A stretch of DNA of 64,000 nt from an uncultured Lachnospiraceae bacterium (GTDB taxonomy: Bacteria > Bacillota > Clostridia > Lachnospirales > Lachnospiraceae): positions 124,001 to 188,000 of the forward strand of contig CAMWTP010000001.1 in assembly GCA_947177165.1 (NCBI GenBank), in the 5' to 3' direction. Within the stretch, counting starts at the first letter, position 1. Each line of letters opens with the position of its first letter. Below the pieces are notes generated by a model. The model made no database searches. It saw nothing but the letters and a program-made list of their open reading frames with translations, and was not told the origin of the DNA. This document shows positions 1 through 64,000 of this stretch, piece after piece. Made by a program: the position numbers and the translations under genes.

Positions 1-702
1 AATATCCGCAATGACAGGACAGTCTTTCCCTGTATCGGCAAAGCTGATGTCATCGTGAACCTCAATGCTCGAGATCGCTTTGGAGTAGGCGACCAGATCG
101 TCAAAGCACAAAATACTGTTCTCCAACATGGATATAATATTGTAATCGCAGTCGTCATACATCCGGTAGAGCATCTCAATATCCAGCCTGGAGACTCCGC
201 GCGTCAGATTGTTGGTATCAATGCGGATACCGTATGTAAGCGCTGTTGCAATCTTCCTGTCCATCGGAACATTATTTTCAAAAAAATACTGGGCAATCAT
301 AGTCGCACAGGCGCCGACCTCTGGGCGGATGTCACAGAACCGGTACGCAAACATATCATTATTCGGGTGGTGGTCGACACAGATAATCTCATCCCCCGTA
401 ATATCAATAATGTTGGAATTCCCTTTCTGGGAATCCACCAGAATCACTTCATCCTCATCGCTCAGCACCTTTTCCAGGTCGTCCACGTTCAGAAGCTCGA
501 TTTCCATGATTTCCACAAGCTTTACGGTACTGTACCTGTTGATCTTTCCTTTGTAACACAGCGTCGCGTCCACGCCGCGCAGACCGAGCAGCCTCTGCAG
601 TCCATATGCGCTTGCGATCGCATCCGGATCTGGAAAATTGTGTGTCTGTATATACACATGTTCCCGATTGATCTCTCCGAGCAGTCTGTCCAAATTTGTC
701 AT
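1..702 (-). CDS. DHH-family phosphoesterase (5' part; runs off the window)
   Basis: The 234 visible residues are the N-terminal part of a DHH/DHHA1 phosphoesterase (NrnA-like nanoRNase/pAp phosphatase or a relative). The metal-binding motifs are in order: NFPDPDAIASA near residue 25, a VDSQKG segment near 105, and the signature VDHHP near 120. Family members hydrolyse phosphodiester or phosphomonoester bonds of short oligonucleotides or pAp with Mn2+; which substrate applies here cannot be told without the C-terminal DHHA1 domain, which lies left of position 1. The ATG at 700-702 follows a GGGGG ribosome binding site. I translated this strand directly; a long frame on the other strand is only its shadow. 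Confidence 0.9.
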   Translation of the reverse strand, partial: MTNLDRLLGEINREHVYIQTHNFPDPDAIASAYGLQRLLGLRGVDATLCYKGKINRYSTVKLVEIMEIELLNVDDLEKVLSDEDEVILVDSQKGNSNIIDITGDEIICVDHHPNNDMFAYRFCDIRPEVGACATMIAQYFFENNVPMDRKIATALTYGIRIDTNNLTRGVSRLDIEMLYRMYDDCDYNIISMLENSILCFDDLVAYSKAISSIEVHDDISFADTGKDCPVIADI

Positions 703-821
703 ACGATTCCCCCCTACAGCCTTCATCATTCTTATACTCCTATATTTTATTTTAACACATTTTATGCTGCCTGTCTGCTAATCAGCCTGAAATTTTTCTC
801 AAGGAAATGCACCGGAGTCTC

Positions 822-850
822 TGGAAAATCTCAACCGCACATGCTATAAT
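822..850 (+). promoter_or_regulatory. Candidate promoter of the AraC gene
   Basis: TATAAT at 845-850 is preceded by TGGAAA at 822-827 with a 17-base spacer. The -10 is perfect and the -35 is weak, which fits a regulated gene. It lies about 85 bases before the AraC start. Nothing else notable was seen in 703-933. Confidence 0.35.
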
Positions 851-933
851 AGCTGGACATGGATTAAAAGCTTCATCCGCGGCACTATAATCAACCACTT
901 ATATCCCAAGACAACACAGAGAGGTTATCCGTT

Positions 934-1836
934 ATGTACAATCTTTTTGAACCAGGGGACTTGCTGAATGCTCCCTACGAGGCTTTCCTGTTTGATACGA
1001 CCAGGCACAATTTTCCTGTGAGATCGCACTGGCACCATTATATGGAAATCATTCTGATGGTTGAAGGAACAGCCATGATCGAAAGTGATGAGAAACAGTA
1101 CCTGCTGCATCCCGGCGACATGGCTGCCCTCCCCCCGAAAAGCATCCACGCAGTTTATAAAGCGCCTGACATGCAGGATGATCTTTTGTATTACGTGATC
1201 AAATTCGACCTGAACCGGTTCCGTGAAAATATCGGCTATGTGCCCCAGCTTAAGAGTGCAGTCCTGCAGGCGATGGACAACCCGGAGGTGTCCTTTTTCT
1301 TCTCATCGCAGGAGCTTGCTGGTTTTCCGGTCCTGGAATTTGTGCGCGGCTGCGCGCGGGAAGCCCACTCAAAACATTACGGACACTACATGATCATATA
1401 CTCCTACCTCAACTGTATCCTGGTCAATATGCTGCGCATCTGGCGGGAGCGCGGATTTACGCCGTCCTACGAGATCTCTCCTCCGTCGGGCAGCTCCATC
1501 GAGACCATCACCGAGTACATCGACGCACACTCTGACCAGCCACTGAAGGTAGAACAGCTTGCCATACGATGCAATATGAGCTACTCCTTTTTCGCGAAGC
1601 AGTTCCGACAGATCTACGGGCGCTCCTGCAAGGAGTACATCGAATACATCCGCGTGATCAAGACGGAGGACATGCTGCTTTTCACCGATTATGACATGAC
1701 CTATATCAGCCAGGCGGCCGGTTTCGCCGACTGCAGCCATATGATCAAAACCTTTCGAAAGTACAAAAACATTACCCCGAAACAGTTCCGCATGCAGAAT
1801 ACCAAAAATGTGCGCGGTTCCTTGATGCAATCATAA
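934..1836 (+). CDS. AraC-family transcriptional regulator
   Basis: This is a 300-residue cytoplasmic DNA-binding protein. The N-terminal half is a cupin-like effector domain (His-rich RSHWHHYMEI near residue 30, then HPGDMAALPP near 60). The last 100 residues are a double helix-turn-helix AraC domain, with LKVEQLAIRCNMSYSFFAKQF as the first HTH and the family signature around YISQAAGFADCSHMIKTFRK. AraC proteins with this cupin type usually respond to a sugar or small metabolite; no dedicated transport or catabolic gene sits beside it, so the ligand is unknown. The start has a GAGAGG ribosome binding site. It is divergent from the DHH gene and convergent with the helicase gene, and shares a terminator with the latter. 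Confidence 0.93.
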   Translation: MYNLFEPGDLLNAPYEAFLFDTTRHNFPVRSHWHHYMEIILMVEGTAMIESDEKQYLLHPGDMAALPPKSIHAVYKAPDMQDDLLYYVIKFDLNRFRENIGYVPQLKSAVLQAMDNPEVSFFFSSQELAGFPVLEFVRGCAREAHSKHYGHYMIIYSYLNCILVNMLRIWRERGFTPSYEISPPSGSSIETITEYIDAHSDQPLKVEQLAIRCNMSYSFFAKQFRQIYGRSCKEYIEYIRVIKTEDMLLFTDYDMTYISQAAGFADCSHMIKTFRKYKNITPKQFRMQNTKNVRGSLMQS

Positions 1837-1851
1837 GGCTCTGCGGGAAAT

Positions 1852-1881
1852 AAAGGCAGGACACCAAAATGTCCTGCCTTT
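1852..1881. terminator. Bidirectional intrinsic terminator
   Basis: An 11-bp perfect stem (AAAGGCAGGAC / GTCCTGCCTTT) with an 8-base loop, followed by T residues on the plus strand and preceded by A residues. It lies between the convergent AraC and helicase genes and can serve both. Confidence 0.8.
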
Positions 1882-1887
1882 TTCTGA

Positions 1888-4800
1888 TTATCCCTGCAGC
1901 AAATCCAACAATTCGTCCCTGCTCATACTGCCGAGCTGTCCCAGCTCACCGTTCATAACCTGCTCCGCGAGGTCGCGCTTTGTCTCCTGCAGTTTCAGGA
2001 TTTTCTCCTCGACACTGTGTCTTGCAATCAGCTTATACACTGTCACTTTTTTCGTCTGCCCGATGCGGTGTGCCCTGTCCGTCGCCTGATTCTGCGCCGC
2101 GACATTCCACCATGGGTCGTAGTGAATGACGACATCCGCCCCTGTCAGGTTCAGACCGACGCCGCCCGCCTTCAGGGAGATCAAAAATACCGGAACTTCG
2201 TCCTCATTAAATGCCTTCACAAGCTGCAGCCGCTTCTCCTTGGACGTTTCGCCTGTAATCACATAATAGGCAATCCCCTGCTTGTCAAGGCGCTTCCTGA
2301 TCAGATCAAGCATTGATGTAAACTGGGAGAACAGCAGCATCTTGTGCCCGCCGTCCATCGCACTCTCCACCAGTTCCACACAGGAGTCAAGCTTTGCCGA
2401 CTCTCCTGTATAATTGTCGAAACACAGGCCTGGATCGCAGCAGATCTGTCGGAGTCTTGTCAGCTCCGCCAGCACCTTCATCTTATTTTTGTTGAAATCT
2501 TCATCGTCCTGCTTTGCCAGCATTTCCTGCATGTGTACTACCTGTGCATCGTAAGCCATCTGCTGCGCCTTGTCGAATTTTACATAGCGCACTTCCTCAA
2601 GCTTATCCGGAAGGTCTTTCAGGACATCTGATTTCAGGCGGCGCATGATAAAGGGGCCTACCATCCTCTGCAGCCTCGCCATGGCATCTTTGTCGTCGTA
2701 CTTGGCAATGGGCGTCTCGATCTCCCTCTTGAAAACCTCATAGCTGTACAGGAATCCCGGCATCAGATAGTCGAAAATACTCCACAGCTCGCTCAGCCTG
2801 TTCTCGATCGGCGTACCTGTCAGCGCAATCCGCATCTGGCTGTCGATGACCTTGACCGCCTTTGCCGCCGCTGTCGTGTGATTCTTGATGTACTGCGCCT
2901 CGTCGATCACCTCATACGTAAACTTCTTCCCTTCATAATAGGAAATATCTCTCCTGAGCAGATCGTAGGAAGTGACACTCACGTCATAATCTGCGCAATC
3001 CTCAATCTTTTTCTGGCGCTCCTGCTGGTCGCCCGTGATAAGCTGTACCTTTAACTCCGGTCCAAACCGGTCAAACTCCTCGCCCCAGTTGAATACCAGC
3101 GAAGCCGGCGCGACGACGAGCGTGGTCACGCCTTTCTTTTTTTCGGATAATAAAAAGGAAATTGTCTGTATCGTCTTGCCAAGTCCCATATCGTCCGCCA
3201 GGATTCCGCCAAACTGGCAGGACTCCAGTGTTTTGAGCCATTTATAACCATTTTTCTGGTAGCTGCGCATGACGCGCCTGAGACTCGCGGGCACTTCGTA
3301 GTCCGCATCGCTGATCGTCTTGAAATTCTTGACCATCTCACGGAAAGTGTGATCGCGGTTTGTATACAGCCCTTCCTTCTCCTCGAGAAGCTTGTCCAGA
3401 TAGAGCGTCCGATAGACTGGCAGATGGATTTTGCCCTTGATAAACTCCTTGGGCGGAAGATGCATCGTGTCCATCAGCTCTTTCAGCATCTGAAGATTTT
3501 CATCTTCCAGATTGATAAAATCACCATTTTTCAGCCTGTAATATTTCTTGCGCAGTTTATAGCCCTTCAGCACGTCGAGCAGCTCTTCCCTGCTGATGTT
3601 CTCCGTGTCTATCTCCAGATCCAGCAGCCCGCTCGAGACGGACACACCGACTGACATGCGCATCTTCCGCACAATATTCAGGCTCTTGAACGCATTCGTG
3701 CAGCGCACCTCACCGAGCTCGGCCAGCCGCTCCACACCATTGTTCAACACCTCATAGATGCTGTCCTCCTCACAGCCGCAGTAAAACAGATCGCGCTCCT
3801 TGTCTGCATATGGGAAGACCTGCTTTGTGAGAAAGAAAACCTCGCGCTCACGCCCCTCAAGCCGGAAGCTCTCATAATACGAGGTGACAGGGTCCGACAG
3901 CACGGACGCTATCACAGAGCACTCCTTTTCCCCATAGCGGGCCGTCAGGCGGCATGTGATATCACCGTTCACAGAGTCGAGATAAAATACAAATACCACC
4001 TCGGGCGGCAGATATTTGTGAATTTCCTCGCTGTCCTCCTCCATGACCGTAAAGACCTCCTCAAGCTGCGGGAGCATGGAGTAATAGAAATCCGTCAGCT
4101 TGGAACGCCCAATCTGAAAATTGATCTGGCCTCCATTTGACATCGCAAGCAGCGGACGTATTTTATCTGTAACCTCAATATCCGTTTTGTACAGCACATT
4201 ATCCTTGATATAGCAGGCGCTGGCAGCACCGATAAAGAACTCCGGCATATTACAGGAGACATCGATTCCGTGAAACTCTTTCTTTCTGCCAATCCTGCTC
4301 CTGCGTATCTGCATGGTGAGCTTCGGCGTTCCCTCCTTGCAGGAAAGCTGCGCCTTTCCTCTTTTCTCAGAGGTTTTGTCCTCGTACTCGACGGCATCAC
4401 CGCCCATTATTTCACAGAACTGGTCAAGCCGCCAGCCATACAGTTCAAAGTCAGAACATTTACGTTTTCTCTCATAATAATAGTAGCGCATCTCGCTGAT
4501 GCGGTTGATAATATCCTCTTCCTCCTGGATGACTTTGCTTACAAATTCATACCACTGTCTTGCGCGGGGCGCAAAATTGTTGATGTTCTGGTTCAGTTGC
4601 GTGCTCGTTCCGTACTGTACGGTCTCGGAACCGCGCACCTGCGCACAGAACTCAATCAGGTCTTTGATCACGAATAGTTTTCCCACGCCAATCTTGAAAG
4701 AAATCCGCAGTCCGTCCTGATTGCGGATCAGCCGGGGAACAAGATTCAGCGCTTCCTCCTGCATGGTCGCACTCGCCACAATCTGGTTCGTGTGATTGCG

Positions 4801-6060
4801 CTGAAAATCAGCGAGCAGCATCGCCCCCCGCTTATCCGTCGCATCGCCGACTTCCTTTTGCTCCATGTATGTCTGGGCATACTGAAGCCCTGCCGCGATA
4901 AAAGCGCAATTATTGTCCATCCGCGTGTACCAGCCATACCGATATGTCCGGTTGCATTCGGGACAGCTGCATTCCGTCCGGAGCATCGTGTCTCTGTTGA
5001 AAATCAAGTTGACAGGGTACTGCCGCTTGCGGTGCTCTGCGATCGCGCTCACATGTGCTGCCATGTCATCCATCTGTTCATAGTAACCGACATCAATGCT
5101 CTTTACTACGACAGCACCAGATTCAAGGTACTGCTGCCCCTTCACAAGCGCCTCTTTCGAAAAGTCCTGTTTTTTCCTGATCGTGTCGATGTCAAAATAC
5201 TGATAATGCGGCTGTGTATCCTCCTCGTTCTTTCTCGCGATTGCTGCCCTTATCTTCTCTTCCTTTTTCCTCATGACCTCCTCTTCCTGTTCCCTTCTCT
5301 TTTTCTCTTCTTCCGCCCGTCTCTCCCGCTCTTCTATTGCCCGGCGTGCGGCCTCCTCCTGCTGTCTCTTCTCCTCCTCCGCTCTTCTCGCGGCTTCCTC
5401 CTCGCGCGCCTTCCGCTGTGCTTCCTCCGCCTCCGCGCGTTTCCGTCTCCGCTCCGCCTTCTGCGCTGCCTTTTGTGCCTTCCTCTCGGCAATCCGCTGC
5501 TCTGTCTCCTCTTTCTTTGCCCGCTTTGCCGCTTCCTCAGCCGCTATGCGCTCCGCCTCGAGCTGCGCCTTTGACTTTCTCCCGCGCTTTTTCGGCGCTG
5601 GCGCTTCTGCATTCACATCCGCGTTTTCCGTTTTCTGTGCCGACAATGTTTGTTCTTCCTTTGCATTGGATGTTCCGCCTGCGATCGCTGTATCCCACAT
5701 CTCCTGAAAATCGTTTATCTCTGTCCTGCTCTGCCCTGACTCTGCTGCATCACCTGGCGGCGTCTCTCTCTCCTGCTGCGGTCCGCTTTTTGCCGCCGGC
5801 TTTTTTTCCTGTTCAATCTGGTACAGCACTGCTGCCATATGTTCACATTTCCTGCCGCTCCTCGCCTTGGGGCACTTACACTTCATGATAAACGGTGCGC
5901 CCTCCCTGAGTGTGATGGAAACCTCTGCCCGCGCTCCCCTCGCCATCACCGCCGCATCGATATGTGTTTCGTCTCTCCTCATGAATGTGATCCTGCTGCT
6001 GTCAATCGACCTTGCCCGCATCAGCGCAACACTGTCAAATAATTTTTCCCATCTGTACAT
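1888..6060 (-). CDS. SWIM zinc-finger SNF2-family helicase
   Basis: A 1390-residue DNA-dependent ATPase of the bacterial SNF2/RapA group. Visible in order: a SWIM zinc finger near residues 60-75 (CKCP then CEH), a highly charged Lys/Glu/Arg-rich coiled coil at about 150-285, a second cysteine cluster near 365 (CSCPEC), a central SNF2-associated region, then the helicase core with Walker A (LADDMGLGKT, about residue 957), the DEAQ-type Walker B (VIDEAQYIKN, about 1050), LTGTPIENR (motif III), and a C-terminal lobe with LLFSQF, LKAGGVGLNLTGA and the arginine finger DRAHRIGQ. All key motifs are intact. Such proteins remodel DNA-protein complexes; the exact role in Clostridia is not known. The start follows AGGAAAG. 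Confidence 0.95.
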   Translation of the reverse strand: MYRWEKLFDSVALMRARSIDSSRITFMRRDETHIDAAVMARGARAEVSITLREGAPFIMKCKCPKARSGRKCEHMAAVLYQIEQEKKPAAKSGPQQERETPPGDAAESGQSRTEINDFQEMWDTAIAGGTSNAKEEQTLSAQKTENADVNAEAPAPKKRGRKSKAQLEAERIAAEEAAKRAKKEETEQRIAERKAQKAAQKAERRRKRAEAEEAQRKAREEEAARRAEEEKRQQEEAARRAIEERERRAEEEKKRREQEEEVMRKKEEKIRAAIARKNEEDTQPHYQYFDIDTIRKKQDFSKEALVKGQQYLESGAVVVKSIDVGYYEQMDDMAAHVSAIAEHRKRQYPVNLIFNRDTMLRTECSCPECNRTYRYGWYTRMDNNCAFIAAGLQYAQTYMEQKEVGDATDKRGAMLLADFQRNHTNQIVASATMQEEALNLVPRLIRNQDGLRISFKIGVGKLFVIKDLIEFCAQVRGSETVQYGTSTQLNQNINNFAPRARQWYEFVSKVIQEEEDIINRISEMRYYYYERKRKCSDFELYGWRLDQFCEIMGGDAVEYEDKTSEKRGKAQLSCKEGTPKLTMQIRRSRIGRKKEFHGIDVSCNMPEFFIGAASACYIKDNVLYKTDIEVTDKIRPLLAMSNGGQINFQIGRSKLTDFYYSMLPQLEEVFTVMEEDSEEIHKYLPPEVVFVFYLDSVNGDITCRLTARYGEKECSVIASVLSDPVTSYYESFRLEGREREVFFLTKQVFPYADKERDLFYCGCEEDSIYEVLNNGVERLAELGEVRCTNAFKSLNIVRKMRMSVGVSVSSGLLDLEIDTENISREELLDVLKGYKLRKKYYRLKNGDFINLEDENLQMLKELMDTMHLPPKEFIKGKIHLPVYRTLYLDKLLEEKEGLYTNRDHTFREMVKNFKTISDADYEVPASLRRVMRSYQKNGYKWLKTLESCQFGGILADDMGLGKTIQTISFLLSEKKKGVTTLVVAPASLVFNWGEEFDRFGPELKVQLITGDQQERQKKIEDCADYDVSVTSYDLLRRDISYYEGKKFTYEVIDEAQYIKNHTTAAAKAVKVIDSQMRIALTGTPIENRLSELWSIFDYLMPGFLYSYEVFKREIETPIAKYDDKDAMARLQRMVGPFIMRRLKSDVLKDLPDKLEEVRYVKFDKAQQMAYDAQVVHMQEMLAKQDDEDFNKNKMKVLAELTRLRQICCDPGLCFDNYTGESAKLDSCVELVESAMDGGHKMLLFSQFTSMLDLIRKRLDKQGIAYYVITGETSKEKRLQLVKAFNEDEVPVFLISLKAGGVGLNLTGADVVIHYDPWWNVAAQNQATDRAHRIGQTKKVTVYKLIARHSVEEKILKLQETKRDLAEQVMNGELGQLGSMSRDELLDLLQG

Positions 6061-6287
6061 TATTCTTTCCTACTTTTTATCCCTGATTGCTCTCCTTGTG
6101 ATCCCGCTCCGCCTGAGGCCGGCAAAACCAGTCATCTCCCGCAGCAGGTTCAGTTCGATATCATCATACCATCATATCCGCCAAAAGTCGAGAACTATTA
6201 GCCGAATATATCGAATACGCGGTCATCATTCCCCGTAACGCAAACAACAGTCCAAAACATCGTTTCCAATGGTTCAGACTGCTGCTC

Positions 6288-6317
6288 TGATATTTTTGAA
6301 TGTGATATTTTTGAATG
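6288..6317. repeat. Two tandem copies of a 15-bp unit
   Basis: TGATATTTTTGAATG occurs twice, head to tail and without mismatch, immediately downstream of the xylulokinase stop. The rest of 6061-6320 holds the helicase upstream region and no other recognisable feature. Confidence 0.7.
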
Positions 6318-6320
6318 GTC

Positions 6321-7796
6321 TTATGAAATCTCCGGGAACAGCTCCTTCACAGCCGGATAAATCCGGGCAAACTTGCGGTACCGCTCCTCGTAGCGCGCCG
6401 CGAGCTCCTCGTCAGGTTCCACGCTGTCAACCACCTTGACAAGCTTTGCCGCTGCCTCCTCCACGGAAGCGTACTCGCCGCAGGCAACCGCCGCAAGGAT
6501 TGCTCCGCCGTAGCCTGGTCCCTCCTCGCTCTCAATCATGTCAAGCCGGATATTTAACACATTTGCAAAAATCTTTTTCCAGAGCGGACTCTTCGCACCG
6601 CCGCCGCAGATCTTGGACGACTGTATGTTAATACCAAGGCTCTTTGCCACCTCAAAGGAATCGCGGATCGCAAATGCAACGCCCTCGAGCACTGCCTGAT
6701 ACAGATCGGCCCTTGTCGAGTCCATCGTCATGCCGATAAAAGTACCGCGCGCGTTGGCATCGTTGTGCGGGGAGCGCTCACCCATCAGATATGGAAGGAA
6801 GTAGACATGATTGTTCCCCAGCCTGTCATCTGTGATCGCCGCCTGCTCCCTGCCAAACTCCGCGGTCTGCATGATATCCTCCATCCACCACTTGTTGCAG
6901 GAAGCCGCACTCAGCATACAGCCCATCAGATGATATCTGCCGTCCGCGTGCGCAAAGGAATGGAGCGCGTTATTCCTGTCGACGCCAAAGTTCCTGCTGG
7001 ATATAAAGATTGTCCCGCTTGTTCCGAGGGAGATGTTGCACATGCCGTCGCCGACTGTTCCGGTCCCGATGGCCGCCGCCGCATTGTCGCCCGCGCCTGC
7101 TGCCACTTTTACATTTTCGGACAATCCAAGCTCCGCTGCGACCTCCGGTTTCAGTGTGCCCACAACCTCATAGCTCTCATAGATCCTGGCAAGCTGCGAC
7201 TCATTCACACCGCAGATTTCCATCATCTCGCGCGACCAGCACTTGTGCTCCACGTCAAAGAGAAGCATGCCTGATGCGTCGGAAACATCTGTACAAAAGC
7301 TTCCCGTAAGCATATAGGCAATATAATCTTTTGGAAGCATAATCTTGCTGATCTTTGCGAAATTCCCGGGTTCTTTGTTCTTCACCCACAGAATCTTCGG
7401 CGCTGTAAATCCAGTAAACGCGATATTTGCCGTGTACTTTGACAGTTTGTCTCTTCCAATCTCATTGTTGAGATAGTCTGTCTCCTCCTGTGTCCTGCCG
7501 TCATTCCACAGGATTGCGGGACGGATCACATTGTCGTCCTTGTCCAATATCACAAGCCCATGCATCTGACCGCCAAAGCTGATGCCTGCCACCTGCGACT
7601 TGTCGCAGTCCTTTGTCAGTTCTGTCAAGCCCTCTTTCACCGCGCTCCACCAGTCCTCCGGCTTCTGCTCACTCCAGCCCGGCTGCGGGAAATACAGCGG
7701 ATACTCCTTAGAGACAATGTTTGCAATCTTCCCGTTTCCCTCCATTAAGAGAAGCTTTACCGCCGATGTTCCAAGATCCACGCCTACATAGTACAT
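6321..7796 (-). CDS. xylB: Xylulokinase
   Basis: A 491-residue FGGY-family carbohydrate kinase that phosphorylates D-xylulose with ATP, feeding the pentose phosphate pathway. The N-terminal phosphate loop GVDLGTSAVK, the FGGQMHG segment, the NDGRTQEE region and the FGGY C-terminal signature GGGAKSPLWKKIFAN are all present. An in-frame extension of 27 codons exists, but the ATG at 7794-7796 is preceded by GGAGGT at good spacing and starts exactly at the family N-terminus, so I use it. There is no adjacent xylA or xylose transporter, so this may be a solitary kinase; another ketose kinase of the family remains possible. Confidence 0.9.
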   Translation of the reverse strand: MYYVGVDLGTSAVKLLLMEGNGKIANIVSKEYPLYFPQPGWSEQKPEDWWSAVKEGLTELTKDCDKSQVAGISFGGQMHGLVILDKDDNVIRPAILWNDGRTQEETDYLNNEIGRDKLSKYTANIAFTGFTAPKILWVKNKEPGNFAKISKIMLPKDYIAYMLTGSFCTDVSDASGMLLFDVEHKCWSREMMEICGVNESQLARIYESYEVVGTLKPEVAAELGLSENVKVAAGAGDNAAAAIGTGTVGDGMCNISLGTSGTIFISSRNFGVDRNNALHSFAHADGRYHLMGCMLSAASCNKWWMEDIMQTAEFGREQAAITDDRLGNNHVYFLPYLMGERSPHNDANARGTFIGMTMDSTRADLYQAVLEGVAFAIRDSFEVAKSLGINIQSSKICGGGAKSPLWKKIFANVLNIRLDMIESEEGPGYGGAILAAVACGEYASVEEAAAKLVKVVDSVEPDEELAARYEERYRKFARIYPAVKELFPEIS

Positions 7797-8134
7797 AAAA
7801 ATACCTCCATTCGTTTTTTGCATTTGTGCGCCCGCTATGTGCTCGAGCACGCTGGTGTTCAAAAAAGATACCGCCATGCGGCATTCTGCGCCTGGGAACT
7901 GTGTATGAAAAAATCCCTGTCAGGGTTATGTTTTTGCAGTTCCCTGATGCCTGCACCGATGTGCTGCATAGCGATATCTGTTACCTATGAAATATAGTAT
8001 ACAAGGTTTCTTTCTATTTTTCATGGTATAAACTATACTAAATTTACCCCAAAAATTTGTAATAATTCACATCCCTCTTTCGTTCTGTCAAAAAAGGAAT
8101 AAAAGATACATGCTTCCGAGACACGGATTCCCAG
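7797..8134 (-). promoter_or_regulatory. Upstream region of xylB with palindromes
   Basis: A 338-base gene-free stretch. A candidate -10 TATACT (7996-8001, minus strand) lies close to the palindrome GTATA-AAC-TATAC (8026-8038), a possible operator. In the leader an inverted repeat GGGAACTG (7894-7901) / CAGTTCCC (7937-7944) encloses a smaller CCCTG-T-CAGGG hairpin. No convincing -35 box and no clear glmS terminator were seen. Confidence 0.35.
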
Positions 8135-9976
8135 TTATTCCACGGTCACAACCTTTGCCAGATTGCGCGGCTTGTCGACATCTAATCCCTTATCCCGCGA
8201 CACATAAAATGCCGTCAGCTGCAGAGCGACAACGGCTGGAAATACCATCAGCTCGTCGCGGAGTGCCGGCAGACGGTAGACACGCTCCCACTGTTCCGGA
8301 TTTTCAAGCGCTGCGTCCTCCCGCACAAACACATACACCTTCGCGCCTCTCGCCTTCACCTCAAGCGCGTTGGAGAGTTCCTTTGAGATGACCTTTTGCT
8401 GTGTCACGAGCGTGATGACCGGCGTCTTATCCGTGACCAGCGCGATCGTCCCATGCTTTAATTCCCCGGACGCGTACGCCTCCGAATGAATGTAGGATAT
8501 CTCTTTCAGCTTCAACGAACCTTCCAACAGCGCTGTGTAGTCCTGCCCCCTGCCGATCATAAACACATCTTTCGCGTCCATAATGCAGTGCGCAAGTTCC
8601 CGAAACGCCTTTTTGTCCGAAAGAATCTTTTCGACGGAATCCGGCACCGTGATCAGCTCCCGGATAAACGCCTTTGTCTGCTCCGCTGTGTACACGCCGC
8701 GCACATAAGCCATGCGGCAGGCCAGCATATAGAGCGCCGTGATCTGTGTTGTGTACGCCTTTGTGCTCGCCACGGCGATCTCCGGACCTGCGTTCGTGTA
8801 GAGCACATACTCGCTCTCACGCGCGATGGTAGAACCCTTGACATTGACAATCGAGAGATTTCCCGCACCTCTGCGCTTTGCGTATTTGAGTGCCTCCAGC
8901 GTGTCAATCGTCTCGCCGGACTGCGAGATCGCTATGACAAGCGTGCGGTCGTCGACCACAGGGTCATTGTAGATAAACTCTGAGGCCAGCTCCACGGTCA
9001 CGGGTATTTTCAGCAACGGCTGCATGAGCGATTTTGCCACCAGACCTGCGTGCATCGCCGTCCCGCAGCCGATAATCGTAATCTTCTCATACTTGTCAAG
9101 CAGCCAGTCAGGAATGTTGTCAACACTAAGGTCCGGCATGCCGTCTCTGCACCTGCACAGAATCGTCTCCTGTATCACCTGGGGCTGCTCCGCGATCTCC
9201 TTTTCCATAAAAAATTCATAGCCGTTCTTGCCGTTTCCTCCAAGCTGCCAGTCGACATGCAGATAATCCGGCTCCACCTTCCCGTCCTCTTTGTCAAGCA
9301 TCGTAATCTTCCCCGGTTCCAGTATCGTGAGCACATCTTCCGGCACAACAAAATACTCGGACACATATTCTGACAGCGCTGTCACATCTGATGCCAGAAA
9401 TGCCTCCCTGCGGTCTTTGCCCACACCCGCTATGATCGGGCTGACATTTCTGATGGCATAGATCTTGTCGGGAATGTCCGCAAAAAGGATTCCGAGCGCA
9501 AACGTTCCTTTCAGCATGCGGACAACTTCTCTGATCACCGCCTTTGCATCGCCCTTATAAAATTTGTCAAGGAGCGCTGCCACCACCTCTGTATCCGTCT
9601 GTGAGACCAGCCTTTCCGCCAGATTGTATTTTGCCGTCAGTTCCTGATAATTCTCTATGATACCGTTGTGGACAATCGTCACGCTGCCGCAGGTGTGCGG
9701 GTGCGCATTCTCATTTGTCACGCCGCCGTGCGTCGCCCATCTGGTGTGCCCGATCCCGCTCAGTGCCTTTTTCTTTCCGCCCTGGGCATCCTCTCTCTCA
9801 CACATTGCGCGGAGCTTCGCCACCTTGCCGGCACGCTTCATGACCTGCATCTGTCCGTCCCCGCACACCAGCGCCATCCCTGCGCTGTCATAACCGCGGT
9901 ACTCAAGCGTCTCGAGCGCCCGCAGGATCACACGCTGCACATCTCTATGTCCTGTATAACCAATAATTCCACACAT
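8135..9976 (-). CDS. glmS: Glutamine--fructose-6-phosphate aminotransferase (isomerizing)
   Basis: A 613-residue enzyme that makes glucosamine-6-phosphate from fructose-6-phosphate and glutamine, the entry to peptidoglycan and amino-sugar synthesis. The mature N-terminal nucleophile is the Cys of MCGIIGY; GHTRWATHG and the glutaminase fold follow, then two SIS domains (SQSGETIDTLEAL, GRGQDYTALLEG) and the C-terminal DKPRNLAKVVTVE. The start is fixed by the catalytic Cys and by GAGGAG upstream; the ten-codon in-frame extension would bury the nucleophile. I saw no glmS ribozyme upstream, so regulation is probably not by that route. Confidence 0.97.
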   Translation of the reverse strand: MCGIIGYTGHRDVQRVILRALETLEYRGYDSAGMALVCGDGQMQVMKRAGKVAKLRAMCEREDAQGGKKKALSGIGHTRWATHGGVTNENAHPHTCGSVTIVHNGIIENYQELTAKYNLAERLVSQTDTEVVAALLDKFYKGDAKAVIREVVRMLKGTFALGILFADIPDKIYAIRNVSPIIAGVGKDRREAFLASDVTALSEYVSEYFVVPEDVLTILEPGKITMLDKEDGKVEPDYLHVDWQLGGNGKNGYEFFMEKEIAEQPQVIQETILCRCRDGMPDLSVDNIPDWLLDKYEKITIIGCGTAMHAGLVAKSLMQPLLKIPVTVELASEFIYNDPVVDDRTLVIAISQSGETIDTLEALKYAKRRGAGNLSIVNVKGSTIARESEYVLYTNAGPEIAVASTKAYTTQITALYMLACRMAYVRGVYTAEQTKAFIRELITVPDSVEKILSDKKAFRELAHCIMDAKDVFMIGRGQDYTALLEGSLKLKEISYIHSEAYASGELKHGTIALVTDKTPVITLVTQQKVISKELSNALEVKARGAKVYVFVREDAALENPEQWERVYRLPALRDELMVFPAVVALQLTAFYVSRDKGLDVDKPRNLAKVVTVE

Positions 9977-10075
9977 AATTTTCTCCTCATCTTTCAAAGC
10001 TGTCATCAGCTCTCATCTATGAATCATATCATTCTATATTCTATAACTATTCAGAACAGGCGCAAAAAATCATTT

Positions 10076-10291
10076 TTATTTGATCCGTAATTTGCGCGCT
10101 GCTGCTTCCTTGTATCGTATTTGTTTTGCAGTTACCCGCATATTTGCCGATACATCACGCACCGGAAGCTGTGCGAAAGGGCATCCGCCGAATTTTCGAT
10201 CACCCTTTTCCTCGTCAACCCACCCTGCTATTTCACAGTGCCAGAATGGGTACATGGCGCTAGATGAGGAATCCCATGTCATGGAATCCAT
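10076..10291 (-). other. Structured intergenic element with a small open frame
   Basis: The gap between glmS and the flavoprotein gene contains a 71-codon minus-strand frame ending in KEAAARKLRIK and carrying a GCPFAQLPV segment. I do not recognise it as a protein family. The DNA under it has nested inverted repeats: GCTTCC (10104-10109) with GGAAGC (10164-10169), and GTATCG (10112-10117) with CGATAC (10148-10153). A dispersed structured repeat that happens to be open is at least as likely as a gene. The remaining gap (10292-10384) shows nothing recognisable. Confidence 0.3.
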
Positions 10292-10384
10292 GTTCTTTCT
10301 GGGAATAGATTCAAATTTTCAAGGTACATGCATATTGTGCCACTGTCTGGGTAATCTGGCAAGCGTTTTTTGCAAATTTATCCT

Positions 10385-11071
10385 TTACCATGGGCGCACT
10401 TTGCCGGTCCATCCTTTCGAATGCCAGTAGTTCGCATCCGCTTCATTCCAGCCGTGCTTCTGCATCAGTCTCATAACATTGAAAAAGAATTTTGTCCTGA
10501 CCGACGGTTTGACGTGCCCATGGTTCGCCTTGATTCTCCCTGCCAGCATACAAAGCTTTTTTTCAATGCGGCGTTTTTTCTTCACGCTGACTCTCTCCCA
10601 CGATGTTTCCATGACTGCGGTGCCGAACCGATACGTTTTTGCAACGCCCCAGAAAAACATGCTGTCAGCCATGTCACGGTTGGTACTTTTCATTCCGGCA
10701 CCAGCGGCTGTCGATATACAGACTGCCTGCTTGGAAAACATTTTTTCTTCAGGACGGTGTACCATCCACCGCCAGCCGTAATGGTCCAGAAACGCTTTCA
10801 TGGCCCCCGTCGCGTGGTATACATAGACCGGACTTGCCAGTATGATGACATCTGCATTGTCAAGCGCCCTGGTAATGGGCGTCAATTTATCAAAATGCGG
10901 ACATTTCGTTTCCGCAACACCGAAGCAGGCCGTACAGCCGACACAAAACTCCCCAAAATCTTTCGGAAGGAAAAATTCGGTGATTTCGCCATTTAATTTC
11001 TTTGCAAGAGACCTCGCAATATGACAGGTGGAACCCTGATGACTCTGACCGTGAATAATCGTTATCTTCAT
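10385..11071 (-). CDS. Flavodoxin-fold NAD(P)H:FMN reductase with Isf-like cysteines
   Basis: A 228-residue flavoprotein of the NADPH-dependent FMN reductase / iron-sulfur flavoprotein superfamily. The FMN phosphate loop is HGQSHQGST near residue 8, ASPVYVYHATGAMKAFLDH near 80 is the second FMN-contact loop, and a cysteine cluster CVGCTAC...C (spacing C-x2-C-x2-C-x7-C) near 43-57 matches the spacing expected for a [4Fe-4S] cluster in Isf proteins. The C-terminal 90 residues are basic and less conserved. Probable role is electron transfer or quinone/nitro reduction; the substrate is unknown. It stands alone, with no operon partner. Confidence 0.85.
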   Translation of the reverse strand: MKITIIHGQSHQGSTCHIARSLAKKLNGEITEFFLPKDFGEFCVGCTACFGVAETKCPHFDKLTPITRALDNADVIILASPVYVYHATGAMKAFLDHYGWRWMVHRPEEKMFSKQAVCISTAAGAGMKSTNRDMADSMFFWGVAKTYRFGTAVMETSWERVSVKKKRRIEKKLCMLAGRIKANHGHVKPSVRTKFFFNVMRLMQKHGWNEADANYWHSKGWTGKVRPW

Positions 11072-11143
11072 TTTTTTCCTCTTTTCATATTATTAGATAG
11101 CACTTCCTTAGTTTATCATGAACACCTGCATCATTCATTAAAA

Positions 11144-11449
11144 TTAGATTAAAAATCGAATTTCTTTGAACATGTGACTGTTACCTCCGTTTTCAATTGC
11201 AAAACCATGAAAGGAATTTTCATAATAGTTTGTAACGGGGTATTGTTCGTAGGGTAATTTGAGAAATTCGTCTGATGTGCTTAGAGGATAGAACTTTTCT
11301 TCTGTGAGGTATTCAAAGGATATTTCTTTTTGCCGCCGCCTGTTCCTGTCGCGCCATGCGTTGATAGCGGCATAGCGTATGACGACTTTGCAAAAGCCAT
11401 TGAAAGAATATGGGACGGTGTATAGTTTGTGGTTACATTTGTATCTCAA
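11144..11449 (-). pseudogene. Truncated sigma-70-like gene of a conjugative element
   Basis: A 101-residue frame whose middle (CKVVIRYAAINAWRDRNR then KEISFEYLTEE) resembles the N-terminal part of the small sigma-70-like regulators carried by Tn916-type integrative elements. Those proteins are longer and end in a region-4 helix-turn-helix; that half is missing here and replaced by an unrelated tail. No integrase, excisionase or transfer gene is nearby. It is best read as a remnant of a lost element; a short functional orphan is less likely. Confidence 0.5.
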
Positions 11450-11482
11450 GGAGCGGTAGCCGTTTGAGCTATTCCGCTCCTT
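11448..11482. repeat. 9-bp inverted repeat beside the sigma-like remnant
   Basis: AAGGAGCGG (11448-11456) and CCGCTCCTT (11474-11482) form a perfect inverted repeat at the upstream edge of the remnant. There is no T run, so it is not a clear terminator. One arm resembles a ribosome binding site. Confidence 0.4.
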
Positions 11483-11553
11483 AAATCCCTTTCTGGTAAA
11501 ACCAAACAGGATAACTTATAAAACTATTTATTTTGATTATTAGTTTTATCATG

Positions 11554-11943
11554 TTAATGATTGTCAAAATATTTAAAACAAACTACATAAACTATATGAC
11601 TTAACAAAAAGATACCTACAGCAATCATACAGCCCACCATATCTGTCTTGCAGATAGCAGAATACAGGGCAAGGACAATAAAACCTATATTTGCAAATTC
11701 AGATACAAGGGTATATGCTTTGCCATTAATAAGCATGTTCCTTTCGTCCTCATCCATGATTTTAGCGCGTCCAATTTTATGGACAAAGTGTTCAAATAGA
11801 AAATCCACAATGCCATAAGCTATTAGTGCGCAGCCAGCAGAAACAATAAAAGCAGCAGGAAATCCCTTTATAAGACTTAAAGGTAAGACCAAAATACCAA
11901 TACCAATAAATAAACACGCAAAATTCTTCTTACTCGTTCTCAT
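11554..11943 (-). CDS. Small four-helix membrane protein paired with an XRE regulator
   Basis: About 129 residues from the ATG at 11941-11943, chosen because GAGGAGG lies just upstream inside the end of the regulator gene. It has roughly four hydrophobic segments (about residues 8-25, 30-50, 80-98 and 102-120) separated by a charged, conserved-looking DEDERNMLINGKA segment. It resembles the small DUF2178/DUF3796-like membrane proteins often coupled to Cro/CI regulators. The function of these pairs is not established. It starts one base after the regulator stop (TGACATG), so the two are translationally coupled. Confidence 0.7.
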   Translation of the reverse strand: MRTSKKNFACLFIGIGILVLPLSLIKGFPAAFIVSAGCALIAYGIVDFLFEHFVHKIGRAKIMDEDERNMLINGKAYTLVSEFANIGFIVLALYSAICKTDMVGCMIAVGIFLLSHIVYVVCFKYFDNH

Positions 11944-11944
11944 G

Positions 11945-12166
11945 TCAATCCTCCTCAAAATTGAATAATTCTTCAATTTTCAATCCAAATATTTTAGCTA
12001 ACTCATGTGCCAGTAAAACGGACGGATTATATTGCCCTTTTTCCAATGAAATGATAGTTCTTGAAGAAACTTTTACTAAATCAGCAAGTTGCTGTTGGGT
12101 AAATTGTTTCTTCATTCGATATTCTCTTACATTGTTTGATAGCAGTGTAGGTACTTCTTTTTTCAA
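11945..12166 (-). CDS. Cro/CI-type helix-turn-helix regulator
   Basis: A 73-residue XRE-family protein consisting only of the HTH domain: FTQQQLADLVKVSSRTIISLEKG spans the helices, and VSSRTIISLEKG is the recognition part. The start is a TTG at 12164-12166 preceded by GGGGG; the alternative internal ATG (MKKQ) has no ribosome binding site. It is most likely an autorepressor, since a perfect inverted repeat lies against its promoter. It forms an operon with the downstream membrane protein. Confidence 0.85.
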   Translation of the reverse strand: MKKEVPTLLSNNVREYRMKKQFTQQQLADLVKVSSRTIISLEKGQYNPSVLLAHELAKIFGLKIEELFNFEED

Positions 12167-12182
12167 GTTTTGCCCCCTTTAT

Positions 12183-12241
12183 ATGAAATAAACTTCACAT
12201 GAAATTTATTTCATATTAGCACTTGGATATACATTTGTCAA
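12183..12241 (-). promoter_or_regulatory. Promoter and operator of the XRE/membrane-protein operon
   Basis: On the minus strand TTGACA (12236-12241), a 17-base spacer, and TAATAT (12213-12218). Directly downstream, overlapping the -10, is the perfect 10-bp inverted repeat ATGAAATAAA / TTTATTTCAT (12183-12192 and 12205-12214), a good candidate for autoregulator binding. Confidence 0.7.
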
Positions 12242-12307
12242 CAAATTCTTGCTTTTATAACCAAAAAGTTATGAGAGGGATTCCGCCGTAGTCGGCATTG
12301 CTGGTAA

Positions 12308-12670
12308 TGTACGACTGACGAGAACCGCCGCTACGGGATTGACCAGTGGGTAACTTTTTTCAAAGCCAAAACATGGAAGGAGCTGAAAGCCATGGCTGCT
12401 ACAAATCCATATCTGGAAGCTGCCGCCGACACCATCTTTGAACTTAGCTCTGATGAAAACATCCGGGAGCTCTGCCGCCGGCGCGCCGATTACGAGGCAT
12501 ACGAACGATACAATGCGGCGGAACACGCCCGTAAGGATGCCCTGATCACAGCACAAAGTGACCAGCTTGCCAAAAAAGACTCTGAAATTGCCCAAAAGGA
12601 TTCCGAAATCGCAAGATTAAGAGCACTTTTAAATCAAGACAAAAATCTAAAATGCCTGCAATCCCCATAG
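12308..12670 (+). pseudogene. C-terminal remnant of an Rpn-family nuclease/transposase
   Basis: The frame opens directly after a TAA at 12305-12307 and reads DENRRYGIDQWVTFFKAKTW, then an NPYLEAAADTIFELS region, then a Lys/Glu/Asp heptad-like tail with two copies of AKKDSEIAQKDSEIA-like units. This is the usual C-terminal third of Rpn (PD-(D/E)XK, recombination-promoting) proteins; the catalytic N-terminal two thirds are missing. An ATG at 12392 opens a 92-codon frame, but it lies inside the conserved region, so it is not a natural start. Related broken genes lie at 55.5-57.3 kb. Confidence 0.7.
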
Positions 12671-12750
12671 ACATGCCGCCAACAAAAACCTGAATTTAGT
12701 TCGAAAATAAACTCTGCCAGAAATATCAGCCCAATACTCCAATATACATT

Positions 12751-14973
12751 TCACGGCTGAATCACAGGCTTAAAAAGCATATAAGTAATGATAAAGTAAC
12801 ACAGCAGCAGCGAGCCCAGAATTCCTGCCATGACCGCAACCTGATGCAGCAGCACGATCCAGCCGACATAGGCTGCAATCTGCACTGCAATCGTCTGAAA
12901 GAAGCAGGCAATGATGAGAATAGACATGAGCACTGCCACCAAAATCGGCAGTCCAAACCAGACGGCGAGCTGTTTGAATGCCAGCCGCTCCTGTTCGTGC
13001 TGCTCCACACCGAGCTTATGGAGGACGCCAAAACGGTATCTGTACTGCGACGATTCTGACAGCTGCTGCAGAGAGAGAACCGTGAGGCACATTACCACCA
13101 GAACAATTGCACCGTAAGTCATACTGGTCTGCAGGATAAAGGTGCTCGCTTTCGATTCATTGGTCTGCAGTGTGCGCATCCGCAGATAATATTGGACGCC
13201 TGTGTTTTCATCCGGTTCCTCCGGATAAATTTGAAGAAACCGATTTTCAAGCTCTTTTGCGCAGTCATACGGAATGCTTTCTTTCGTAGTGATAAAGCGG
13301 TCCCGCATCACAGGAAGGAACTTTTCGCAGGCCGTGTCCGGAAAAACATATATCACATCGGTATAACTGTTATAAATCATTTCTCCGATTGATTCTGTGT
13401 AACAGGGATTTTCTGAAAGTCTGTAGTCTCCCGCATCTGTAGTAATCACAGCATGTTCGTCTAAAAAGGCAGACCTGTCATCGTCGGTGGCAATCTCCCG
13501 CCACTGTGTCGTAAACTCGTTTTCTTCCAGACAGACTGGCTCATACCCCTGTGTCTCCCGGAGTGCATTGTAGTCTGAAAGTGCGATTACCACGACAGGA
13601 AAATCATACTTTTTCCGATTGTGAAAATCATCGTATCTTGTCAAATATAGATTTATCGCACAGTCAAAGGATGTTTCAATGCCATTTTCGGATAAAAAAT
13701 CCGTGAGAATCTCATATTGGTCCTTGGGCAGATCTGCTTCGTCATAGACGCTGTTATATCGGGTTGCGACCTGAATGTCATACCGCGCCCTGATCGCCAA
13801 ATAGCCCTCCGCCCAGCCTGTGAGGGCAGGCATCGCGACAAACAGGAAGCAGGAAAGCACCAGGGTAAGGCAGATGAGCGTCATGGTCTTGGAAGCGGTG
13901 CTCAGCCTGGAAATCATCTGACCAAAAAAGAACAGATTCGTGTTTTTGTACTTGCAGGCCGGATGCTGTTCTTTCCAGCCGGCAAGCAGATTGCTGGCAA
14001 GGTATATGATACAGCATACCATAAAAGTGACATCAAAGAGCATATAGAGCAGATAAAGGCGCATGGTACCGTCATCTCCCACGAGATAATACAGTTGATG
14101 CAGCATGTGGACACTGGCAGCAAAAATGGCATTGATGGCAGCTAAGACGGCAGCGGCTGCCAGATACCATTGGAATTTCCCGCGCCGAATCCACAGCAGC
14201 GCACAGAAGATACCTGTTATCAGCGAAACTGCAGGTGCAGCGATATTTCCCAGGTACATGACGCGGACAGGCACCGGAAGGCGCGAATCATAATAGTAAG
14301 TAACCTTTGAGACTCCCGTTGCAGTCATCGCGATGAGCAAAATCCAGTATACAATCACGATGATGTACATATATTTGCTTTTTTGGATCGCTGGTTCATT
14401 TTTCCTGTCAGCGTAGAGCATATCGATGATCTTAATGTTACGGATTGCCCGTAGGTTGCCAATCCCGACAATCAGCAGGACAAACGCAAAAAAGCAGATC
14501 GTCAGCACGATTGTATCCGGAAACAGCATCCAGGAAAAATGATAGGGCTGTCCGTATGATGTCAGGAGCATCGCCGCAATGAACTGTGACAAAACGGCAC
14601 CCAGGATAATGCCAAGTATGATGGCGACTGCTCCCATGGCAAGCGTCTCTGCGAAGAACAGCCAGCCAATCATATGCTTTTCCATGCCAATGACCGCCTG
14701 TATGGCAAACTCCTTCTTTCGGTGCAGCAGCATGTAGTGATTTACGTATTGAATCAGAAAAAAGATCAGCAGCGTGATTCCGCAGATTGCCAGCTTCATT
14801 CCCTCACCCAGGAACGTGATATTGTACTCCACGCCAATATCAGGCGCATAAAAGCTGCTGGATCTGGAGAGAAACGCATAAAAGAGCGCGGCGCAGATTG
14901 TCATGGTTACAATGTAGATCAAATAGTCTTTTAAGGATCGCTTTGCATTTTGCAGGATTAGTTTACCGTACAT
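12751..14973 (-). CDS. BceB-like ABC transporter permease (FtsX type)
   Basis: A 740-residue integral membrane protein with the BceB layout: a first hydrophobic helix at about 17-35, an FtsX-type helix bundle in the N-terminal half, a large extracellular domain at roughly 385-590 between two helices, and three helices at the C-terminus. BceAB transporters sense and relieve peptide antibiotics (bacitracin, lantibiotics, mersacidin-like compounds) that bind lipid II cycle intermediates, and signal flux to the partner kinase. It overlaps the ATPase gene by 11 bases. The large loop decides specificity, and the drug cannot be read from sequence. Confidence 0.9.
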   Translation of the reverse strand: MYGKLILQNAKRSLKDYLIYIVTMTICAALFYAFLSRSSSFYAPDIGVEYNITFLGEGMKLAICGITLLIFFLIQYVNHYMLLHRKKEFAIQAVIGMEKHMIGWLFFAETLAMGAVAIILGIILGAVLSQFIAAMLLTSYGQPYHFSWMLFPDTIVLTICFFAFVLLIVGIGNLRAIRNIKIIDMLYADRKNEPAIQKSKYMYIIVIVYWILLIAMTATGVSKVTYYYDSRLPVPVRVMYLGNIAAPAVSLITGIFCALLWIRRGKFQWYLAAAAVLAAINAIFAASVHMLHQLYYLVGDDGTMRLYLLYMLFDVTFMVCCIIYLASNLLAGWKEQHPACKYKNTNLFFFGQMISRLSTASKTMTLICLTLVLSCFLFVAMPALTGWAEGYLAIRARYDIQVATRYNSVYDEADLPKDQYEILTDFLSENGIETSFDCAINLYLTRYDDFHNRKKYDFPVVVIALSDYNALRETQGYEPVCLEENEFTTQWREIATDDDRSAFLDEHAVITTDAGDYRLSENPCYTESIGEMIYNSYTDVIYVFPDTACEKFLPVMRDRFITTKESIPYDCAKELENRFLQIYPEEPDENTGVQYYLRMRTLQTNESKASTFILQTSMTYGAIVLVVMCLTVLSLQQLSESSQYRYRFGVLHKLGVEQHEQERLAFKQLAVWFGLPILVAVLMSILIIACFFQTIAVQIAAYVGWIVLLHQVAVMAGILGSLLLCYFIITYMLFKPVIQP

Positions 14974-15730
14974 CTGTCACACCTCCTCCCGACATCGTGA
15001 GGACATCCAGGATTTTCTCAAAAAATACTTTGCGGGAATCTCCGCCTTTCCGAATCTCCGTAAAAATCAAGCCGTCCCGCAAAAACAAAATACGGTTCGT
15101 GTAACTGGCAGAAAACGCATCGTGCGTGACCATCAGAATTGTCGCGCCCAACTGTTCATTGATGCGCTGCATCGTACATAAAAGCATCTGTGAGGAATGG
15201 CTGTCGAGCGCCCCGGTCGGTTCGTCCGCCAGAAGCAGTTTCGGGTTGTTGACGATTGCCCGCGCGCAGGCGCAGCGCTGTTTCTGTCCGCCGGACACCT
15301 GATATGGATATTTTTCCAGAATATCCGAGATGTTCAGCGTCTCGGCCATTTCCTCCACACGCTTCGGAATCTGGCCGGCTGGCACATGATTGATTGTCAG
15401 CGCAAGCGCAATATTTTCCGAGATGGTCAATGTGTCCAGCAGATTAAAATCCTGAAAGATAAAGCCGAGATTTTCCCGCCGGAAGCGTGCCAGCGCCTTC
15501 TCCCGGAGCTCCGTCACGTCTGTCTCGTTCAGGTAAATGTGACCTGCGCTGACCGTGTCGATTGTGGAGATGCAGTTGAGCAGTGTGGTCTTGCCGGAGC
15601 CGGAAGCGCCCATGATTCCCACAAATTCCCCGGCATTAACCGCAAAACTGATGTCATTGACCGCTTTTGTTAGATTGCCCTGATTTCCATAATACTTTTG
15701 AATGTGTTCCAGTCTTAAAATTTCGTTCAT
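14963..15730 (-). CDS. BceA-like ABC transporter ATP-binding protein
   Basis: A 255-residue MacB/LolD-type ATPase: Walker A GASGSGKTT near residue 40, Q-loop FQDFNLLD, signature VSGGQKQR near 145, Walker B LLLADEPTGALD, and the switch histidine in VTHD. It energises the adjacent permease. The C-terminal 30 residues extend beyond the core ATPase and overlap the permease start, implying coupled translation. A BceR-type box and a promoter lie upstream, so it should be induced by the linked two-component system. Confidence 0.95.
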   Translation of the reverse strand: MNEILRLEHIQKYYGNQGNLTKAVNDISFAVNAGEFVGIMGASGSGKTTLLNCISTIDTVSAGHIYLNETDVTELREKALARFRRENLGFIFQDFNLLDTLTISENIALALTINHVPAGQIPKRVEEMAETLNISDILEKYPYQVSGGQKQRCACARAIVNNPKLLLADEPTGALDSHSSQMLLCTMQRINEQLGATILMVTHDAFSASYTNRILFLRDGLIFTEIRKGGDSRKVFFEKILDVLTMSGGGVTDVR

Positions 15731-15819
15731 AGTGTATCACCTCGATTAAGAATTCGCGCAGGAAAATGTTCTTGCGTAAGAAAAACTTATTTAGCTGAAT
15801 GTTTCAGCAGTTTCTTAAT

Positions 15820-15886
15820 ATTATAATGGAAGTGCGACTATATTTGTATTATGTTTTCTTACAAAGTTCTAACAAAAATGTAAGAA
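15820..15886 (-). promoter_or_regulatory. Bce-type response-regulator box and promoter for the transporter
   Basis: TAACA-AAAA-TGTAA at 15870-15883 matches the TnACA-N4-TGTAA box of BceR-type regulators. It is part of a larger perfect repeat TTCTTACA (15856-15863) / TGTAAGAA (15879-15886). A -10 TATAAT (15820-15825, minus strand) lies downstream with a poor -35 (TACAAA, 17-base spacer), as expected for activator-dependent promoters. A small hairpin (GCTGAA-TGT-TTCAGC, 15794-15808) follows in the leader. Confidence 0.7.
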
Positions 15887-15929
15887 GTGCAGAGAGAATG
15901 CTGCAGCCGGGCAAGACCGTGCTGTAGTG

Positions 15930-16958
15930 TTATCCCTGCACTTCACGGATAAAGTCATCAATAGGAAAACAAAGTTGAAAGACAGTATGATGATCAGAGG
16001 AAGTGACTGTAATGCCGATTCCCAGCTTATCGCACAGACGTCTGCAGAGATAAAGCCCGATGCCTGTGGCATTCTGCGAAGCATTGCGGCCATTTTTCCC
16101 GGTAAAGCCCTTCTCAAAAATGCGGGGCAGCTCGCTTTCCACAATGCCAATCCCATTGTCGGCAATATTTAAAATTATATTTCCGCCCGACTGCGCAGCA
16201 AAAAAGCGCAGCTGCGGCTCTTCTGAGCGATACTTGACTGCATTGACAATCATCTGATTCAGGATGAAACACAGCCATTTTTCATCCGAGTAAACGCTGG
16301 CTTCTGTTTCCTGCACATCAATGCGGACATTGTAGTTCAGAAGCAGATGCTTATTCTCGGCAATCGCCTGGTGGACGACGTCAAACAGCCGGATTTCCCG
16401 CACGGAATAATCCTTTTCTGTGTGCTCGCTTCTGGCATAGTAAAGCGCCTGCTCCGTAAATCGGTTTGTTCTCTCTAACTCCAATAGCAGCTCTTTTGTC
16501 AGCGTCTTTGGCATTTCCGGGCGATGGTTTTCACAAATCAGCTTCATTGCAGTGATCGGCGTTTTGATTTCATGAATCCACTGTTCAATGTATTCCTTGT
16601 ACTCGATGCGCTCACACTTTACAGAGGCGATCTGTTCCAGCATGGATTTCCCCGCCATCTTCAGAATCTGGTAATAGATCTGGTCGTCTATTCTGTCTGG
16701 TTTTTCCATGATCTCAGAAATCAGGTAGCGCTCTTCGAGCTGTCTGGTCAGCTCAAGCAGTTTTTCCAGGTAGATTTTTCTGCTATAGTAAGCTTTGCAG
16801 AGATATGCAGTCAGAATGACAGCCCAGATGGACAAAATAAATGCAACGCTGTCAGCGCTGTTTCCGCTCAAAAGCAGAAATACAGCCAGCGCCGCCATAC
16901 AGACAATATGCACGCACAACAGTGGGAGTGACTGTTTCCAATATGTTTTCAGCTCCAT
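15930..16958 (-). CDS. BceS-like intramembrane-sensing histidine kinase
   Basis: A 342-residue kinase with only two N-terminal membrane helices (about 12-32 and 37-55) joined by very few residues, so it has no sensor domain of its own, as in BceS-type kinases that are driven by the transporter. The phospho-acceptor is in WIHEIKTPITAMKL (about residue 129). N box (NAVKYRSEE), G1 (DNGIGI) and G2 (GIGLYLC) are intact. It overlaps the regulator gene by 10 bases. Confidence 0.92.
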   Translation of the reverse strand: MELKTYWKQSLPLLCVHIVCMAALAVFLLLSGNSADSVAFILSIWAVILTAYLCKAYYSRKIYLEKLLELTRQLEERYLISEIMEKPDRIDDQIYYQILKMAGKSMLEQIASVKCERIEYKEYIEQWIHEIKTPITAMKLICENHRPEMPKTLTKELLLELERTNRFTEQALYYARSEHTEKDYSVREIRLFDVVHQAIAENKHLLLNYNVRIDVQETEASVYSDEKWLCFILNQMIVNAVKYRSEEPQLRFFAAQSGGNIILNIADNGIGIVESELPRIFEKGFTGKNGRNASQNATGIGLYLCRRLCDKLGIGITVTSSDHHTVFQLCFPIDDFIREVQG

Positions 16959-17623
16959 AGCATATACCCTTGCCGATGTTTTGTCCTGATAAAATCGTTC
17001 AGACCAATTGCAGATAACTTTTCCCGGATACGGTTGATATTGACACTCAGCGTATTGTCATCAACATACAGCTGATTGTCCCACAGATATTCGACAAGAT
17101 CGGCTCTGGCACAGATACTCCCGGCGTGTTGAAACAGGTAGTATAAGATTTTCAGCTCGGTCCTGGTCAACTCGGTCTGCAGGCCGCGGTATTCGAGCTT
17201 TCCGCTCTCCAAATGGAGCACCGCCCCATTGCATTCCAGCACTTCCCGCTCAGACTGGGGATAGTTCTTTTTCAAAAGAGATGCAATTTTCGCCAGCAAA
17301 ATAGCAGTATGATACGGCTTTGTGATAAATGCATCGCCGCCCAGCATGATGCTGTTCAGCTCGTCCATATCGGTGCTGCAGCTTGTCACAAAGATGATGG
17401 GAACATCGGAAAAGCTGCGTATCTTTGAGCAGAGTGAAAAACCGCTTTCCTGCGGCAGTTTGATGTCGAGGAGTATTAAGTGCGGTTTTTGTTCTGTAAT
17501 CTGCTGGATTATCTCTGAGAAATCTGTGACAGCAGAGACATCGTAGTGATTTCCCGTCAACAATGTCCGCAATTCTGTCTGTATGGTGATATCATCTTCA
17601 ATGATTAATATGCGGTATGGCAT
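16949..17623 (-). CDS. BceR-like OmpR-family response regulator
   Basis: A 224-residue regulator with a receiver domain (acidic pair EDD near residue 8, phospho-acceptor Asp in LILLDIKLP about 53, Lys in ITKPYH about 101) and a C-terminal winged helix (RTELKILYYLFQHAG through VNINRIREKL). It is predicted to be phosphorylated by the adjacent kinase and to bind the box at 15870-15883. Gene order regulator-kinase-ATPase-permease is the standard Bce module order. Confidence 0.93.
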   Translation of the reverse strand: MPYRILIIEDDITIQTELRTLLTGNHYDVSAVTDFSEIIQQITEQKPHLILLDIKLPQESGFSLCSKIRSFSDVPIIFVTSCSTDMDELNSIMLGGDAFITKPYHTAILLAKIASLLKKNYPQSEREVLECNGAVLHLESGKLEYRGLQTELTRTELKILYYLFQHAGSICARADLVEYLWDNQLYVDDNTLSVNINRIREKLSAIGLNDFIRTKHRQGYMLWS

Positions 17624-17668
17624 GTGTCTCCCCCCATTCCACCCGATTGGGTTTTCTTTTCCTCTATT

Positions 17669-17697
17669 ATTATATCAGGCGATTCACATATATGCAA
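17669..17697 (-). promoter_or_regulatory. Promoter of the regulator-kinase genes
   Basis: TTGCAT (17692-17697), 17-base spacer, TATAAT (17669-17674) on the minus strand, about 45 bases before the regulator ATG. It is a housekeeping-type promoter consistent with constitutive low expression of the sensors. Confidence 0.6.
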
Positions 17698-17736
17698 TTG
17701 CCCTCTGATGCCTGAAAATCCCTTCTGCGGACATAT

Positions 17737-17881
17737 GTTACTATTCACGGCTTGGAAGCCGCTCATAGTAACGATTCGGGGCGATATTTAGAGTTTTGCT
17801 TCGCAAAAATCGCCCCTCACTCCTGAATCATGTTCTCACGGAATGCGCAGTTCAGCGCATTCCTGACCCGTGAAAAGTAAC
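17737..17881. mobile_element. MITE-like element with terminal inverted repeats and target duplication
   Basis: A 145-bp non-coding insertion. Ends GTTACTATTCACGG and CCGTGAAAAGTAAC are inverted repeats with 13 of 14 positions paired. Both sides are flanked by the 7-bp direct repeat GACATAT (17730-17736 and 17882-17888), which looks like a target-site duplication. Inside are three further hairpins: CGGCTT/AAGCCG, GGGGCGAT...ATCGCCCC, and GGAATGCGC/GCGCATTCC. It carries no open frame, so it would need a transposase acting in trans. Confidence 0.75.
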
Positions 17882-17915
17882 GACATATTTCCTTTGGACG
17901 CCCGTGTGCATAAAA

Positions 17916-17947
17916 AGGCAGAGCACTGTCAATACAACACTCCGCCT
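17916..17947 (-). terminator. Intrinsic terminator of ackA
   Basis: On the minus strand AGGCGGAG pairs with CTCTGCCT (one G-U) and is followed by TTTTTAT. It lies about 40 bases past the ackA stop. Confidence 0.65.
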
Positions 17948-17984
17948 CATTATATACCGTTCATAAGCAGTATGATCTTTTGTT

Positions 17985-19178
17985 TTATTTCACAAGTGCC
18001 ACTGTCTGTCTTGCAATCGCAAGCTCCTCGTTTGTCGGTACGCACAGAAGCGCAACTTTGCTTCCTTCAGTGGAGATGACTCTGTCCTCGCCTCTGACAT
18101 TGTTCTTCTCCGCGTCAATCTCTGTTCCGAGATAGCCTAAGTACTTCGCAATCTCAGCACGCCCTGAGATGTTGTTCTCGCCCACACCCGCTGTAAACGC
18201 GATGGCATCCACACCGTTCATCGCTGCCGCGTAAGCGCCGATGTACTTTGCCACACTGTAGTAAAATGCATCCAGTGTCACGCTGGCAAGCTTGTTTCCA
18301 TCGTTTGCAGCTGCCTCAATATCCCTGAAATCTGATGAAACCTGTGACAGCCCGAGCACGCCTGACTTTTTATTCAGGACATTGTTCATCTCTGCCGGGG
18401 TGAGATTTTCCTTCTGGCAGATAAAATCACAGATTGCCGGATCGATGCTGCCGGAACGTGTACCCATGATGATGCCCTCGAGCGGTGTCAGTCCCATTGA
18501 GGTGTCAACACATTTTCCGTGATCGACCGCTGATACCGAACCGCCGTTTCCCAGATGACATACAATGATCTTCAGCTCATCCCTGGTCTTGCCGAGAATC
18601 TCCGCAGCCCTCGCAGATACATAGTCATGGCTTGTACCGTGGAAACCGTAGCGGCGAACCTTGTACTTCTCATAGTATTCATATGGAAGTCCATACAGAT
18701 AAGCCTTCTCGGGCATTGTCTGATGAAATGCGGTGTCAAACACTGCCACCATCGGCACGTTGGGCATAATCTCCCTGCAGGAGTTGATACCGATTAAGTT
18801 TGCCGGATTGTGGAGCGGCGCAAGATCGTTGCACTCCTCGATGGCTTTGAGCACTTCGTCATTGATAACCACAGAAGAAGCAAACTTCTCTCCGCCATGT
18901 ACAACACGGTGTCCGACTGCACTGATCTCATCAAGCGACCTGACTACGCCATGGTTTGCATCAGTGAGTGCATCGATCACAAGCTTGACCGCCACAGTAT
19001 GATTGGGCATCGGCGTCTCAATCTTTACCTTGTCCTTGCCGGCCGGCGTGTGTGTGAGCACACTTCCGTCAATGCCGATACGCTCACAGAGCCCCTTTGC
19101 CAGCACAGCCTCTGTCCCGCTGTCAATCAGCTGGTATTTGAGTGAAGAGCTTCCGCAGTTGATTACTAAAATATTCAT
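17985..19178 (-). CDS. ackA: Acetate kinase
   Basis: A 397-residue enzyme making ATP and acetate from acetyl phosphate, the main substrate-level phosphorylation step of acetogenic fermentation. The N-terminal phosphate-binding NCGSSSLK, the family signature [10 protein letters not shown] near residue 180, the adenosine region [10 protein letters not shown] and GVGENN near 330 are present and the length is normal. No pta gene is adjacent; the phosphotransacetylase must be elsewhere. A CcpA-type cre site lies upstream. Confidence 0.97.
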
Positions 19179-19244
19179 GATAATCCCTCCAAAATTGATT
19201 TTCCGTTATAAGATACTATAATCATATCCTATTTTCAGGAAAAA

Positions 19245-19258
19245 TGAAAGCGCTTACA
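19245..19258 (-). promoter_or_regulatory. cre (CcpA) site upstream of ackA
   Basis: TGTAAGCGCTTTCA on the minus strand matches the cre consensus TGWAARCGYTWNCW at every position; the other strand also matches. A possible -10 (TATAGT, 19215-19220) puts the site near -40, upstream of the promoter, the arrangement seen where CcpA activates acetate kinase in Bacillus. Activation is inferred from position and by analogy. Confidence 0.7.
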
Positions 19259-19317
19259 TATAAGTTTTTTGCACTTTTTCGAGCACATCAGATAACACTT
19301 TTCATAATATTGAGCAA

Positions 19318-20757
19318 TCAATACGCCCTGCCCCAGTAAACCATCTTCTTCGCCGGCTTCCCGCAGCACACGCAGGTATCGCCCAGCTGCTCCTGCTCAA
19401 ACGGCATACAGCGGCTTGTCGCTGCCAGCTCGTCCTTAATCTTATCTTCGCAGGCACGGTCGCCGCACCACATCGCCTTGACAAAACCAGGCTTATTGTT
19501 GATCGTGTCGCAGAACTCATCCCATGACACGGCGCTGTAAATATGTGTCTCCAGATGCTTCCTTGCCGCCTCGTACATATCAGACTGAATCGTGTCGAGA
19601 AGCTCCGCTGCTCTCGTCTCAACCGCATCGAGACTCACCTCAATCTTTTCCCGCGTGTCGCGCCGCACAAAGACACACTTATTGTTTTCGATATCTTTCG
19701 GGCCAATCTCGATCCTGAAAGGAACACCGCGCATCTCGCACTCGCTGAACTTCCATCCTGGACTCTTGTCCGAATCGTCCACCTTTACCCGGAAGCCCTT
19801 TTCCAACAGACGGTTCATGAGCTCATATGCCTTGTCGAGCACGCCCTCTTTCTTCTGCTGGATCGGAACAACCATAATCTGTGTCGGAGCCACCTTTGGC
19901 GGAAGCTTCAGGCCGGAATCATCGCCGTGCACCATAATCACTGCGCCGATGATACGCGTCGACAGTCCCCATGAAGTCTGATGGCAGTATTTTAACGTAT
20001 TGTCCTTGTCCGTGAACTGAATACCGAATGCCTTTGCAAATCCGTCCCCGAAATTGTGGCTTGTAGCTGACTGCAGCGCCTTGCCGTCGTGCATCAGGGC
20101 CTCTATTGTGTAGGTCGCCTCCGCCCCCGCAAACTTTTCCTTGTCAGTCTTTTGTCCCTTTACCACAGGAATCGCGAGCACATCCCGCACGAAATCAGCA
20201 TAGACATTGAGCATCTGAATCGTTCTCTCCCCGGCCTCCTCTGCCGTCGCATGCGCAGTGTGTCCCTCCTGCCACAAAAACTCGCGGCTCCTCAAAAACG
20301 GGCGCGTCGTCTTCTCCCAGCGCACCACGGAACACCACTGATTATAAACCTTGGGCAGATCTCTGTAGGACTGCACTTCATTCTTGTAAAAATCGCAGAA
20401 AAGTGTCTCGGATGTCGGGCGCACGCACAATCTCTCCTGCAGCGGCTCAAGTCCGCCGTGTGTCACCCACGCAACCTCCGGCGCAAAACCCTCGACATGG
20501 TCCTTCTCCTTCTGCAGAAGGCTCTCCGGTATGAACATCGGCATGTACACATTCTCCACACCTGTCTTCTTGAATGCCGCATCGAGCTGCTGCTGAATCT
20601 GCTCCCAGATGGCGTAGCCCGCAGGCTTGATGATCATGCATCCCTTCACGCTCGAATAGTCACACAGCTCTGCCTTCTTCACCACGTCTGTGTACCATTG
20701 CGCGAAATCCTCCTCCATCGAGGTAATCGCCTCGACTAATTTCTTGTCGTTTGCCAT
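19318..20757 (-). CDS. proS: Prolyl-tRNA synthetase, compact eukaryote/archaeon-like type
   Basis: A 479-residue class II synthetase charging tRNA-Pro. The start is the ATG at 20755-20757 (GGAGGAG upstream); a longer in-frame extension lies inside the T-box leader and is spurious. Class II motif 2 is in the [20 protein letters not shown] region (about residues 148-167), with [10 protein letters not shown] following. There is no bacterial-type insertion editing domain. The C-terminus carries a cysteine-rich zinc-type tail ([15 protein letters not shown]) ending in the aromatic RAY. This is the shorter ProRS class found in many Clostridia. Confidence 0.95.
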
Positions 20758-20789
20758 GTTTCTTTCTCCTCCCTTTCCAAAATAAGCCA

Positions 20790-21060
20790 AAATATTCTTG
20801 TACCAAAAACAGGGCGGCACTACCGCATATCTTCCCCTATAGGGGCCTTGCATACGGCGTTACCACCCTGATTTCACTCATCATACCTCTATCGCTGGCG
20901 CTGCGCTGTACTTCGCACAATCATGTGCTCGCACAGGACTCCGAGGCAGGTTCCAAAGCTTCTTCCTGAAAATCTCGCACCAAACGATTCTCTCTCTGAA
21001 AAGCTTCCGCTTTGTACTAACCCTCTTCCACGTCTTGTCACTATTGATTTGTTAAGACAC
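20790..21060 (-). ncRNA. T-box leader (tRNA-Pro sensing riboswitch) of proS
   Basis: The minus-strand leader has the T-box motif AGGGTGGTAACGCC (20856-20869), whose UGGU can pair with the ACCA end of uncharged tRNA-Pro. Upstream lies a long stem I region with GGAACCTGCC (20945-20954), in which CCU fits a proline specifier codon after GAA. The T-box half pairs with ATATGCGGTAGTGCCGCCCT to form a terminator followed by GTTTTT (about 20801-20810). Uncharged tRNA-Pro should favour read-through into proS. Confidence 0.85.
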
Positions 21061-21089
21061 ATTCTAAACCAGCAATGATATTTTGTCAA
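21061..21089 (-). promoter_or_regulatory. Promoter of the proS T-box transcript
   Basis: TTGACA (21084-21089), 17-base spacer, TAGAAT (21061-21066) on the minus strand. This would start transcription near 21054, just before the T-box stem I. Confidence 0.75.
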
Positions 21090-21092
21090 GCC

Positions 21093-21377
21093 TTACAGCT
21101 CGTCCGCAATCGCCGCCGACGATACAAATGTCCCGACAACAGAGAGCACGACTGCCAGTATAATGATCAGCATTCCGCCCATCAGCAGAATCATCGCTCC
21201 GCCGCCGTTATCCTCAGCGCCTGTTGTCTGTGCAGCCTGCTCCTCCACTGTATTCTCCACGGTTGTCTCAGCAGCCTGCGATGTAAATGCCCCAAAAGAA
21301 AATACGGAGACAAATACACCCACAACCAGCGCAAGCATCAGCTTCCATACCGCACAAGCTTTTTTCTGTTTTGTCAT
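21093..21377 (-). CDS. Small two-helix membrane protein of unknown function
   Basis: 94 residues from the ATG at 21375-21377, which has AAGGTGG upstream; an ATG six codons earlier lacks a ribosome binding site. An N-terminal hydrophobic segment (about 10-33, ending in SQAA) may be a signal peptide, followed by a Glu/Thr-rich linker, a GGG turn and a second hydrophobic helix (about 62-85). The shape resembles OadG-like small subunits, but I see no decarboxylase or pump gene nearby and assign no function. Confidence 0.6.
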   Translation of the reverse strand: MTKQKKACAVWKLMLALVVGVFVSVFSFGAFTSQAAETTVENTVEEQAAQTTGAEDNGGGAMILLMGGMLIIILAVVLSVVGTFVSSAAIADEL

Positions 21378-21571
21378 TCCATCCACCTTCTCCATTATTA
21401 TTTAAATACCGTAACAATTCGGGACATTCCTCTCCGCACTCCCTCAGGTATCTGTCATCCTGCCCCTAACAATCACCGTATACCTACACAACATTTTACC
21501 ACACAAATCCAAAAATGTGAATTATTTTCTGTAAAGTATTTCGCAATTTTTTCGTAAAAATATTGTCCTCA

Positions 21572-22384
21572 CTACAGCGAAACCTGTTCGCCGCCCCTGA
21601 CTTCCACGAACTGCCCGTCATCGACGCACAGCCACAAGCTCTGCGCACACGGATTGTATACAAAAGAGCCGTCCGCAGCGAACTGCGCCATCTTCACCAC
21701 ATCCATATAGTCAACGATCTGTATGTTCGTCGCATACCAGATATCATCCCGTCCGCCGGCCAGCTCACAGAAATCCTCGATCACATTCCAGTTGTCGTTG
21801 TTCGTAAACTCATAGCTGTGTCCCCACACATACATCAGATACAGATACTGCTTCTTCTTCAGATCGACAAACTGCTGCCCCAGCTCCATCAGCCTGTGAT
21901 TGTGGTGGCAGGTCGCCTTCCACTGCAGAAAATTCTCCGGAATCACAAAATTGTCCGAGTCGCCTACAATCCTGCCATACCGAATACCAAGTCCCGGAAG
22001 CAGGTCACAGATTTCCTTTGAATAGGAACCGTTTGGATAGGCAAGTCCGCGCACCGGATAACCCATGATTTCCTCCAGCTTCTTCCTGTCCTCGATGATC
22101 TCCTGCGCCACACTTGTCAGCGGACATCGCTCGATTGTGGGATGTGACACTGTGTGGCACGCCACCTCATGCCCTTTGTAGAGCTCCCTGTACTCCGCCT
22201 GCGGGATCCGCACCGGATCGCCCTCCAAACCGCTGTTTACGTTAAAAGTCCCCTTGATGCCATGCCTGTTGAATATCTCCACAAGCCGCCTGTCCTCATG
22301 TTTCCCGTCGTCGTAACTCATGGTCAGCGCCTTGTGCTTCCCTCCCGGAAAACACGCATAGATCTTCTTAATGTTTGTCTTCAT
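21572..22384 (-). CDS. Polysaccharide deacetylase (NodB-homology) family protein
   Basis: 270 residues of a metal-dependent CE4 carbohydrate esterase fold. TMSYDDG near residue 21 provides the paired aspartates, HTVSHP near 77 the two metal histidines, and AYPNGSY near 116 the third motif. There is no signal peptide or membrane segment, so the protein appears cytoplasmic, which is unusual for peptidoglycan deacetylases and points to a soluble sugar or nucleotide-sugar substrate. The substrate cannot be stated. Confidence 0.88.
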   Translation of the reverse strand: MKTNIKKIYACFPGGKHKALTMSYDDGKHEDRRLVEIFNRHGIKGTFNVNSGLEGDPVRIPQAEYRELYKGHEVACHTVSHPTIERCPLTSVAQEIIEDRKKLEEIMGYPVRGLAYPNGSYSKEICDLLPGLGIRYGRIVGDSDNFVIPENFLQWKATCHHNHRLMELGQQFVDLKKKQYLYLMYVWGHSYEFTNNDNWNVIEDFCELAGGRDDIWYATNIQIVDYMDVVKMAQFAADGSFVYNPCAQSLWLCVDDGQFVEVRGGEQVSL

Positions 22385-22418
22385 TTGTCCCCTACACCTT
22401 TCTCTATCATTCTGATAT

Positions 22419-22826
22419 CTATTTCATCCGTTCCGCCTTGATGTTCTTCTCAAAATGCGCGACGAGTCTGCGCCCTTCCTCCTCGCCGGCCTGCTCGAGC
22501 GCGCTGATAAATTCTTCCAGCGGCCCTCTCGTCTCCGCGTCAGCCATCGCGAGGGAATGTTTCAGACTCGCGGTATAATCCTCAATGCACTCGCTGAACA
22601 CAAAGGAAACGCTGCCGTCAGGGAGCATCGTAATATTGAGCGTATACGCGACATTTGTCCATACCATTTTCTGTGTCATGGCGCACAGTTCCTTCGCCTT
22701 TTTCAGGAAATGCAATCCAGCCTCTGTCCTGTCGAGGATATCATCCAGGGTAATCCCGAAAAAATCAAAATCTTCCTGCGTGGCAATGCACTCTACCTTC
22801 AAATCCGCCTTTTTGTGAAATTCCAT
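22419..22826 (-). CDS. Conserved small protein, possibly MecA-like N-domain
   Basis: 135 residues. The order ITLDDILDRTEAGLHFLKKA followed by an amphipathic strand pair (TLNITMLPDGSVSFVFSE) resembles the N-terminal substrate-recognition domain of MecA adaptors, which begin a similar helix-strand unit around a DI..R..S..LF motif. The C-terminal ClpC-binding domain of MecA is not obvious. It is acidic at the C-terminus and soluble. I treat the MecA likeness as a suggestion only. Confidence 0.6.
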   Translation of the reverse strand: MEFHKKADLKVECIATQEDFDFFGITLDDILDRTEAGLHFLKKAKELCAMTQKMVWTNVAYTLNITMLPDGSVSFVFSECIEDYTASLKHSLAMADAETRGPLEEFISALEQAGEEEGRRLVAHFEKNIKAERMK

Positions 22827-22862
22827 CCGTTTATCCTCCTATATTATTCTCCTATAGGAAAA

Positions 22863-22886
22863 GGACGCTGAATTGTGACAGCGTCC
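22863..22886 (-). terminator. Intrinsic terminator
   Basis: GGACGCTG / CAGCGTCC perfect 8-bp stem followed on the minus strand by TTTTCC, just downstream of the 128-residue gene that ends at 22923. Confidence 0.6.
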
Positions 22887-22922
22887 CATGGTTTCCATCA
22901 TGACAAGAGTTTTCAATTCATT

Positions 22923-23309
22923 TTATTCCTCTTCCTCCACAAAATCCGTGTGGAACATCAGTAAAAATTCCGCTCCGTTTTTGATCGTGAGTTTCATCAC
23001 CACGCCCTTGCCATCCACTGATATTTTCGAGTTTACCTTTTTCACAGTGTCAAGATTAAGCTGAACCGTTGTAAACATGTCATCGCTCATGAGACACATG
23101 ACCCTACCCACGACTTTCGCCTCGGAACAGATCACGGACAACGACATATTCAGCCCGGTTCCGTCTGTCACATCCTCGATCGTTGATAGTGCAATTGGTA
23201 TATTTTTGACATCCATCAGTACAGAAATCAGGCTATCAGCGTCATTGACGAGAAGCAGACGATTGCGCATAACCTCCAAATAGTTCGTCCAATTCTGCAT
23301 TCCATCCAT
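22923..23309 (-). CDS. Hypothetical protein
   Basis: 128 residues, soluble, ending in EEEE. No motif I recognise. The regular alternation of hydrophobic residues suggests a mixed alpha/beta fold. It is flanked by a terminator, is single-gene, and codon use is like its neighbours, so I consider it real. Nothing in the context indicates a job. Confidence 0.6.
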   Translation of the reverse strand: MDGMQNWTNYLEVMRNRLLLVNDADSLISVLMDVKNIPIALSTIEDVTDGTGLNMSLSVICSEAKVVGRVMCLMSDDMFTTVQLNLDTVKKVNSKISVDGKGVVMKLTIKNGAEFLLMFHTDFVEEEE

Positions 23310-23450
23310 ACTCTGGCCTCCTTTGTAATAGGAACTGCGAGTTCTTTACTCCCCTTAACTGCGTTCTTGCAAAGTACAAGGCCTCTGTCTATATTTTATA
23401 TTATACTTTCTCTCTAAAAATGTGTCAACTCCCAATCTGCATTCTTTTTG

Positions 23451-24128
23451 TCAGAAAATTCTAGTGAACTTGTCATAATTTAACGAAAAATTCATCTCTT
23501 TTCCGGTAGATGGATGTGTCAACCGGATGTTATATGCCAAAAGCGCTGTGCTGTTGACTGCAAACCGGTTGGACAGTTCCTTCGACGGCTCAGATCCGTA
23601 TTTGAAATCCCCCAGAAGCGGAAATCCTGCATGCGCCATCTGCACCCTGATCTGGTGATGTCTGCCGGTATACAGCTCAATCTCCAGAAGCGATACAGCG
23701 TCACTGTGCTGCAGCATCCGCCAGCGAAGCGATGCTTTCTTCGCCCCTTTCGTCTCCCTGGGCACAACTCTGGATAAATTGGTCCGCCCGTCCTTCCACA
23801 GATAATCCGTCAGTTCACCTTCCGTTGTCTGCGGAACCCCTGCGACAAGCGCCGCATATTTTTTGTTCAAAAGTCCTTCTGACAGCTCGTCGCTGAGCTT
23901 TTTGGCTGTCTTTCCATCTTTTGCAAAAACCAGGAGCCCTTCCACCGGCTGATCAAGCCTGTGTACCACGCCTATATAGGTGTCCTCACCCTTTCTCTTC
24001 CGGTAATTTTTTAATTCGGACACAAGATCTGCCTGACCGACCCGCGCCGTCTCAGTGGCGATTCCCACCGGTTTGTGCACCACCAGCAGAACATTGTCCT
24101 CATACACTATCATTTTGTCCATCTTCAC
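23451..24128 (-). CDS. RluA-family pseudouridine synthase
   Basis: 225 residues, a stand-alone RluA catalytic domain without an S4 domain. The catalytic aspartate lies in VHRLDQPVEGLLVFAK (about residue 57), where the usual HRLDxxTSG signature reads HRLDQPVEG. RHHQIRVQMAHAGFPLLGD near 155 is the second family motif. It would isomerise uridine in rRNA or tRNA; the position modified cannot be predicted. The first codon is GTG at 24128; an ATG two codons later is a possible alternative start. Confidence 0.9.
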   Translation of the reverse strand: MKMDKMIVYEDNVLLVVHKPVGIATETARVGQADLVSELKNYRKRKGEDTYIGVVHRLDQPVEGLLVFAKDGKTAKKLSDELSEGLLNKKYAALVAGVPQTTEGELTDYLWKDGRTNLSRVVPRETKGAKKASLRWRMLQHSDAVSLLEIELYTGRHHQIRVQMAHAGFPLLGDFKYGSEPSKELSNRFAVNSTALLAYNIRLTHPSTGKEMNFSLNYDKFTRIF

Positions 24129-24172
24129 ACATTCCTATTCGGATGTAAAATTTTGTAAGATTATCGCACCCA

Positions 24173-24862
24173 TCAGAGCTTAAAGCGATATCCCACGCCC
24201 CAGATCGTCTCGATATACTGCGGCTTGGAGGTGTCTGTCTCAATTTTTTCGCGGATTTTCTTGATATGCACAGTCACGGTAGCGATATCCCCGATGGAAT
24301 CCATGTCCCATATCTCCCTAAATATTTCTTCCTTTGTAAATACATGGTTCGGATTCTCCGCAAGGAATGTCAGAAGATCGAACTCCTTTGTCGTAAAGTT
24401 CTTCTCCACGCCGTCCACAAACACGCGTCTCGCAGTCTTATCGATGCGGATTCCCCGGATCTCCACGATATCATTCTCCTTGGTGTGGCTGCCCACCAGA
24501 CGATTGTACCGCGCCATATGCGCCTTCACGCGCGCCACCAGCTCGCTCGGGCTGAAAGGCTTCGTCAGATAATCGTCTGCGCCGAGTCCCAGGCCGCGGA
24601 TTTTGTCAATGTCATCCTTCTTGGCTGACACCATGAGAATCGGCACATCCTTGTCCTCGCGGATGCGCTTGCAGATCTCAAACCCGTCAATGCCCGGAAG
24701 CATCAGGTCAAGAATAATCAGGTCAAAATCTTCTGCCAGCGCTGTCGCAAGTCCAGTATCACCGCTGTTTTCTATCTTCACCTCAAAATCATTCAGCTCC
24801 AGATAATCCTTCTCAAGCTCCGCAATTGCTTCCTCGTCCTCTACAATCAAAATTCTGCTCAT
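24173..24862 (-). CDS. OmpR-family response regulator
   Basis: 229 residues: receiver domain with EDEE near residue 9, phospho-acceptor in LIILDLMLPG (about 52), Lys in LTKPFSP (about 102), and a winged-helix output domain (TTKEFDLLTFLAENPNHVFTK, VTVHIKKIREKI, VGYRFKL). It is cotranscribed with the kinase immediately upstream (40-base gap). No target operon or binding site is evident nearby. Confidence 0.95.
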   Translation of the reverse strand: MSRILIVEDEEAIAELEKDYLELNDFEVKIENSGDTGLATALAEDFDLIILDLMLPGIDGFEICKRIREDKDVPILMVSAKKDDIDKIRGLGLGADDYLTKPFSPSELVARVKAHMARYNRLVGSHTKENDIVEIRGIRIDKTARRVFVDGVEKNFTTKEFDLLTFLAENPNHVFTKEEIFREIWDMDSIGDIATVTVHIKKIREKIETDTSKPQYIETIWGVGYRFKL

Positions 24863-24902
24863 ACGCTCTATCCTTTCCTTAATAATTATAACGTCATAAC
24901 AC

Positions 24903-26051
24903 TTAAATAACTACTTCATCCGTTTTCTCTGTGTACTTGCGCAGTACGAAATGCATACAGGTTCCCTCACCCTCCTTGCTGGTCGCCCACACATAACCGC
25001 CGTGATCCTCGATAATCTTCTTCACGATGCTCAGTCCGATGCCGCTGCCGCCCTGAATGGAATTTCTGGAAGCGTCCGTGCGATAAAAACGTTCAAAAAT
25101 ATTGCCGATATCCTTCGAGGCAATCCCTTTCCCGTCATCCTCAATCTCAATCTTGACAGACTCGCCCTCGTCCAGAAGCCGGATATCGATCACGCCGTTA
25201 TCATGTCCCATGTACTTGACACTGTTGCTGATGATATTGTTGATAACCTTTTTAAGCTGCTCCGGGTCCGCCACAACACAGGTATCCGTCGGCACCAGAT
25301 TGGTAAAATTGAGGTGTATGTTTTTCGACTCAAGGTCAAGACCGACCTCCTCGACACAGTCCGAAAAGTAATCCGAGATATTCAGGATATTAAAATGATA
25401 CGGGATTTTATTCGAGTCAATTCCGGAGTAAGTCGTCAGCTCATTGATGAGCTTATCCATATCATTCGCTTTATTGTAGATGGTCTTGATGTACTTATCC
25501 ATCTTTTCCGGCGTGTTCGCCACACCGTCCATAATTCCCTCGACGTAGCCCTTGATCGATGTGATCGGCGTCTTGAGGTCATGGGAAATATTGCTCACCA
25601 GCTCTTTGGACTTCTTCTCATTCTGAGCCTTCTCCTCCTCGTTCTCCTTCAGCTGGAGACGCATCTGCTCGTAATTGTCAAAAAGCATCCCGATCTCGTC
25701 CCCGCGCCCGCCGTTCATGTGATAGTCGAAATCTCCCACAGAGATGTGCTGCATCGCAATGCTGAGCTCCTTGAGGGGTTTGTACACGTCCCTGTTGAGC
25801 CAGGCGGTAATGATACCACTCGTCAATATCAAAATGACCACCATGGCAATCACCATATGCTGCATCAGACGCCGGTTGACCATGGCGCCGACCATGATGT
25901 CCTTTTTGCTCAGCTCATGCAGCATATCAATGTTTTCATAATATCCATAGCCCATGAATACCATGGTACTGCACACCAGCGGCACTAATATAATCGCCAG
26001 AAAAAGTATCATCATTTTCGTTTTGAGTTTCATATGTGCTTTCCTATTCAT
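24903..26051 (-). CDS. Two-component sensor histidine kinase with HAMP domain
   Basis: 382 residues from the ATG at 26051, chosen for AAAGGATC upstream; an in-frame extension of 19 codons lacks a good ribosome binding site. Two membrane helices (about 12-32 and 65-85) enclose a short extracytoplasmic loop, then HAMP, then HisKA with ISHDLKTPITSIKGY (about residue 157), and an ATPase domain with NSVKYMG, DDGKGI and GGSGIGLSI. Kinase precedes regulator, opposite to the Bce module. The short sensor loop suggests envelope stress sensing, but the signal is unknown. Confidence 0.92.
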   Translation of the reverse strand: MNRKAHMKLKTKMMILFLAIILVPLVCSTMVFMGYGYYENIDMLHELSKKDIMVGAMVNRRLMQHMVIAMVVILILTSGIITAWLNRDVYKPLKELSIAMQHISVGDFDYHMNGGRGDEIGMLFDNYEQMRLQLKENEEEKAQNEKKSKELVSNISHDLKTPITSIKGYVEGIMDGVANTPEKMDKYIKTIYNKANDMDKLINELTTYSGIDSNKIPYHFNILNISDYFSDCVEEVGLDLESKNIHLNFTNLVPTDTCVVADPEQLKKVINNIISNSVKYMGHDNGVIDIRLLDEGESVKIEIEDDGKGIASKDIGNIFERFYRTDASRNSIQGGSGIGLSIVKKIIEDHGGYVWATSKEGEGTCMHFVLRKYTEKTDEVVI

Positions 26052-26290
26052 CTGATCCTTTCGTCCCCATTCCAGCACCAGTTCTGCAAATTGCAGCGGA
26101 TACTTCAACCGGCCAGCAATGAAGTCCTAATTTTGCAGGTGAAAACTTCTATAATTGTTTTCACATATGCGCTGCTGTGCATAAAAAAATTGTGTCTGTG
26201 TAATTATAGAATTAGTATAGCATATCCCGTCTTAAAATATAGTGGTTTACGGATTTCTTAATTTTTTTTTAATCAGCACAAAATTTTCTA

Positions 26291-26350
26291 TTGACTTTTT
26301 TTATAGATACAATTATAATAACAGTAATCATTATTGTTTTAATAATAATG
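26291..26350 (+). promoter_or_regulatory. Promoter and Per/Fur-type operator of the perR operon
   Basis: TTGACT (26291-26296), 17-base spacer, TATAAT (26314-26319). Over and after the -10 is an AT-rich palindromic region: TTATAATAACAGTAATCATT-like half sites and the inverted repeat CATTATT (26329-26335) / AATAATG (26344-26350), similar to the TTATAATNATTATAA Per box. Autorepression is inferred. Confidence 0.65.
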
Positions 26351-26395
26351 AGATGTGAACTACGTAATGTATTCCCACAGAAAGGCAGGGGTTAT

Positions 26396-26815
26396 ATGAC
26401 TATGAAATACAGCCGCCAGAGGGCAGCTATCCTCTCCTTCCTGCAATCCCGCAAGGATCATCCAACGGCAGAACTCGTCTATTTCAATGTGAAAGAAGAG
26501 TTTCCAAATATCAGTCTTGGCACTGTATACCGCAATCTGAATCAGTTAGCGGAAGCAGGCATGATTATCAAGCACAGTTTCGGGGCTCTGGGCACTGACC
26601 ATTTTGATTACAATACCAGCCCGCATTATCATTTTGTATGTAACTGCTGCAACGCTGTCATCGACCTGCCGATGGAGTATCACGACTTTCCAGCGATTGA
26701 CGCAGAGGCATCCAAAGGTTTTGACGGATTGATACAGGGTCACAGACTCTATTTCTGTGGTATTTGCAAGAACTGCCTTGACCCTGGGCATGACCTGGGG
26801 CATGACGGGAATTGA
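26396..26815 (+). CDS. perR: Fur-family peroxide-responsive regulator (PerR-like)
   Basis: 139 residues from the ATG at 26396, which has AGGGG upstream; a longer frame starting in the promoter is spurious. An N-terminal winged helix ([39 protein letters not shown]) is followed by the metal-binding domain with [15 protein letters not shown], the CNCC pair and a second pair in CGICKNC, the four cysteines of the structural zinc site. The Asp and His residues near 80-90 fit the PerR Fe/Mn sensor site. It heads an operon with rubrerythrin and rubredoxin, which supports PerR over Fur or Zur. Confidence 0.85.
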
Positions 26816-26906
26816 TAACCATGTGTCAGGGAAAACTAATCAGGCTGTGTGGAAAACAGAAAATCAATCTGTTTTTCATAGTGATAATAAAAAGGAGGAT
26901 TTTAAA

Positions 26907-27446
26907 ATGAAATTTGTATGTAGTGTATGTGGTTATGTTTACGAGGGAGACAGCGCACCGGAGAAATGCCCGCAGTGCAATGCACCTGCTGACAAATTCA
27001 AGGCGCAGGAGGGCGAGATGTCCTGGGCTGCTGAGCATGTTGTAGGCGTTGCCAAGGGTGTAAGCGAGGATATCATGGCAGACCTGAGAGCAAACTTCAA
27101 CGGCGAGTGCACAGAAGTTGGTATGTATCTTGCCATGGCAAGAGTTGCACACAGAGAAGGCTATCCTGAGATTGGTCTCTACTGGGAGAAGGCTGCATGG
27201 GAAGAGGCAGAGCATGCTGCGAAGTTCGCTGAGCTCTTAGGCGAGGTAGTGACAGACTCTACCAAGAAGAATCTTGAGATGCGTGTGGAGGCTGAGAACG
27301 GCGCTACTGCAGGCAAGTTTGATCTCGCTAAGCGCGCTAAGGCAGCAAACCTTGACGCAATCCACGATACCGTTCATGAGATGGCCCGCGATGAGGCAAG
27401 ACATGGAAAGGCATTTGCAGGACTGCTTAAGAGATACTTCGGCTAA
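26907..27446 (+). CDS. Reverse rubrerythrin (NADH peroxidase component)
   Basis: 179 residues from the ATG after AGGAGG. The rubredoxin-type iron site is at the N-terminus ([11 protein letters not shown] then CPQCNAP), followed by the four-helix diiron domain with the ExxH-type ligands ([33 protein letters not shown]). The domain order is the reverse of classical rubrerythrin. These proteins reduce hydrogen peroxide and oxygen with electrons from rubredoxin in strict anaerobes. Codon use is strongly biased, implying high expression. Confidence 0.95.
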
Positions 27447-27496
27447 AATATTACATGAGGATTGCGTCTGTCAGCGCAATCCTCTGTCCAAATGCT

Positions 27497-27558
27497 TAGG
27501 AACTGTTAAAATATGACTCCCCGGCGGAGCCAATTTGCTATTTATTAACAGTTTCTTA
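27497..27558. repeat. Short inverted-repeat element between rubrerythrin and rubredoxin
   Basis: GGAACTGTTAA and TTAACAGTTTC are inverted with one mismatch, enclosing a GACTCC...GGAGCC hairpin. Both outer sides read CTTAG (27495-27499 and 27555-27559), so a 3- to 5-bp target duplication is possible. It could be a tiny non-autonomous insertion or an intercistronic processing/attenuation hairpin. It lacks a T run on the plus strand. Confidence 0.5.
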
Positions 27559-27603
27559 GAATCATACGTTTTAAACATATAGCAATTATGGAGGTAAACA
27601 ATT

Positions 27604-27777
27604 ATGAGAAAATATTTTTGCAATCCTTGTGGATATACATATGACCCTGAGAAAGGTGATCCTGAGCATGGTATTGCACCGGGCACTGCATTTGAAGATC
27701 TTCCTGACGACTGGTGCTGCCCTCTGTGCGGTGTGACAAAGGATATGTTCCAGCCATGCATTGACAATTACAACTAA
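27604..27777 (+). CDS. Rubredoxin
   Basis: 57 residues, translated directly: two CxxC knuckles, [15 protein letters not shown] near the N-terminus and [12 protein letters not shown] near the C-terminus, with the conserved LPDDW between them. It is the small one-iron electron carrier that feeds rubrerythrin-type peroxidases, which fits its place behind the reverse rubrerythrin gene. The AGGTAAAC upstream is a plausible ribosome binding site, and it is followed by terminators. Confidence 0.96.
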
Positions 27778-27792
27778 ATAAAATTTTTTAAT

Positions 27793-27823
27793 CGAGTAGG
27801 GGAATGCTCTTCTTCCCTACTCG
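27793..27823. terminator. Hairpin terminator after rubredoxin
   Basis: CGAGTAGGGGAA pairs with TTCCCTACTCG around a short loop. There is no strong T run on the plus strand; minus-strand T residues precede it (AAATTTTTTA on the plus strand). Confidence 0.55.
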
Positions 27824-27840
27824 GGTGCCGTGTGCATAAA

Positions 27841-27870
27841 AACGGGCAGGGAATTAATTCCCTGCCCGTT
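27841..27870. terminator. Perfect 30-bp palindrome, bidirectional terminator
   Basis: The arm AACGGGCAGGGAATT is followed by its exact complement, with A residues before and ATTTTATT after. It separates the plus-strand redox operon from the minus-strand transglutaminase gene and can stop both. Confidence 0.8.
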
Positions 27871-27886
27871 CATTTTATTGTTCAAT

Positions 27887-29521
27887 TTAACTGATCACCG
27901 CGCGATGTCTCAACAGATAGCTTCCATCCGTTCTCGGCACTGCTTCCACACGCATGCTGCACGCATTCTTGTGTTTTTCCACGAGATAGCGGTCGATGTA
28001 TCCCTCCTGACAGTCTCCTCTGTCATACGCCTTGTAGATATTGTCCCAGAGCTTCTTGTCTGTGACAATCAGATCAAATGTTATGACTTCATCGTCCCTG
28101 TCAATCATCGCCCCAAAACATTCATTGAAGTAATCGCCGATATTGTCAATATAATCCGCGTCCCCTCCGCCGCGCACTGTAATCACGGTAATCGACTCTG
28201 TATTCGTGGCAGTGGTCTGGTCTGTCGTCGTTGTCGTATTGTTGGACGGCGTCGTTGTTGTCGTCGTTGTCGTAGTAGTAGTCGTTGTCGTGTTTGTTGA
28301 AGGTTTCGTCGTCGCTGCCGGCGGCGTCACAGACGGATTGACTTCAAGTCCGCTGTAGCGGTTGCCGTTGCATGCCGGCAGATAAATTGACAAATCCCGT
28401 CTCACATGGTCTGATGCAAAGTCGTCATCTGAACAGTTAAAATAGTCATACGTGTTTGGATTGGTGTCATCCCATGTGCTGTCCACGTTGTAAAATCCAT
28501 CATCGAGTTTCACGATATTCCATGCATGATTCTCCCCGGCGTACCCTGTCACATAGTAACATGGAATATCCAGCTGCTGCAATACATACTGCAAAGCTCT
28601 CGCATAACCGGCGCACACAGTCCTGCCATACACGAGGGCACTGTAAGCGCTCTGGTTCATCGGCGCGTTCGCATCGTATTTCACCTTGCCAATCAGTGTA
28701 TCGTGCACAATTCTTTCCTTATCATAATCTGTATAATTGCCATAAGTCTCGTCCCGAATCAGCTTCGCTGCCGCCTCAAACTCGGACTTTGACGCGTCGA
28801 GATTATTGGCTGTCACATTAAATACGAGTGTAATGTCAGCGACGCTTCCCTTAGGCGTATACTGATACTTATATGCTGTATCTACCCAGAACAGCTCCGG
28901 ATGGTCGTTCACCACAGATGTAAATGCGTTCTTCAGATCGTTTGCCGTGATGTCCTCCACTGGCGCAAAGTGTTTATTCTGCGCATTGGCGTTGGCATAA
29001 ATCTGCCTGTAAACTGCCCTCTGCGTCTCATTGATGATATCATAATATGGATAGATGCTGCCGTCAAACGTCAGACTGCTGCCTGTCTCACCCTTGCTGA
29101 GCTCCTTTGCAATCTCGTCCGCCTTGGTCTGCGAAATCTCCGTTCCGGTTGCCCTGACAGGGATGTAGCCGCTTAACCCCGCAACCTTTCCAGGTATTTT
29201 CAGCCTGCTCTCAGCATTCTCCTCTGTATCTGCATCATCCGCAGCACGGGTGCTGCCCGCTGTCACATTACTGCCTGTCGGCGCATTATCCATTCGTGCC
29301 TGAACATTTTCCGCCGCCGGGAGCTCGCCGAGCGTCACAGTCGTATTGACCATGAGCAGATCGTTGACATGGTTTTCAACATGAGCCTCCGCCGCATCCG
29401 CCTTTTGCTCAGCACCGATTTTTGCCGTCAGTTCCGGATTGTAGTGGCAGATTGCAATCAAAAGAAGTATAAGCGCCAACAAGCCACCAAATCCGTACAG
29501 TACCTTCTCTACTATACGCAT
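27887..29521 (-). CDS. Cell-surface transglutaminase-like protein with poly-Thr linker
   Basis: 544 residues. An N-terminal anchor helix (about 8-27), then a spacer, and a transglutaminase/protease-like core with the triad Cys (TVCAGYARAL, about 302), His (ENHAWNIV, about 332) and Asp (NVDSTWDD, about 348). A threonine-only run of about 14 residues encoded by ACN repeats (near 28230-28300) links to a C-terminal domain of about 110 residues with no family I know. It probably acts outside the membrane, as a protease or in crosslinking. It is the last gene of the surface-protein cluster, separated from the next by a terminator. Confidence 0.82.
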   Translation of the reverse strand: MRIVEKVLYGFGGLLALILLLIAICHYNPELTAKIGAEQKADAAEAHVENHVNDLLMVNTTVTLGELPAAENVQARMDNAPTGSNVTAGSTRAADDADTEENAESRLKIPGKVAGLSGYIPVRATGTEISQTKADEIAKELSKGETGSSLTFDGSIYPYYDIINETQRAVYRQIYANANAQNKHFAPVEDITANDLKNAFTSVVNDHPELFWVDTAYKYQYTPKGSVADITLVFNVTANNLDASKSEFEAAAKLIRDETYGNYTDYDKERIVHDTLIGKVKYDANAPMNQSAYSALVYGRTVCAGYARALQYVLQQLDIPCYYVTGYAGENHAWNIVKLDDGFYNVDSTWDDTNPNTYDYFNCSDDDFASDHVRRDLSIYLPACNGNRYSGLEVNPSVTPPAATTKPSTNTTTTTTTTTTTTTTPSNNTTTTTDQTTATNTESITVITVRGGGDADYIDNIGDYFNECFGAMIDRDDEVITFDLIVTDKKLWDNIYKAYDRGDCQEGYIDRYLVEKHKNACSMRVEAVPRTDGSYLLRHRAVIS

Positions 29522-29650
29522 ATCAGTTTCCTCCTAAATTGATTCTTATACTCCCCCATGAGCCTCATCCTCCATAACTTCCCTGTTATTTGTTTGCTTT
29601 TATTATAAAACGTTACTATATATTTGTCAAATTGTATTATGAAACAACAT

Positions 29651-29680
29651 AAAAACCGGAATCATCTGATTCCGGTTTTT
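29651..29680. terminator. Intrinsic terminator of the DUF5722-like genes
   Basis: AAAAACCGGAATCA-TC-TGATTCCGGTTTTT, a perfect 14-bp stem with flanking A and T runs on both strands. It lies after the stop at 29699. Confidence 0.88.
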
Positions 29681-29698
29681 ATATCAGATCCGACTCAC

Positions 29699-31306
29699 TT
29701 ACGGATTTACGCCAAGCGACTGCCAGCTTGATGCGCCGATTACGGGAAGTAATGACTGCGTATAGGCTGCCGACTGTGGTGTGTCGATATATTTGTATAC
29801 ATCGTAAATCATCTTCGGTGTCGTCGCGAGACCGTTTGCATCACAGTTGAACAGTCCGCAGGCGATCTTGTCCGCATTTAACTCATACAGGTTGTCCACT
29901 GCCCTGTGTACGATGAAGCCCTTGATCAGCGGATTTCTCTCTGCAAGCTTGTACGCATACGCAAATGATGCCGCCTGTGTTGCCTCGTCAGAAGTCATAG
30001 AATTAAACAAAATCTCTGAGATAATGATGTAGCGCACCTGACCGTTCGGTGCCAGGAATGCCGGCTGGCTCATATAAGTCGTAAAGACATCCATATTCTG
30101 CGGTCCAATCATCTTGGTGCCCGCTGTCTGGCTGATCAGATTCAGTCTCTTGTAGCTTGCAGGCATATCCCAGAACTTCGCTGCCGTCAGCGGTACCGGA
30201 TGCGGATGCCATGCAACGCCCCAGTCAATGTTTCCATGGGAGATAACGTCTGTATTAAAGGCATCGATAAACTTCTTCGCGCCGTACTGATTTGCTGTAC
30301 CGTCTTCCCAGTTCCATCTCTGGTCGATGCAGGTGAGCACTCTTGCATTAGCGTTCTCACTCTTGATGGCATTGTAGCACATACGGAATGCCTTCTCATA
30401 CTCGAGTGCAAAGTTTGTTGCATTGTAGTTTCCTGCAAAATACCACGGATTGTTGTTGTTAACCTCGTTACCGATGATCCAGTTTGTGATCAGACCTGTC
30501 GCCGGATTGCTGTAACGCACTGTGAGGAAGGACATCAATGCCTCAATGGCCTCTGCTCCCTGCTGCTCGTCCGTGTTAAACGCATAGTGTCTGTAACCGG
30601 CAACACGTCCTGTCGGTTTTACTGTGAGCGCTGTCGCTGCATTGTAGTAATTTACGATGTTCATAGTAACCTCTACCCTCTGTGAGGCAAAGATATTCAT
30701 GATCATGTCATACTCCCCAACGATGCCCTGATTGAAGCTGTAGGTCTTTCCATTGTAGTTGTATGGGATTCCAGGACCCGGCTGGAAAAATCTGTCGATT
30801 GCCAGCTCATAGCTTGCATGCTGTACGCCGAGATCCGCCATCGCTACCATCGCTACATTGTCAGCTGTGAGGCCTTTGATGGATGTCGGTACCGGGTTTA
30901 CCGCGTTATGTGTGGCAAGCGCCTCGGGATTTGTGATGTAATATTCCTGGCTTACCGGCACAAATGCGCCGCCCTGCACTGCTGCCACTACAAACTTAGA
31001 GTAGAGCTTGGAATTGGCTGTTCCCTGATCAAGTGAAGTCACAAAAGTCACTGTCGCAGCGTTCGGTGCCACTGCGCAGAAATCCGACCTTCCGGTAATG
31101 GAATTCTGGTAAGGCTTCATCTCAAACAGATAAAGGTTTCCGTCCTCGCTCGGCACACCGTCTGCCGCTGCGACTACAGTGATCTGGTTTCCGCCGCTGA
31201 TGATACACTGGCCGATTGTTGCTGTTCCTGCAGCAGCTGCGGTCATAGACATAAAGCATACAAATACCATGCAGAGCGCTGCCCAGAGAGTCAATTTTTT
31301 CTTCAT
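29699..31306 (-). CDS. Secreted DUF5722-like (TIM-barrel glycosidase-like) protein, copy 1
   Basis: 535 residues with a signal peptide (KKKLTLWAALCMVFV...AAAA). An N-terminal beta-sandwich of about 130 residues precedes a TIM-barrel-like domain. NWIIGNEVNNNNPW (about residue 279) has the Asn-Glu pair of clan GH-A acid/base residues and IIISEILFN (about 429) a candidate nucleophile Glu. These match the DUF5722 family, thought to act on glycans but without a settled substrate. There is no cell-wall anchor. Paralogue of the next gene. Confidence 0.85.
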   Translation of the reverse strand: MKKKLTLWAALCMVFVCFMSMTAAAAGTATIGQCIISGGNQITVVAAADGVPSEDGNLYLFEMKPYQNSITGRSDFCAVAPNAATVTFVTSLDQGTANSKLYSKFVVAAVQGGAFVPVSQEYYITNPEALATHNAVNPVPTSIKGLTADNVAMVAMADLGVQHASYELAIDRFFQPGPGIPYNYNGKTYSFNQGIVGEYDMIMNIFASQRVEVTMNIVNYYNAATALTVKPTGRVAGYRHYAFNTDEQQGAEAIEALMSFLTVRYSNPATGLITNWIIGNEVNNNNPWYFAGNYNATNFALEYEKAFRMCYNAIKSENANARVLTCIDQRWNWEDGTANQYGAKKFIDAFNTDVISHGNIDWGVAWHPHPVPLTAAKFWDMPASYKRLNLISQTAGTKMIGPQNMDVFTTYMSQPAFLAPNGQVRYIIISEILFNSMTSDEATQAASFAYAYKLAERNPLIKGFIVHRAVDNLYELNADKIACGLFNCDANGLATTPKMIYDVYKYIDTPQSAAYTQSLLPVIGASSWQSLGVNP

Positions 31307-31453
31307 TACATACCTCCTCGTAAGAAAAAATAAAAAATTGGTTAATAGTTACTTAAAAGTATAGCATTCCGCCCATCTTTTTACAAGCATGCATTTTTAA
31401 TAAGATTGCAGACACATCCTGTTTTTAATCATACATTTCGCCATACTTCACGA

Positions 31454-33076
31454 TTATTGCAGTCCGACCTCCGCCCAGCTTGAAATGCCGATGATTGGCA
31501 GCGCAAAATCGGTGTATTCCGGGCTGTTTCCCTTATCCATATTGGCGAACACGCCATACGCGTACTTGATTCCCGTCTCCGTGCGGATTCCGAGCGCCAT
31601 GCCGTCACTCTTGATCTCCGACGCATGGTCTACCTGCCTGTGGAATACGATGCCCTCTATCAATGGATTGGACGATGTCAGCTTGTAAGCATAGACCATC
31701 GCTGCCGCCTGATTCAGCTCGTTGGTTGGTATCCGCGCGCTCTGCGAAGTAAAGCCCATCTCCGTGATCAGGATATGCCTGACACCGCCGTTTGGAGCGA
31801 GCATCGTCGGCAGTATCATGTGATTTGTGACCACATCCGTGTTGGTAGGATTCACAAACTTCGAGTCGTCTGTGTGGTCAATCAGGTTCATTCTCGCGTA
31901 TTCTGCCGGCAGACTCCAAAAGCTGCAGTTATAGATCGGCGTCGGATAGGGGTGGAAGGAAAGTCCCCAATCGATATTGCCGCTGACATTGATATATGCC
32001 GCAAACAAATCTAAGATCTTTTTCGCCGCAAACTGCCCCCGCGTACCGTCCTCAAAATTCCACCGCTGGTCAATGCTGGCAAACACCCGCGCACCGCTGT
32101 TCTGGCTCTTGATCGCGTTGTAGCACACACGGAATTCCTTGGCATAGTGCGCAGCGAGCACATCCGCCGACACATTTCCCATATAGTGCCATGGATTGCT
32201 TGAGTTGACCTCGTTTCCGATCACCCACGTATGTATCGTACCCATCGAACCGGAATAGCGCTCCGCCAGAAAGGACATCAGCGCCTCAAGCTTCTCTGTC
32301 GGTATCTGCTCGTCCACATTAAAGGCATAGCAGTTCTTTCCAGCTGCGCGCCCCGACGGCGCAACCATATCTGCAGTCGCGCGATTGTATGAATTCTTGA
32401 TGACCATGACCACATTGCATCCCGCACCTGCAAGCCTTGTGCAGATAATATCATACTCGCGGACTACTGCCGCATTGAAGCTGTATGCTTTTCCATTATA
32501 GTTATAGTTGAGCCCGCCTCCCGTAAAAAACCTGCTTACATCCAACTCATACGATGCGAAACCAGCCCCGAGAGCGGCGAGCTCCTCGCTGAACCGCCAG
32601 TCCGCCGTCAGTCCCTTTTTACTCCTCACCGGATAGTTCGTTGCCTTTGATGCCACTGCCTCAGGATTCGTGATATACATCTCGTTGCTCACCGGCACAT
32701 ATCTGCCATTTTGTAAGACAGTGACCACAAACCGCGAATACAGCTTTGATGTGGCGCTGTTCAGATTGAGCGGAACGGTAAAGGTAGCCGCCGCTGACGC
32801 CGGAGCTGTGGCACAGTGGTCTTTTCTCGTCCCGACTGCCGACTCATACGGTTTCAGCTCAAACAGGTAGTACATCCCGTCCGCCGATACCGGTATCATT
32901 GCGCTTGTAGCTGTCACATTCACATTCTGTCCTGATATCACACAACTGTTGACTGTCACCGTAATATCAGCGGCATACGCCACCTCCATACTGCCGACAC
33001 TAATTTGCAGCACTGCTGCCAGAATCAATGCCAGCAGAAAGCCCAGTCTCAATTTCTTCTTATTGTTCATATTCAT
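31454..33076 (-). CDS. Secreted DUF5722-like protein, copy 2
   Basis: 540 residues with a signal peptide ending near VAYA. It is collinear with copy 1 over its whole length: the same N-terminal sandwich (SCVISGQNVNV), the same TWVIGNEVNSSNPW motif (Glu about 288) and ILITEMGFTSQ (Glu about 437). The two copies are clearly divergent, so this is an old duplication. It lies 6 bases after the 839-residue gene, so it is cotranscribed with it. Confidence 0.85.
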   Translation of the reverse strand: MNMNNKKKLRLGFLLALILAAVLQISVGSMEVAYAADITVTVNSCVISGQNVNVTATSAMIPVSADGMYYLFELKPYESAVGTRKDHCATAPASAAATFTVPLNLNSATSKLYSRFVVTVLQNGRYVPVSNEMYITNPEAVASKATNYPVRSKKGLTADWRFSEELAALGAGFASYELDVSRFFTGGGLNYNYNGKAYSFNAAVVREYDIICTRLAGAGCNVVMVIKNSYNRATADMVAPSGRAAGKNCYAFNVDEQIPTEKLEALMSFLAERYSGSMGTIHTWVIGNEVNSSNPWHYMGNVSADVLAAHYAKEFRVCYNAIKSQNSGARVFASIDQRWNFEDGTRGQFAAKKILDLFAAYINVSGNIDWGLSFHPYPTPIYNCSFWSLPAEYARMNLIDHTDDSKFVNPTNTDVVTNHMILPTMLAPNGGVRHILITEMGFTSQSARIPTNELNQAAAMVYAYKLTSSNPLIEGIVFHRQVDHASEIKSDGMALGIRTETGIKYAYGVFANMDKGNSPEYTDFALPIIGISSWAEVGLQ

Positions 33077-33082
33077 CTCCCT

Positions 33083-35602
33083 TTATTTTTTTCTCAGATA
33101 CGTCACAAACATATTTCCGTTCTCCCGAAACAGATTCGTGGCATCATTCATCCCTACTTTGTAAACTGTTCCTGTCTCCGGATTCATGACCACGACATTC
33201 AACTCGTTAAAGCCAGTCACAAGCATCGCACTTCCATCCTCCAGCGACGCAAGAACCGGAATGTCCTGATTGACATAATACAGTATCGCATCAAGGCTTA
33301 CGCCCCTCAGATCAAGCACCGTCGCACCATTGATGTTCTCCTCCAGAATCTGCCGCACTGTGCTGCCCCTGTCAAGCATTGGCTGCACATTCTTGACAAT
33401 GCCACAGAACTCAAGGATTGTATCCAGACACACCGCCAGATCGGAATTTCCCTCACTCCGCTGTCTTCCGGTAATCGCCATAATTTGATTTCGGGTGCTC
33501 CTCGTCGTCCGCTTCCATATATAGTCACCGTTTTGATTGACCACCGTTCCGCTGATGCTGTAGGCGAGATTGATCGCCTCCGCCTCGTGCGTAAAAGTAC
33601 CGTCAATCCCATAGCGGCCATATACATAGTACCTGCTCACCGGATTTTCAACCTCGATTGCCAGCTCCCGGGATCCCTCAAACAAAACCTGAAGCGGTTT
33701 GGTGTTCTTCGGTTTCTTTGTCTCCAACGCATTTTTCAGGACAAGCTGAACAATCTTTTCATAGGTCTGCGTCACGACGACTTCCGATGAATTGTATCCG
33801 CTCTCCTCCACGAGGTTATTGACAATCTGATCGTCCGTAGTACTGCCATAGCCGCCGTCCTCCTGCCTGACCACACGCGTGAGCGTGACCAGATTATCCT
33901 CCACCGAGACATCTGTCACATAGATATCCGGCCGGCTGTACGTCTTGAGAATGTTGCCGCGCTCATCCTGAATGTATACAACATTCATCGGAAACGTTAC
34001 AGAACCGGAAAAATCCATCCGGATATCCTCATATCGCGCCACCCCGTAGATCAAATCTTCCTCGATAAACCCGAGCGGCAGAATCCTGCCGCCACTTGAC
34101 GCTTCAATCTCCTGGGTCTCACCCGTATTGAGATCCATCAGCAGCAGCTTTGTGCAGTCGTACGCATCAGCGGAATTCTGCCACACGAGCATCCTGTTGG
34201 TGTCTGACACCTGGAAGCTTCCCTGCTGCAGATCTTCTGCGATCTCCTCACACGTCCGGTCCATCAGATTAATTGCAAGAATCGAACCATCCAGATAAAT
34301 GTAAAAAACTCCATTTTTATCGATAAATGAAAGCTGCTCCATATCTGTCTTGAGCGTCGAGTAGGACTTATTGTATGGTATAAAGATCAGCTCCTCAACC
34401 GTATTGAGCATTCCATTGTACTCGTACACCTGCACGCCGATACTTCCCTCATGCGTGCCGCGGTTCATGTATCCATAGACCATAAACCGTACATTTTCCG
34501 TCTCGTCCACATTCAATATCTTGATATCGTGGTTATCATAGTTACTTCTGGGATCATCTCCGTCATAAAAGCTGAAAAGGTATGCCATCTTCTTGTCTGC
34601 CGCGTGATAGCAGAAAAGCTGGTTCTCATTGACAAACGCAAGGTTCGACCCGCCATCACTCTCCACCATCTGCACCACATCATCCCTGATACCAAGCATA
34701 ATCCGATTGCTGCCGTACACATCGGCGTCTGGATCAAATAGCTGGTTCATGGTGCGCTCATAGTCAAGCAGATATGTTCTGTCCGGCGTATAGCGTATCC
34801 TGAAAAACTCGACCACATTGTACTCGTCCCTCTTCTTCCCCTCCACTGTCTGCACTCTGTAATTCATGCGGATGGAAGCTGTCTGCGTCTCAATCTCACT
34901 GATGGTAATGCACGGCTCCGTTATCTGACTCACATTCAAATCTGCCCATGTAACCTGCTTCAGACTGCAGTGAATGTCCACATGACTGAGTGTCGTGTTG
35001 TCCCCGCGCGTATTCGACTCCATATACATCACAAGGTCTTTTGCCTGCTCCTTGTCAAACGTCTTGTCATGGAAATCTGTGACAAAACTCAATTTCTCAT
35101 AGACATGATAATCCTCATTGTCGATAATCCGCGTATAGTACCTCACCGTCTCATTCCCGATTTTGAGCATCAGAATCCAATTGTACTCAACACCGGGTTC
35201 AATCAGGTCCTTGATCGTGACACTCGCCTGTATGCTGTCACCGCTGTCATTATAACCACTAACCTTCGTCCTCTCTACCAGACGCGTCCCATCAATGCTC
35301 CTGACTTCAAAAGAAATCTCACTGATCACATTCTCATACTTATCCACCACAAAACTGAGCTTCCGCCCTTCTCCAAGCGGCGTGATCGTATCCCGGAAAA
35401 AGCTTCCGTCCATCTCCTGTTTCAATCCGTGCAGATAATTGTACGCAATCCCATTTGTCGTGATGTGCACCAGCGGAAGAGACGCCTGCGCCATACTGGC
35501 GGTCAGCTCTTCGTTTCCTTTATTGTAGATGCCGCTGCTCACAAACAGCGTGAGGATAAAAACAACAATGCAGCAAGCCAGCTTGCTTATAATCTTCTTC
35601 AT
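33083..35602 (-). CDS. Large membrane-anchored surface protein with degenerate C39-like domain
   Basis: 839 residues. An N-terminal anchor helix (about 7-25) is followed by beta-rich repeats suggesting a propeller (residues about 290-560) and a C-terminal domain of about 180 residues that resembles the peptidase C39-like family: a Cys in DLAVCLDTILEFCG and then IPVLASLEDGSAMLVTGFN. The usual catalytic His before the G[FY] strand is absent, so proteolytic activity is doubtful. Its start overlaps the methyltransferase stop by 4 bases (ATGA). Confidence 0.65.
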   Translation of the reverse strand: MKKIISKLACCIVVFILTLFVSSGIYNKGNEELTASMAQASLPLVHITTNGIAYNYLHGLKQEMDGSFFRDTITPLGEGRKLSFVVDKYENVISEISFEVRSIDGTRLVERTKVSGYNDSGDSIQASVTIKDLIEPGVEYNWILMLKIGNETVRYYTRIIDNEDYHVYEKLSFVTDFHDKTFDKEQAKDLVMYMESNTRGDNTTLSHVDIHCSLKQVTWADLNVSQITEPCITISEIETQTASIRMNYRVQTVEGKKRDEYNVVEFFRIRYTPDRTYLLDYERTMNQLFDPDADVYGSNRIMLGIRDDVVQMVESDGGSNLAFVNENQLFCYHAADKKMAYLFSFYDGDDPRSNYDNHDIKILNVDETENVRFMVYGYMNRGTHEGSIGVQVYEYNGMLNTVEELIFIPYNKSYSTLKTDMEQLSFIDKNGVFYIYLDGSILAINLMDRTCEEIAEDLQQGSFQVSDTNRMLVWQNSADAYDCTKLLLMDLNTGETQEIEASSGGRILPLGFIEEDLIYGVARYEDIRMDFSGSVTFPMNVVYIQDERGNILKTYSRPDIYVTDVSVEDNLVTLTRVVRQEDGGYGSTTDDQIVNNLVEESGYNSSEVVVTQTYEKIVQLVLKNALETKKPKNTKPLQVLFEGSRELAIEVENPVSRYYVYGRYGIDGTFTHEAEAINLAYSISGTVVNQNGDYIWKRTTRSTRNQIMAITGRQRSEGNSDLAVCLDTILEFCGIVKNVQPMLDRGSTVRQILEENINGATVLDLRGVSLDAILYYVNQDIPVLASLEDGSAMLVTGFNELNVVVMNPETGTVYKVGMNDATNLFRENGNMFVTYLRKK

Positions 35603-36795
35603 CGAAATAGCTCAACCTCTTTCAACAATTCCTGAAGCGTGGGACTGATCCGCAGGAGCGCTTCCAGCTGCGCCAGTTTCTCCTGTTTTTCTGTCCCCTT
35701 GTGGTATTTCATATGATTTTTCTTTACCGCCCGTATCAATATATTCTTGGGTGTGTGTTCCATATCGATAAATTCGAGGATCTGTGTGTCATATCCGTAC
35801 TCCTCAAGCAGATTCGCCCTGACCGCATCTGTGATCAACGCCGCCATGCGTTCCCTGATCAGTCCATACTGTAATATTGGCGCCAGCGCATCACACGAAA
35901 TCTGTCTGTTCAATTCATGCTGGCAGCACGGAACGGACAAGATAACGCGCGCATTCCACTTCACTGCCTTGGCCAGCGCATAATCCGTCGCGGTGTCGCA
36001 GGCATGCAGTGTCACGACCATATCCACATCCTCTGTGTCATTTTGATAGGAACCGATATCCCCTACCTGAAATTTTAACCCATCATAGCCAAATTTATCC
36101 GCAAGCGCCTGACAGCTCTCTATGACATCTTTTTTCAAGTCAAGCCCGACGACATTGATGTCATATTGATTCATGATTTTCAGATAATAATACAGCGCAA
36201 ACGTCAAATATGATTTCCCACAGCCAAAATCGATGATTTTTAATGACCGCCCCCCGGCTCTGGGAAGATAGGGAAGAATATCGCGCACAAATTCAAGATA
36301 CCTGTTAATCTGCCGGAACTTGTCATACTTTGCCTTTACAACCTTTCCCTCCGCAGACTGCACTCCGAGCTCCACGAGAAACGGTACCGGCTCATCCTGC
36401 GGCAGGATATACTGCTTCTGCCTGTTGTGTGAAAAGTCGATTGCGCATTCCTGCAGCGCTTTCTCCCGCTCCCGGACCGTCGCCTTTCCTTTTTTGCTCA
36501 CAAGCACTGTCACCTTATGGCGCTCCGTCTCCAGTTCAAGCTGCCTGAAATCCGTTGTCATCGCGCCTGCAAGTAAGTCAGCAAGCCCCTCCGGGCGAAG
36601 ATTCTGATGGTACACCTTCGTCCCCACATACCGCTCCTCCTGATATAACAACTCCTCCCTCTTGAGCACCGGCCGTATGCGAAGTTTCTGTATCTTTTCC
36701 TTATCACGGGGATTGCTCGCTGTCGCGCCCAGAATCACTTCCCTATTCTCTATATAATTCATTAACAGTTGTCTTAATTTGTCCATACGGTTCAT
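35599..36795 (-). CDS. SAM-dependent methyltransferase
   Basis: 398 residues. The class I fold is placed centrally: motif I KIIDFGCGKSYLTFA near residue 195, acidic motif VVGLDLKKD near 222, QVGDIG near 248, and VVTLHACDTATD near 262. The N-terminal 180 residues are specific to this type (Methyltransf_32-like, with VLVSKKGKATVR). Such proteins are usually RNA or protein methylases; the substrate is unknown. It is coupled by overlap to the surface-protein gene, which may be positional only. Confidence 0.85.
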   Translation of the reverse strand: MNRMDKLRQLLMNYIENREVILGATASNPRDKEKIQKLRIRPVLKREELLYQEERYVGTKVYHQNLRPEGLADLLAGAMTTDFRQLELETERHKVTVLVSKKGKATVREREKALQECAIDFSHNRQKQYILPQDEPVPFLVELGVQSAEGKVVKAKYDKFRQINRYLEFVRDILPYLPRAGGRSLKIIDFGCGKSYLTFALYYYLKIMNQYDINVVGLDLKKDVIESCQALADKFGYDGLKFQVGDIGSYQNDTEDVDMVVTLHACDTATDYALAKAVKWNARVILSVPCCQHELNRQISCDALAPILQYGLIRERMAALITDAVRANLLEEYGYDTQILEFIDMEHTPKNILIRAVKKNHMKYHKGTEKQEKLAQLEALLRISPTLQELLKEVELFR

Positions 36796-36834
36796 TGTAA
36801 CATGAATCCCTGAGCATTAAAAGCCTTAAATATC

Positions 36835-36873
36835 TTAAAAAAGAAAAAAATCGAGTGTGTATACACACCCGAT
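36835..36873 (-). terminator. Intrinsic terminator of the MCP gene
   Basis: GTGTGTATACACAC is a perfect palindrome inside an ATCG...CGAT stem, followed on the minus strand by a long T-rich tract (TTTTTTTCTTTTTT). It sits between the MCP-PilZ stop and the methyltransferase start. Confidence 0.8.
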
Positions 36874-36894
36874 TTCCACAAATTTCTTTCCTGG

Positions 36895-39000
36895 CTACTT
36901 CGTTCTCTCTGCCACATAGTCCCGAAGCTCCCTGCTATCCTCAAACATACGGCCGCCGACCAGGTACTCCCCATCGTGGTCAGAAACCCTGATAATAATT
37001 CCCTCAAGCGCCTTTCCTCCAAGAATTGGAAAATCGCTCACCGCCACGGATATCTGTTTGCCCTTCGCCTCGCGAACCTCCCGCGCTGTTGTCGTGAACG
37101 CAAAACCGTTGGCGCTGATATCAATCATTCTGGCGTCACATCTGAAGTCTGTGTCATTGATCCTTACCTGACAACTGTTGGTTATCGAAAGCCTCGGATA
37201 CTTGCGTCTGTTGACCACCTTCGGATTTCCCTTGATGCTGATGGAATTGATCCCCCGCTCTCCGGCCTTCACAGGAGCTATGGTCACATTCTGCCAGATA
37301 TACAGCGCATTATGTACTATGATATGCAGATTGTATTTCTTCGTCTTATCCTGTACATCAAGCTCCTGATCACCCAATGTAATATGCCCCACGCTGATGC
37401 TGTTGTCTGTCGTGTCGGCAACTTCCGCCTTGTACTCTGCCTGACTCCTGTCACCAGAGACCATCACAGAAACCTTCATACCCGGCGTGATATCCTTGAC
37501 ACCCATGAATCCGCCCTCGCCGAGCTCCTCGATCAGCCTGCCGACAACGTCCTCAATGTTGATGACATTGCTCGCAGTCTCCTCGTATTTGCTGAGCATA
37601 ACTTTCGTCGTCGCCTCCGAGTCAAGCACACTCTGCGTCATAATCTCCATGACTTCATTGATCTGCTTCATATTTTCAACAAGATTGCGGTTCGCTGCCT
37701 CGACATCCTGCATCGCCTTCTCAACGACCTGAATACCGTCATCAAGCTCCGCAGATTCGTTGCTGATGCTCGCCACACTCTCATCGACATGGCTCACCTT
37801 GCCCTGCGCATCCGTGATCAACTGTAAAATCTTTGTGATGGAATCTGTCATTTTCTCAGCGGTCTCCTCCAGATGGTTGAGCGCGTTGAGAATGCTGTTG
37901 GACGAATTTTTCGTTCCCATACTGAGATCCCGGATCTCATCTGCCACGACCGCAAAGCCCTTTCCGGCCTCACCGGCTCTCGCCGCCTCGATCGAGGCAT
38001 TCAGCGCAAGCAGATTGGTCTGCGCCGTAATCTTCTCGATCGTTCCGGTCTCCTGCTTTACCATATCAAATTCCGTTCTGAATTCACTCAGAACCTTCTC
38101 GACCTCACCTGACACATCTGCCATCTCATTTGTGGCATCAACGACTGCCGAGAGCTCATTGGAGCTCGTCTTTGCGTGGGCAGCCGACTCATTGATGAGA
38201 TCCGCCATCTTCGTAACCAGCGAAGCAACATTCCCAACCTGCGTATTGATATCCTCTGTCATGTCGAGGGAAGACATCGCCTTCTCGCTCATCGTCGTGT
38301 TGTTGGCCGAGAGTTTATTCATGCTCTCCACAACATCGATCGCACCCTGCTTGTTCTCGTCGGCAAGCTCACGCACTACTGTCACCCCGTCAACAATGGC
38401 GCTGCTTGCATCTTTCACTTTATCTACCGTATGAATAACCTTATTCAGATTACTGTCCATCGCCCCGATCATCGCATCGTCAGACTTTGACAGATGGTCA
38501 ATCGCAAGCACATATCCCATGTAACACATGATCGTGCACGCCATCTCCAGCTCCATCTGGAGCATGTGGCCGTCCGCCGACTGCCCCCTCATATAGATCA
38601 GAATATTCTGCACAAAAATCAGGAAAATATTGTAAATCCCCACTCCGATAATCAACTTTCTGCTCTTGAACAGAATCAGCATACTCGCCATCGGAAGCAT
38701 AAGGCTGAATGCGATCGTGCTATTGATGGTCAGCACCACAAATCCATAGAAAATCCCATATCCTATCGCCACAAAAATTTTGTATTGATCGTTTGCCTTT
38801 CCCTTAATCCGCAGCTGCAGGATAGCCAGCACATACGGCACCCAGCAAAATACCAGCATCAGCAAAAATGTCGTGTGCGATATCCGCCCCTTCGCGATCT
38901 CCCCGGCATAAATCCCGGGCAGCAATACACATATAATCGCCCACACGATCGATGCCTTCTTGTTGGCGCTCATCTTAAAAAGCTCCTCATTGTACTCCAT
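36895..39000 (-). CDS. Methyl-accepting chemotaxis protein fused to a PilZ domain
   Basis: 701 residues. Several N-terminal membrane helices (within residues 15-170) form a polytopic sensor rather than the usual periplasmic loop. The MCP signalling helix bundle follows, with the hairpin tip [20 protein letters not shown] near residue 328. After it comes a PilZN-like strand region and a C-terminal PilZ domain with both c-di-GMP motifs, RRKYPR (about 592) and DISANG (about 622). It would let c-di-GMP feed into a chemotaxis-type signal. No che or flagellar genes are in the window. Confidence 0.9.
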
Positions 39001-39271
39001 CTCGTATCCACCCTCCTATTGATCAATACTCCCCAGAACTTGCTGTGTACCTCCCTGAAACCCTTTTCACCAGATGCACAAAAAACTCCAGAAAGTGCTT
39101 CTAAATTTTTGCACATTTGCTGTACCTCTCAGTTATTTTACCACATGAATACAATAATTTCCATATGTTTATCTGTTTTCCGAGAATTTTCGGTAAAATG
39201 TATAAAGACTGATATCCGAGAAGCCACGAAGGTTTTTTTGAAGCATATCACAAATCCTTTCGTCTATTAAG

Positions 39272-39300
39272 TTGATTTTGCGCCGCAAATCGCATATACT
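39272..39300 (+). promoter_or_regulatory. Promoter of the truncated antitoxin gene
   Basis: TTGATT (39272-39277), 17-base spacer, TATACT (39295-39300), then AGAGG before the ATG at 39335. It still looks intact and would now transcribe antisense into the end of the DUF6020-like gene. The rest of 39001-39271 shows no gene. Confidence 0.55.
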
Positions 39301-39334
39301 ATATGTGCAATGAAACGCGAAAGAGGTTGATACT

Positions 39335-39391
39335 ATGGCAGCCACAACAAATTTCAGTGTCCGTATGGACAGCGACATTTTTGGAAACTAA
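39335..39391 (+). pseudogene. relB/dinJ antitoxin gene truncated after 18 codons
   Basis: MAATTNFSVRMDSDI is the standard ribbon-helix-helix N-terminus of RelB/DinJ antitoxins; after it the frame reads FGN and stops. The promoter and ribosome binding site remain. Composition changes from moderate to low GC exactly here, and the stop of the following minus-strand gene lies in the junction, so this is probably the insertion point of the glycan island. Confidence 0.7.
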
Positions 39392-42108
39392 AATACCGCC
39401 GTATGAGAAACAGATTCTACCCCATATCTTTTAGAATATCCCAAGCAGCACCAGCATACCCATAAAGGTGTGACGGCCATCAATGGCAGGGCGTACCTGA
39501 TTTCCCCATTCACAGGTGATGCAATACATATCAGAACATTCATGAACGGAGCTATATACACAGCCAATTCCCTGAATCTTTTGTGATGTATGGTATATCC
39601 TGCTGCTACAAAAAGCAGCCATGTGTAGGAACCTGTATTCATAAACAACGACAGAATCGGAACATTTTTCCATGAAAATATATACTCACCAATTTTATTC
39701 CTAAGTTCGTAGGAAAATAGATAATGCGGATCGAAATCCCCAGTCATGGGATTATTATTAATCGTGATGTAATCATTTTGTTTTCCGCGGAAATTTTCAA
39801 ACGGATAATAATATCCATATGAGTTTTGCAATGTCGCTTCCACATAAGACACAGGGTATTTCCAAAACATCTGTGTCCATATTTCAAAATATTCTCCTAG
39901 ATCTTCGGGCGTAGAATCCACCCTGTATGTATTTTTCACAGGATCGGACAATTCTGGATTATACAATTCCTTCAACCTTCTGGCATCCAGCACTCTTCCA
40001 ACTGCTTCATACTCCTCTTCCGTAATATATGACCCATGATCCCTGAAACATCTGGCTGTCTGTTGAAACGGAATAGACAGCATTTCTCTGGCTGATCCCT
40101 GTGTTATGCCCAACCTCACCGGAAGGATACGATCAACCAACACAAAGCAACTCATTATGAGGAATCCCAAAGCGATAACGAACGTCTTTTTTCCAGGAGA
40201 AAGCCTTACAAGCAAAAGCCCCATATATGACGGAAAAATGACATAAACACCATTTTTTCTTAATGTACACACCACTGTTCCAATTACGGCCAAAACCAGA
40301 AATTGTCTACATGTTATACCTTTCCTTCTTTGACTCTCCCACATACACTTTACATACATCGCCATATAAAGTGCAAATACTGCAGCGTACAACCCATCTT
40401 TCATTACCAACTGCCCAAACATACTAAAAATCGGATGCAAACAATAAAACAAGACAGTGACAATGTATGGAATCATTCCGCATATTTTCTTAATTGTAAC
40501 ACAGACATATGCATAAATAATAAGTTCAATGATCTCATTACCCAGCACAAGCACAAATACCCCCATGTTGTCACTGAAACACATACCAATCTTTAGAAAA
40601 GTCTTCATAAACAGTGTAGAAAGCCATGGGTGATGATTAGTCATATCCCATATACCTAAAGCCATATTAATCTGTGTCATACCATCCCATGCTATACTTC
40701 CTGGCCAAAAACATATCCAGATTGGAATCCAAAATACAGCCAAAACAATTAATGTCTTCAAAACGGAATGCATTGTAGTATTTTCCTCAGCCCCATTCAC
40801 CTCCCTCTTCCCCAAAACAGTATCCATTTTGCCGAATAACCAATAAAGAACATTTCGAAACAGAATATAATACCCAGCTGATACTAATGCGCATAAGAAA
40901 AATTGCATCGGACTATTCAGCAGAAATTTCAAATTACCATTTGCCGAAATGCTGGTTCCCACTATCATGCAAATCGTAAAAACAACAGCTAATCCCTTTA
41001 TCTCATTCGTGCATTCCTTTTTAGTAATCTGACAACGTCTGTAGAACGCAAACACTGCTACCCCTACGATCAAGAGCGCAATACTTCTTCCACTGGTTTC
41101 CTCTCTTAAAAGGTGAAAAAAAGTTCCATCACACACCACCCTGCCAGAAACTGACACGGCAATCGTACTTAAAAAGGCGCTGCAAAGCATTTTCACAGAT
41201 TCTTTTGCCGGATTTCGAATTTTTTTGATCTCATACAAATATTCCCACAAATCCCATATTAAAAATAAAATTGCAATAATTAATATATATTCTATATGGA
41301 CAGCATGGTTTTGCTGTATCCATATATGCGCAATCCTAATATTGCCTTTGCCGGAATATCTGACTTGAATGTCCAGATCATCCAACTCTCCATTAATCCT
41401 GATATTTGCTTTCCTTTGCTGTCTTCCTCCTCCCAAAAACACAGCACTTTCTGATTCCAGATTGACGGAATGTTGTTCAGAAATCACTTGAAAAAACTGA
41501 GCTTCATCACTGTCATACTCCACAGTGACTGTATAACTCCCTTTCTCCAAAAAGATGTATGGTCCACTTAATATAACATCTTTTGAAGCATAGCCAGACT
41601 GCTCGTCTATGCACCACCTTCCGATATCATCCATATAGGTGTGTTCTCCTCCGATCATCTGTCTGGTCACATCCATACAACGATATTCCCTGCAGCAGAG
41701 CAGCAAAATACATACTGACACTACAGTCGCCTGCATTAACAATACTGTTATAACTTTTCCCGTTCTGCCCATTATGCTAACGCATCTCCAAATATATTGC
41801 AGAAAAAGGATGCCACATACGGCAAAGCCCATACCGACCAAAAGCCACTTTATACAATAGGAATATGTCATGTTGTGAAAAGAAAATGCTCTTACTCCCC
41901 TGAAATATGAGATCAGGTATACCAAGATATTAATTCCCAGAAAACAAACTATAAATCTTCTTATTCTACTCCTTCCCAATAGCTGACAGTTTTTATTTTT
42001 GTTCCATATGAACAATACTACAATAGGCGGAATGATTAACATTCCAAGTTGTAGTAATATCTTAAACACCGATATTCCCTCCTGAAAATCATTTTGATGC
42101 TTTTTCAT
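39388..42108 (-). CDS. DUF6020-like polytopic membrane protein
   Basis: 906 residues with many membrane helices and one extracytoplasmic stretch (about 130-250). The C-terminal half, from about residue 450 on, is like DUF6020 / GT39-type membrane transferases: FWPGSIAWDGMTQI with DMTNHHPWLSTLFM. These resemble lipid-linked sugar transferases that decorate surface polymers, but no activity is known. The first 95 residues (FRGVRAFSFHNMTYSY) resemble the N-terminus of the acyltransferase at 47.4 kb. The last codons lie on the island boundary. Confidence 0.75.
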   Translation of the reverse strand: MKKHQNDFQEGISVFKILLQLGMLIIPPIVVLFIWNKNKNCQLLGRSRIRRFIVCFLGINILVYLISYFRGVRAFSFHNMTYSYCIKWLLVGMGFAVCGILFLQYIWRCVSIMGRTGKVITVLLMQATVVSVCILLLCCREYRCMDVTRQMIGGEHTYMDDIGRWCIDEQSGYASKDVILSGPYIFLEKGSYTVTVEYDSDEAQFFQVISEQHSVNLESESAVFLGGGRQQRKANIRINGELDDLDIQVRYSGKGNIRIAHIWIQQNHAVHIEYILIIAILFLIWDLWEYLYEIKKIRNPAKESVKMLCSAFLSTIAVSVSGRVVCDGTFFHLLREETSGRSIALLIVGVAVFAFYRRCQITKKECTNEIKGLAVVFTICMIVGTSISANGNLKFLLNSPMQFFLCALVSAGYYILFRNVLYWLFGKMDTVLGKREVNGAEENTTMHSVLKTLIVLAVFWIPIWICFWPGSIAWDGMTQINMALGIWDMTNHHPWLSTLFMKTFLKIGMCFSDNMGVFVLVLGNEIIELIIYAYVCVTIKKICGMIPYIVTVLFYCLHPIFSMFGQLVMKDGLYAAVFALYMAMYVKCMWESQRRKGITCRQFLVLAVIGTVVCTLRKNGVYVIFPSYMGLLLVRLSPGKKTFVIALGFLIMSCFVLVDRILPVRLGITQGSAREMLSIPFQQTARCFRDHGSYITEEEYEAVGRVLDARRLKELYNPELSDPVKNTYRVDSTPEDLGEYFEIWTQMFWKYPVSYVEATLQNSYGYYYPFENFRGKQNDYITINNNPMTGDFDPHYLFSYELRNKIGEYIFSWKNVPILSLFMNTGSYTWLLFVAAGYTIHHKRFRELAVYIAPFMNVLICIASPVNGEIRYALPLMAVTPLWVCWCCLGYSKRYGVESVSHTAVF

Positions 42109-42199
42109 TGCGTATGTCTTTTCGTTTTTAAATTACAATCCATAAACAGTTATTTGCGTTGAAAAAATTATTATAGAATACAAAGATCGGCTTTGAGAA

Positions 42200-45100
42200 T
42201 TACAAATCAGGTAACACTCTCATCCGAATTAATGCTCTACGCACTGCTCTTTTAAAAGCAAATACCATTGCAAATCCCATCCCATTTTTCCTTGCTTTTT
42301 TCGCCAATCGTGCAATGTGCCCCTGCATAGTTAATGCCTTACTTTGATAAGTATTAATAAGCTTTTTCTCCTCCACCGTACATCTGTCTACCGAATATTG
42401 TAATTCCGCTCCATGATATAATTGATCAATAGGCTCCTGATCACGTAAAAAGAATATTTCTTTTATTTGATGTTTTGATATTCTAGGGGCAAATTCCACT
42501 ACTTTTGTACCAAATCCTGTCGTTTCAAAAGGCATACCACCGATAAAATCAAGTATTTCTGTATCTGCGGAATATGTAATATAATTCAAAAAAGCTATAT
42601 ACAATTGCGGATTATCTTTTCGAAAATAACAATCAAATTTTTCCTCACAATACGCTTGCGTAAACAAGCAGACACCATCAATATATTCCAAATACCCATA
42701 CTCTATTAACGCGTTTGTTTCATAATCTTCTAAAACAGGGACATACCTATTATCGATACATTCATATGTAACTGTTTGACCATGGGGCGCTCTACACAAA
42801 TTTTCGATAATAAATGACATTCTGTTGTTATTTGGAAGATAGTTTATAAACAAACTTTGTTTTCCATGTTTGATGTCATCTAAATTTAAAAAATATGTTA
42901 TAATCTTCTCTCCATAAAAATTTTCACAAATCTTCACTAAACATTCCTGAGTGGTGCCAGAACCCGACAATTCTACAAAAGCAAAATCATTTTTATCAAA
43001 ATCTACTTCCTGTTGAATATATCCAATCACATTTTTTCTTTTTTTTTCGCTTTCCTGCTCCAAAAATTCTTTGAAATCCATCCTTACTTCGAGAGCATTC
43101 CAAATTTTATAAATATCACTTAAACTAATTTCATTTCGTTTTTTATAAATATCCGGAAGATATTGCCGCAGAGTTTTCTCAGTAAAGAAAAAAATTTTTG
43201 CCAAATCACCAATTGTTCTTATTTGTGCCAAGTGCGCCATTTTAAAAAAAATATCTAATGATTCTTCTTTTTTGTATGATGGCATTCTCCATGCTTTGCG
43301 GGACCCATATATATATTTTGTAACTATATTATAATTTTCTTGTAAAATAATAATATCTGCAATCTTTTTGAGCACGTAACCGTCCCTTGCAATAAAATAT
43401 AATGTTCTGATTCCCCTCCTGATAGAATCCTGCAAGACCCACTCTATATACGGAACCAACATAATTCCACCTAAGGATGCCCCCATCGATTTTACACCTT
43501 CCAATTGATTTTTAATCCGAATTATTTTTGCAAGTCCAATTGTTAACTGCGCCTGTATATCTTTCTGATTATCCTCAATTACTTTCCTCTCACTTCTTTT
43601 CAATATTGAACCCTTATAGATTTTTGTTATAATCCCTAACTGTTTTGGAGCCTGTTCATCTGCATAAATATTGTCACCTACATGCGTCCAATTAGAAAAC
43701 TTTACTTTTTTTTCACATTGAACAAATTTAAACAGGTTTGTTGACCCCTTACATTTCTTGCACTCTGATGAAACATATATATTTATATTTTCAAACACGG
43801 AATCAAATTTGCATAAAAGGATCCTAATCTGATCAGAAGATAAATACATATCAGAAATGAGTACTACATCTTTTCCTTGCTCAAATAATTCTTTAACTCT
43901 CCCAATATTTTCATCTATTCCGACAATATTCTCATATTCTGTATCTAACTCCAATTTTTTAATTCTTTCAAGTTGTTGCTGTGATAATAATCGCATACAC
44001 CCAAACGCTTCGTATATTTGATCAAATGTCTTATCCTCGCATCTTTTTATACAATAGCTTTTCCTTGCTAAATTCTCCGCATGCTGTCTCAAATAATAAA
44101 AATTTTCCTTTATATACTCAGGTATATCCCCAAAAATTTTATCTCTATAAAGTTTTTCCTGCATTATTAGAAATATACCGGATGGTGTGGCTGTCTTTCT
44201 CGTAATAATAGTATCAAAAACATCAAATGAATATAAATGTTTTTCCTCTGCGTCTTCACCCCAGTCAGGAACGTGAACACGCTCCAGATCATCAATCCAC
44301 CATACAAACCGCTTTTTTAAATTTTCAGCTCTGTATAAATACAGGTTTCCGACAAAATATTGTTCAATATTTTTCTTAATATTTTCCCTATACTTTCCAA
44401 ATGTTGAAGTCTCCTCGTATCTTGACCGCGAAACTTTTCCCATTGCTTCTAAACATTCCGCGTTATCAATAATTTGTTCTATAGTATCTGCTAACTGCTC
44501 GATATTTCCAGTCTCGACAATCCAGCCATTTTCCGCATCCAGCAAATACTTTGCTCCAACATTTTGGCTCAAAAGTAACGGCTTGCCTAACATAGCCCCT
44601 TCTATAGCCACCAAAGAACAAGATTCATCCCTGGATATAATAGTGACAACATCGCAATGATACATTAGTGACAATAGTCTGCCTCTATCTTGTATCTCTC
44701 CATGAAAATAAATATTATTCGGATATTTTGCTATATACTGCATTAGCTGTTCAAAGTATTGCAGTTGGGAATCAAACTTTTTACCGACAATGTGAAGTTC
44801 GCACTTTTCCTGATATTTTAAATCAAGCATATCATAAGCTTTCAAAAAAATATCAAAACCCTTTCGTTTTTCAATCGTTCCAGACATATAGAAACTTATT
44901 TTTCCATTATCTTTTTTTAACACTGTTCTATCAATTAATAATAATTCATCATCTACATAATTTGGGACTACTTTAACATTCGTATTAAAGTATTTACATA
45001 TAAATTCTTTTGCATATTCGCTAACACACCAGATATTTTTTGCGCTTTTTAATGCAGAATATATTCTAAAATCATTCATAAAAAACTCTGGTATATTTTC

Positions 45101-45421
45101 TGCCTCTCTTATATACCAAATTGTCGGAACTACATTTTCTGCCGCCTCCACTGCTTTTCTGGTAAATACTGTATTACAAATTGCCAAATCAAACTTTTTA
45201 ATATTTTGAATCGTTTTCTTTTCCCTGAATTGTTCCGCAAGTACTATCTGCACTTTTATCGCAGTATTATCATATTCTACCCTAAAAGCGCCTTCTTTGA
45301 GACTCCATACTTCTACGTAATATCCTAAATCCAAAAGTACCTTGGCTAAACGCAATGTACTGAATGGTGATCCTGTATATGTCAATTCATGTATAATTAG
45401 CAATATTTTTCTTGATTTCAC
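42200..45421 (-). CDS. GT4 glycosyltransferase fused to a HAD-family domain
   Basis: 1073 residues. Residues 1-350 are a GT-B fold GT4 enzyme: TYTGSPFSTLRLAKVL, MSGTIEKRKGFDIF, and the nucleotide-sugar-binding ESCSLVAIEGAMLGKP. Residues about 385-600 are a HAD domain of the COG5610 kind with YSFDVFDT, LISDMYLSS and THVGDN, motifs I to III intact. The remaining 450 residues contain YFIARDGYVL, shared with two neighbours. Such proteins sit in surface-polymer clusters; HAD enzymes of this group are presumed phosphatases or phosphotransferases acting on the glycan. Confidence 0.85.
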   Translation of the reverse strand: MKSRKILLIIHELTYTGSPFSTLRLAKVLLDLGYYVEVWSLKEGAFRVEYDNTAIKVQIVLAEQFREKKTIQNIKKFDLAICNTVFTRKAVEAAENVVPTIWYIREAENIPEFFMNDFRIYSALKSAKNIWCVSEYAKEFICKYFNTNVKVVPNYVDDELLLIDRTVLKKDNGKISFYMSGTIEKRKGFDIFLKAYDMLDLKYQEKCELHIVGKKFDSQLQYFEQLMQYIAKYPNNIYFHGEIQDRGRLLSLMYHCDVVTIISRDESCSLVAIEGAMLGKPLLLSQNVGAKYLLDAENGWIVETGNIEQLADTIEQIIDNAECLEAMGKVSRSRYEETSTFGKYRENIKKNIEQYFVGNLYLYRAENLKKRFVWWIDDLERVHVPDWGEDAEEKHLYSFDVFDTIITRKTATPSGIFLIMQEKLYRDKIFGDIPEYIKENFYYLRQHAENLARKSYCIKRCEDKTFDQIYEAFGCMRLLSQQQLERIKKLELDTEYENIVGIDENIGRVKELFEQGKDVVLISDMYLSSDQIRILLCKFDSVFENINIYVSSECKKCKGSTNLFKFVQCEKKVKFSNWTHVGDNIYADEQAPKQLGIITKIYKGSILKRSERKVIEDNQKDIQAQLTIGLAKIIRIKNQLEGVKSMGASLGGIMLVPYIEWVLQDSIRRGIRTLYFIARDGYVLKKIADIIILQENYNIVTKYIYGSRKAWRMPSYKKEESLDIFFKMAHLAQIRTIGDLAKIFFFTEKTLRQYLPDIYKKRNEISLSDIYKIWNALEVRMDFKEFLEQESEKKRKNVIGYIQQEVDFDKNDFAFVELSGSGTTQECLVKICENFYGEKIITYFLNLDDIKHGKQSLFINYLPNNNRMSFIIENLCRAPHGQTVTYECIDNRYVPVLEDYETNALIEYGYLEYIDGVCLFTQAYCEEKFDCYFRKDNPQLYIAFLNYITYSADTEILDFIGGMPFETTGFGTKVVEFAPRISKHQIKEIFFLRDQEPIDQLYHGAELQYSVDRCTVEEKKLINTYQSKALTMQGHIARLAKKARKNGMGFAMVFAFKRAVRRALIRMRVLPDL

Positions 45422-45568
45422 TTTGTATTTCTCCTTATTTTCTGCCCGTATCTTTCCATTCCCTCACAGCCCAGAGTCCATCATGAAACCGCGTGATCAA
45501 ACGGATCTACGTCCTTTGAATTACTTCCTCATCATCTACCAATCTCTTCGCCTTTTTCTCTCCCCTTC

Positions 45569-47368
45569 TCAAAACCCATTCATCGCATTTGGCTCTTCAT
45601 AATATCTCTGATAGATCATATCCTGATACTTCTGATTTTGCATCACTGCATCGATGGGAGTATACGCATCCCGCTCTGTAATACGGAGATGATACTTTTG
45701 TATCAAAGGCATGAATCGCTCTGAAAAATCCAGTACTCCCTTATGGATATGCGCTACTATATCTTTATTTTTATTCTTTTTTCCGTATATAAAAGCCACT
45801 TTTCCATTCTCATCATAAGTGTATCTGAGCAAGGTCTCATTTTCAGAAGAGAACAGAGCTTCAAGGCATATGCATTCCCTGTATCCCATATGTTTCCCAA
45901 CCCTTGTTCCCATACTTCTCCAATATTCATTTTCAAATGCATAAACATGCATCAAGCCCGTCCTTATGTAATTTTGTACGGCACTGTTTTCCGATGCGCC
46001 TATCATAGCTCCCATGATCGTGCCATTCCATCCATATCTTTTTTCACACAAATGCTTTAAATAGACAATTGATTTACCATGCCACCCAAGATCCACGACG
46101 CATACCTTTTTACACGTGCCGATTTCTCCTATGATGTACTCTTTTGCAGCTTTGCATGTCCTTTCGAAACTTTTCTGAATCTCGGGTTGGTGTCTTAAAA
46201 TCAGTCTTCTGAGCTTTTCAAAGCTTTCTTTTTGCAATATTTCACTGCCCACGAGCTCTTCTTCAAATAAACTATTCTCTAAAAATTCCAAACCACATTC
46301 CTGTAAAATTTTTTTAATGGAATTGTCTGTATCGACTCTATCCATCCTCGGCTTAATATTTTTATCAAGATACTCCTCTGGAAAATCATGAAAAATTAAC
46401 TCATAGGATGCAAATCTTGAAAAAACAAGATATGCAGTATCTACATCATGAAAAAATTTTTTATAGACCTTCTCCATGATATCTCCATCTCTCGCAACAA
46501 ACAAAATCTTATCTATCTTTTCCCGTTCTACCAACTGACTCAGAAACTGACAAAATCCACAAGTAAGTATTCCACCGCAAGAAAATCCATACTCATAAAA
46601 CAGAGTATACTCCCTAGCCTGACTATGAAATTGTATATTAACCACCTGGTTATACAATGCGGTAACCGCGTTCAAGTGATAAAATGGGCGATACACATCC
46701 CCTATAAGATTTACGCTATGATACTTTATGTCATCTCTTCCCACTTTTTTATTCGCGATATGAAGCCCCTTTCTGCCCACGCTTACATTGTACGCGTAGC
46801 GCTCCAATATGCTCTGTACCAATTCATCTGAAAAATCAGAATTATTGAATATATATACATTCTTCCCCTGTCGTACAGCCTCGCCAAGCAAATTACGCAT
46901 TGCCGGATTCTCCAGTGCAAAATCCATAACCAGTCTCTCCACATGCCTGATCTGGTCCGTGCTTAATTTCTCTTTTGCATCCTGCACGTCCGAAATTCCT
47001 ATCCAATATTCTTTCACTTCAGCCAATGCAAACAGTTGCTGCATGTCCAAAGCCTGATAGAACAATACTCCCCACATGTCAAATGTAACACTATCATATT
47101 CCGCAAGCTTATGTAATATATATTTTATTTCAGCATTTTGATTTGCACACGATTCCGGATACAAGGCTTTGTTCATCCTTTTCTGTCTTTCCTTGATAAC
47201 TGATGTCCGAAAGATAACATACTTAACATATAATTGTACGACCAGGCAGACCCGTGCGACAACATTACTGCGCCTGCCCTGTTTTTTATTTATGTCGAGC
47301 ATTGCTTCTACAAGAGATGGATTACTTTCTATAAATCTCCTGTTAATATAGCTTCTAATTTTTCCCAT
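45569..47368 (-). CDS. HAD-like protein of the surface glycan cluster, degenerate motif I
   Basis: 599 residues with the architecture of the C-terminal part of the neighbouring fusion proteins. The first HAD motif reads TFDMWGV, so the second catalytic Asp of DxD is lost; IFNNSDFSD and NLIGDVYRP replace motifs II and III. LFVARDGDIMEKVYKK near 290 is the shared second-domain motif. Phosphatase activity is unlikely. It may be a structural or transferase partner. Pieces of a second copy lie at 54.7 kb. Confidence 0.7.
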   Translation of the reverse strand: MGKIRSYINRRFIESNPSLVEAMLDINKKQGRRSNVVARVCLVVQLYVKYVIFRTSVIKERQKRMNKALYPESCANQNAEIKYILHKLAEYDSVTFDMWGVLFYQALDMQQLFALAEVKEYWIGISDVQDAKEKLSTDQIRHVERLVMDFALENPAMRNLLGEAVRQGKNVYIFNNSDFSDELVQSILERYAYNVSVGRKGLHIANKKVGRDDIKYHSVNLIGDVYRPFYHLNAVTALYNQVVNIQFHSQAREYTLFYEYGFSCGGILTCGFCQFLSQLVEREKIDKILFVARDGDIMEKVYKKFFHDVDTAYLVFSRFASYELIFHDFPEEYLDKNIKPRMDRVDTDNSIKKILQECGLEFLENSLFEEELVGSEILQKESFEKLRRLILRHQPEIQKSFERTCKAAKEYIIGEIGTCKKVCVVDLGWHGKSIVYLKHLCEKRYGWNGTIMGAMIGASENSAVQNYIRTGLMHVYAFENEYWRSMGTRVGKHMGYRECICLEALFSSENETLLRYTYDENGKVAFIYGKKNKNKDIVAHIHKGVLDFSERFMPLIQKYHLRITERDAYTPIDAVMQNQKYQDMIYQRYYEEPNAMNGF

Positions 47369-47448
47369 ATTCGTACAACACTCCTTACATAAAATCGTAA
47401 TTCAAATGCATTAAATTAGTGCTAAGATAAAACCCCAAAATACCGACA

Positions 47449-48816
47449 TCACATACTTTTACAACGTCGCAATATAATATCATATATCCATGCAATTGGC
47501 TTCTCCATCTGTTTTCGAATTGATTCTATTATCAATGTTGCCATAATGGTACAGGTAAACGCACATACCATATCTGTAATAACCGCTTTCGCCCCCACTA
47601 AATCCTTATGAAAAAGAGCACTCCATATCATTCCTGAACGCCCCGCATGTCCAAGGTAGATTCCAAAAACACAGGATGCTATATATGAAATCACACTATT
47701 TTCATTCATTTTTAAATTGCAGAAAATCATAAACAATGATATAGATAATACAACCATTACAGTAGAATTCGGACTCCAAAAATATGTATTCTTCATTTTT
47801 ATCTGATTACTAATTCCATTTTCCGGCATAAAGACAATAAAAAGTAAAGTAAGTATCCATGTACAGATATGGATAAACAACCAATGGCAAAGTGTGCACT
47901 TTTCCCTGCATAGGCCATAAATTCTTATATATCCTGCAATGCAATATAAACTCAATATCCATATGAATCTATTGTAGAAAAGAAAAGACTCTGTATCATT
48001 ATGGATTATCCCAATAAATGTTGGCCATATAGAAAATGCTAGTAAAAGTATCAAATTAAGTTTAATATATTCCTTTTTCTCCAGTGTTTTCAATCCCTTA
48101 TTTATAAACGGTGTCAAAAAATACAAACAAAAATATGCCGAAGCATACCACCAGATTCTATAAGTAATCGGAAAAATTGTCTGCAGTGTTCTTCCCCAGT
48201 CAATCTCCAAAACACCCATTTTAACTGTTACTGTAGTCGAAAGTATGGAATAAAATATTACCTGAATCCACATCAAACAAATCTTTTTTGCCTTAAATGG
48301 TCTCTCCTGTTCTATCATAAAATATCCCGAGATCAGTGCAAATACATTGACTCCTAACTCTCCAAGCATCCAGATGACATCTATAATAACCTTATAGTTC
48401 CCCATACTGGAGTAATCCCACTTTCCATACACATAGTGAAATAATACAATCAATCCAATAGCTATAATTTTAAGCAAATCAAAATTGCTATTTCTTACTT
48501 TACTTGTTAAGTGAGAACTTAACTTTTTTGTTTTGTTACTCCCAAACTGTGCAAACACTAAAAGCATCAATCCCAAGACAAGTCCCAGTCCCATGTACTT
48601 CAGTCGGTACGATATTGTCATTTGTTCAAAATTAAGCGCTTTGACTCCTCTTGCATATGAAATTGAAAACGTGCATACATTAATTAAAAGAAAATGTAAA
48701 AGAAACATTCTCAGCACTCTATACTTTTTATGCCTCTTCGTATGTTGCGTATAATACATCTGTGTAGCTTCTACAAACAATGTAGGAATAAAGAACATAC
48801 TTATATTCAATAACAC
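47449..48816 (-). CDS. Acyltransferase family 3 membrane protein
   Basis: 455 residues with about ten to twelve membrane helices. Residues from about 105 on are acyltransferase-3-like: SNFDLLKIIAIGLIVLFHY begins the family domain with the conserved His, and NVFALISGYFMI follows. These enzymes O-acylate sugars using acyl-CoA. The N-terminal 95 residues are an extra module (ARGVKALNFEQMTISY) shared with the DUF6020-like protein. Two decayed copies of the C-terminal half lie at 57.4 and 61.3 kb. Confidence 0.87.
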   Translation of the reverse strand: MLLNISMFFIPTLFVEATQMYYTQHTKRHKKYRVLRMFLLHFLLINVCTFSISYARGVKALNFEQMTISYRLKYMGLGLVLGLMLLVFAQFGSNKTKKLSSHLTSKVRNSNFDLLKIIAIGLIVLFHYVYGKWDYSSMGNYKVIIDVIWMLGELGVNVFALISGYFMIEQERPFKAKKICLMWIQVIFYSILSTTVTVKMGVLEIDWGRTLQTIFPITYRIWWYASAYFCLYFLTPFINKGLKTLEKKEYIKLNLILLLAFSIWPTFIGIIHNDTESFLFYNRFIWILSLYCIAGYIRIYGLCREKCTLCHWLFIHICTWILTLLFIVFMPENGISNQIKMKNTYFWSPNSTVMVVLSISLFMIFCNLKMNENSVISYIASCVFGIYLGHAGRSGMIWSALFHKDLVGAKAVITDMVCAFTCTIMATLIIESIRKQMEKPIAWIYDIILRRCKSM

Positions 48817-48965
48817 TTCAATTTCCTCTCTATTATTTGAGTAGCATAATTAAATATTAATTTTAAATTCATGTCAATATTCCTGCAGCAACTTTTATGT
48901 AAGGATTCCATCTACATCTAATGCAATTAGTTTAAAAATAGTAAAACATACCATATTTATAACAC

Positions 48966-50597
48966 TCATACTTTATCATCTTTCATACAGATGTCACTTT
49001 TAATTTTTAACACGCTCGGTGTTATTAATTCCAAATCGTGTACACCTTTATATTTTTGTAAAAAATCATCCAATTTCTTTTGCCAGCGTAAATTAGTAGT
49101 TTGTATCTCTTCCAAAGTTCTTTCTATGATTAATGATTTATCATAATAATTATCTTCGAGATTATTTGTAAAGCCATCCATCCCAGCAATTGCAATATGC
49201 GAGACTCCAATCTCGTGCATAAGATACAACACTTTAAACATGCTGCTTTCTTTATCTTGCGCAGAACATAATCTTTGGGCTGAGACAACCAATTCCAATT
49301 CGTTATTCGTTGCGATATCCGAAGTAACGATAACTTTCTTGTTTTTCTCATAACAAAACGAGTAATATCTTTTCTTATTTCCAAAAAAAGATATGCTGTT
49401 TTGGTAATCAGAAATAAAATTAACGCTGATAATAAATGGATTGTTCTTTTCTATAAACAAATCAATTTCCTGTTTTCTGTCCTGTAATGATTTCCCGGGC
49501 GCAAGTATTAAAACAATACTTTTTTTAATCATTTTCTTTATTTCTGCCAGATCCAAAGAATCATCATATTCTTTAAAGCTGTACTCTGCACATAATTCAT
49601 CGATTTTATTATATGGATACCGTTGTCTTTCTGTATCTGATAACATCGCTAAAATATTTTTTATATCATTCGTAGTAAAACTATATTTATCCAATAGATA
49701 CATAATATTATTGGGATGCGATTTATATATCCCCGCCATAAAAGAAGCCGGGGAGTAACCCCAATGCTTTTTTTCATAAATGTCATACAATTCCAAATCA
49801 ATAATCTCTAATATTTTTTCCAAATCATATGGGTATCCCTTTTTTCTCGCCAAAAAATCAACAACTAACTCTGTATTTGTATTTCCTGCACCCTTACCCA
49901 TTCCTCTCAATGTGGAATCAATAATAATATTTCTTACACCATTACTTAACTTGATTACTTCCTGCGCAAAAGAAAAAGACAGTTGCAAATTATTATGCGA
50001 ATGAAAATCAATTGCAATCTGCGCATTCAGATTATGGTCGGTCAGACTATATATACGCTGCACGTCATCAATATACATAGCTCCATATGTATCAACAATT
50101 CCAAAACTATATGGTTCAATCTCATTTATAAGTTCTATTAATTGTAAAAGCTGCAAGTCTGTGTAACTTAATGAATTTACTCCCTGCAAAAATAATTTAT
50201 ATCCTTTCCTTTTAATCAACTTAACATCATGGATTAATTCTTTTAAGGAATTTTCAAAATCATTTTTAGTAAAACCAAATCTAATACCATCAATTGAAGT
50301 TCCATCATTATTCTCTAATCTATTAATATCAAACATCCCAAAATCAACAAATGCTACATACAATGACCTTCGTTCTTTAGGCAACAATGGTTTAATTTGC
50401 TGGGTATCTGTAAAAAATGTACTATTTCCCATATACGTAGTATTTTTTGCATCCCTAAGGAATCCTACTTCGATTATGTCTATATTGGCCTGCTGAAGAG
50501 AATATATAATGCGTTTACTCTGTGTATCCGGAAATTCACAATTAATGATTCTTCCCCCATCTCGCAATGTACAATCAAGAATCTTAATATTATTCAT
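48966..50597 (-). CDS. HMGL-family aldolase with extra C-terminal domain
   Basis: 543 residues. The N-terminal 300 residues are a DRE-TIM metallolyase barrel: LDCTLRDGG at residue 8 (Arg/Asp catalytic pair), IEVGFLRD near 42, and the metal histidines in AIDFHSHNN near 200. The closest described enzymes are 4-hydroxy-2-oxovalerate aldolases, which join pyruvate to an aldehyde. From about 350 on is a separate domain (LILAPGKSLQDRK) that resembles DUF115-type proteins. It overlaps the cytidylyltransferase gene by 8 bases. The aldolase role is firm at family level; the substrate is inferred from its neighbours. Confidence 0.82.
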   Translation of the reverse strand: MNNIKILDCTLRDGGRIINCEFPDTQSKRIIYSLQQANIDIIEVGFLRDAKNTTYMGNSTFFTDTQQIKPLLPKERRSLYVAFVDFGMFDINRLENNDGTSIDGIRFGFTKNDFENSLKELIHDVKLIKRKGYKLFLQGVNSLSYTDLQLLQLIELINEIEPYSFGIVDTYGAMYIDDVQRIYSLTDHNLNAQIAIDFHSHNNLQLSFSFAQEVIKLSNGVRNIIIDSTLRGMGKGAGNTNTELVVDFLARKKGYPYDLEKILEIIDLELYDIYEKKHWGYSPASFMAGIYKSHPNNIMYLLDKYSFTTNDIKNILAMLSDTERQRYPYNKIDELCAEYSFKEYDDSLDLAEIKKMIKKSIVLILAPGKSLQDRKQEIDLFIEKNNPFIISVNFISDYQNSISFFGNKKRYYSFCYEKNKKVIVTSDIATNNELELVVSAQRLCSAQDKESSMFKVLYLMHEIGVSHIAIAGMDGFTNNLEDNYYDKSLIIERTLEEIQTTNLRWQKKLDDFLQKYKGVHDLELITPSVLKIKSDICMKDDKV

Positions 50598-51255
50598 GGT
50601 CGCTCATCTCATCTTTCAAAAATGTTTGATACATTGTTTCAGCAATCATAAAATCTTCTGGATAGTCAATGTCTATCGCTTCAATTGGGCTAATTTCTAT
50701 AAAATATGGATTTTTACCATAACGCGAATGCATCTGTGTGAACACTTCCCGTTTATAAATGCACAGATTCATATCAATAAACATAGGCTCTATATCTTGA
50801 TTTCTGAACATTTTGGTTCTGGTAAAATTAAACGGTTCTTTTTTATACCACAAAGGCTTATTTAAACGCTGAACCGTGTGCGCAGAATCATGAGCATCCC
50901 CCAATACTTTATTCAATCCGAGCTCAATACTCTCCTTTTTAACAAAAGGATTGGTAACATGTGCATTCACATAGACGTCTGCAACAACATCATTTAAGAA
51001 TGATTCAACAATCTCATAATGACCAACCATTGCCCCGTCAAGTTTTTCTGAACGTTTCAAAAATTTTACATTTTCCGGTAAATATGGAACAATTGCTTCA
51101 TTAGAACAATATACATAAATCTCATCTATTAAATCAATTTGTGTCAACGTATGCAACATATAATGGCACAGAGGTCTGCCGCCTAACAATTTCGTATTTT
51201 TTCCCGGCAGCCTCTGATTATTTAATTTAATTGGAACCCATGCTACAACCTTCAT
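50590..51255 (-). CDS. CMP-sugar-type cytidylyltransferase
   Basis: 221 residues of the acylneuraminate/Kdo cytidylyltransferase type. The N-terminal nucleotide loop is IKLNNQRLPGKNTKLLGGRP (the usual R-x-x-SKRLPGKN form), with YVYCSN near 48 and VNAHVTNPF near 95. IDIDYPEDFMIAE near the C-terminus matches the metal-binding DIDYPED signature. These enzymes couple CTP to alpha-keto sugar acids. No sialic acid synthase (NeuB) is in the window, so the keto acid may come from the coupled aldolase. Confidence 0.87.
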   Translation of the reverse strand: MKVVAWVPIKLNNQRLPGKNTKLLGGRPLCHYMLHTLTQIDLIDEIYVYCSNEAIVPYLPENVKFLKRSEKLDGAMVGHYEIVESFLNDVVADVYVNAHVTNPFVKKESIELGLNKVLGDAHDSAHTVQRLNKPLWYKKEPFNFTRTKMFRNQDIEPMFIDMNLCIYKREVFTQMHSRYGKNPYFIEISPIEAIDIDYPEDFMIAETMYQTFLKDEMSDHE

Positions 51256-51268
51256 ATTCTATATTCCC

Positions 51269-54200
51269 CTACTCTACAATCATATTTTCAATATACGCAA
51301 CTGCTTCTTCTATTGGACGGCCATATCTGACAGAGCGGACAGATAAATCATCAAAAAAATAATACTTATTTATTTGTGCTATGTGTCGTTTAAATGAATC
51401 CTTTTGCGTTTTCGAAAAACCATGTTTTAATGCTTCCTTTATTTTCGGTTCAATTGAGTTAATTGAATCCGCTTCATAACAACAGCCTTTTCCCCTTAAT
51501 GGTGTGTATGCCAATTCAACAAGTACTTTTCCACGTGTAAGTGCAATATACGCGACTCCCGAAATCATGCAGACTACAACATCTGCAATATCAATTAATT
51601 CATTTATATCTACATCCTTTATGTAATATACATTTTGTGGTATCTTAAAACCAGAATTCGATCGATCAATTTTATCCATAAGCGGATGCGGTTTGTAAAT
51701 TAGATTCCATCCATTCTTTTTGGACAACTTTGAAAGATATCTCATAGCTGCACCAGATGTTTCGAATGTAGGACTATAAAGTTCTTTGGATATATCATCT
51801 TGTGGAAAAGCAGGATTCTCACAGTCAAATGCTCCAACTAACAAAACATTTGGCTTTTGCCTATCCAGACTTTTTTTCAGAATCTCCAGTGTATTATTTA
51901 TTGGCTGTGAATACCGGTTTAGCCCCGTATTCCTTAAAAAATCAATAACTTTTTCAGCCTGCGCAATCTCCTCCATATCCACAGGCAAAGTATTAAATAT
52001 ATCAGAATCCGCATTAATCAGATCTTCCCCATATCCATTTGGGGATAACATAATCGTTCCCTCCAAAAATCCTCTTTCTACCGAGATTACCGGAATCCCC
52101 TTTCGCTTTGCAATTTGACCAGGAACAACGGAATTATTCCCCCAATTATTCCATACCATTAATACTTTAGGTTTCATTTTTTCTATTAAAACACTAAAAT
52201 ATCGTTCTGTTTCATATGCCAATACCATTGCAATACTCTCACTATATCCACTTAATACTCGGCGCCTTGTTAAATCGATAAGATACTTTTTACTTTTCAC
52301 CTCTTTTATTATTGTTTCCGGTACTTTTATTTTTTTATCCTGTCCATCGAATCCCCAAAAATTAAACATATATGGTCCTTCAATACATGGAAAGTCAAAC
52401 CATGTCGGCACTTTTAGAAATCCTGATGCAACAAAAACAAATCGCAATTTAGTACTTAAGTGTGATATCTGATTAAAAAACTTACCAACTTCTCGCGGTG
52501 AACCACCTACAAAAATAGAGTTTATCCCGCCACAATCAAGTGTGTTTATAAAATTGATATGCCTGTCTATCTGTTTTTGTATTTTATCTAAAGATATGAC
52601 TGTTTCTAAGGGATCTCCTATGATATTCCTGTAAAGAGTTCGTGCGGGCAACAGAATTCCCATTTTTTCCGCAGTCACATATCCAGTATGACGAATGTAA
52701 TCCCACATCGTTTTTTTCTTTTCAGTTACTGCACCAAATTTTCTATTGTACCAGTTTATAAAAACATTCTCATCTATAGGTGCAAGAATGGATCTTCCCG
52801 GATGTATAGTTGTTATTAGTTGAGCATCCTTTTTATCCGGATTCTCCAACATCTCTATAGCAAAATCAAATATTCCATGTCTGTCAATAACTAAATATGG
52901 TAAATATTCCGTAAAAATCCTGGTAAATGTATCTGTATAAAATGTAATCGCATTCTGCATTTGCTCAACAAGTTTATCTGTATTTATTATTATTTCATTT
53001 TTGGGCAATACATCCAATATTACTGAACATGTTCCATCTTTGTTTTCTTGGATTCCTGCAAAACCAGGATTTCTATCTGAAATAGTAATTTCAATTAATT
53101 GCGCCCAAATCCGCCCCATTTTATTAATATAATATTTTCCATATTCCCAGTATGCTTTTACAGGAGTATCCAAATCCTCTAATTTTGCTTTTGGAGTATC
53201 ATAAACTTCTGTTGTAATACAGCATAAATCAATATCAAAATATTTTTGCAGAAATCTCGAAGACTTACCTCGTGGTGATCTATCAAACAACGCTGTCTTT
53301 TTGTTTCTATCAATATTGGAAAGAATGTATTGTCGATAGAGCTTAATCTTGCTATTTGCATTCATGATAAAATATGGCTCTAATTCATTCAAGAAAACTC
53401 TATATTTTTCGAACTTACCAATTATATCATTTTTGCTTAAAAATCCATGCTTAAAAAAAATATTCATTATTTCATTATATTGATCTGGATCTGTACAAAG
53501 TAATCTTTTCTTAATAAAGTAGTCAACTGTCAACTTTTCATCCAATGGATTATCCGCAAAAGAATTAAAGAAACCATTCCTGTCTAATGCATTAAAAGGC
53601 AGTCGTAAATCCCGTCCCATATAAATGCGGGCAATCTCTATGGGGCGATCTGAAAAACAAGGACGCATTATCTGCAACAATTGCAGCGGCAAATACCCAT
53701 CCCGCCACACCATTAATAATTGTTCAATCTTATTTTTTTCAATATTTTCGATCATCCATTTCGTGAACCCTACCATCAGCGGCGCAAACCAATAGCCCAT
53801 TAAAACTATGTCACCATTAAAAAAAGTATTCTTGTCAAAATCTGCAAAAGGATCATCAAAATATAAATTGGCCATGATTCCATATAGCATCGCATTATTT
53901 GAATTCATCACGTCCTGAAGTATATAAGAGTGTACTTGCTTTAACTTGTCGCATTGATTCCATACATCAACAGATTTTGGTAAATGCATTGCAAACATAC
54001 CTGATGCCATGGCACAATCAACATCAGCCCTTTTATTGTCTCCAATATGTAATATTTCCTGCGATTTAATATTCTGCATTCTAATATCTGATAACACAAA
54101 CTGATACATCATCTTTGAACTTTTTAATAATCCTGTCTCGGAAGATACATAAATATGCGTATGTGCATCATATCCGTTTTTTTTCAAGCACTTATCTAAA

Positions 54201-54655
54201 AAATTGCTCGATAAATACATATCGGATATAATAATTATTTCCTTTCCAGCGCTTTTCGCTTTTTCATACAAATACTGAGCTGATTTTCGTGCATACAGCA
54301 ACGTATATTCAATTTTCATCTCCTCGCTTTTTATGCGTTCCGTTTCTTCTTCTGTTGTTCCAAACATATATGCATAAGTATTATAAATATCATCTAATGT
54401 AATATCCTGCACATACAACGTATTATCTTTACGTGCCTTAGCTTCCGCTGCAACACGCATATTATGATAATTAGGTATGTCCAATTTATTTTCAAGCAGC
54501 CGAAAAACATCTACCGGTGTAAGCACTGGCCGAAATAACAATGTATCAAAAATATCAAAACTCACTACTTTGATTGTGGGATCTAGTATTTTTTCTACAA
54601 TCTTATTTATTCCTTCCGAATAAAATACCGCATTCTTTTTTATTTCATTTTCCAC
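51269..54655 (-). CDS. HAD domain fused to a KpsS-like capsule glycosyltransferase
   Basis: 1128 residues from a GTG at 54653-54655 with AGGAG upstream; the longer frame (start 54739) reads through the relics of another gene. Residues about 25-245 are a COG5610-like HAD domain (VSFDIFDTLLF, IISDMYLSS, LHIGDNKRAD). The middle has LMVWRDGYLPL. Residues about 740-1090 look like Capsule_synth/KpsS transferases: PVISVERGFLEGTIMLSPNG and WNLIYKPHPLMD. KpsS/KpsC proteins transfer Kdo from CMP-Kdo, so a CMP-keto acid donor is a reasonable inference. First gene of the cluster. Confidence 0.78.
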   Translation of the reverse strand: MENEIKKNAVFYSEGINKIVEKILDPTIKVVSFDIFDTLLFRPVLTPVDVFRLLENKLDIPNYHNMRVAAEAKARKDNTLYVQDITLDDIYNTYAYMFGTTEEETERIKSEEMKIEYTLLYARKSAQYLYEKAKSAGKEIIIISDMYLSSNFLDKCLKKNGYDAHTHIYVSSETGLLKSSKMMYQFVLSDIRMQNIKSQEILHIGDNKRADVDCAMASGMFAMHLPKSVDVWNQCDKLKQVHSYILQDVMNSNNAMLYGIMANLYFDDPFADFDKNTFFNGDIVLMGYWFAPLMVGFTKWMIENIEKNKIEQLLMVWRDGYLPLQLLQIMRPCFSDRPIEIARIYMGRDLRLPFNALDRNGFFNSFADNPLDEKLTVDYFIKKRLLCTDPDQYNEIMNIFFKHGFLSKNDIIGKFEKYRVFLNELEPYFIMNANSKIKLYRQYILSNIDRNKKTALFDRSPRGKSSRFLQKYFDIDLCCITTEVYDTPKAKLEDLDTPVKAYWEYGKYYINKMGRIWAQLIEITISDRNPGFAGIQENKDGTCSVILDVLPKNEIIINTDKLVEQMQNAITFYTDTFTRIFTEYLPYLVIDRHGIFDFAIEMLENPDKKDAQLITTIHPGRSILAPIDENVFINWYNRKFGAVTEKKKTMWDYIRHTGYVTAEKMGILLPARTLYRNIIGDPLETVISLDKIQKQIDRHINFINTLDCGGINSIFVGGSPREVGKFFNQISHLSTKLRFVFVASGFLKVPTWFDFPCIEGPYMFNFWGFDGQDKKIKVPETIIKEVKSKKYLIDLTRRRVLSGYSESIAMVLAYETERYFSVLIEKMKPKVLMVWNNWGNNSVVPGQIAKRKGIPVISVERGFLEGTIMLSPNGYGEDLINADSDIFNTLPVDMEEIAQAEKVIDFLRNTGLNRYSQPINNTLEILKKSLDRQKPNVLLVGAFDCENPAFPQDDISKELYSPTFETSGAAMRYLSKLSKKNGWNLIYKPHPLMDKIDRSNSGFKIPQNVYYIKDVDINELIDIADVVVCMISGVAYIALTRGKVLVELAYTPLRGKGCCYEADSINSIEPKIKEALKHGFSKTQKDSFKRHIAQINKYYFFDDLSVRSVRYGRPIEEAVAYIENMIVE

Positions 54656-54690
54656 TATATATTGCTCCTTATCGTTATCTTGTGTTCTTC

Positions 54691-54985
54691 CTAAAACCCA
54701 TTCCCTGCATTCGGCTTTTCGTAATTGCAAATTAACCACTTGGTTATTCTATGCGGTAACTGCGTTTAAATAGTAAAATGGGCGATAGACATCCCCCACA
54801 CAATTTACATTATAATATTTAATGTCACCCTGCCCGTATTTTTACACAATATGAAGTCCTTTCCGCCTTGGTTTACATTGTATGATCACAGAACAATACC
54901 CTGTGTATCAAATGTAACAAAATCATGTTCTGTAAACTTATGTAATATACTTTATATTTTAGTATTTTGATTTGCATGCATCGAA
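54691..54985 (-). pseudogene. 3' relics of a second copy of the 599-residue HAD-like gene
   Basis: The minus strand still reads YEKPNAGNGF then stop (stop at 54691-54693), like the end of the intact gene at 45.6 kb. Further upstream it reads DIKYYNVNCVGDVYRPFYYL followed by NAVTA-stop-NNQVVN, and then sequences matching the intact gene's early region (near 47.05 kb). Large internal deletions separate the pieces. It overlaps the false N-terminal extension of the next gene. Confidence 0.8.
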
Positions 54986-55494
54986 TATTTCTACTATTTA
55001 AGACTGATTGTGATTGTGTTTTTGTACTATATCTTCATGTTCTCATGGAACATTTTTTGTTATTATAATATACGCTCTCGCGTTTTTCAACTAATTTCAC
55101 ATTTTTGTGAGATTATTTGTGCATTATAACCAATTTTTACCCATGCTTTTTATCTAATTGGTACTAAGATTTTTCTGCTTTATTCCCTATGCACCAGATC
55201 GTTTTTGAAAAATGCTTTCTGTCAGATATTCGTCATAATTTGTGAGAGATTTGTACCAAATTAAAAGCAAAAATATCATCAAATTCAACAATAATGCAAA
55301 AATCCAAAAAATTAGGGAAATACACTGAATAATCAGTTATTTCCCCGCTTTTTTCACATACAATTTGTAAATTATTGATTCTTCTCTTAATTCCCTACAC
55401 ACTCTCTCCGCCGCTGTTCAACATCATTCTGTGAGCATATTAGTACGTACAGGTACATACTATCCCCATTTACGGGAAGTCAGTTGCCTAATCA
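54986..55494. other. AT-rich gene-free stretch upstream of the trio
   Basis: Besides the promoter at 55062-55090 there is a palindromic spot TAGTACGTACAGGTACATAC near 55441, and otherwise no gene, repeat or RNA that I can recognise. Confidence 0.4.
55062..55090 (-). promoter_or_regulatory. Promoter of the glycosyltransferase-cytidylyltransferase-aldolase operon
   Basis: TTGAAA (55085-55090), 17-base spacer ending GTATAT, TATAAT (55062-55067), then AAC. It is near-identical in layout to the promoter at 60841-60869. The leader to the GTG start would be about 400 bases and includes the pseudogene relics. Confidence 0.65.
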
Positions 55495-56234
55495 TCAGAC
55501 CATCTCTAAAATCCCGGCTGTCTTCTCAAAATCCTCTATGGATTCTGCTCTCGCCGCAAGCTTGACCCATCTTCCGAGAACTTCCAAATCTGTCTGCTCC
55601 ATAATCAGTTTTCGCAGCTCTGACGATGGCTCACCGATATCCTTTAAAAATTCAATTGTATCTTCTGCCTTGCTCTCTGCTTTTCCTTCCGCTTTTCCTT
55701 CTGCTTTTCCTTCCATTCTGCCAACAAGTCTCTGGTCTTCCCACGCCTTACACATATCTGTATTCCTTTCCTTTTTATTCACCGGAACTTTCAGCCCCGT
55801 GAATGTATTAATTGCTGAAACCGCCTCGTTTTCCAGGTTCCTGAACCTTGGATTTCCGCCCAGTACTTCCCCCATTTTCTCCCTGTCGCCAGATGCCTTT
55901 ACGACTTCCAGTACTTCCCGCAACGATGTGCGGAATCTCCGAAAATCCGTTATCTCGTATGGAACGATTAGATGTAAATGGTAATTATCCACGTACTTCA
56001 ATATATGCGGATCAGATACTGTAAACATCTCATGCAGGCTCCTCGGTGCATCCCATTCGTCCGCTCCCCAGTACACAGTTAATGTAATTACCGGGGTTAA
56101 CTTATCTTCTTTTCGGAATCCTGAAATAAACTCTTAATCACCTGCCTGCCCTAAAACAGGTAGTAATTAAACAGATCTGCAAATCTCTCATTGTTGGATA
56201 GAAATTCTTTTGCCTTTGCGTCTTTTGCGCCCAT
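55495..56234 (-). pseudogene. Rpn-family nuclease/transposase gene, broken
   Basis: Begins with an intact start (AGAGGTC, then ATG at 56232-56234) and MGAKDAKAKEFLSNNERFAD, stops at TAG after NYYLF, and after a deletion resumes as EFISGFRKEDKLTPVITLTV. It ends with a MEGKAEGKAEGKAESKAE repeat and a C-terminal helical region. The start belongs to the Rpn (PD-(D/E)XK) family. Nonsense codon plus internal deletion make it non-functional, although the 193-codon C-terminal frame is open. Confidence 0.8.
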
Positions 56235-56306
56235 ATATGACCTCTTTTCATTGGTTAATTTCAGGTAAAAATGATTGATGCATGTTATATCCCATTGTTC
56301 AAACAT

Positions 56307-57283
56307 TTAAAGCGAAATTTTTTTCCGCAGCATCTCCACGTCAGCCTGCGTATAACCTGACACCAGTGATGTAATTTCCTCGACAGAATAATTCTTTTTA
56401 ATCATTTCAATCGCAATCTGCTGCTGTAGCGCACTCAATGCCTGATGCTTCTCTTTCTCCGCCTGACGTTTTACCTCTTCTACTTCCTGGCGCTTCTCCT
56501 CCTCGAAAATCTGTGCTACCTGCGTCACTTCGATCGCCCTCCTTATCCGGTTCGCTGTTTCCATGTCAATAATCTTGTCCGTAAATACGAGTATTCCTGC
56601 CAGTGCAAAAATCTGTTGTTCCCTGTTCTGAATCTTTGCTGCCAAATCCACTATTTCCCGCAGTTTCTTCTGTTTTTCTTCTTTTTTGTGGTATGACAAT
56701 GGCAGAACAATAAACTCCATCAATTCCTCATCGCTCAGCAGCTGGTTTTTCTCCACTTTTCCCTTTAGCTGATCGAAAATTTCCTCGGAATCCAACTCTG
56801 CCAGGAATGCGGTCTCTATATTCATCTTTACCGCTCCCATATCGTACTGAGCTGATACACGGCTGCGTTTTATATCACCCGTGTAGATTAAATCATGCGT
56901 ACTATAGGACACTTTTGTTTGTCCTGCTGGTATCGGTTTGCAATCCCAGTCAGATAATTCAGATATTTTACCTTATCTTCCTCATCGTACTCACTCTCGT
57001 AATCCACAAGTGCTACTGTTCCATCCGCAAGTTCGAACAGGTTATCAAGACGGAGCTCGTTCGCCTTCACTGTAGGAATGTTCGTCGGAAATACCTGATT
57101 TATTTCTGGCAGATTTAAACCATATACACGGAATGTTTTCCCTTTAAAATTTTCCGCCAGAAATTTGCCTGTGATATCTTTATTCTGGTAAGCGATCTGT
57201 CTCTTTTCTTTATTCTGATTCAGCGACTCTTCTTTTAATGCGACACGTCGAATACTGTCTTCTGCCTTTGTTCCTTCTGACAT
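56307..57283 (-). pseudogene. Second Rpn/YhgA-like gene with a frameshift
   Basis: Two overlapping frames. The first (57283-56888) holds the N-terminal and catalytic part (ITGKFLAENFKGKTFRVYG, LADGTVALVDYESEYD), ending KCPIVRMI-stop. The second (56912-56307) continues with LIYTGDIKRSRVSAQYDMGA and the coiled C-terminus. A single-base shift after VRMI would rejoin them to about 325 residues. It could have been active until recently, as the rest is undamaged. Confidence 0.8.
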
Positions 57284-57427
57284 TCATCCCTCTCCTTCAG
57301 AGAGGCAAGTATTAGTCCTTTTTACAATAATCATTTATGAAACATATGTTCAAGAACTATTGTAGGTTATTCATTGGAAAATGTCAAGAAATATTTGCAA
57401 AAATATGTTCGCATTATAATATACGGG

Positions 57428-57611
57428 CTATACAACATCTTTATTTTTTTCGGAACCTTTGCGAAGCCAAAGCACATTGTCATATATTTTCACCGCAAAC
57501 TTCTCCATCTGTTTCCGAATCGATTCTATGAATAATGTTGTCATGATAATACATGTAAATGCACATACCATGTCTGTCAAAACAGCTTTTGTCCCCACCA
57601 AATCCTTATCC
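57428..57611 (-). pseudogene. Relic of the acyltransferase C-terminus, copy A
   Basis: Reads KDLVGTKAVLTDMVCAFTC then IESIRKQMEKFAVKIYDNVL, closely like the end of the acyltransferase at 47.4 kb (HKDLVGAKAVITDMVCAFTC). Only the last 55 residues remain. It sits directly after the broken Rpn gene. Confidence 0.82.
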
Positions 57612-57980
57612 TGCGACTCCCGAAACGTTAAGAATCTGTAAATATAACATTCTAAAATCTCAATGACCTTGGTGCCTTTCTCATAGATTTCCAGTTTATA
57701 TTCTACAATCAAAACTCAATATAAAACTCATTTCACAATTCCTTTTTTTCTGTCAATTTAACATTACATATTTTAAACTACTATATTTATACTAAATACT
57801 ATAATTGAGCAAATTCCGAAAAAAGCACAAGAAAAATTGAATTATCTTGATCTGAAACAATATACAAGCATTCATAAGAATATCTTGGTGTGCATTATGT
57901 ATTTTTCATGTATATTATTTGTGCATTTATCTATGCTACGAATAAGTATTTGGTAAACTTTTAAATTTGCTCATTTATAG
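57612..57980. other. Gene-free AT-rich stretch
   Basis: A short open frame extends into it but has no homology I recognise. No hairpin, repeat or promoter convincing enough to list was seen. Confidence 0.4.
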
Positions 57981-59300
57981 CTAAATAAAAATATTAACTG
58001 CCCATATTTCATCTGGAGAATTGCTTAATCGATATTTAATGGTGATTATACCATGTTCCTCCGGTACAATAGAGAAAAAGTTATTATTAGCAAAATCTTG
58101 AATCTTGCTAGATTCCCCTTCCGTTGGCAATAAGCTGATCTCATATTCCAAATCATCACTTACGCTTGAAACAATTTTACAGTTCCTAACCAGTTCCCCG
58201 TTATTATTTTTACTGTCATGATAACTGATTCCAAACACTGTCGGCTCTAAATTTTCAAGTTTTTCATCATAGGAACTATAAAATAATTCCTCTTCCGAAA
58301 TTTCTCCATTAATGAAATCTGCAAGCAAGTAACTAAATATTTCCGCTCCATAACAATTCAGATGATGTGTATCTCGAAATAAAGACGATGTATTGGGAAA
58401 GTATTTTTCTTTACATAAATTAAAATCATAATAATTGACATTTGTTCCCTTTATTAAACTCTGTACTAATTCCACATACTCATCATAATTTCCATCACCT
58501 GCGAGCAAATAATTGGGCATTGGTACTGATATTAACGTCAAAGCAATCTCCCTTTCGTCGCAGAATGCAATAATATCTTCCAGAGAACGAAACCAGTCTT
58601 CCGAAATATTGCTAAGGTTTATACCACTCCATCCGTCTTTAGAAAAGTAATTCCAGTCTTCAATAACCCCCTTATTTGCAACATAACCTTTCCCATCATA
58701 CCATTCTGACTCCTTTGTTATATATGCATATTCATAGTTTTTGTAAGCGTCAGATGCCTTTTTTATAATTAAATCCTTTACACAATCTGCATCAAAGAAC
58801 TGATACCAATTTCTTCTTGCCAAAATAAAACTATTAGGATAATGACCTTTTGCCGAAGCATTAAGAAGATACTGCACTTTATCCAGAGATGGTCTCAGAT
58901 AATCTGAAATAATGTATGTCTGAGTCATCTCTGTACGAGCTTTGTATGTGGCAAATGAAACATTATAATAAAGTTCCAAATAAATATGCTTTACATCGTG
59001 ATATCTTGCAGTTTCTTTAATAACCATAAATGAACCATCTAAGTTTTGGGCGGATGTACCTCCATTAAATGTATTCACTTCCAGCTTTTCATCAAATATT
59101 TTAGGAATAAAACTCCTATAACAATGCGATGAACCAACAAACAGAATATCTATGTTATCCTGATCATACATTTCATGAAATGCAACTCTTGTATAAGATG
59201 CAGTGTCATCTATCAAAATATATCGAAAAAATTTTCCACAACCGATAAGCGCTGCACAAAACAATAAACTGGATAATATACATCTTACGTTCCTTTTCAT
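57981..59300 (-). CDS. SGNH/AlgX-like acetyl-transfer partner protein
   Basis: 439 residues. The N-terminal hydrophobic segment (about 8-25) includes a lipobox-like LIGC, so it may be anchored outside the membrane as a lipoprotein. LFVGSSHCYRSF near 53 has the Ser nucleophile region of SGNH-like proteins and DTHHLNCYGAEIF near 323 the catalytic Asp-x-x-His. The C-terminal 110 residues form a beta-rich extra domain. It is 17 bases after an MBOAT gene, the usual pair for O-acetylating surface polymers (AlgI/AlgX, DltB/DltD). Confidence 0.82.
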   Translation of the reverse strand: MKRNVRCILSSLLFCAALIGCGKFFRYILIDDTASYTRVAFHEMYDQDNIDILFVGSSHCYRSFIPKIFDEKLEVNTFNGGTSAQNLDGSFMVIKETARYHDVKHIYLELYYNVSFATYKARTEMTQTYIISDYLRPSLDKVQYLLNASAKGHYPNSFILARRNWYQFFDADCVKDLIIKKASDAYKNYEYAYITKESEWYDGKGYVANKGVIEDWNYFSKDGWSGINLSNISEDWFRSLEDIIAFCDEREIALTLISVPMPNYLLAGDGNYDEYVELVQSLIKGTNVNYYDFNLCKEKYFPNTSSLFRDTHHLNCYGAEIFSYLLADFINGEISEEELFYSSYDEKLENLEPTVFGISYHDSKNNNGELVRNCKIVSSVSDDLEYEISLLPTEGESSKIQDFANNNFFSIVPEEHGIITIKYRLSNSPDEIWAVNIFI

Positions 59301-59317
59301 CTACAGACATATCCCTC

Positions 59318-60787
59318 CTAAAACTGAAAATAAATAAATTGACTGCTGTCATAGCCAATACCATAAATTCCAAACAGAATGGTACTCCATATTAGACCCA
59401 AATACAAAATCCATCGAAACCAAAGTGTTTGCCGGTTTACTAAAAGAAATACGCTTTCTCCTCTCTCGTGTATCATATCGACTAAGATGAGAACAAAAAT
59501 TCCAAAGAAAAGCATAAACCAGTTTCCTCTATCCAACCCAATCTCGAAAATACTTGTTGTCTGAAACGTAGTAAGCATTTGTCGAAAGATACCATAAGCA
59601 TGACGTAAATGGTCCACAGCAAAAAGTACCCATGCAAAATCCACCAAAATGAAAATAACAATTGCCTTTCCCAATCTCTGGCTAAAAGAAGAATGCGCGA
59701 TATCTTTTTCTTCTATTTTTAACTTCTTCAGAACTCGATTTTTAAATTTTGCAGCAATCTGATAGGCTCCATGGAGCAATCCCCATGCCAAAAAATGCCA
59801 GCTTGCTCCATGCCACAGGCCACTCACACCAAAAACAATAAAAATATTGACATACTGTCGAAGAGTCCCTTTCCGATTTCCGCCCAGTGGTATATATAAA
59901 TAATCTGTAAACCATGAAGTGAGTGAAATGTGCCACCTCCGCCAAAAATCTGCTATACTGACTGCAAAATAGGGCTGCTTAAAATTCTGCATCAGCGAAA
60001 AACCCATGACACGAGCCGCACCGCGGGCAATATTTGTATATCCGCCAAAATCACAATATATCTGGAATGCAAACAAAATAGAAGCAACTGCCAATTCAAA
60101 AAAACCATAATTTCCATAATTTCGGTATACCTGATTGACAAGAATAGAAGCCCTGTCAGCAATGAATAATTTCTGAAACAGTCCCCAAAACATTAATAAC
60201 AGACCATCCCGAACACGATTAAAGTCCCAAAGTTCTGTTTCTGTTATCTTCTGAATCTGGCGAAGCAGATTCCCTGACCTTTCGATTGGTCCAGCCACTA
60301 ACTGTGGGAAGAAAGAAACAAATAACGCATACTTCAAAATATTTTGCTCTGCCTTGATATTTCCTTTATACACATCAAGCGTATAACTTAATGCCTGAAA
60401 TGTATAAAAAGAAATCCCCACCGGAAGAAGCAAGTCCAGCCTCTTGTCTATCGTACCCAAACCCAGATAGTCTGTAATGTAGCTCAACGTCCGCAATGCA
60501 AAATCCGCATACTTAAATATGCATAATATTGCCAGGTTACTCATTAGTGAAACTGCTACTACAAGTTTCTTTCCATATTTTCCTTTCACTTTTTCCATCA
60601 GAAGTCCACTGATAAATGTAATGACTGTAGAAAAAGCAATCAGGACAGCGTACTTTGGGTTCCAACTCATATAAAAATAGTAACTGGCAATTAACAGCCA
60701 CAAAGTTCTCATTCCCTTTGGTATAATAAAAAATATTACTGTCACTATCGGGAAAAAAATTAAAAAATCAATAGAGTTAAATAACAT
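59318..60787 (-). CDS. MBOAT-family O-acyltransferase, copy 1
   Basis: 489 residues from ATG 60785-60787 (AAGGTGA upstream; an earlier GTG is rejected). About eleven membrane helices with the family motifs FFPQLVAGPIER, FWRRWHISLTSWF, YIPLGGNRKG and the catalytic-histidine motif SGLWHGASW near residue 325. AlgI/DltB/PatA-type enzymes move acyl groups across the membrane to the partner SGNH protein. It is followed by that partner and headed by a strong promoter. Confidence 0.95.
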   Translation of the reverse strand: MLFNSIDFLIFFPIVTVIFFIIPKGMRTLWLLIASYYFYMSWNPKYAVLIAFSTVITFISGLLMEKVKGKYGKKLVVAVSLMSNLAILCIFKYADFALRTLSYITDYLGLGTIDKRLDLLLPVGISFYTFQALSYTLDVYKGNIKAEQNILKYALFVSFFPQLVAGPIERSGNLLRQIQKITETELWDFNRVRDGLLLMFWGLFQKLFIADRASILVNQVYRNYGNYGFFELAVASILFAFQIYCDFGGYTNIARGAARVMGFSLMQNFKQPYFAVSIADFWRRWHISLTSWFTDYLYIPLGGNRKGTLRQYVNIFIVFGVSGLWHGASWHFLAWGLLHGAYQIAAKFKNRVLKKLKIEEKDIAHSSFSQRLGKAIVIFILVDFAWVLFAVDHLRHAYGIFRQMLTTFQTTSIFEIGLDRGNWFMLFFGIFVLILVDMIHERGESVFLLVNRQTLWFRWILYLGLIWSTILFGIYGIGYDSSQFIYFQF

Positions 60788-60840
60788 TTTATCCGTCACC
60801 TTTCAACTTCTCTATACGCTCTTTCCTTAACCGCTAAGTT

Positions 60841-60869
60841 ATTATAATATACATTGTCTTTTTTTTCAA
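60841..60869 (-). promoter_or_regulatory. Promoter of the first MBOAT operon
   Basis: TTGAAA (60864-60869), 17-base spacer ending GTATAT, TATAAT (60841-60846) followed by AACTTAG. It sits about 55 bases before the start codon and matches the promoter at 55062 in both boxes, spacer length and spacer end. Confidence 0.7.
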
Positions 60870-61035
60870 CTTTTCCACCATTTTTACATTTTTCAGCATA
60901 ACTTTTGTATATTATTTCCAAAAATTAATTACTTTTTTGTTGAATATATAGTATGAAACTCTTTACCTTTTCCGTGGCAGGTGTGCAGACCATATCGAGG
61001 AAAGGATGGCTAATGTTGTATAAAAGACTTGTTGT

Positions 61036-61300
61036 ATGGAAACTATTGATAAAATGCTGCAGCTTGTACTGGAGCAGCCTGCCGACCAGAAAATGTACCG
61101 TTTTGGCAGGTCATCGGAAAGGCACGTGACAGAGAAGCAAATATCGTTCATGGAAGCTGATAGGGAGATTGTTTTTTAATGGATCGAAAATCGTGGCAAA
61201 TGAAGAAGCGATAACAGAAAACAGGAAGCTCATTTACACAAGACATGAAAAAAGAAAAAGGAAAACGCAAAAAAAACATGGCAGGAATCCTTGTCATTAA
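61036..61300 (+). pseudogene. N-terminal relic of an IS66-family transposase
   Basis: The plus strand reads LEQPADQKMYRFGRSSERHV with a following QISFMEADREIVF, stops at TAA (61177-61179), and after a one-base shift continues NGSKIVANEEAITENRKLIY to TRHEKRKRKTQKKHGRN. This is the N-terminal coiled region plus basic zinc-type segment of IS66 TnpC. The catalytic domain is missing and the sequence runs directly into acyltransferase relics. Confidence 0.65.
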
Positions 61301-61309
61301 AATAGAGCA

Positions 61310-61615
61310 CACCATGACAAAGAAACAACTTTTTCCCCCACTAAATCCTTGTGAAAAAAAGTATTCCATATCATTATTAAACGATCAGAATATCCGAAAT
61401 ATCTCCCAATGGGAAAATTCTATGTAAGAAATTACGCTATTCCCATTCAATTTTATTTTACAGAAAATTATAAGCAATGCCGCGAATAACACAACCATAA
61501 CAGTTAAGTTCGAATGCCAGAAATATGTATCCTTCGTTGTTATCTGATCACTAATTCCGTTTCCTAGCATAAATATTATAAAAAGCAGAAGTAAAAGCCA
61601 TATGCAAATCCACTA
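61310..61615 (-). pseudogene. Relic of the acyltransferase gene, copy B
   Basis: Collinear with about 47550-47870 of the intact gene: the CCCCACTAAATCCTTGTGAA block, then on the minus strand GNGISDQITTKDTYFWHSNL and LIIFCKIKLNGNSVISYI, matching GISNQIKMKNTYFW of the intact protein. Multiple stops and shifts. The IS66 relic lies directly beside its left end. Confidence 0.8.
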
Positions 61616-61861
61616 TGCAATACAAAATTATTATCTGCATTTTCATAAAATAGTCTATATTTAAAGCATACATTCGGAATGGTAACCCATACCTGATACG
61701 TTGTCGTCAGTCAACGATGCACGATGCCACCGCACCGCCTCCTTCCTGCGTCTTGCCGACTGACAAAATGTCCGACACTGGCAGCGCAGTTTTTGTCTAG
61801 ATAGAGTACTATAGCGTGTTTGAAAATTTTTTATAATAAAACTGTCCATTAAGCTACCGTA
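61616..61861. other. Patchwork spacer with a GC-rich segment
   Basis: About 61700-61800 is markedly GC-rich within AT-rich surroundings. It has GTCAGTC and GACTGAC as an inverted repeat about 40 bases apart, and direct repeats CGATGCACGATGC and CACCGCACCGC. A minus-strand frame crosses it, but I do not recognise a protein. It is probably the end of another mobile element. Confidence 0.4.
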
Positions 61862-63352
61862 TCAAAACTGAAAGTATATAAACTGACTGGCATCATATAC
61901 TGAACCATAAATTCCAAAGATGATAATACTAAAAATCAACAAATAATATACCGCCCACCGAAACCATGTTTCCTGTCGGCCGATCAGAGCATATAACGAA
62001 TACTTCTTCTCATGAATAATATCTATTATTATCAATAAAATAATAGTTAAAATCAAGAGCGACAAGTCTTTTTCATCCAAACCCAAAACATAAATACTAC
62101 TTGCCAAAAAGAAATGTGAACACATCTGTTTTATTATACGGAGAGCATTTGGCAATCCATCCGCCGCAAAGAACAACCACGCAAAATCGACCAGAATAAA
62201 AGTCACAAAAGCTTTTCTCAACCACTGGCTTAAAGAAAGTTCACTTGAATTTACCTTTTTACTCCAATTAAAGTGTTCCTGCATTCTTTTCTTCAAATCA
62301 CCACAAACCTGATAAATACCATGCAAGCATCCCCATACTATAAAACTCCAACTTGCACCATGCCATAAACCACTTACACCAAAAACAATCAGAATATTAA
62401 TATATTTCCGCAATTGTCCTTTTCGATTCCCACCTAGCGGAACATACAAATAATCTGTAAACCATGAAGTAAGTGAGATATGCCATCTGCGCCAAAATTC
62501 CTTTATGCTGGTGGCAAGATACGGCTGACTGAAATTTTTCATCAGTGAAAATCCCATAACCTGTGCTGCACCTCTTGCAATATCAGAGTAACCGCCAAAA
62601 TCACAATATATTTGAAATGCAAATAAAATAGTAGCAAAGGAAATTTCGACAAATCCGTATTTTGTATAATTAGTATATACCTGCTTTACAAGAATTGCTG
62701 CCCTGTCTGCAATCACCATTTTCTGAAACAGACCCCAAAACATTAAGATTATTCCATCCCTAACCCGCTCGCTATCCCATCGTATTTTTTCTGTCTCCTG
62801 AACCTGCCTCAGCAAATTATTCGATCTCTCAATTGGTCCTGCAACAAGCTGTGGAAAAAAAGAGACAAATAACGCGTATTTAAAAATATTTTTTTCTGCC
62901 ACAATTTCTCCACGATATACATCCAATGTATAGCTCAATGCTTGAAATGTATAAAAGGAAATCCCCACTGGAAGAAGAAAATCAAAATGGTAATCTATCG
63001 TTTCGATACCAAATTCACGCAACACCATATTAACATTATATAGAAAAAAATTACCATACTTGAAAAAAGCAAGAACAGCAAGATTAATCACCAGACTTCC
63101 TGCCACACATATTTTTTTATTTCTTTCCTTATGTACGGTGTGGACCATATTACATTTCTCAATCCATATTCCGCTAAGATATGTAACACATGTCGAAAGA
63201 GCAATCAATACCGCATACTTCGGATTCCAGCTCATATAAAAGTAGTAACTACTGATTAACAGCCAGATATAACGCATTTTTTTAGGAATAATATAAAACA
63301 ACACAACTACAATTGGAAAGAAAATTAAAAATTGAAACGAATTAAATAACAT
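61862..63352 (-). CDS. MBOAT-family O-acyltransferase, copy 2
   Basis: 496 residues, full length and clearly paralogous to copy 1 (FFPQLVAGPIERS, FWRRWHISLTSWF, VPLGGNRKGQ, SGLWHGASW). All family motifs including the catalytic His are intact. The neighbouring SGNH gene upstream is a wreck, but a further SGNH-like gene enters at the window edge. Its acceptor polymer is likely the same surface glycan. No promoter of the 60.84 kb type was found in front of it. Confidence 0.94.
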   Translation of the reverse strand: MLFNSFQFLIFFPIVVVLFYIIPKKMRYIWLLISSYYFYMSWNPKYAVLIALSTCVTYLSGIWIEKCNMVHTVHKERNKKICVAGSLVINLAVLAFFKYGNFFLYNVNMVLREFGIETIDYHFDFLLPVGISFYTFQALSYTLDVYRGEIVAEKNIFKYALFVSFFPQLVAGPIERSNNLLRQVQETEKIRWDSERVRDGIILMFWGLFQKMVIADRAAILVKQVYTNYTKYGFVEISFATILFAFQIYCDFGGYSDIARGAAQVMGFSLMKNFSQPYLATSIKEFWRRWHISLTSWFTDYLYVPLGGNRKGQLRKYINILIVFGVSGLWHGASWSFIVWGCLHGIYQVCGDLKKRMQEHFNWSKKVNSSELSLSQWLRKAFVTFILVDFAWLFFAADGLPNALRIIKQMCSHFFLASSIYVLGLDEKDLSLLILTIILLIIIDIIHEKKYSLYALIGRQETWFRWAVYYLLIFSIIIFGIYGSVYDASQFIYFQF

Positions 63353-63362
63353 ATTCTAACCT

Positions 63363-63815
63363 CACTTTAGCTCCTCGCACATAGAAGCATCTATAATGGG
63401 AAACGCTGTAAATTCTTTTGCCTCTTCATTTCCGAACATAACCCCCGATTTAAGTTGTTATCGGTTCAAATAGCTTTTGTTAATTCTTTCAATTGACTAT
63501 GAAAGAACAGCAAGGAATAAAAATATTCTTTTTTCCTCCGCCGTAGCCAGGTTTTGTATCGCATTTAGTTTATCTTTATTCCATGGCATTCAATCAATTG
63601 TAATATACCCAACAATCCCCAGTTTCGATGCACTATAATATTTAATACATCTACCACAATAACTTTAGGCGACTGATAATTCAGCGCCTGCTTAATTTGT
63701 ATAATAGGTACTTAATAATGGTTGTCCACCAACTGCAATATTCCATGATGCAATTCCTTGTTCGTCTGCAGGTCAAACGAAAGCTCCAATGTTGGACTAT
63801 ACGTGGATCCAGATA
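63363..63815 (-). pseudogene. Decayed SGNH/AlgX-like gene
   Basis: Pieces in order on the minus strand: GSTYSPTLELSFDLQTNKEL, an in-frame stop after DNHY, IKQALNYQSPKVIVVDVLNI, a shifted piece MPWNKDKLNAIQNLATAEEK, and a final piece FGNEEAKEFTAF ending CEELK. GSxYS with the following LNYQSPKVIVVDV pattern fits the N-terminal half of SGNH-type partners of MBOAT proteins. The catalytic Asp-His part is not recognisable. Confidence 0.6.
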
Positions 63816-63834
63816 TGTCCTTATCGCTTTTTCA

Positions 63835-64000
63835 CTATTCATCCTCCCGCATCGTAGAATTTAATTTGTCTTGAATATAAACCTCATAAACAAGGTATGC
63901 ATCCCCCCAATTCTTATAGGAAGGATCATTTCTTCTGTCCGCGATATTATAATTTTCCGAAATACGCTTTCCGAAATAATGTGTCATTTTGCAGTTTCCC
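63835..64000 (-). CDS. C-terminal end of an SGNH-like protein (5' part outside the window)
   Basis: The last 54 codons are open to the window edge: MTHYFGKRISENYNIADRRN and then a NDPSYKNW segment, stopping with TAG at 63835-63837. The RR-D-SY-W pattern is typical of the tail following the DxxHLN motif in SGNH/AlgX-like proteins of MBOAT gene pairs. The assignment rests on that tail only. Confidence 0.5.
   Translation of the reverse strand, partial: GNCKMTHYFGKRISENYNIADRRNDPSYKNWGDAYLVYEVYIQDKLNSTMREDE

Follow-up and report, generated by a model that had tools for sequence, protein, structure and literature searches.

The locus considered here raises the question of how a bacterium might obtain a sugar acid for activation with CMP when no gene for a classical sialic-acid or Kdo synthase lies beside that for the activating enzyme. 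In the window, the whole 64,000-nucleotide stretch of DNA that was analysed, three genes follow one another on the minus strand: FUS (51269..54655), encoding a fusion of a HAD-like protein and a Capsule_synth-like module; CYT (50590..51255; 221 aa), encoding a CMP-sugar-type cytidylyltransferase of a weakly PseF-like kind; and ALD (48966..50597; 543 aa), encoding an HMGL-type aldolase with a C-terminal MptE/GT42-like domain. The first-pass annotation had described an aldolase, a cytidylyltransferase overlapping it and an upstream fusion of HAD and capsule-transferase-like parts, and in this it was correct, ALD and CYT sharing 8 bases. The longest open frame of FUS runs over 51269-54739 on the minus strand, but the GTG at 54655, at which the first-pass annotation began the gene, is preceded by AAGGAG and is the better start.

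The barrel of ALD (residues 4-266; 49800..50588, minus strand) matched the HMGL-like family PF00682 with 79.1 bits, against a Pfam cut-off of 29. Its nearest solved structures are the putative aldolase 3dxi and DmpG (1nvm), and its best matches are pyruvate aldolases; the match to the NCBIfam equivalog TIGR03217 (72.6 bits) lay below the cut-off of 286. Arg12, Asp13, His199 and His201 align to the enolate and metal residues of DmpG, the first at the position of what we take to be the enolate Arg and the other three at those of what are presumably the metal Asp-His-His, and all four were invariant in 129 of 129 aligned ALD proteins. At the position of DmpG His21, which we assume to be a catalytic residue, ALD has Tyr (111/129) or Arg (11/129; Arg16 in the window). 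This replacement suggests that the acid-base chemistry of ALD differs, and since His21 is missing the protein was assigned as an aldolase of the superfamily only and not as a DmpG. ALD is predicted to be a metal-dependent pyruvate aldolase; the aldolase route as a whole is weighed below.

The C-terminal domain of ALD (about residues 345-543; 48969..49565, minus strand), which is of the MptE/GT42 sialyltransferase kind, had been missed by the earlier annotation, and no Pfam domain was recognised in it. Profile comparison with the MptE-like proteins encoded near ALD genes gave 90% (E 1.5e-6), as against no more than 2.3% for 13 other neighbour profiles used as controls, and a repeat with other alignments gave 87% (E 4.1e-6). 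The MptE-like neighbours themselves match GT42 sialyltransferase structures at about 2e-8; this comparison and the repeat were made with the six longer of the 28 MptE-like proteins left out. Compared with solved structures, the ALD profile itself matched none of the GT42 kind. The domain is thus predicted, by way of these profiles, to have a GT42/MptE-like fold.

The window CYT matched PF02348 (69.8 bits; Pfam cut-off 22.6), and its best NCBIfam match was PseF (52.3 bits; cut-off 205.7), which leaves it outside the NeuA, PseF and KdsB equivalogs; nor is it KdsB-like. In a family scan 28 of 59 loci had a CYT gene ending no more than 300 bases upstream of ALD, as had 60 of 80 in a scan of named genomes; the two scans have 7 loci in common, and the 59, all with a full-length ALD, are part of all the full-length ALD found. 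The adjacency is real, widespread and beyond chance. Among 132 non-redundant ALD loci, 89 carried CYT and no thiamine enzyme (CYT-type), where types were assigned from same-strand hits within 8 kb and the counts include loci truncated at the end of a contig. The cytidylyltransferase of these 89 was KdsB-like in 41, PseF-like in 42 and of another kind in 6. All 43 KdsB-like proteins matched KdsB models (E 2e-45); the comparison of PseF-like proteins covered 41 of the 42 and that of the window, one truncated protein being left out. The ALD tree required 17 and 20 changes between the KdsB-family and PseF-like kinds, at least 7 and at least 11 of which were forced by well-supported branches, suggesting that the cytidylyltransferase partner was swapped repeatedly while the pairing stayed. 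CYT-type loci occurred in five named phyla, mostly in metagenome assemblies, and the set is found outside Gram-positive bacteria, to which it had been thought to be confined. Cultured carriers of ALD include Paenibacillus sp. 32352, Proteocatella sphenisci and Flavonifractor sp. An82. Phages and plasmids were rejected as carriers, there being no phage match at E 1e-10 and one partial plasmid match (31%).

A further 37 ALD loci carried, instead of CYT, a thiamine carboligase resembling acetolactate synthase together with CDP-sugar/CDP-glucose genes. As CYT and the thiamine enzyme define the two types, their own distribution is no test of the division. Counts of same-strand neighbours within six genes gave KdsC in 35/89 CYT-type and 0/37 thiamine-type loci, proteins like PF07388, the alpha-2,8-polysialyltransferase family, in 28/89 and 0/37, and MptE-like proteins in 27/89 and 0/37. 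ALD residues 108, 110, 113 and 212 also distinguish the two types. The KdsC proteins all matched TIGR01670 (37/37), and in locus L118 ALD and KdsC are naturally fused in a single open frame. No recognised phosphatase was present within six genes in 37 of the 89 CYT-type loci, and in the window likewise none adjoins ALD or CYT. The host's sole KdsC match above cut-off, on contig C42, which also carries NeuB, lies in a single frame of 395 codons that also holds a CYT-like match, and was rejected as a KdsC for the window locus. The donors of ErwE, an enzyme of this type of pathway, include 4-hydroxy-2-oxo acids (PMC12247030). Thiamine-type loci would thus give independent sense to such an acid as the product of ALD, and both settings agree with an aldolase making 2-oxo-3-deoxy acids.

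FUS proved to be a less constant neighbour. The whole protein had no Pfam match at E 0.001; it matched the HAD-IA model TIGR01549 (29.2 bits; cut-off 23.3), and residues 13-679 align to a free-standing HAD protein encoded on the same contig (31%, E 1.6e-92). A match to PF05159 (Capsule_synth) containing the KPHP motif (51488..51709, minus strand) reached 13.8 bits genome-wide and 18.5 when the C-terminal third was taken as a fragment, below the cut-off of 20. Two FUS paralogues outside the window, 35-37% identical, exceeded that cut-off at about 31 bits, and residues 707-1118 align to a free-standing Capsule_synth protein on the same contig (35%, E 9.4e-73). FUS is probably a user of an activated sugar, outside the conserved core. 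Its C-terminal part matched in 0 of 298 other genomes of the family at E 1e-10, which rules it out as a conserved partner; of the three genes proposed as a set, ALD and CYT are kept together in many genomes, and FUS is not conserved with them. The HAD domain had also been proposed to remove a phosphate. Its motif I reads DIFDT, which lacks an Asp at the second position past the nucleophile and is hence not the DxDx[TV] of the usual phosphatases, a motif present in 0/24 HAD proteins of the FUS kind as against 37/37 KdsC and 31/31 Pgp-like proteins, and this role was likewise discarded.

ALD is paired with CYT in loci that for the most part have no classical sialic-acid or Kdo synthase close by, and this points to an unrecognised route to surface acidic sugars. 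We consider it fairly likely that CMP-ulosonates are made by this pair, with ALD doing the work of KdsA and NeuB, the PEP-dependent synthases; the reaction, its substrates and the sequence of steps are inferred. ALD would join pyruvate to an aldehyde to give a 4-hydroxy-2-oxo, that is 3-deoxy-2-ulosonic, acid. The acceptor is probably phosphorylated in many of the related loci, and the phosphate, where present, would be taken off by a phosphatase of KdsC or Pgp type whose gene adjoins ALD. CYT would then charge the free acid with CMP, and transfer to a surface polysaccharide would fall to a CMP-ulosonate transferase. In the window the acceptor may carry no phosphate, or may lose it to an enzyme encoded elsewhere, and the user may be FUS or one of the other capsule transferases in the large cluster. 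The earlier proposal that an aldolase product is charged with CMP independently of a PEP-dependent synthase thus retains its core, with which gene context and the ALD-KdsC fusion agree, and loses the parts concerning FUS, its HAD domain and Gram-positive bacteria. Set against the aldolase route are the NeuB genes elsewhere in the host and in 20 of 34 genomes, the replacement of DmpG His21, and the 37/89 CYT-type loci in which no phosphatase was recognised.

One alternative is that ordinary Kdo is made and that ALD replaces KdsA only, condensing pyruvate with arabinose 5-phosphate. The KdsB- and KdsC-family partners of many loci fit this, and so does a SIS protein of KpsF-like type (99.9 bits, with the cut-off at 203.7) encoded in the extended cluster of the host, but the window CYT is not KdsB-like, and KpsF/KdsD-like proteins were found at E 1e-15 in just 3 of 34 genomes, none above cut-off. 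Their rarity makes arabinose 5-phosphate unlikely as a general acceptor, and we regard the Kdo explanation as improbable. The 34 genomes counted for NeuB, KdsA and KpsF are those with a CYT-containing ALD locus except G222 (34 of 35).

A second alternative, to which we give little credence, is that the substrate of CYT is an ordinary nonulosonic acid from a NeuB encoded elsewhere, ALD having an unrelated role in the same glycan cluster. Here the claim that no sialic-acid or Kdo synthase is present held for the window and for contig C1 (223 kb) and failed for the genome: a NeuB just outside the window, named beforehand as evidence against the route, was sought to the ends of C1 and none was found, but the host assembly has three NeuB genes, on contigs C32, C68 and C42. 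Strong NeuB matches likewise occurred in 20/34 genomes. However, CYT-like frames also lie on two of the three contigs that bear NeuB in the host, NeuB was never near a full-length ALD, and five synthase queries found a single NeuB-like gene among the surveyed loci (L183). KdsA exceeded its cut-off in 1/34 genomes and 14/34 had neither KdsA nor a strong NeuB, absences that are weaker where assemblies are fragmented (several) or the ALD contig is short (some). The persistence of CYT beside ALD through repeated exchange of its kind, and the ALD-KdsC fusion, also argue against two unrelated genes. Least credible, and in our view very improbable, is that ALD is a Claisen-type acyl-CoA condensing enzyme or that CYT activates a phosphonate: isopropylmalate/citramalate-kind synthases do share the ALD superfamily, but with lower scores than pyruvate aldolases, and a 2-alkylmalate has no keto group usable in CMP or thiamine chemistry, while PEP mutase, above cut-off in 7/35 genomes including the host, had not even a weak match in 27/35 and never shared a contig with a full-length ALD, so that phosphonate activation was dropped as the main reading.

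If the aldolase route is correct, the sugar acids that many CMP-sugar activation genes of gut bacteria serve would be neither sialic acids nor Kdo but products of an aldolase acting on pyruvate, and a gene annotated by its likeness to NeuA or KdsB would be given the wrong sugar. The parallel thiamine branch would join CMP-ulosonates and long-branched CDP-sugars through one enzyme family. The product of the CYT-ALD-phosphatase operon, three small enzymes, is directly testable. Searches confined to open-licence PubMed Central brought up no paper whose title or abstract deals with this gene set. In our estimate the chances are about even that an aldolase combining an HMGL barrel with an MptE/GT42-like domain opens a third general route to CMP-ulosonates beside NeuB and KdsA, spread over five phyla and repeatedly paired with KdsB-type or PseF-like enzymes, that it makes 3-deoxy-ulosonic acids undescribed in its hosts, that a sister branch feeds 2-oxo acids to thiamine carboligases building long-branched CDP-sugars, and that the C-terminal domain is a new catalytic or channelling use of its fold.

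Each known system resembles this arrangement in part. With the Kdo pathway (KdsD, KdsA, KdsC, KdsB) many ALD loci share a KdsC-family phosphatase and a KdsB-family CYT, but KdsA, itself above cut-off in a single genome of the 34, is replaced by an HMGL aldolase, KdsD-like proteins are rare, and the window has neither a nearby KdsC nor a KdsB-like CYT. In the sialic, legionaminic and pseudaminic acid pathways (NeuB/PseI with NeuA/PseF) a PF02348 enzyme also performs CMP activation, and GT42-like and PF07388-like transferases lie near many ALD loci; however, no NeuB adjoins a full-length ALD, and the window CYT scores far under the PseF cut-off. The 4-hydroxy-2-oxovalerate aldolases DmpG, BphI and MhpE share with ALD the barrel, the enolate Arg, the metal Asp and the two metal His, but not the His21 position, and the DmpG match stops at about residue 268, beyond which ALD has its MptE/GT42-like domain; moreover, the DmpG gene adjoins an aldehyde dehydrogenase gene, whereas ALD adjoins a cytidylyltransferase. 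The YerE/ErwE branched-sugar pathways (yersiniose, erwiniose, caryophyllose) resemble the 37 thiamine-type loci, with their acetolactate-synthase-like enzyme and CDP-glucose genes, and differ from the window locus, in which CYT stands beside ALD and there is no thiamine enzyme.

The three genes picked out in the first-pass annotation are real. All lie on the minus strand: an HMGL-type aldolase gene (ALD; 48966-50597, PF00682 match), a CMP-sugar-type cytidylyltransferase gene (CYT; 50590-51255, PF02348 match) that overlaps ALD by the 8 bases reported, and a HAD-like/Capsule_synth-like fusion (FUS; 51269-54655 by the better start). Against solved structures, the top match of ALD was the putative aldolase 3dxi, followed by 4-hydroxy-2-oxovalerate aldolases. 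CYT scored below the cut-offs of the sialic acid, pseudaminic acid and Kdo cytidylyltransferase models, its PseF score of 52.3 bits being far under the cut-off of 205.7. The host also carries a second, short ALD (341 aa, without the C-terminal domain), accompanied by a CYT of 40% identity (L093:8822-11602, contig C18), and between them lies a gene with a CxxxCxxC-like start that appeared radical-SAM-like by eye.

ALD neighbourhoods were surveyed using profiles made in this analysis. Relatives were found at E 1e-20 in 121 of 299 family genomes (host included), many of which had only short relatives without the C-terminal domain; 60 stretches were fetched from family genomes, and 59 held a full-length ALD. 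When named genomes were scanned with the ALD profile, at least 580 relatives came up, and the 80 best loci were retained. Dropping duplicates by an identical 200-residue core reduced the 139 loci to 132, with the window's own locus outside these counts: 89 had a CYT without a thiamine enzyme (CYT-type), 37 had an acetolactate-synthase-like thiamine enzyme without a CYT (thiamine-type), 3 had both and 3 neither. The surveyed loci are akin to one another, so these counts are not independent trials.

The end of CYT lay no more than 300 bases upstream of ALD in 28/59 family loci and 60/80 of the best named-genome loci. In the 89 CYT-type loci it was KdsB-like (41), PseF-like (42) or of another kind (6). 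All 43 KdsB-like proteins matched the KdsB models PRK05450.1-5 and PRK13368 (E 2e-45 or better) and 25 also matched TIGR00466, while PseF was matched at E 1e-8 or better (best 2.5e-23) by 41 of 42 proteins, namely the 41 PseF-like ones and the window CYT. The phosphatase KdsC was present in 35/89 CYT-type versus 0/37 thiamine-type loci, and all 37 KdsC proteins matched TIGR01670 at E 4e-31 or better, by estimate about its cut-off. A Pgp-like phosphatase was found in 17/89 and 14/37, respectively; 37 CYT-type loci, like the window, had neither. In L118 a single open frame of 760 codons (1177-3459) joins the aldolase, its C-terminal domain and KdsC in a natural fusion; CYT lies some 100 bases upstream of it.

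A tree of 129 ALD barrels was built by a quick method and has 40 of 126 inner branches unresolved. On it the split between CYT-type and thiamine-type loci needed 5 changes and phosphatase kind 3. CYT kind needed 17 (PseF-like) and 20 (KdsB-like), and well-supported branches alone impose no fewer than 7 and 11 of these. Such repeated swapping of CYT families next to one and the same aldolase speaks for a functional link between the two enzymes.

The synthase check covered 34 of the 35 family genomes in which an ALD locus with a CYT had been found. KdsA was above cut-off in one, and strong NeuB matches (at least 144 bits) occurred in 20; in 19 of these NeuB and the full-length ALD were on different contigs, and in the remaining one (G296) they shared a contig but were 327 kb apart. 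Twelve further genomes gave weak PF03102 matches over cut-off, at frames of 337-381 codons that also matched the KdsA model below cut-off and would most simply be DAHP synthases. Neither a strong NeuB nor KdsA was found in 14/34 genomes; in the set as a whole some assemblies are incomplete and some ALD contigs are short. A BLAST search of the surveyed loci with five NeuB/KdsA sequences returned a single NeuB-like gene, in L183, a locus with both CYT and a thiamine enzyme. The earlier statement that no synthase is present holds for the window and its contig but fails for the host genome: its assembly (95.5% complete, with 7.0% contamination) carries three NeuB genes, all on other contigs. The annotation's central proposal, that the aldolase product would be charged with CMP without NeuB or KdsA, stands up to what can be tested from sequence.

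Host contig C1 carries, about 12-20 kb past the window's high end, another cytidylyltransferase of the PseF-like kind, which scores 104.8 bits against a cut-off of 205.7. Its cluster (L201:13010-18019 and L202:1030-4083) includes a GmhA-like SIS protein, a D-2-hydroxyacid dehydrogenase, an inositol-monophosphatase-like protein, a Gfo/Idh dehydrogenase, a YhcH protein and a KpsF-like SIS protein; NeuB was not found on C1, and the cluster is possibly another unusual CMP-sugar route. Three successive genes that by eye encode MBOAT-like acyltransferases (window 59318-60799 and 61862-63352, and L201:1954-3540) suggest that the polysaccharide of their cluster is heavily acylated.

The third gene fared less well. 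FUS comprises an atypical HAD part and a module resembling Capsule_synth, with a score just below cut-off. On the same contig, residues 13-679 have a free-standing HAD-like counterpart (31%, E 1.6e-92) and residues 707-1118 a Capsule_synth one (35%, E 9.4e-73); FUS is therefore a fusion of parts that stand free elsewhere in the cluster. Its C-terminal part had no match at E 1e-10 among 298 other genomes, which speaks against FUS as a member of the set; two paralogues are encoded on its contig at a distance of about 17-19 kb. HAD-like proteins of this type, which we take to be COG5610, were present in 18/89 CYT-type versus 0/37 thiamine-type loci and may therefore be connected with CMP-sugar use, though hardly as phosphatases, the role first given to the HAD domain. 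The HAD-like part is a capsule-cluster domain common to three proteins (window 42200-45421, window 51269-54655 and L201:6266-8272; 25-31% identity), and in one of the three it is joined to a GT4 glycosyltransferase. Directly upstream of FUS, apparent remnants of Rpn-like nuclease/transposase genes (55495-57283, by eye) may reflect gene movement in the recent past.

Among the neighbours, MptE-like proteins occurred in 27/89 CYT-type versus 0/37 thiamine-type loci, and PF07388-like proteins in 28/89 versus 0/37. Pfam confirmed an MptE-like representative (61.6 bits, cut-off 34.6) and two PF07388 representatives (41.0 and 27.1 bits, cut-off 23.3), a third falling below at 20.6. The MptE-like set matched GT42 sialyltransferase structures at about 2e-8, and MptE structures more weakly. 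In profile comparison the C-terminal domain of ALD matched these MptE-like neighbours (90%, E 1.5e-6; repeat 87%; 13 other profiles at most 2.3%), which by sequence makes it their relative. It retains Gly472 and Asp474 in 129/129 ALD, and Pro367, Gly368, Asn393, Asn407 and Arg410 in at least 120. Because the domain is found in both locus types, a role as the CMP-sugar transferase is unlikely, and it may instead serve in acceptor binding or aldehyde supply.

In thiamine-type loci, 35/37 of the acetolactate-synthase-like enzymes fell in one cluster, and the neighbours, named by eye, included proteins like glucose-1-phosphate cytidylyltransferase (16), CDP-glucose dehydratase (15) and DegT/RfbH (16), and SDR proteins (15). 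According to a review, YerE couples pyruvate, after its decarboxylation, with CDP-3,6-dideoxy-4-keto-glucose, whereas the substrates of ErwE are 4-hydroxy-2-oxo acids, not pyruvate or acetaldehyde (PMC12247030). The aldolase would be a natural source of 4-hydroxy-2-oxo acids for such carboligases.

Arg12, Asp13, His199 and His201 are invariant in 129/129 ALD and align with residues of DmpG that we take to act on the enolate and the metal. These are common to both enzymes, whereas His21, a feature of DmpG, is replaced in ALD, by Tyr in 111/129 and by Arg in 11, the window ALD among the latter. The predicted function is of a known kind, CMP-ulosonate supply, and the new part would be a previously unrecognised first enzyme.
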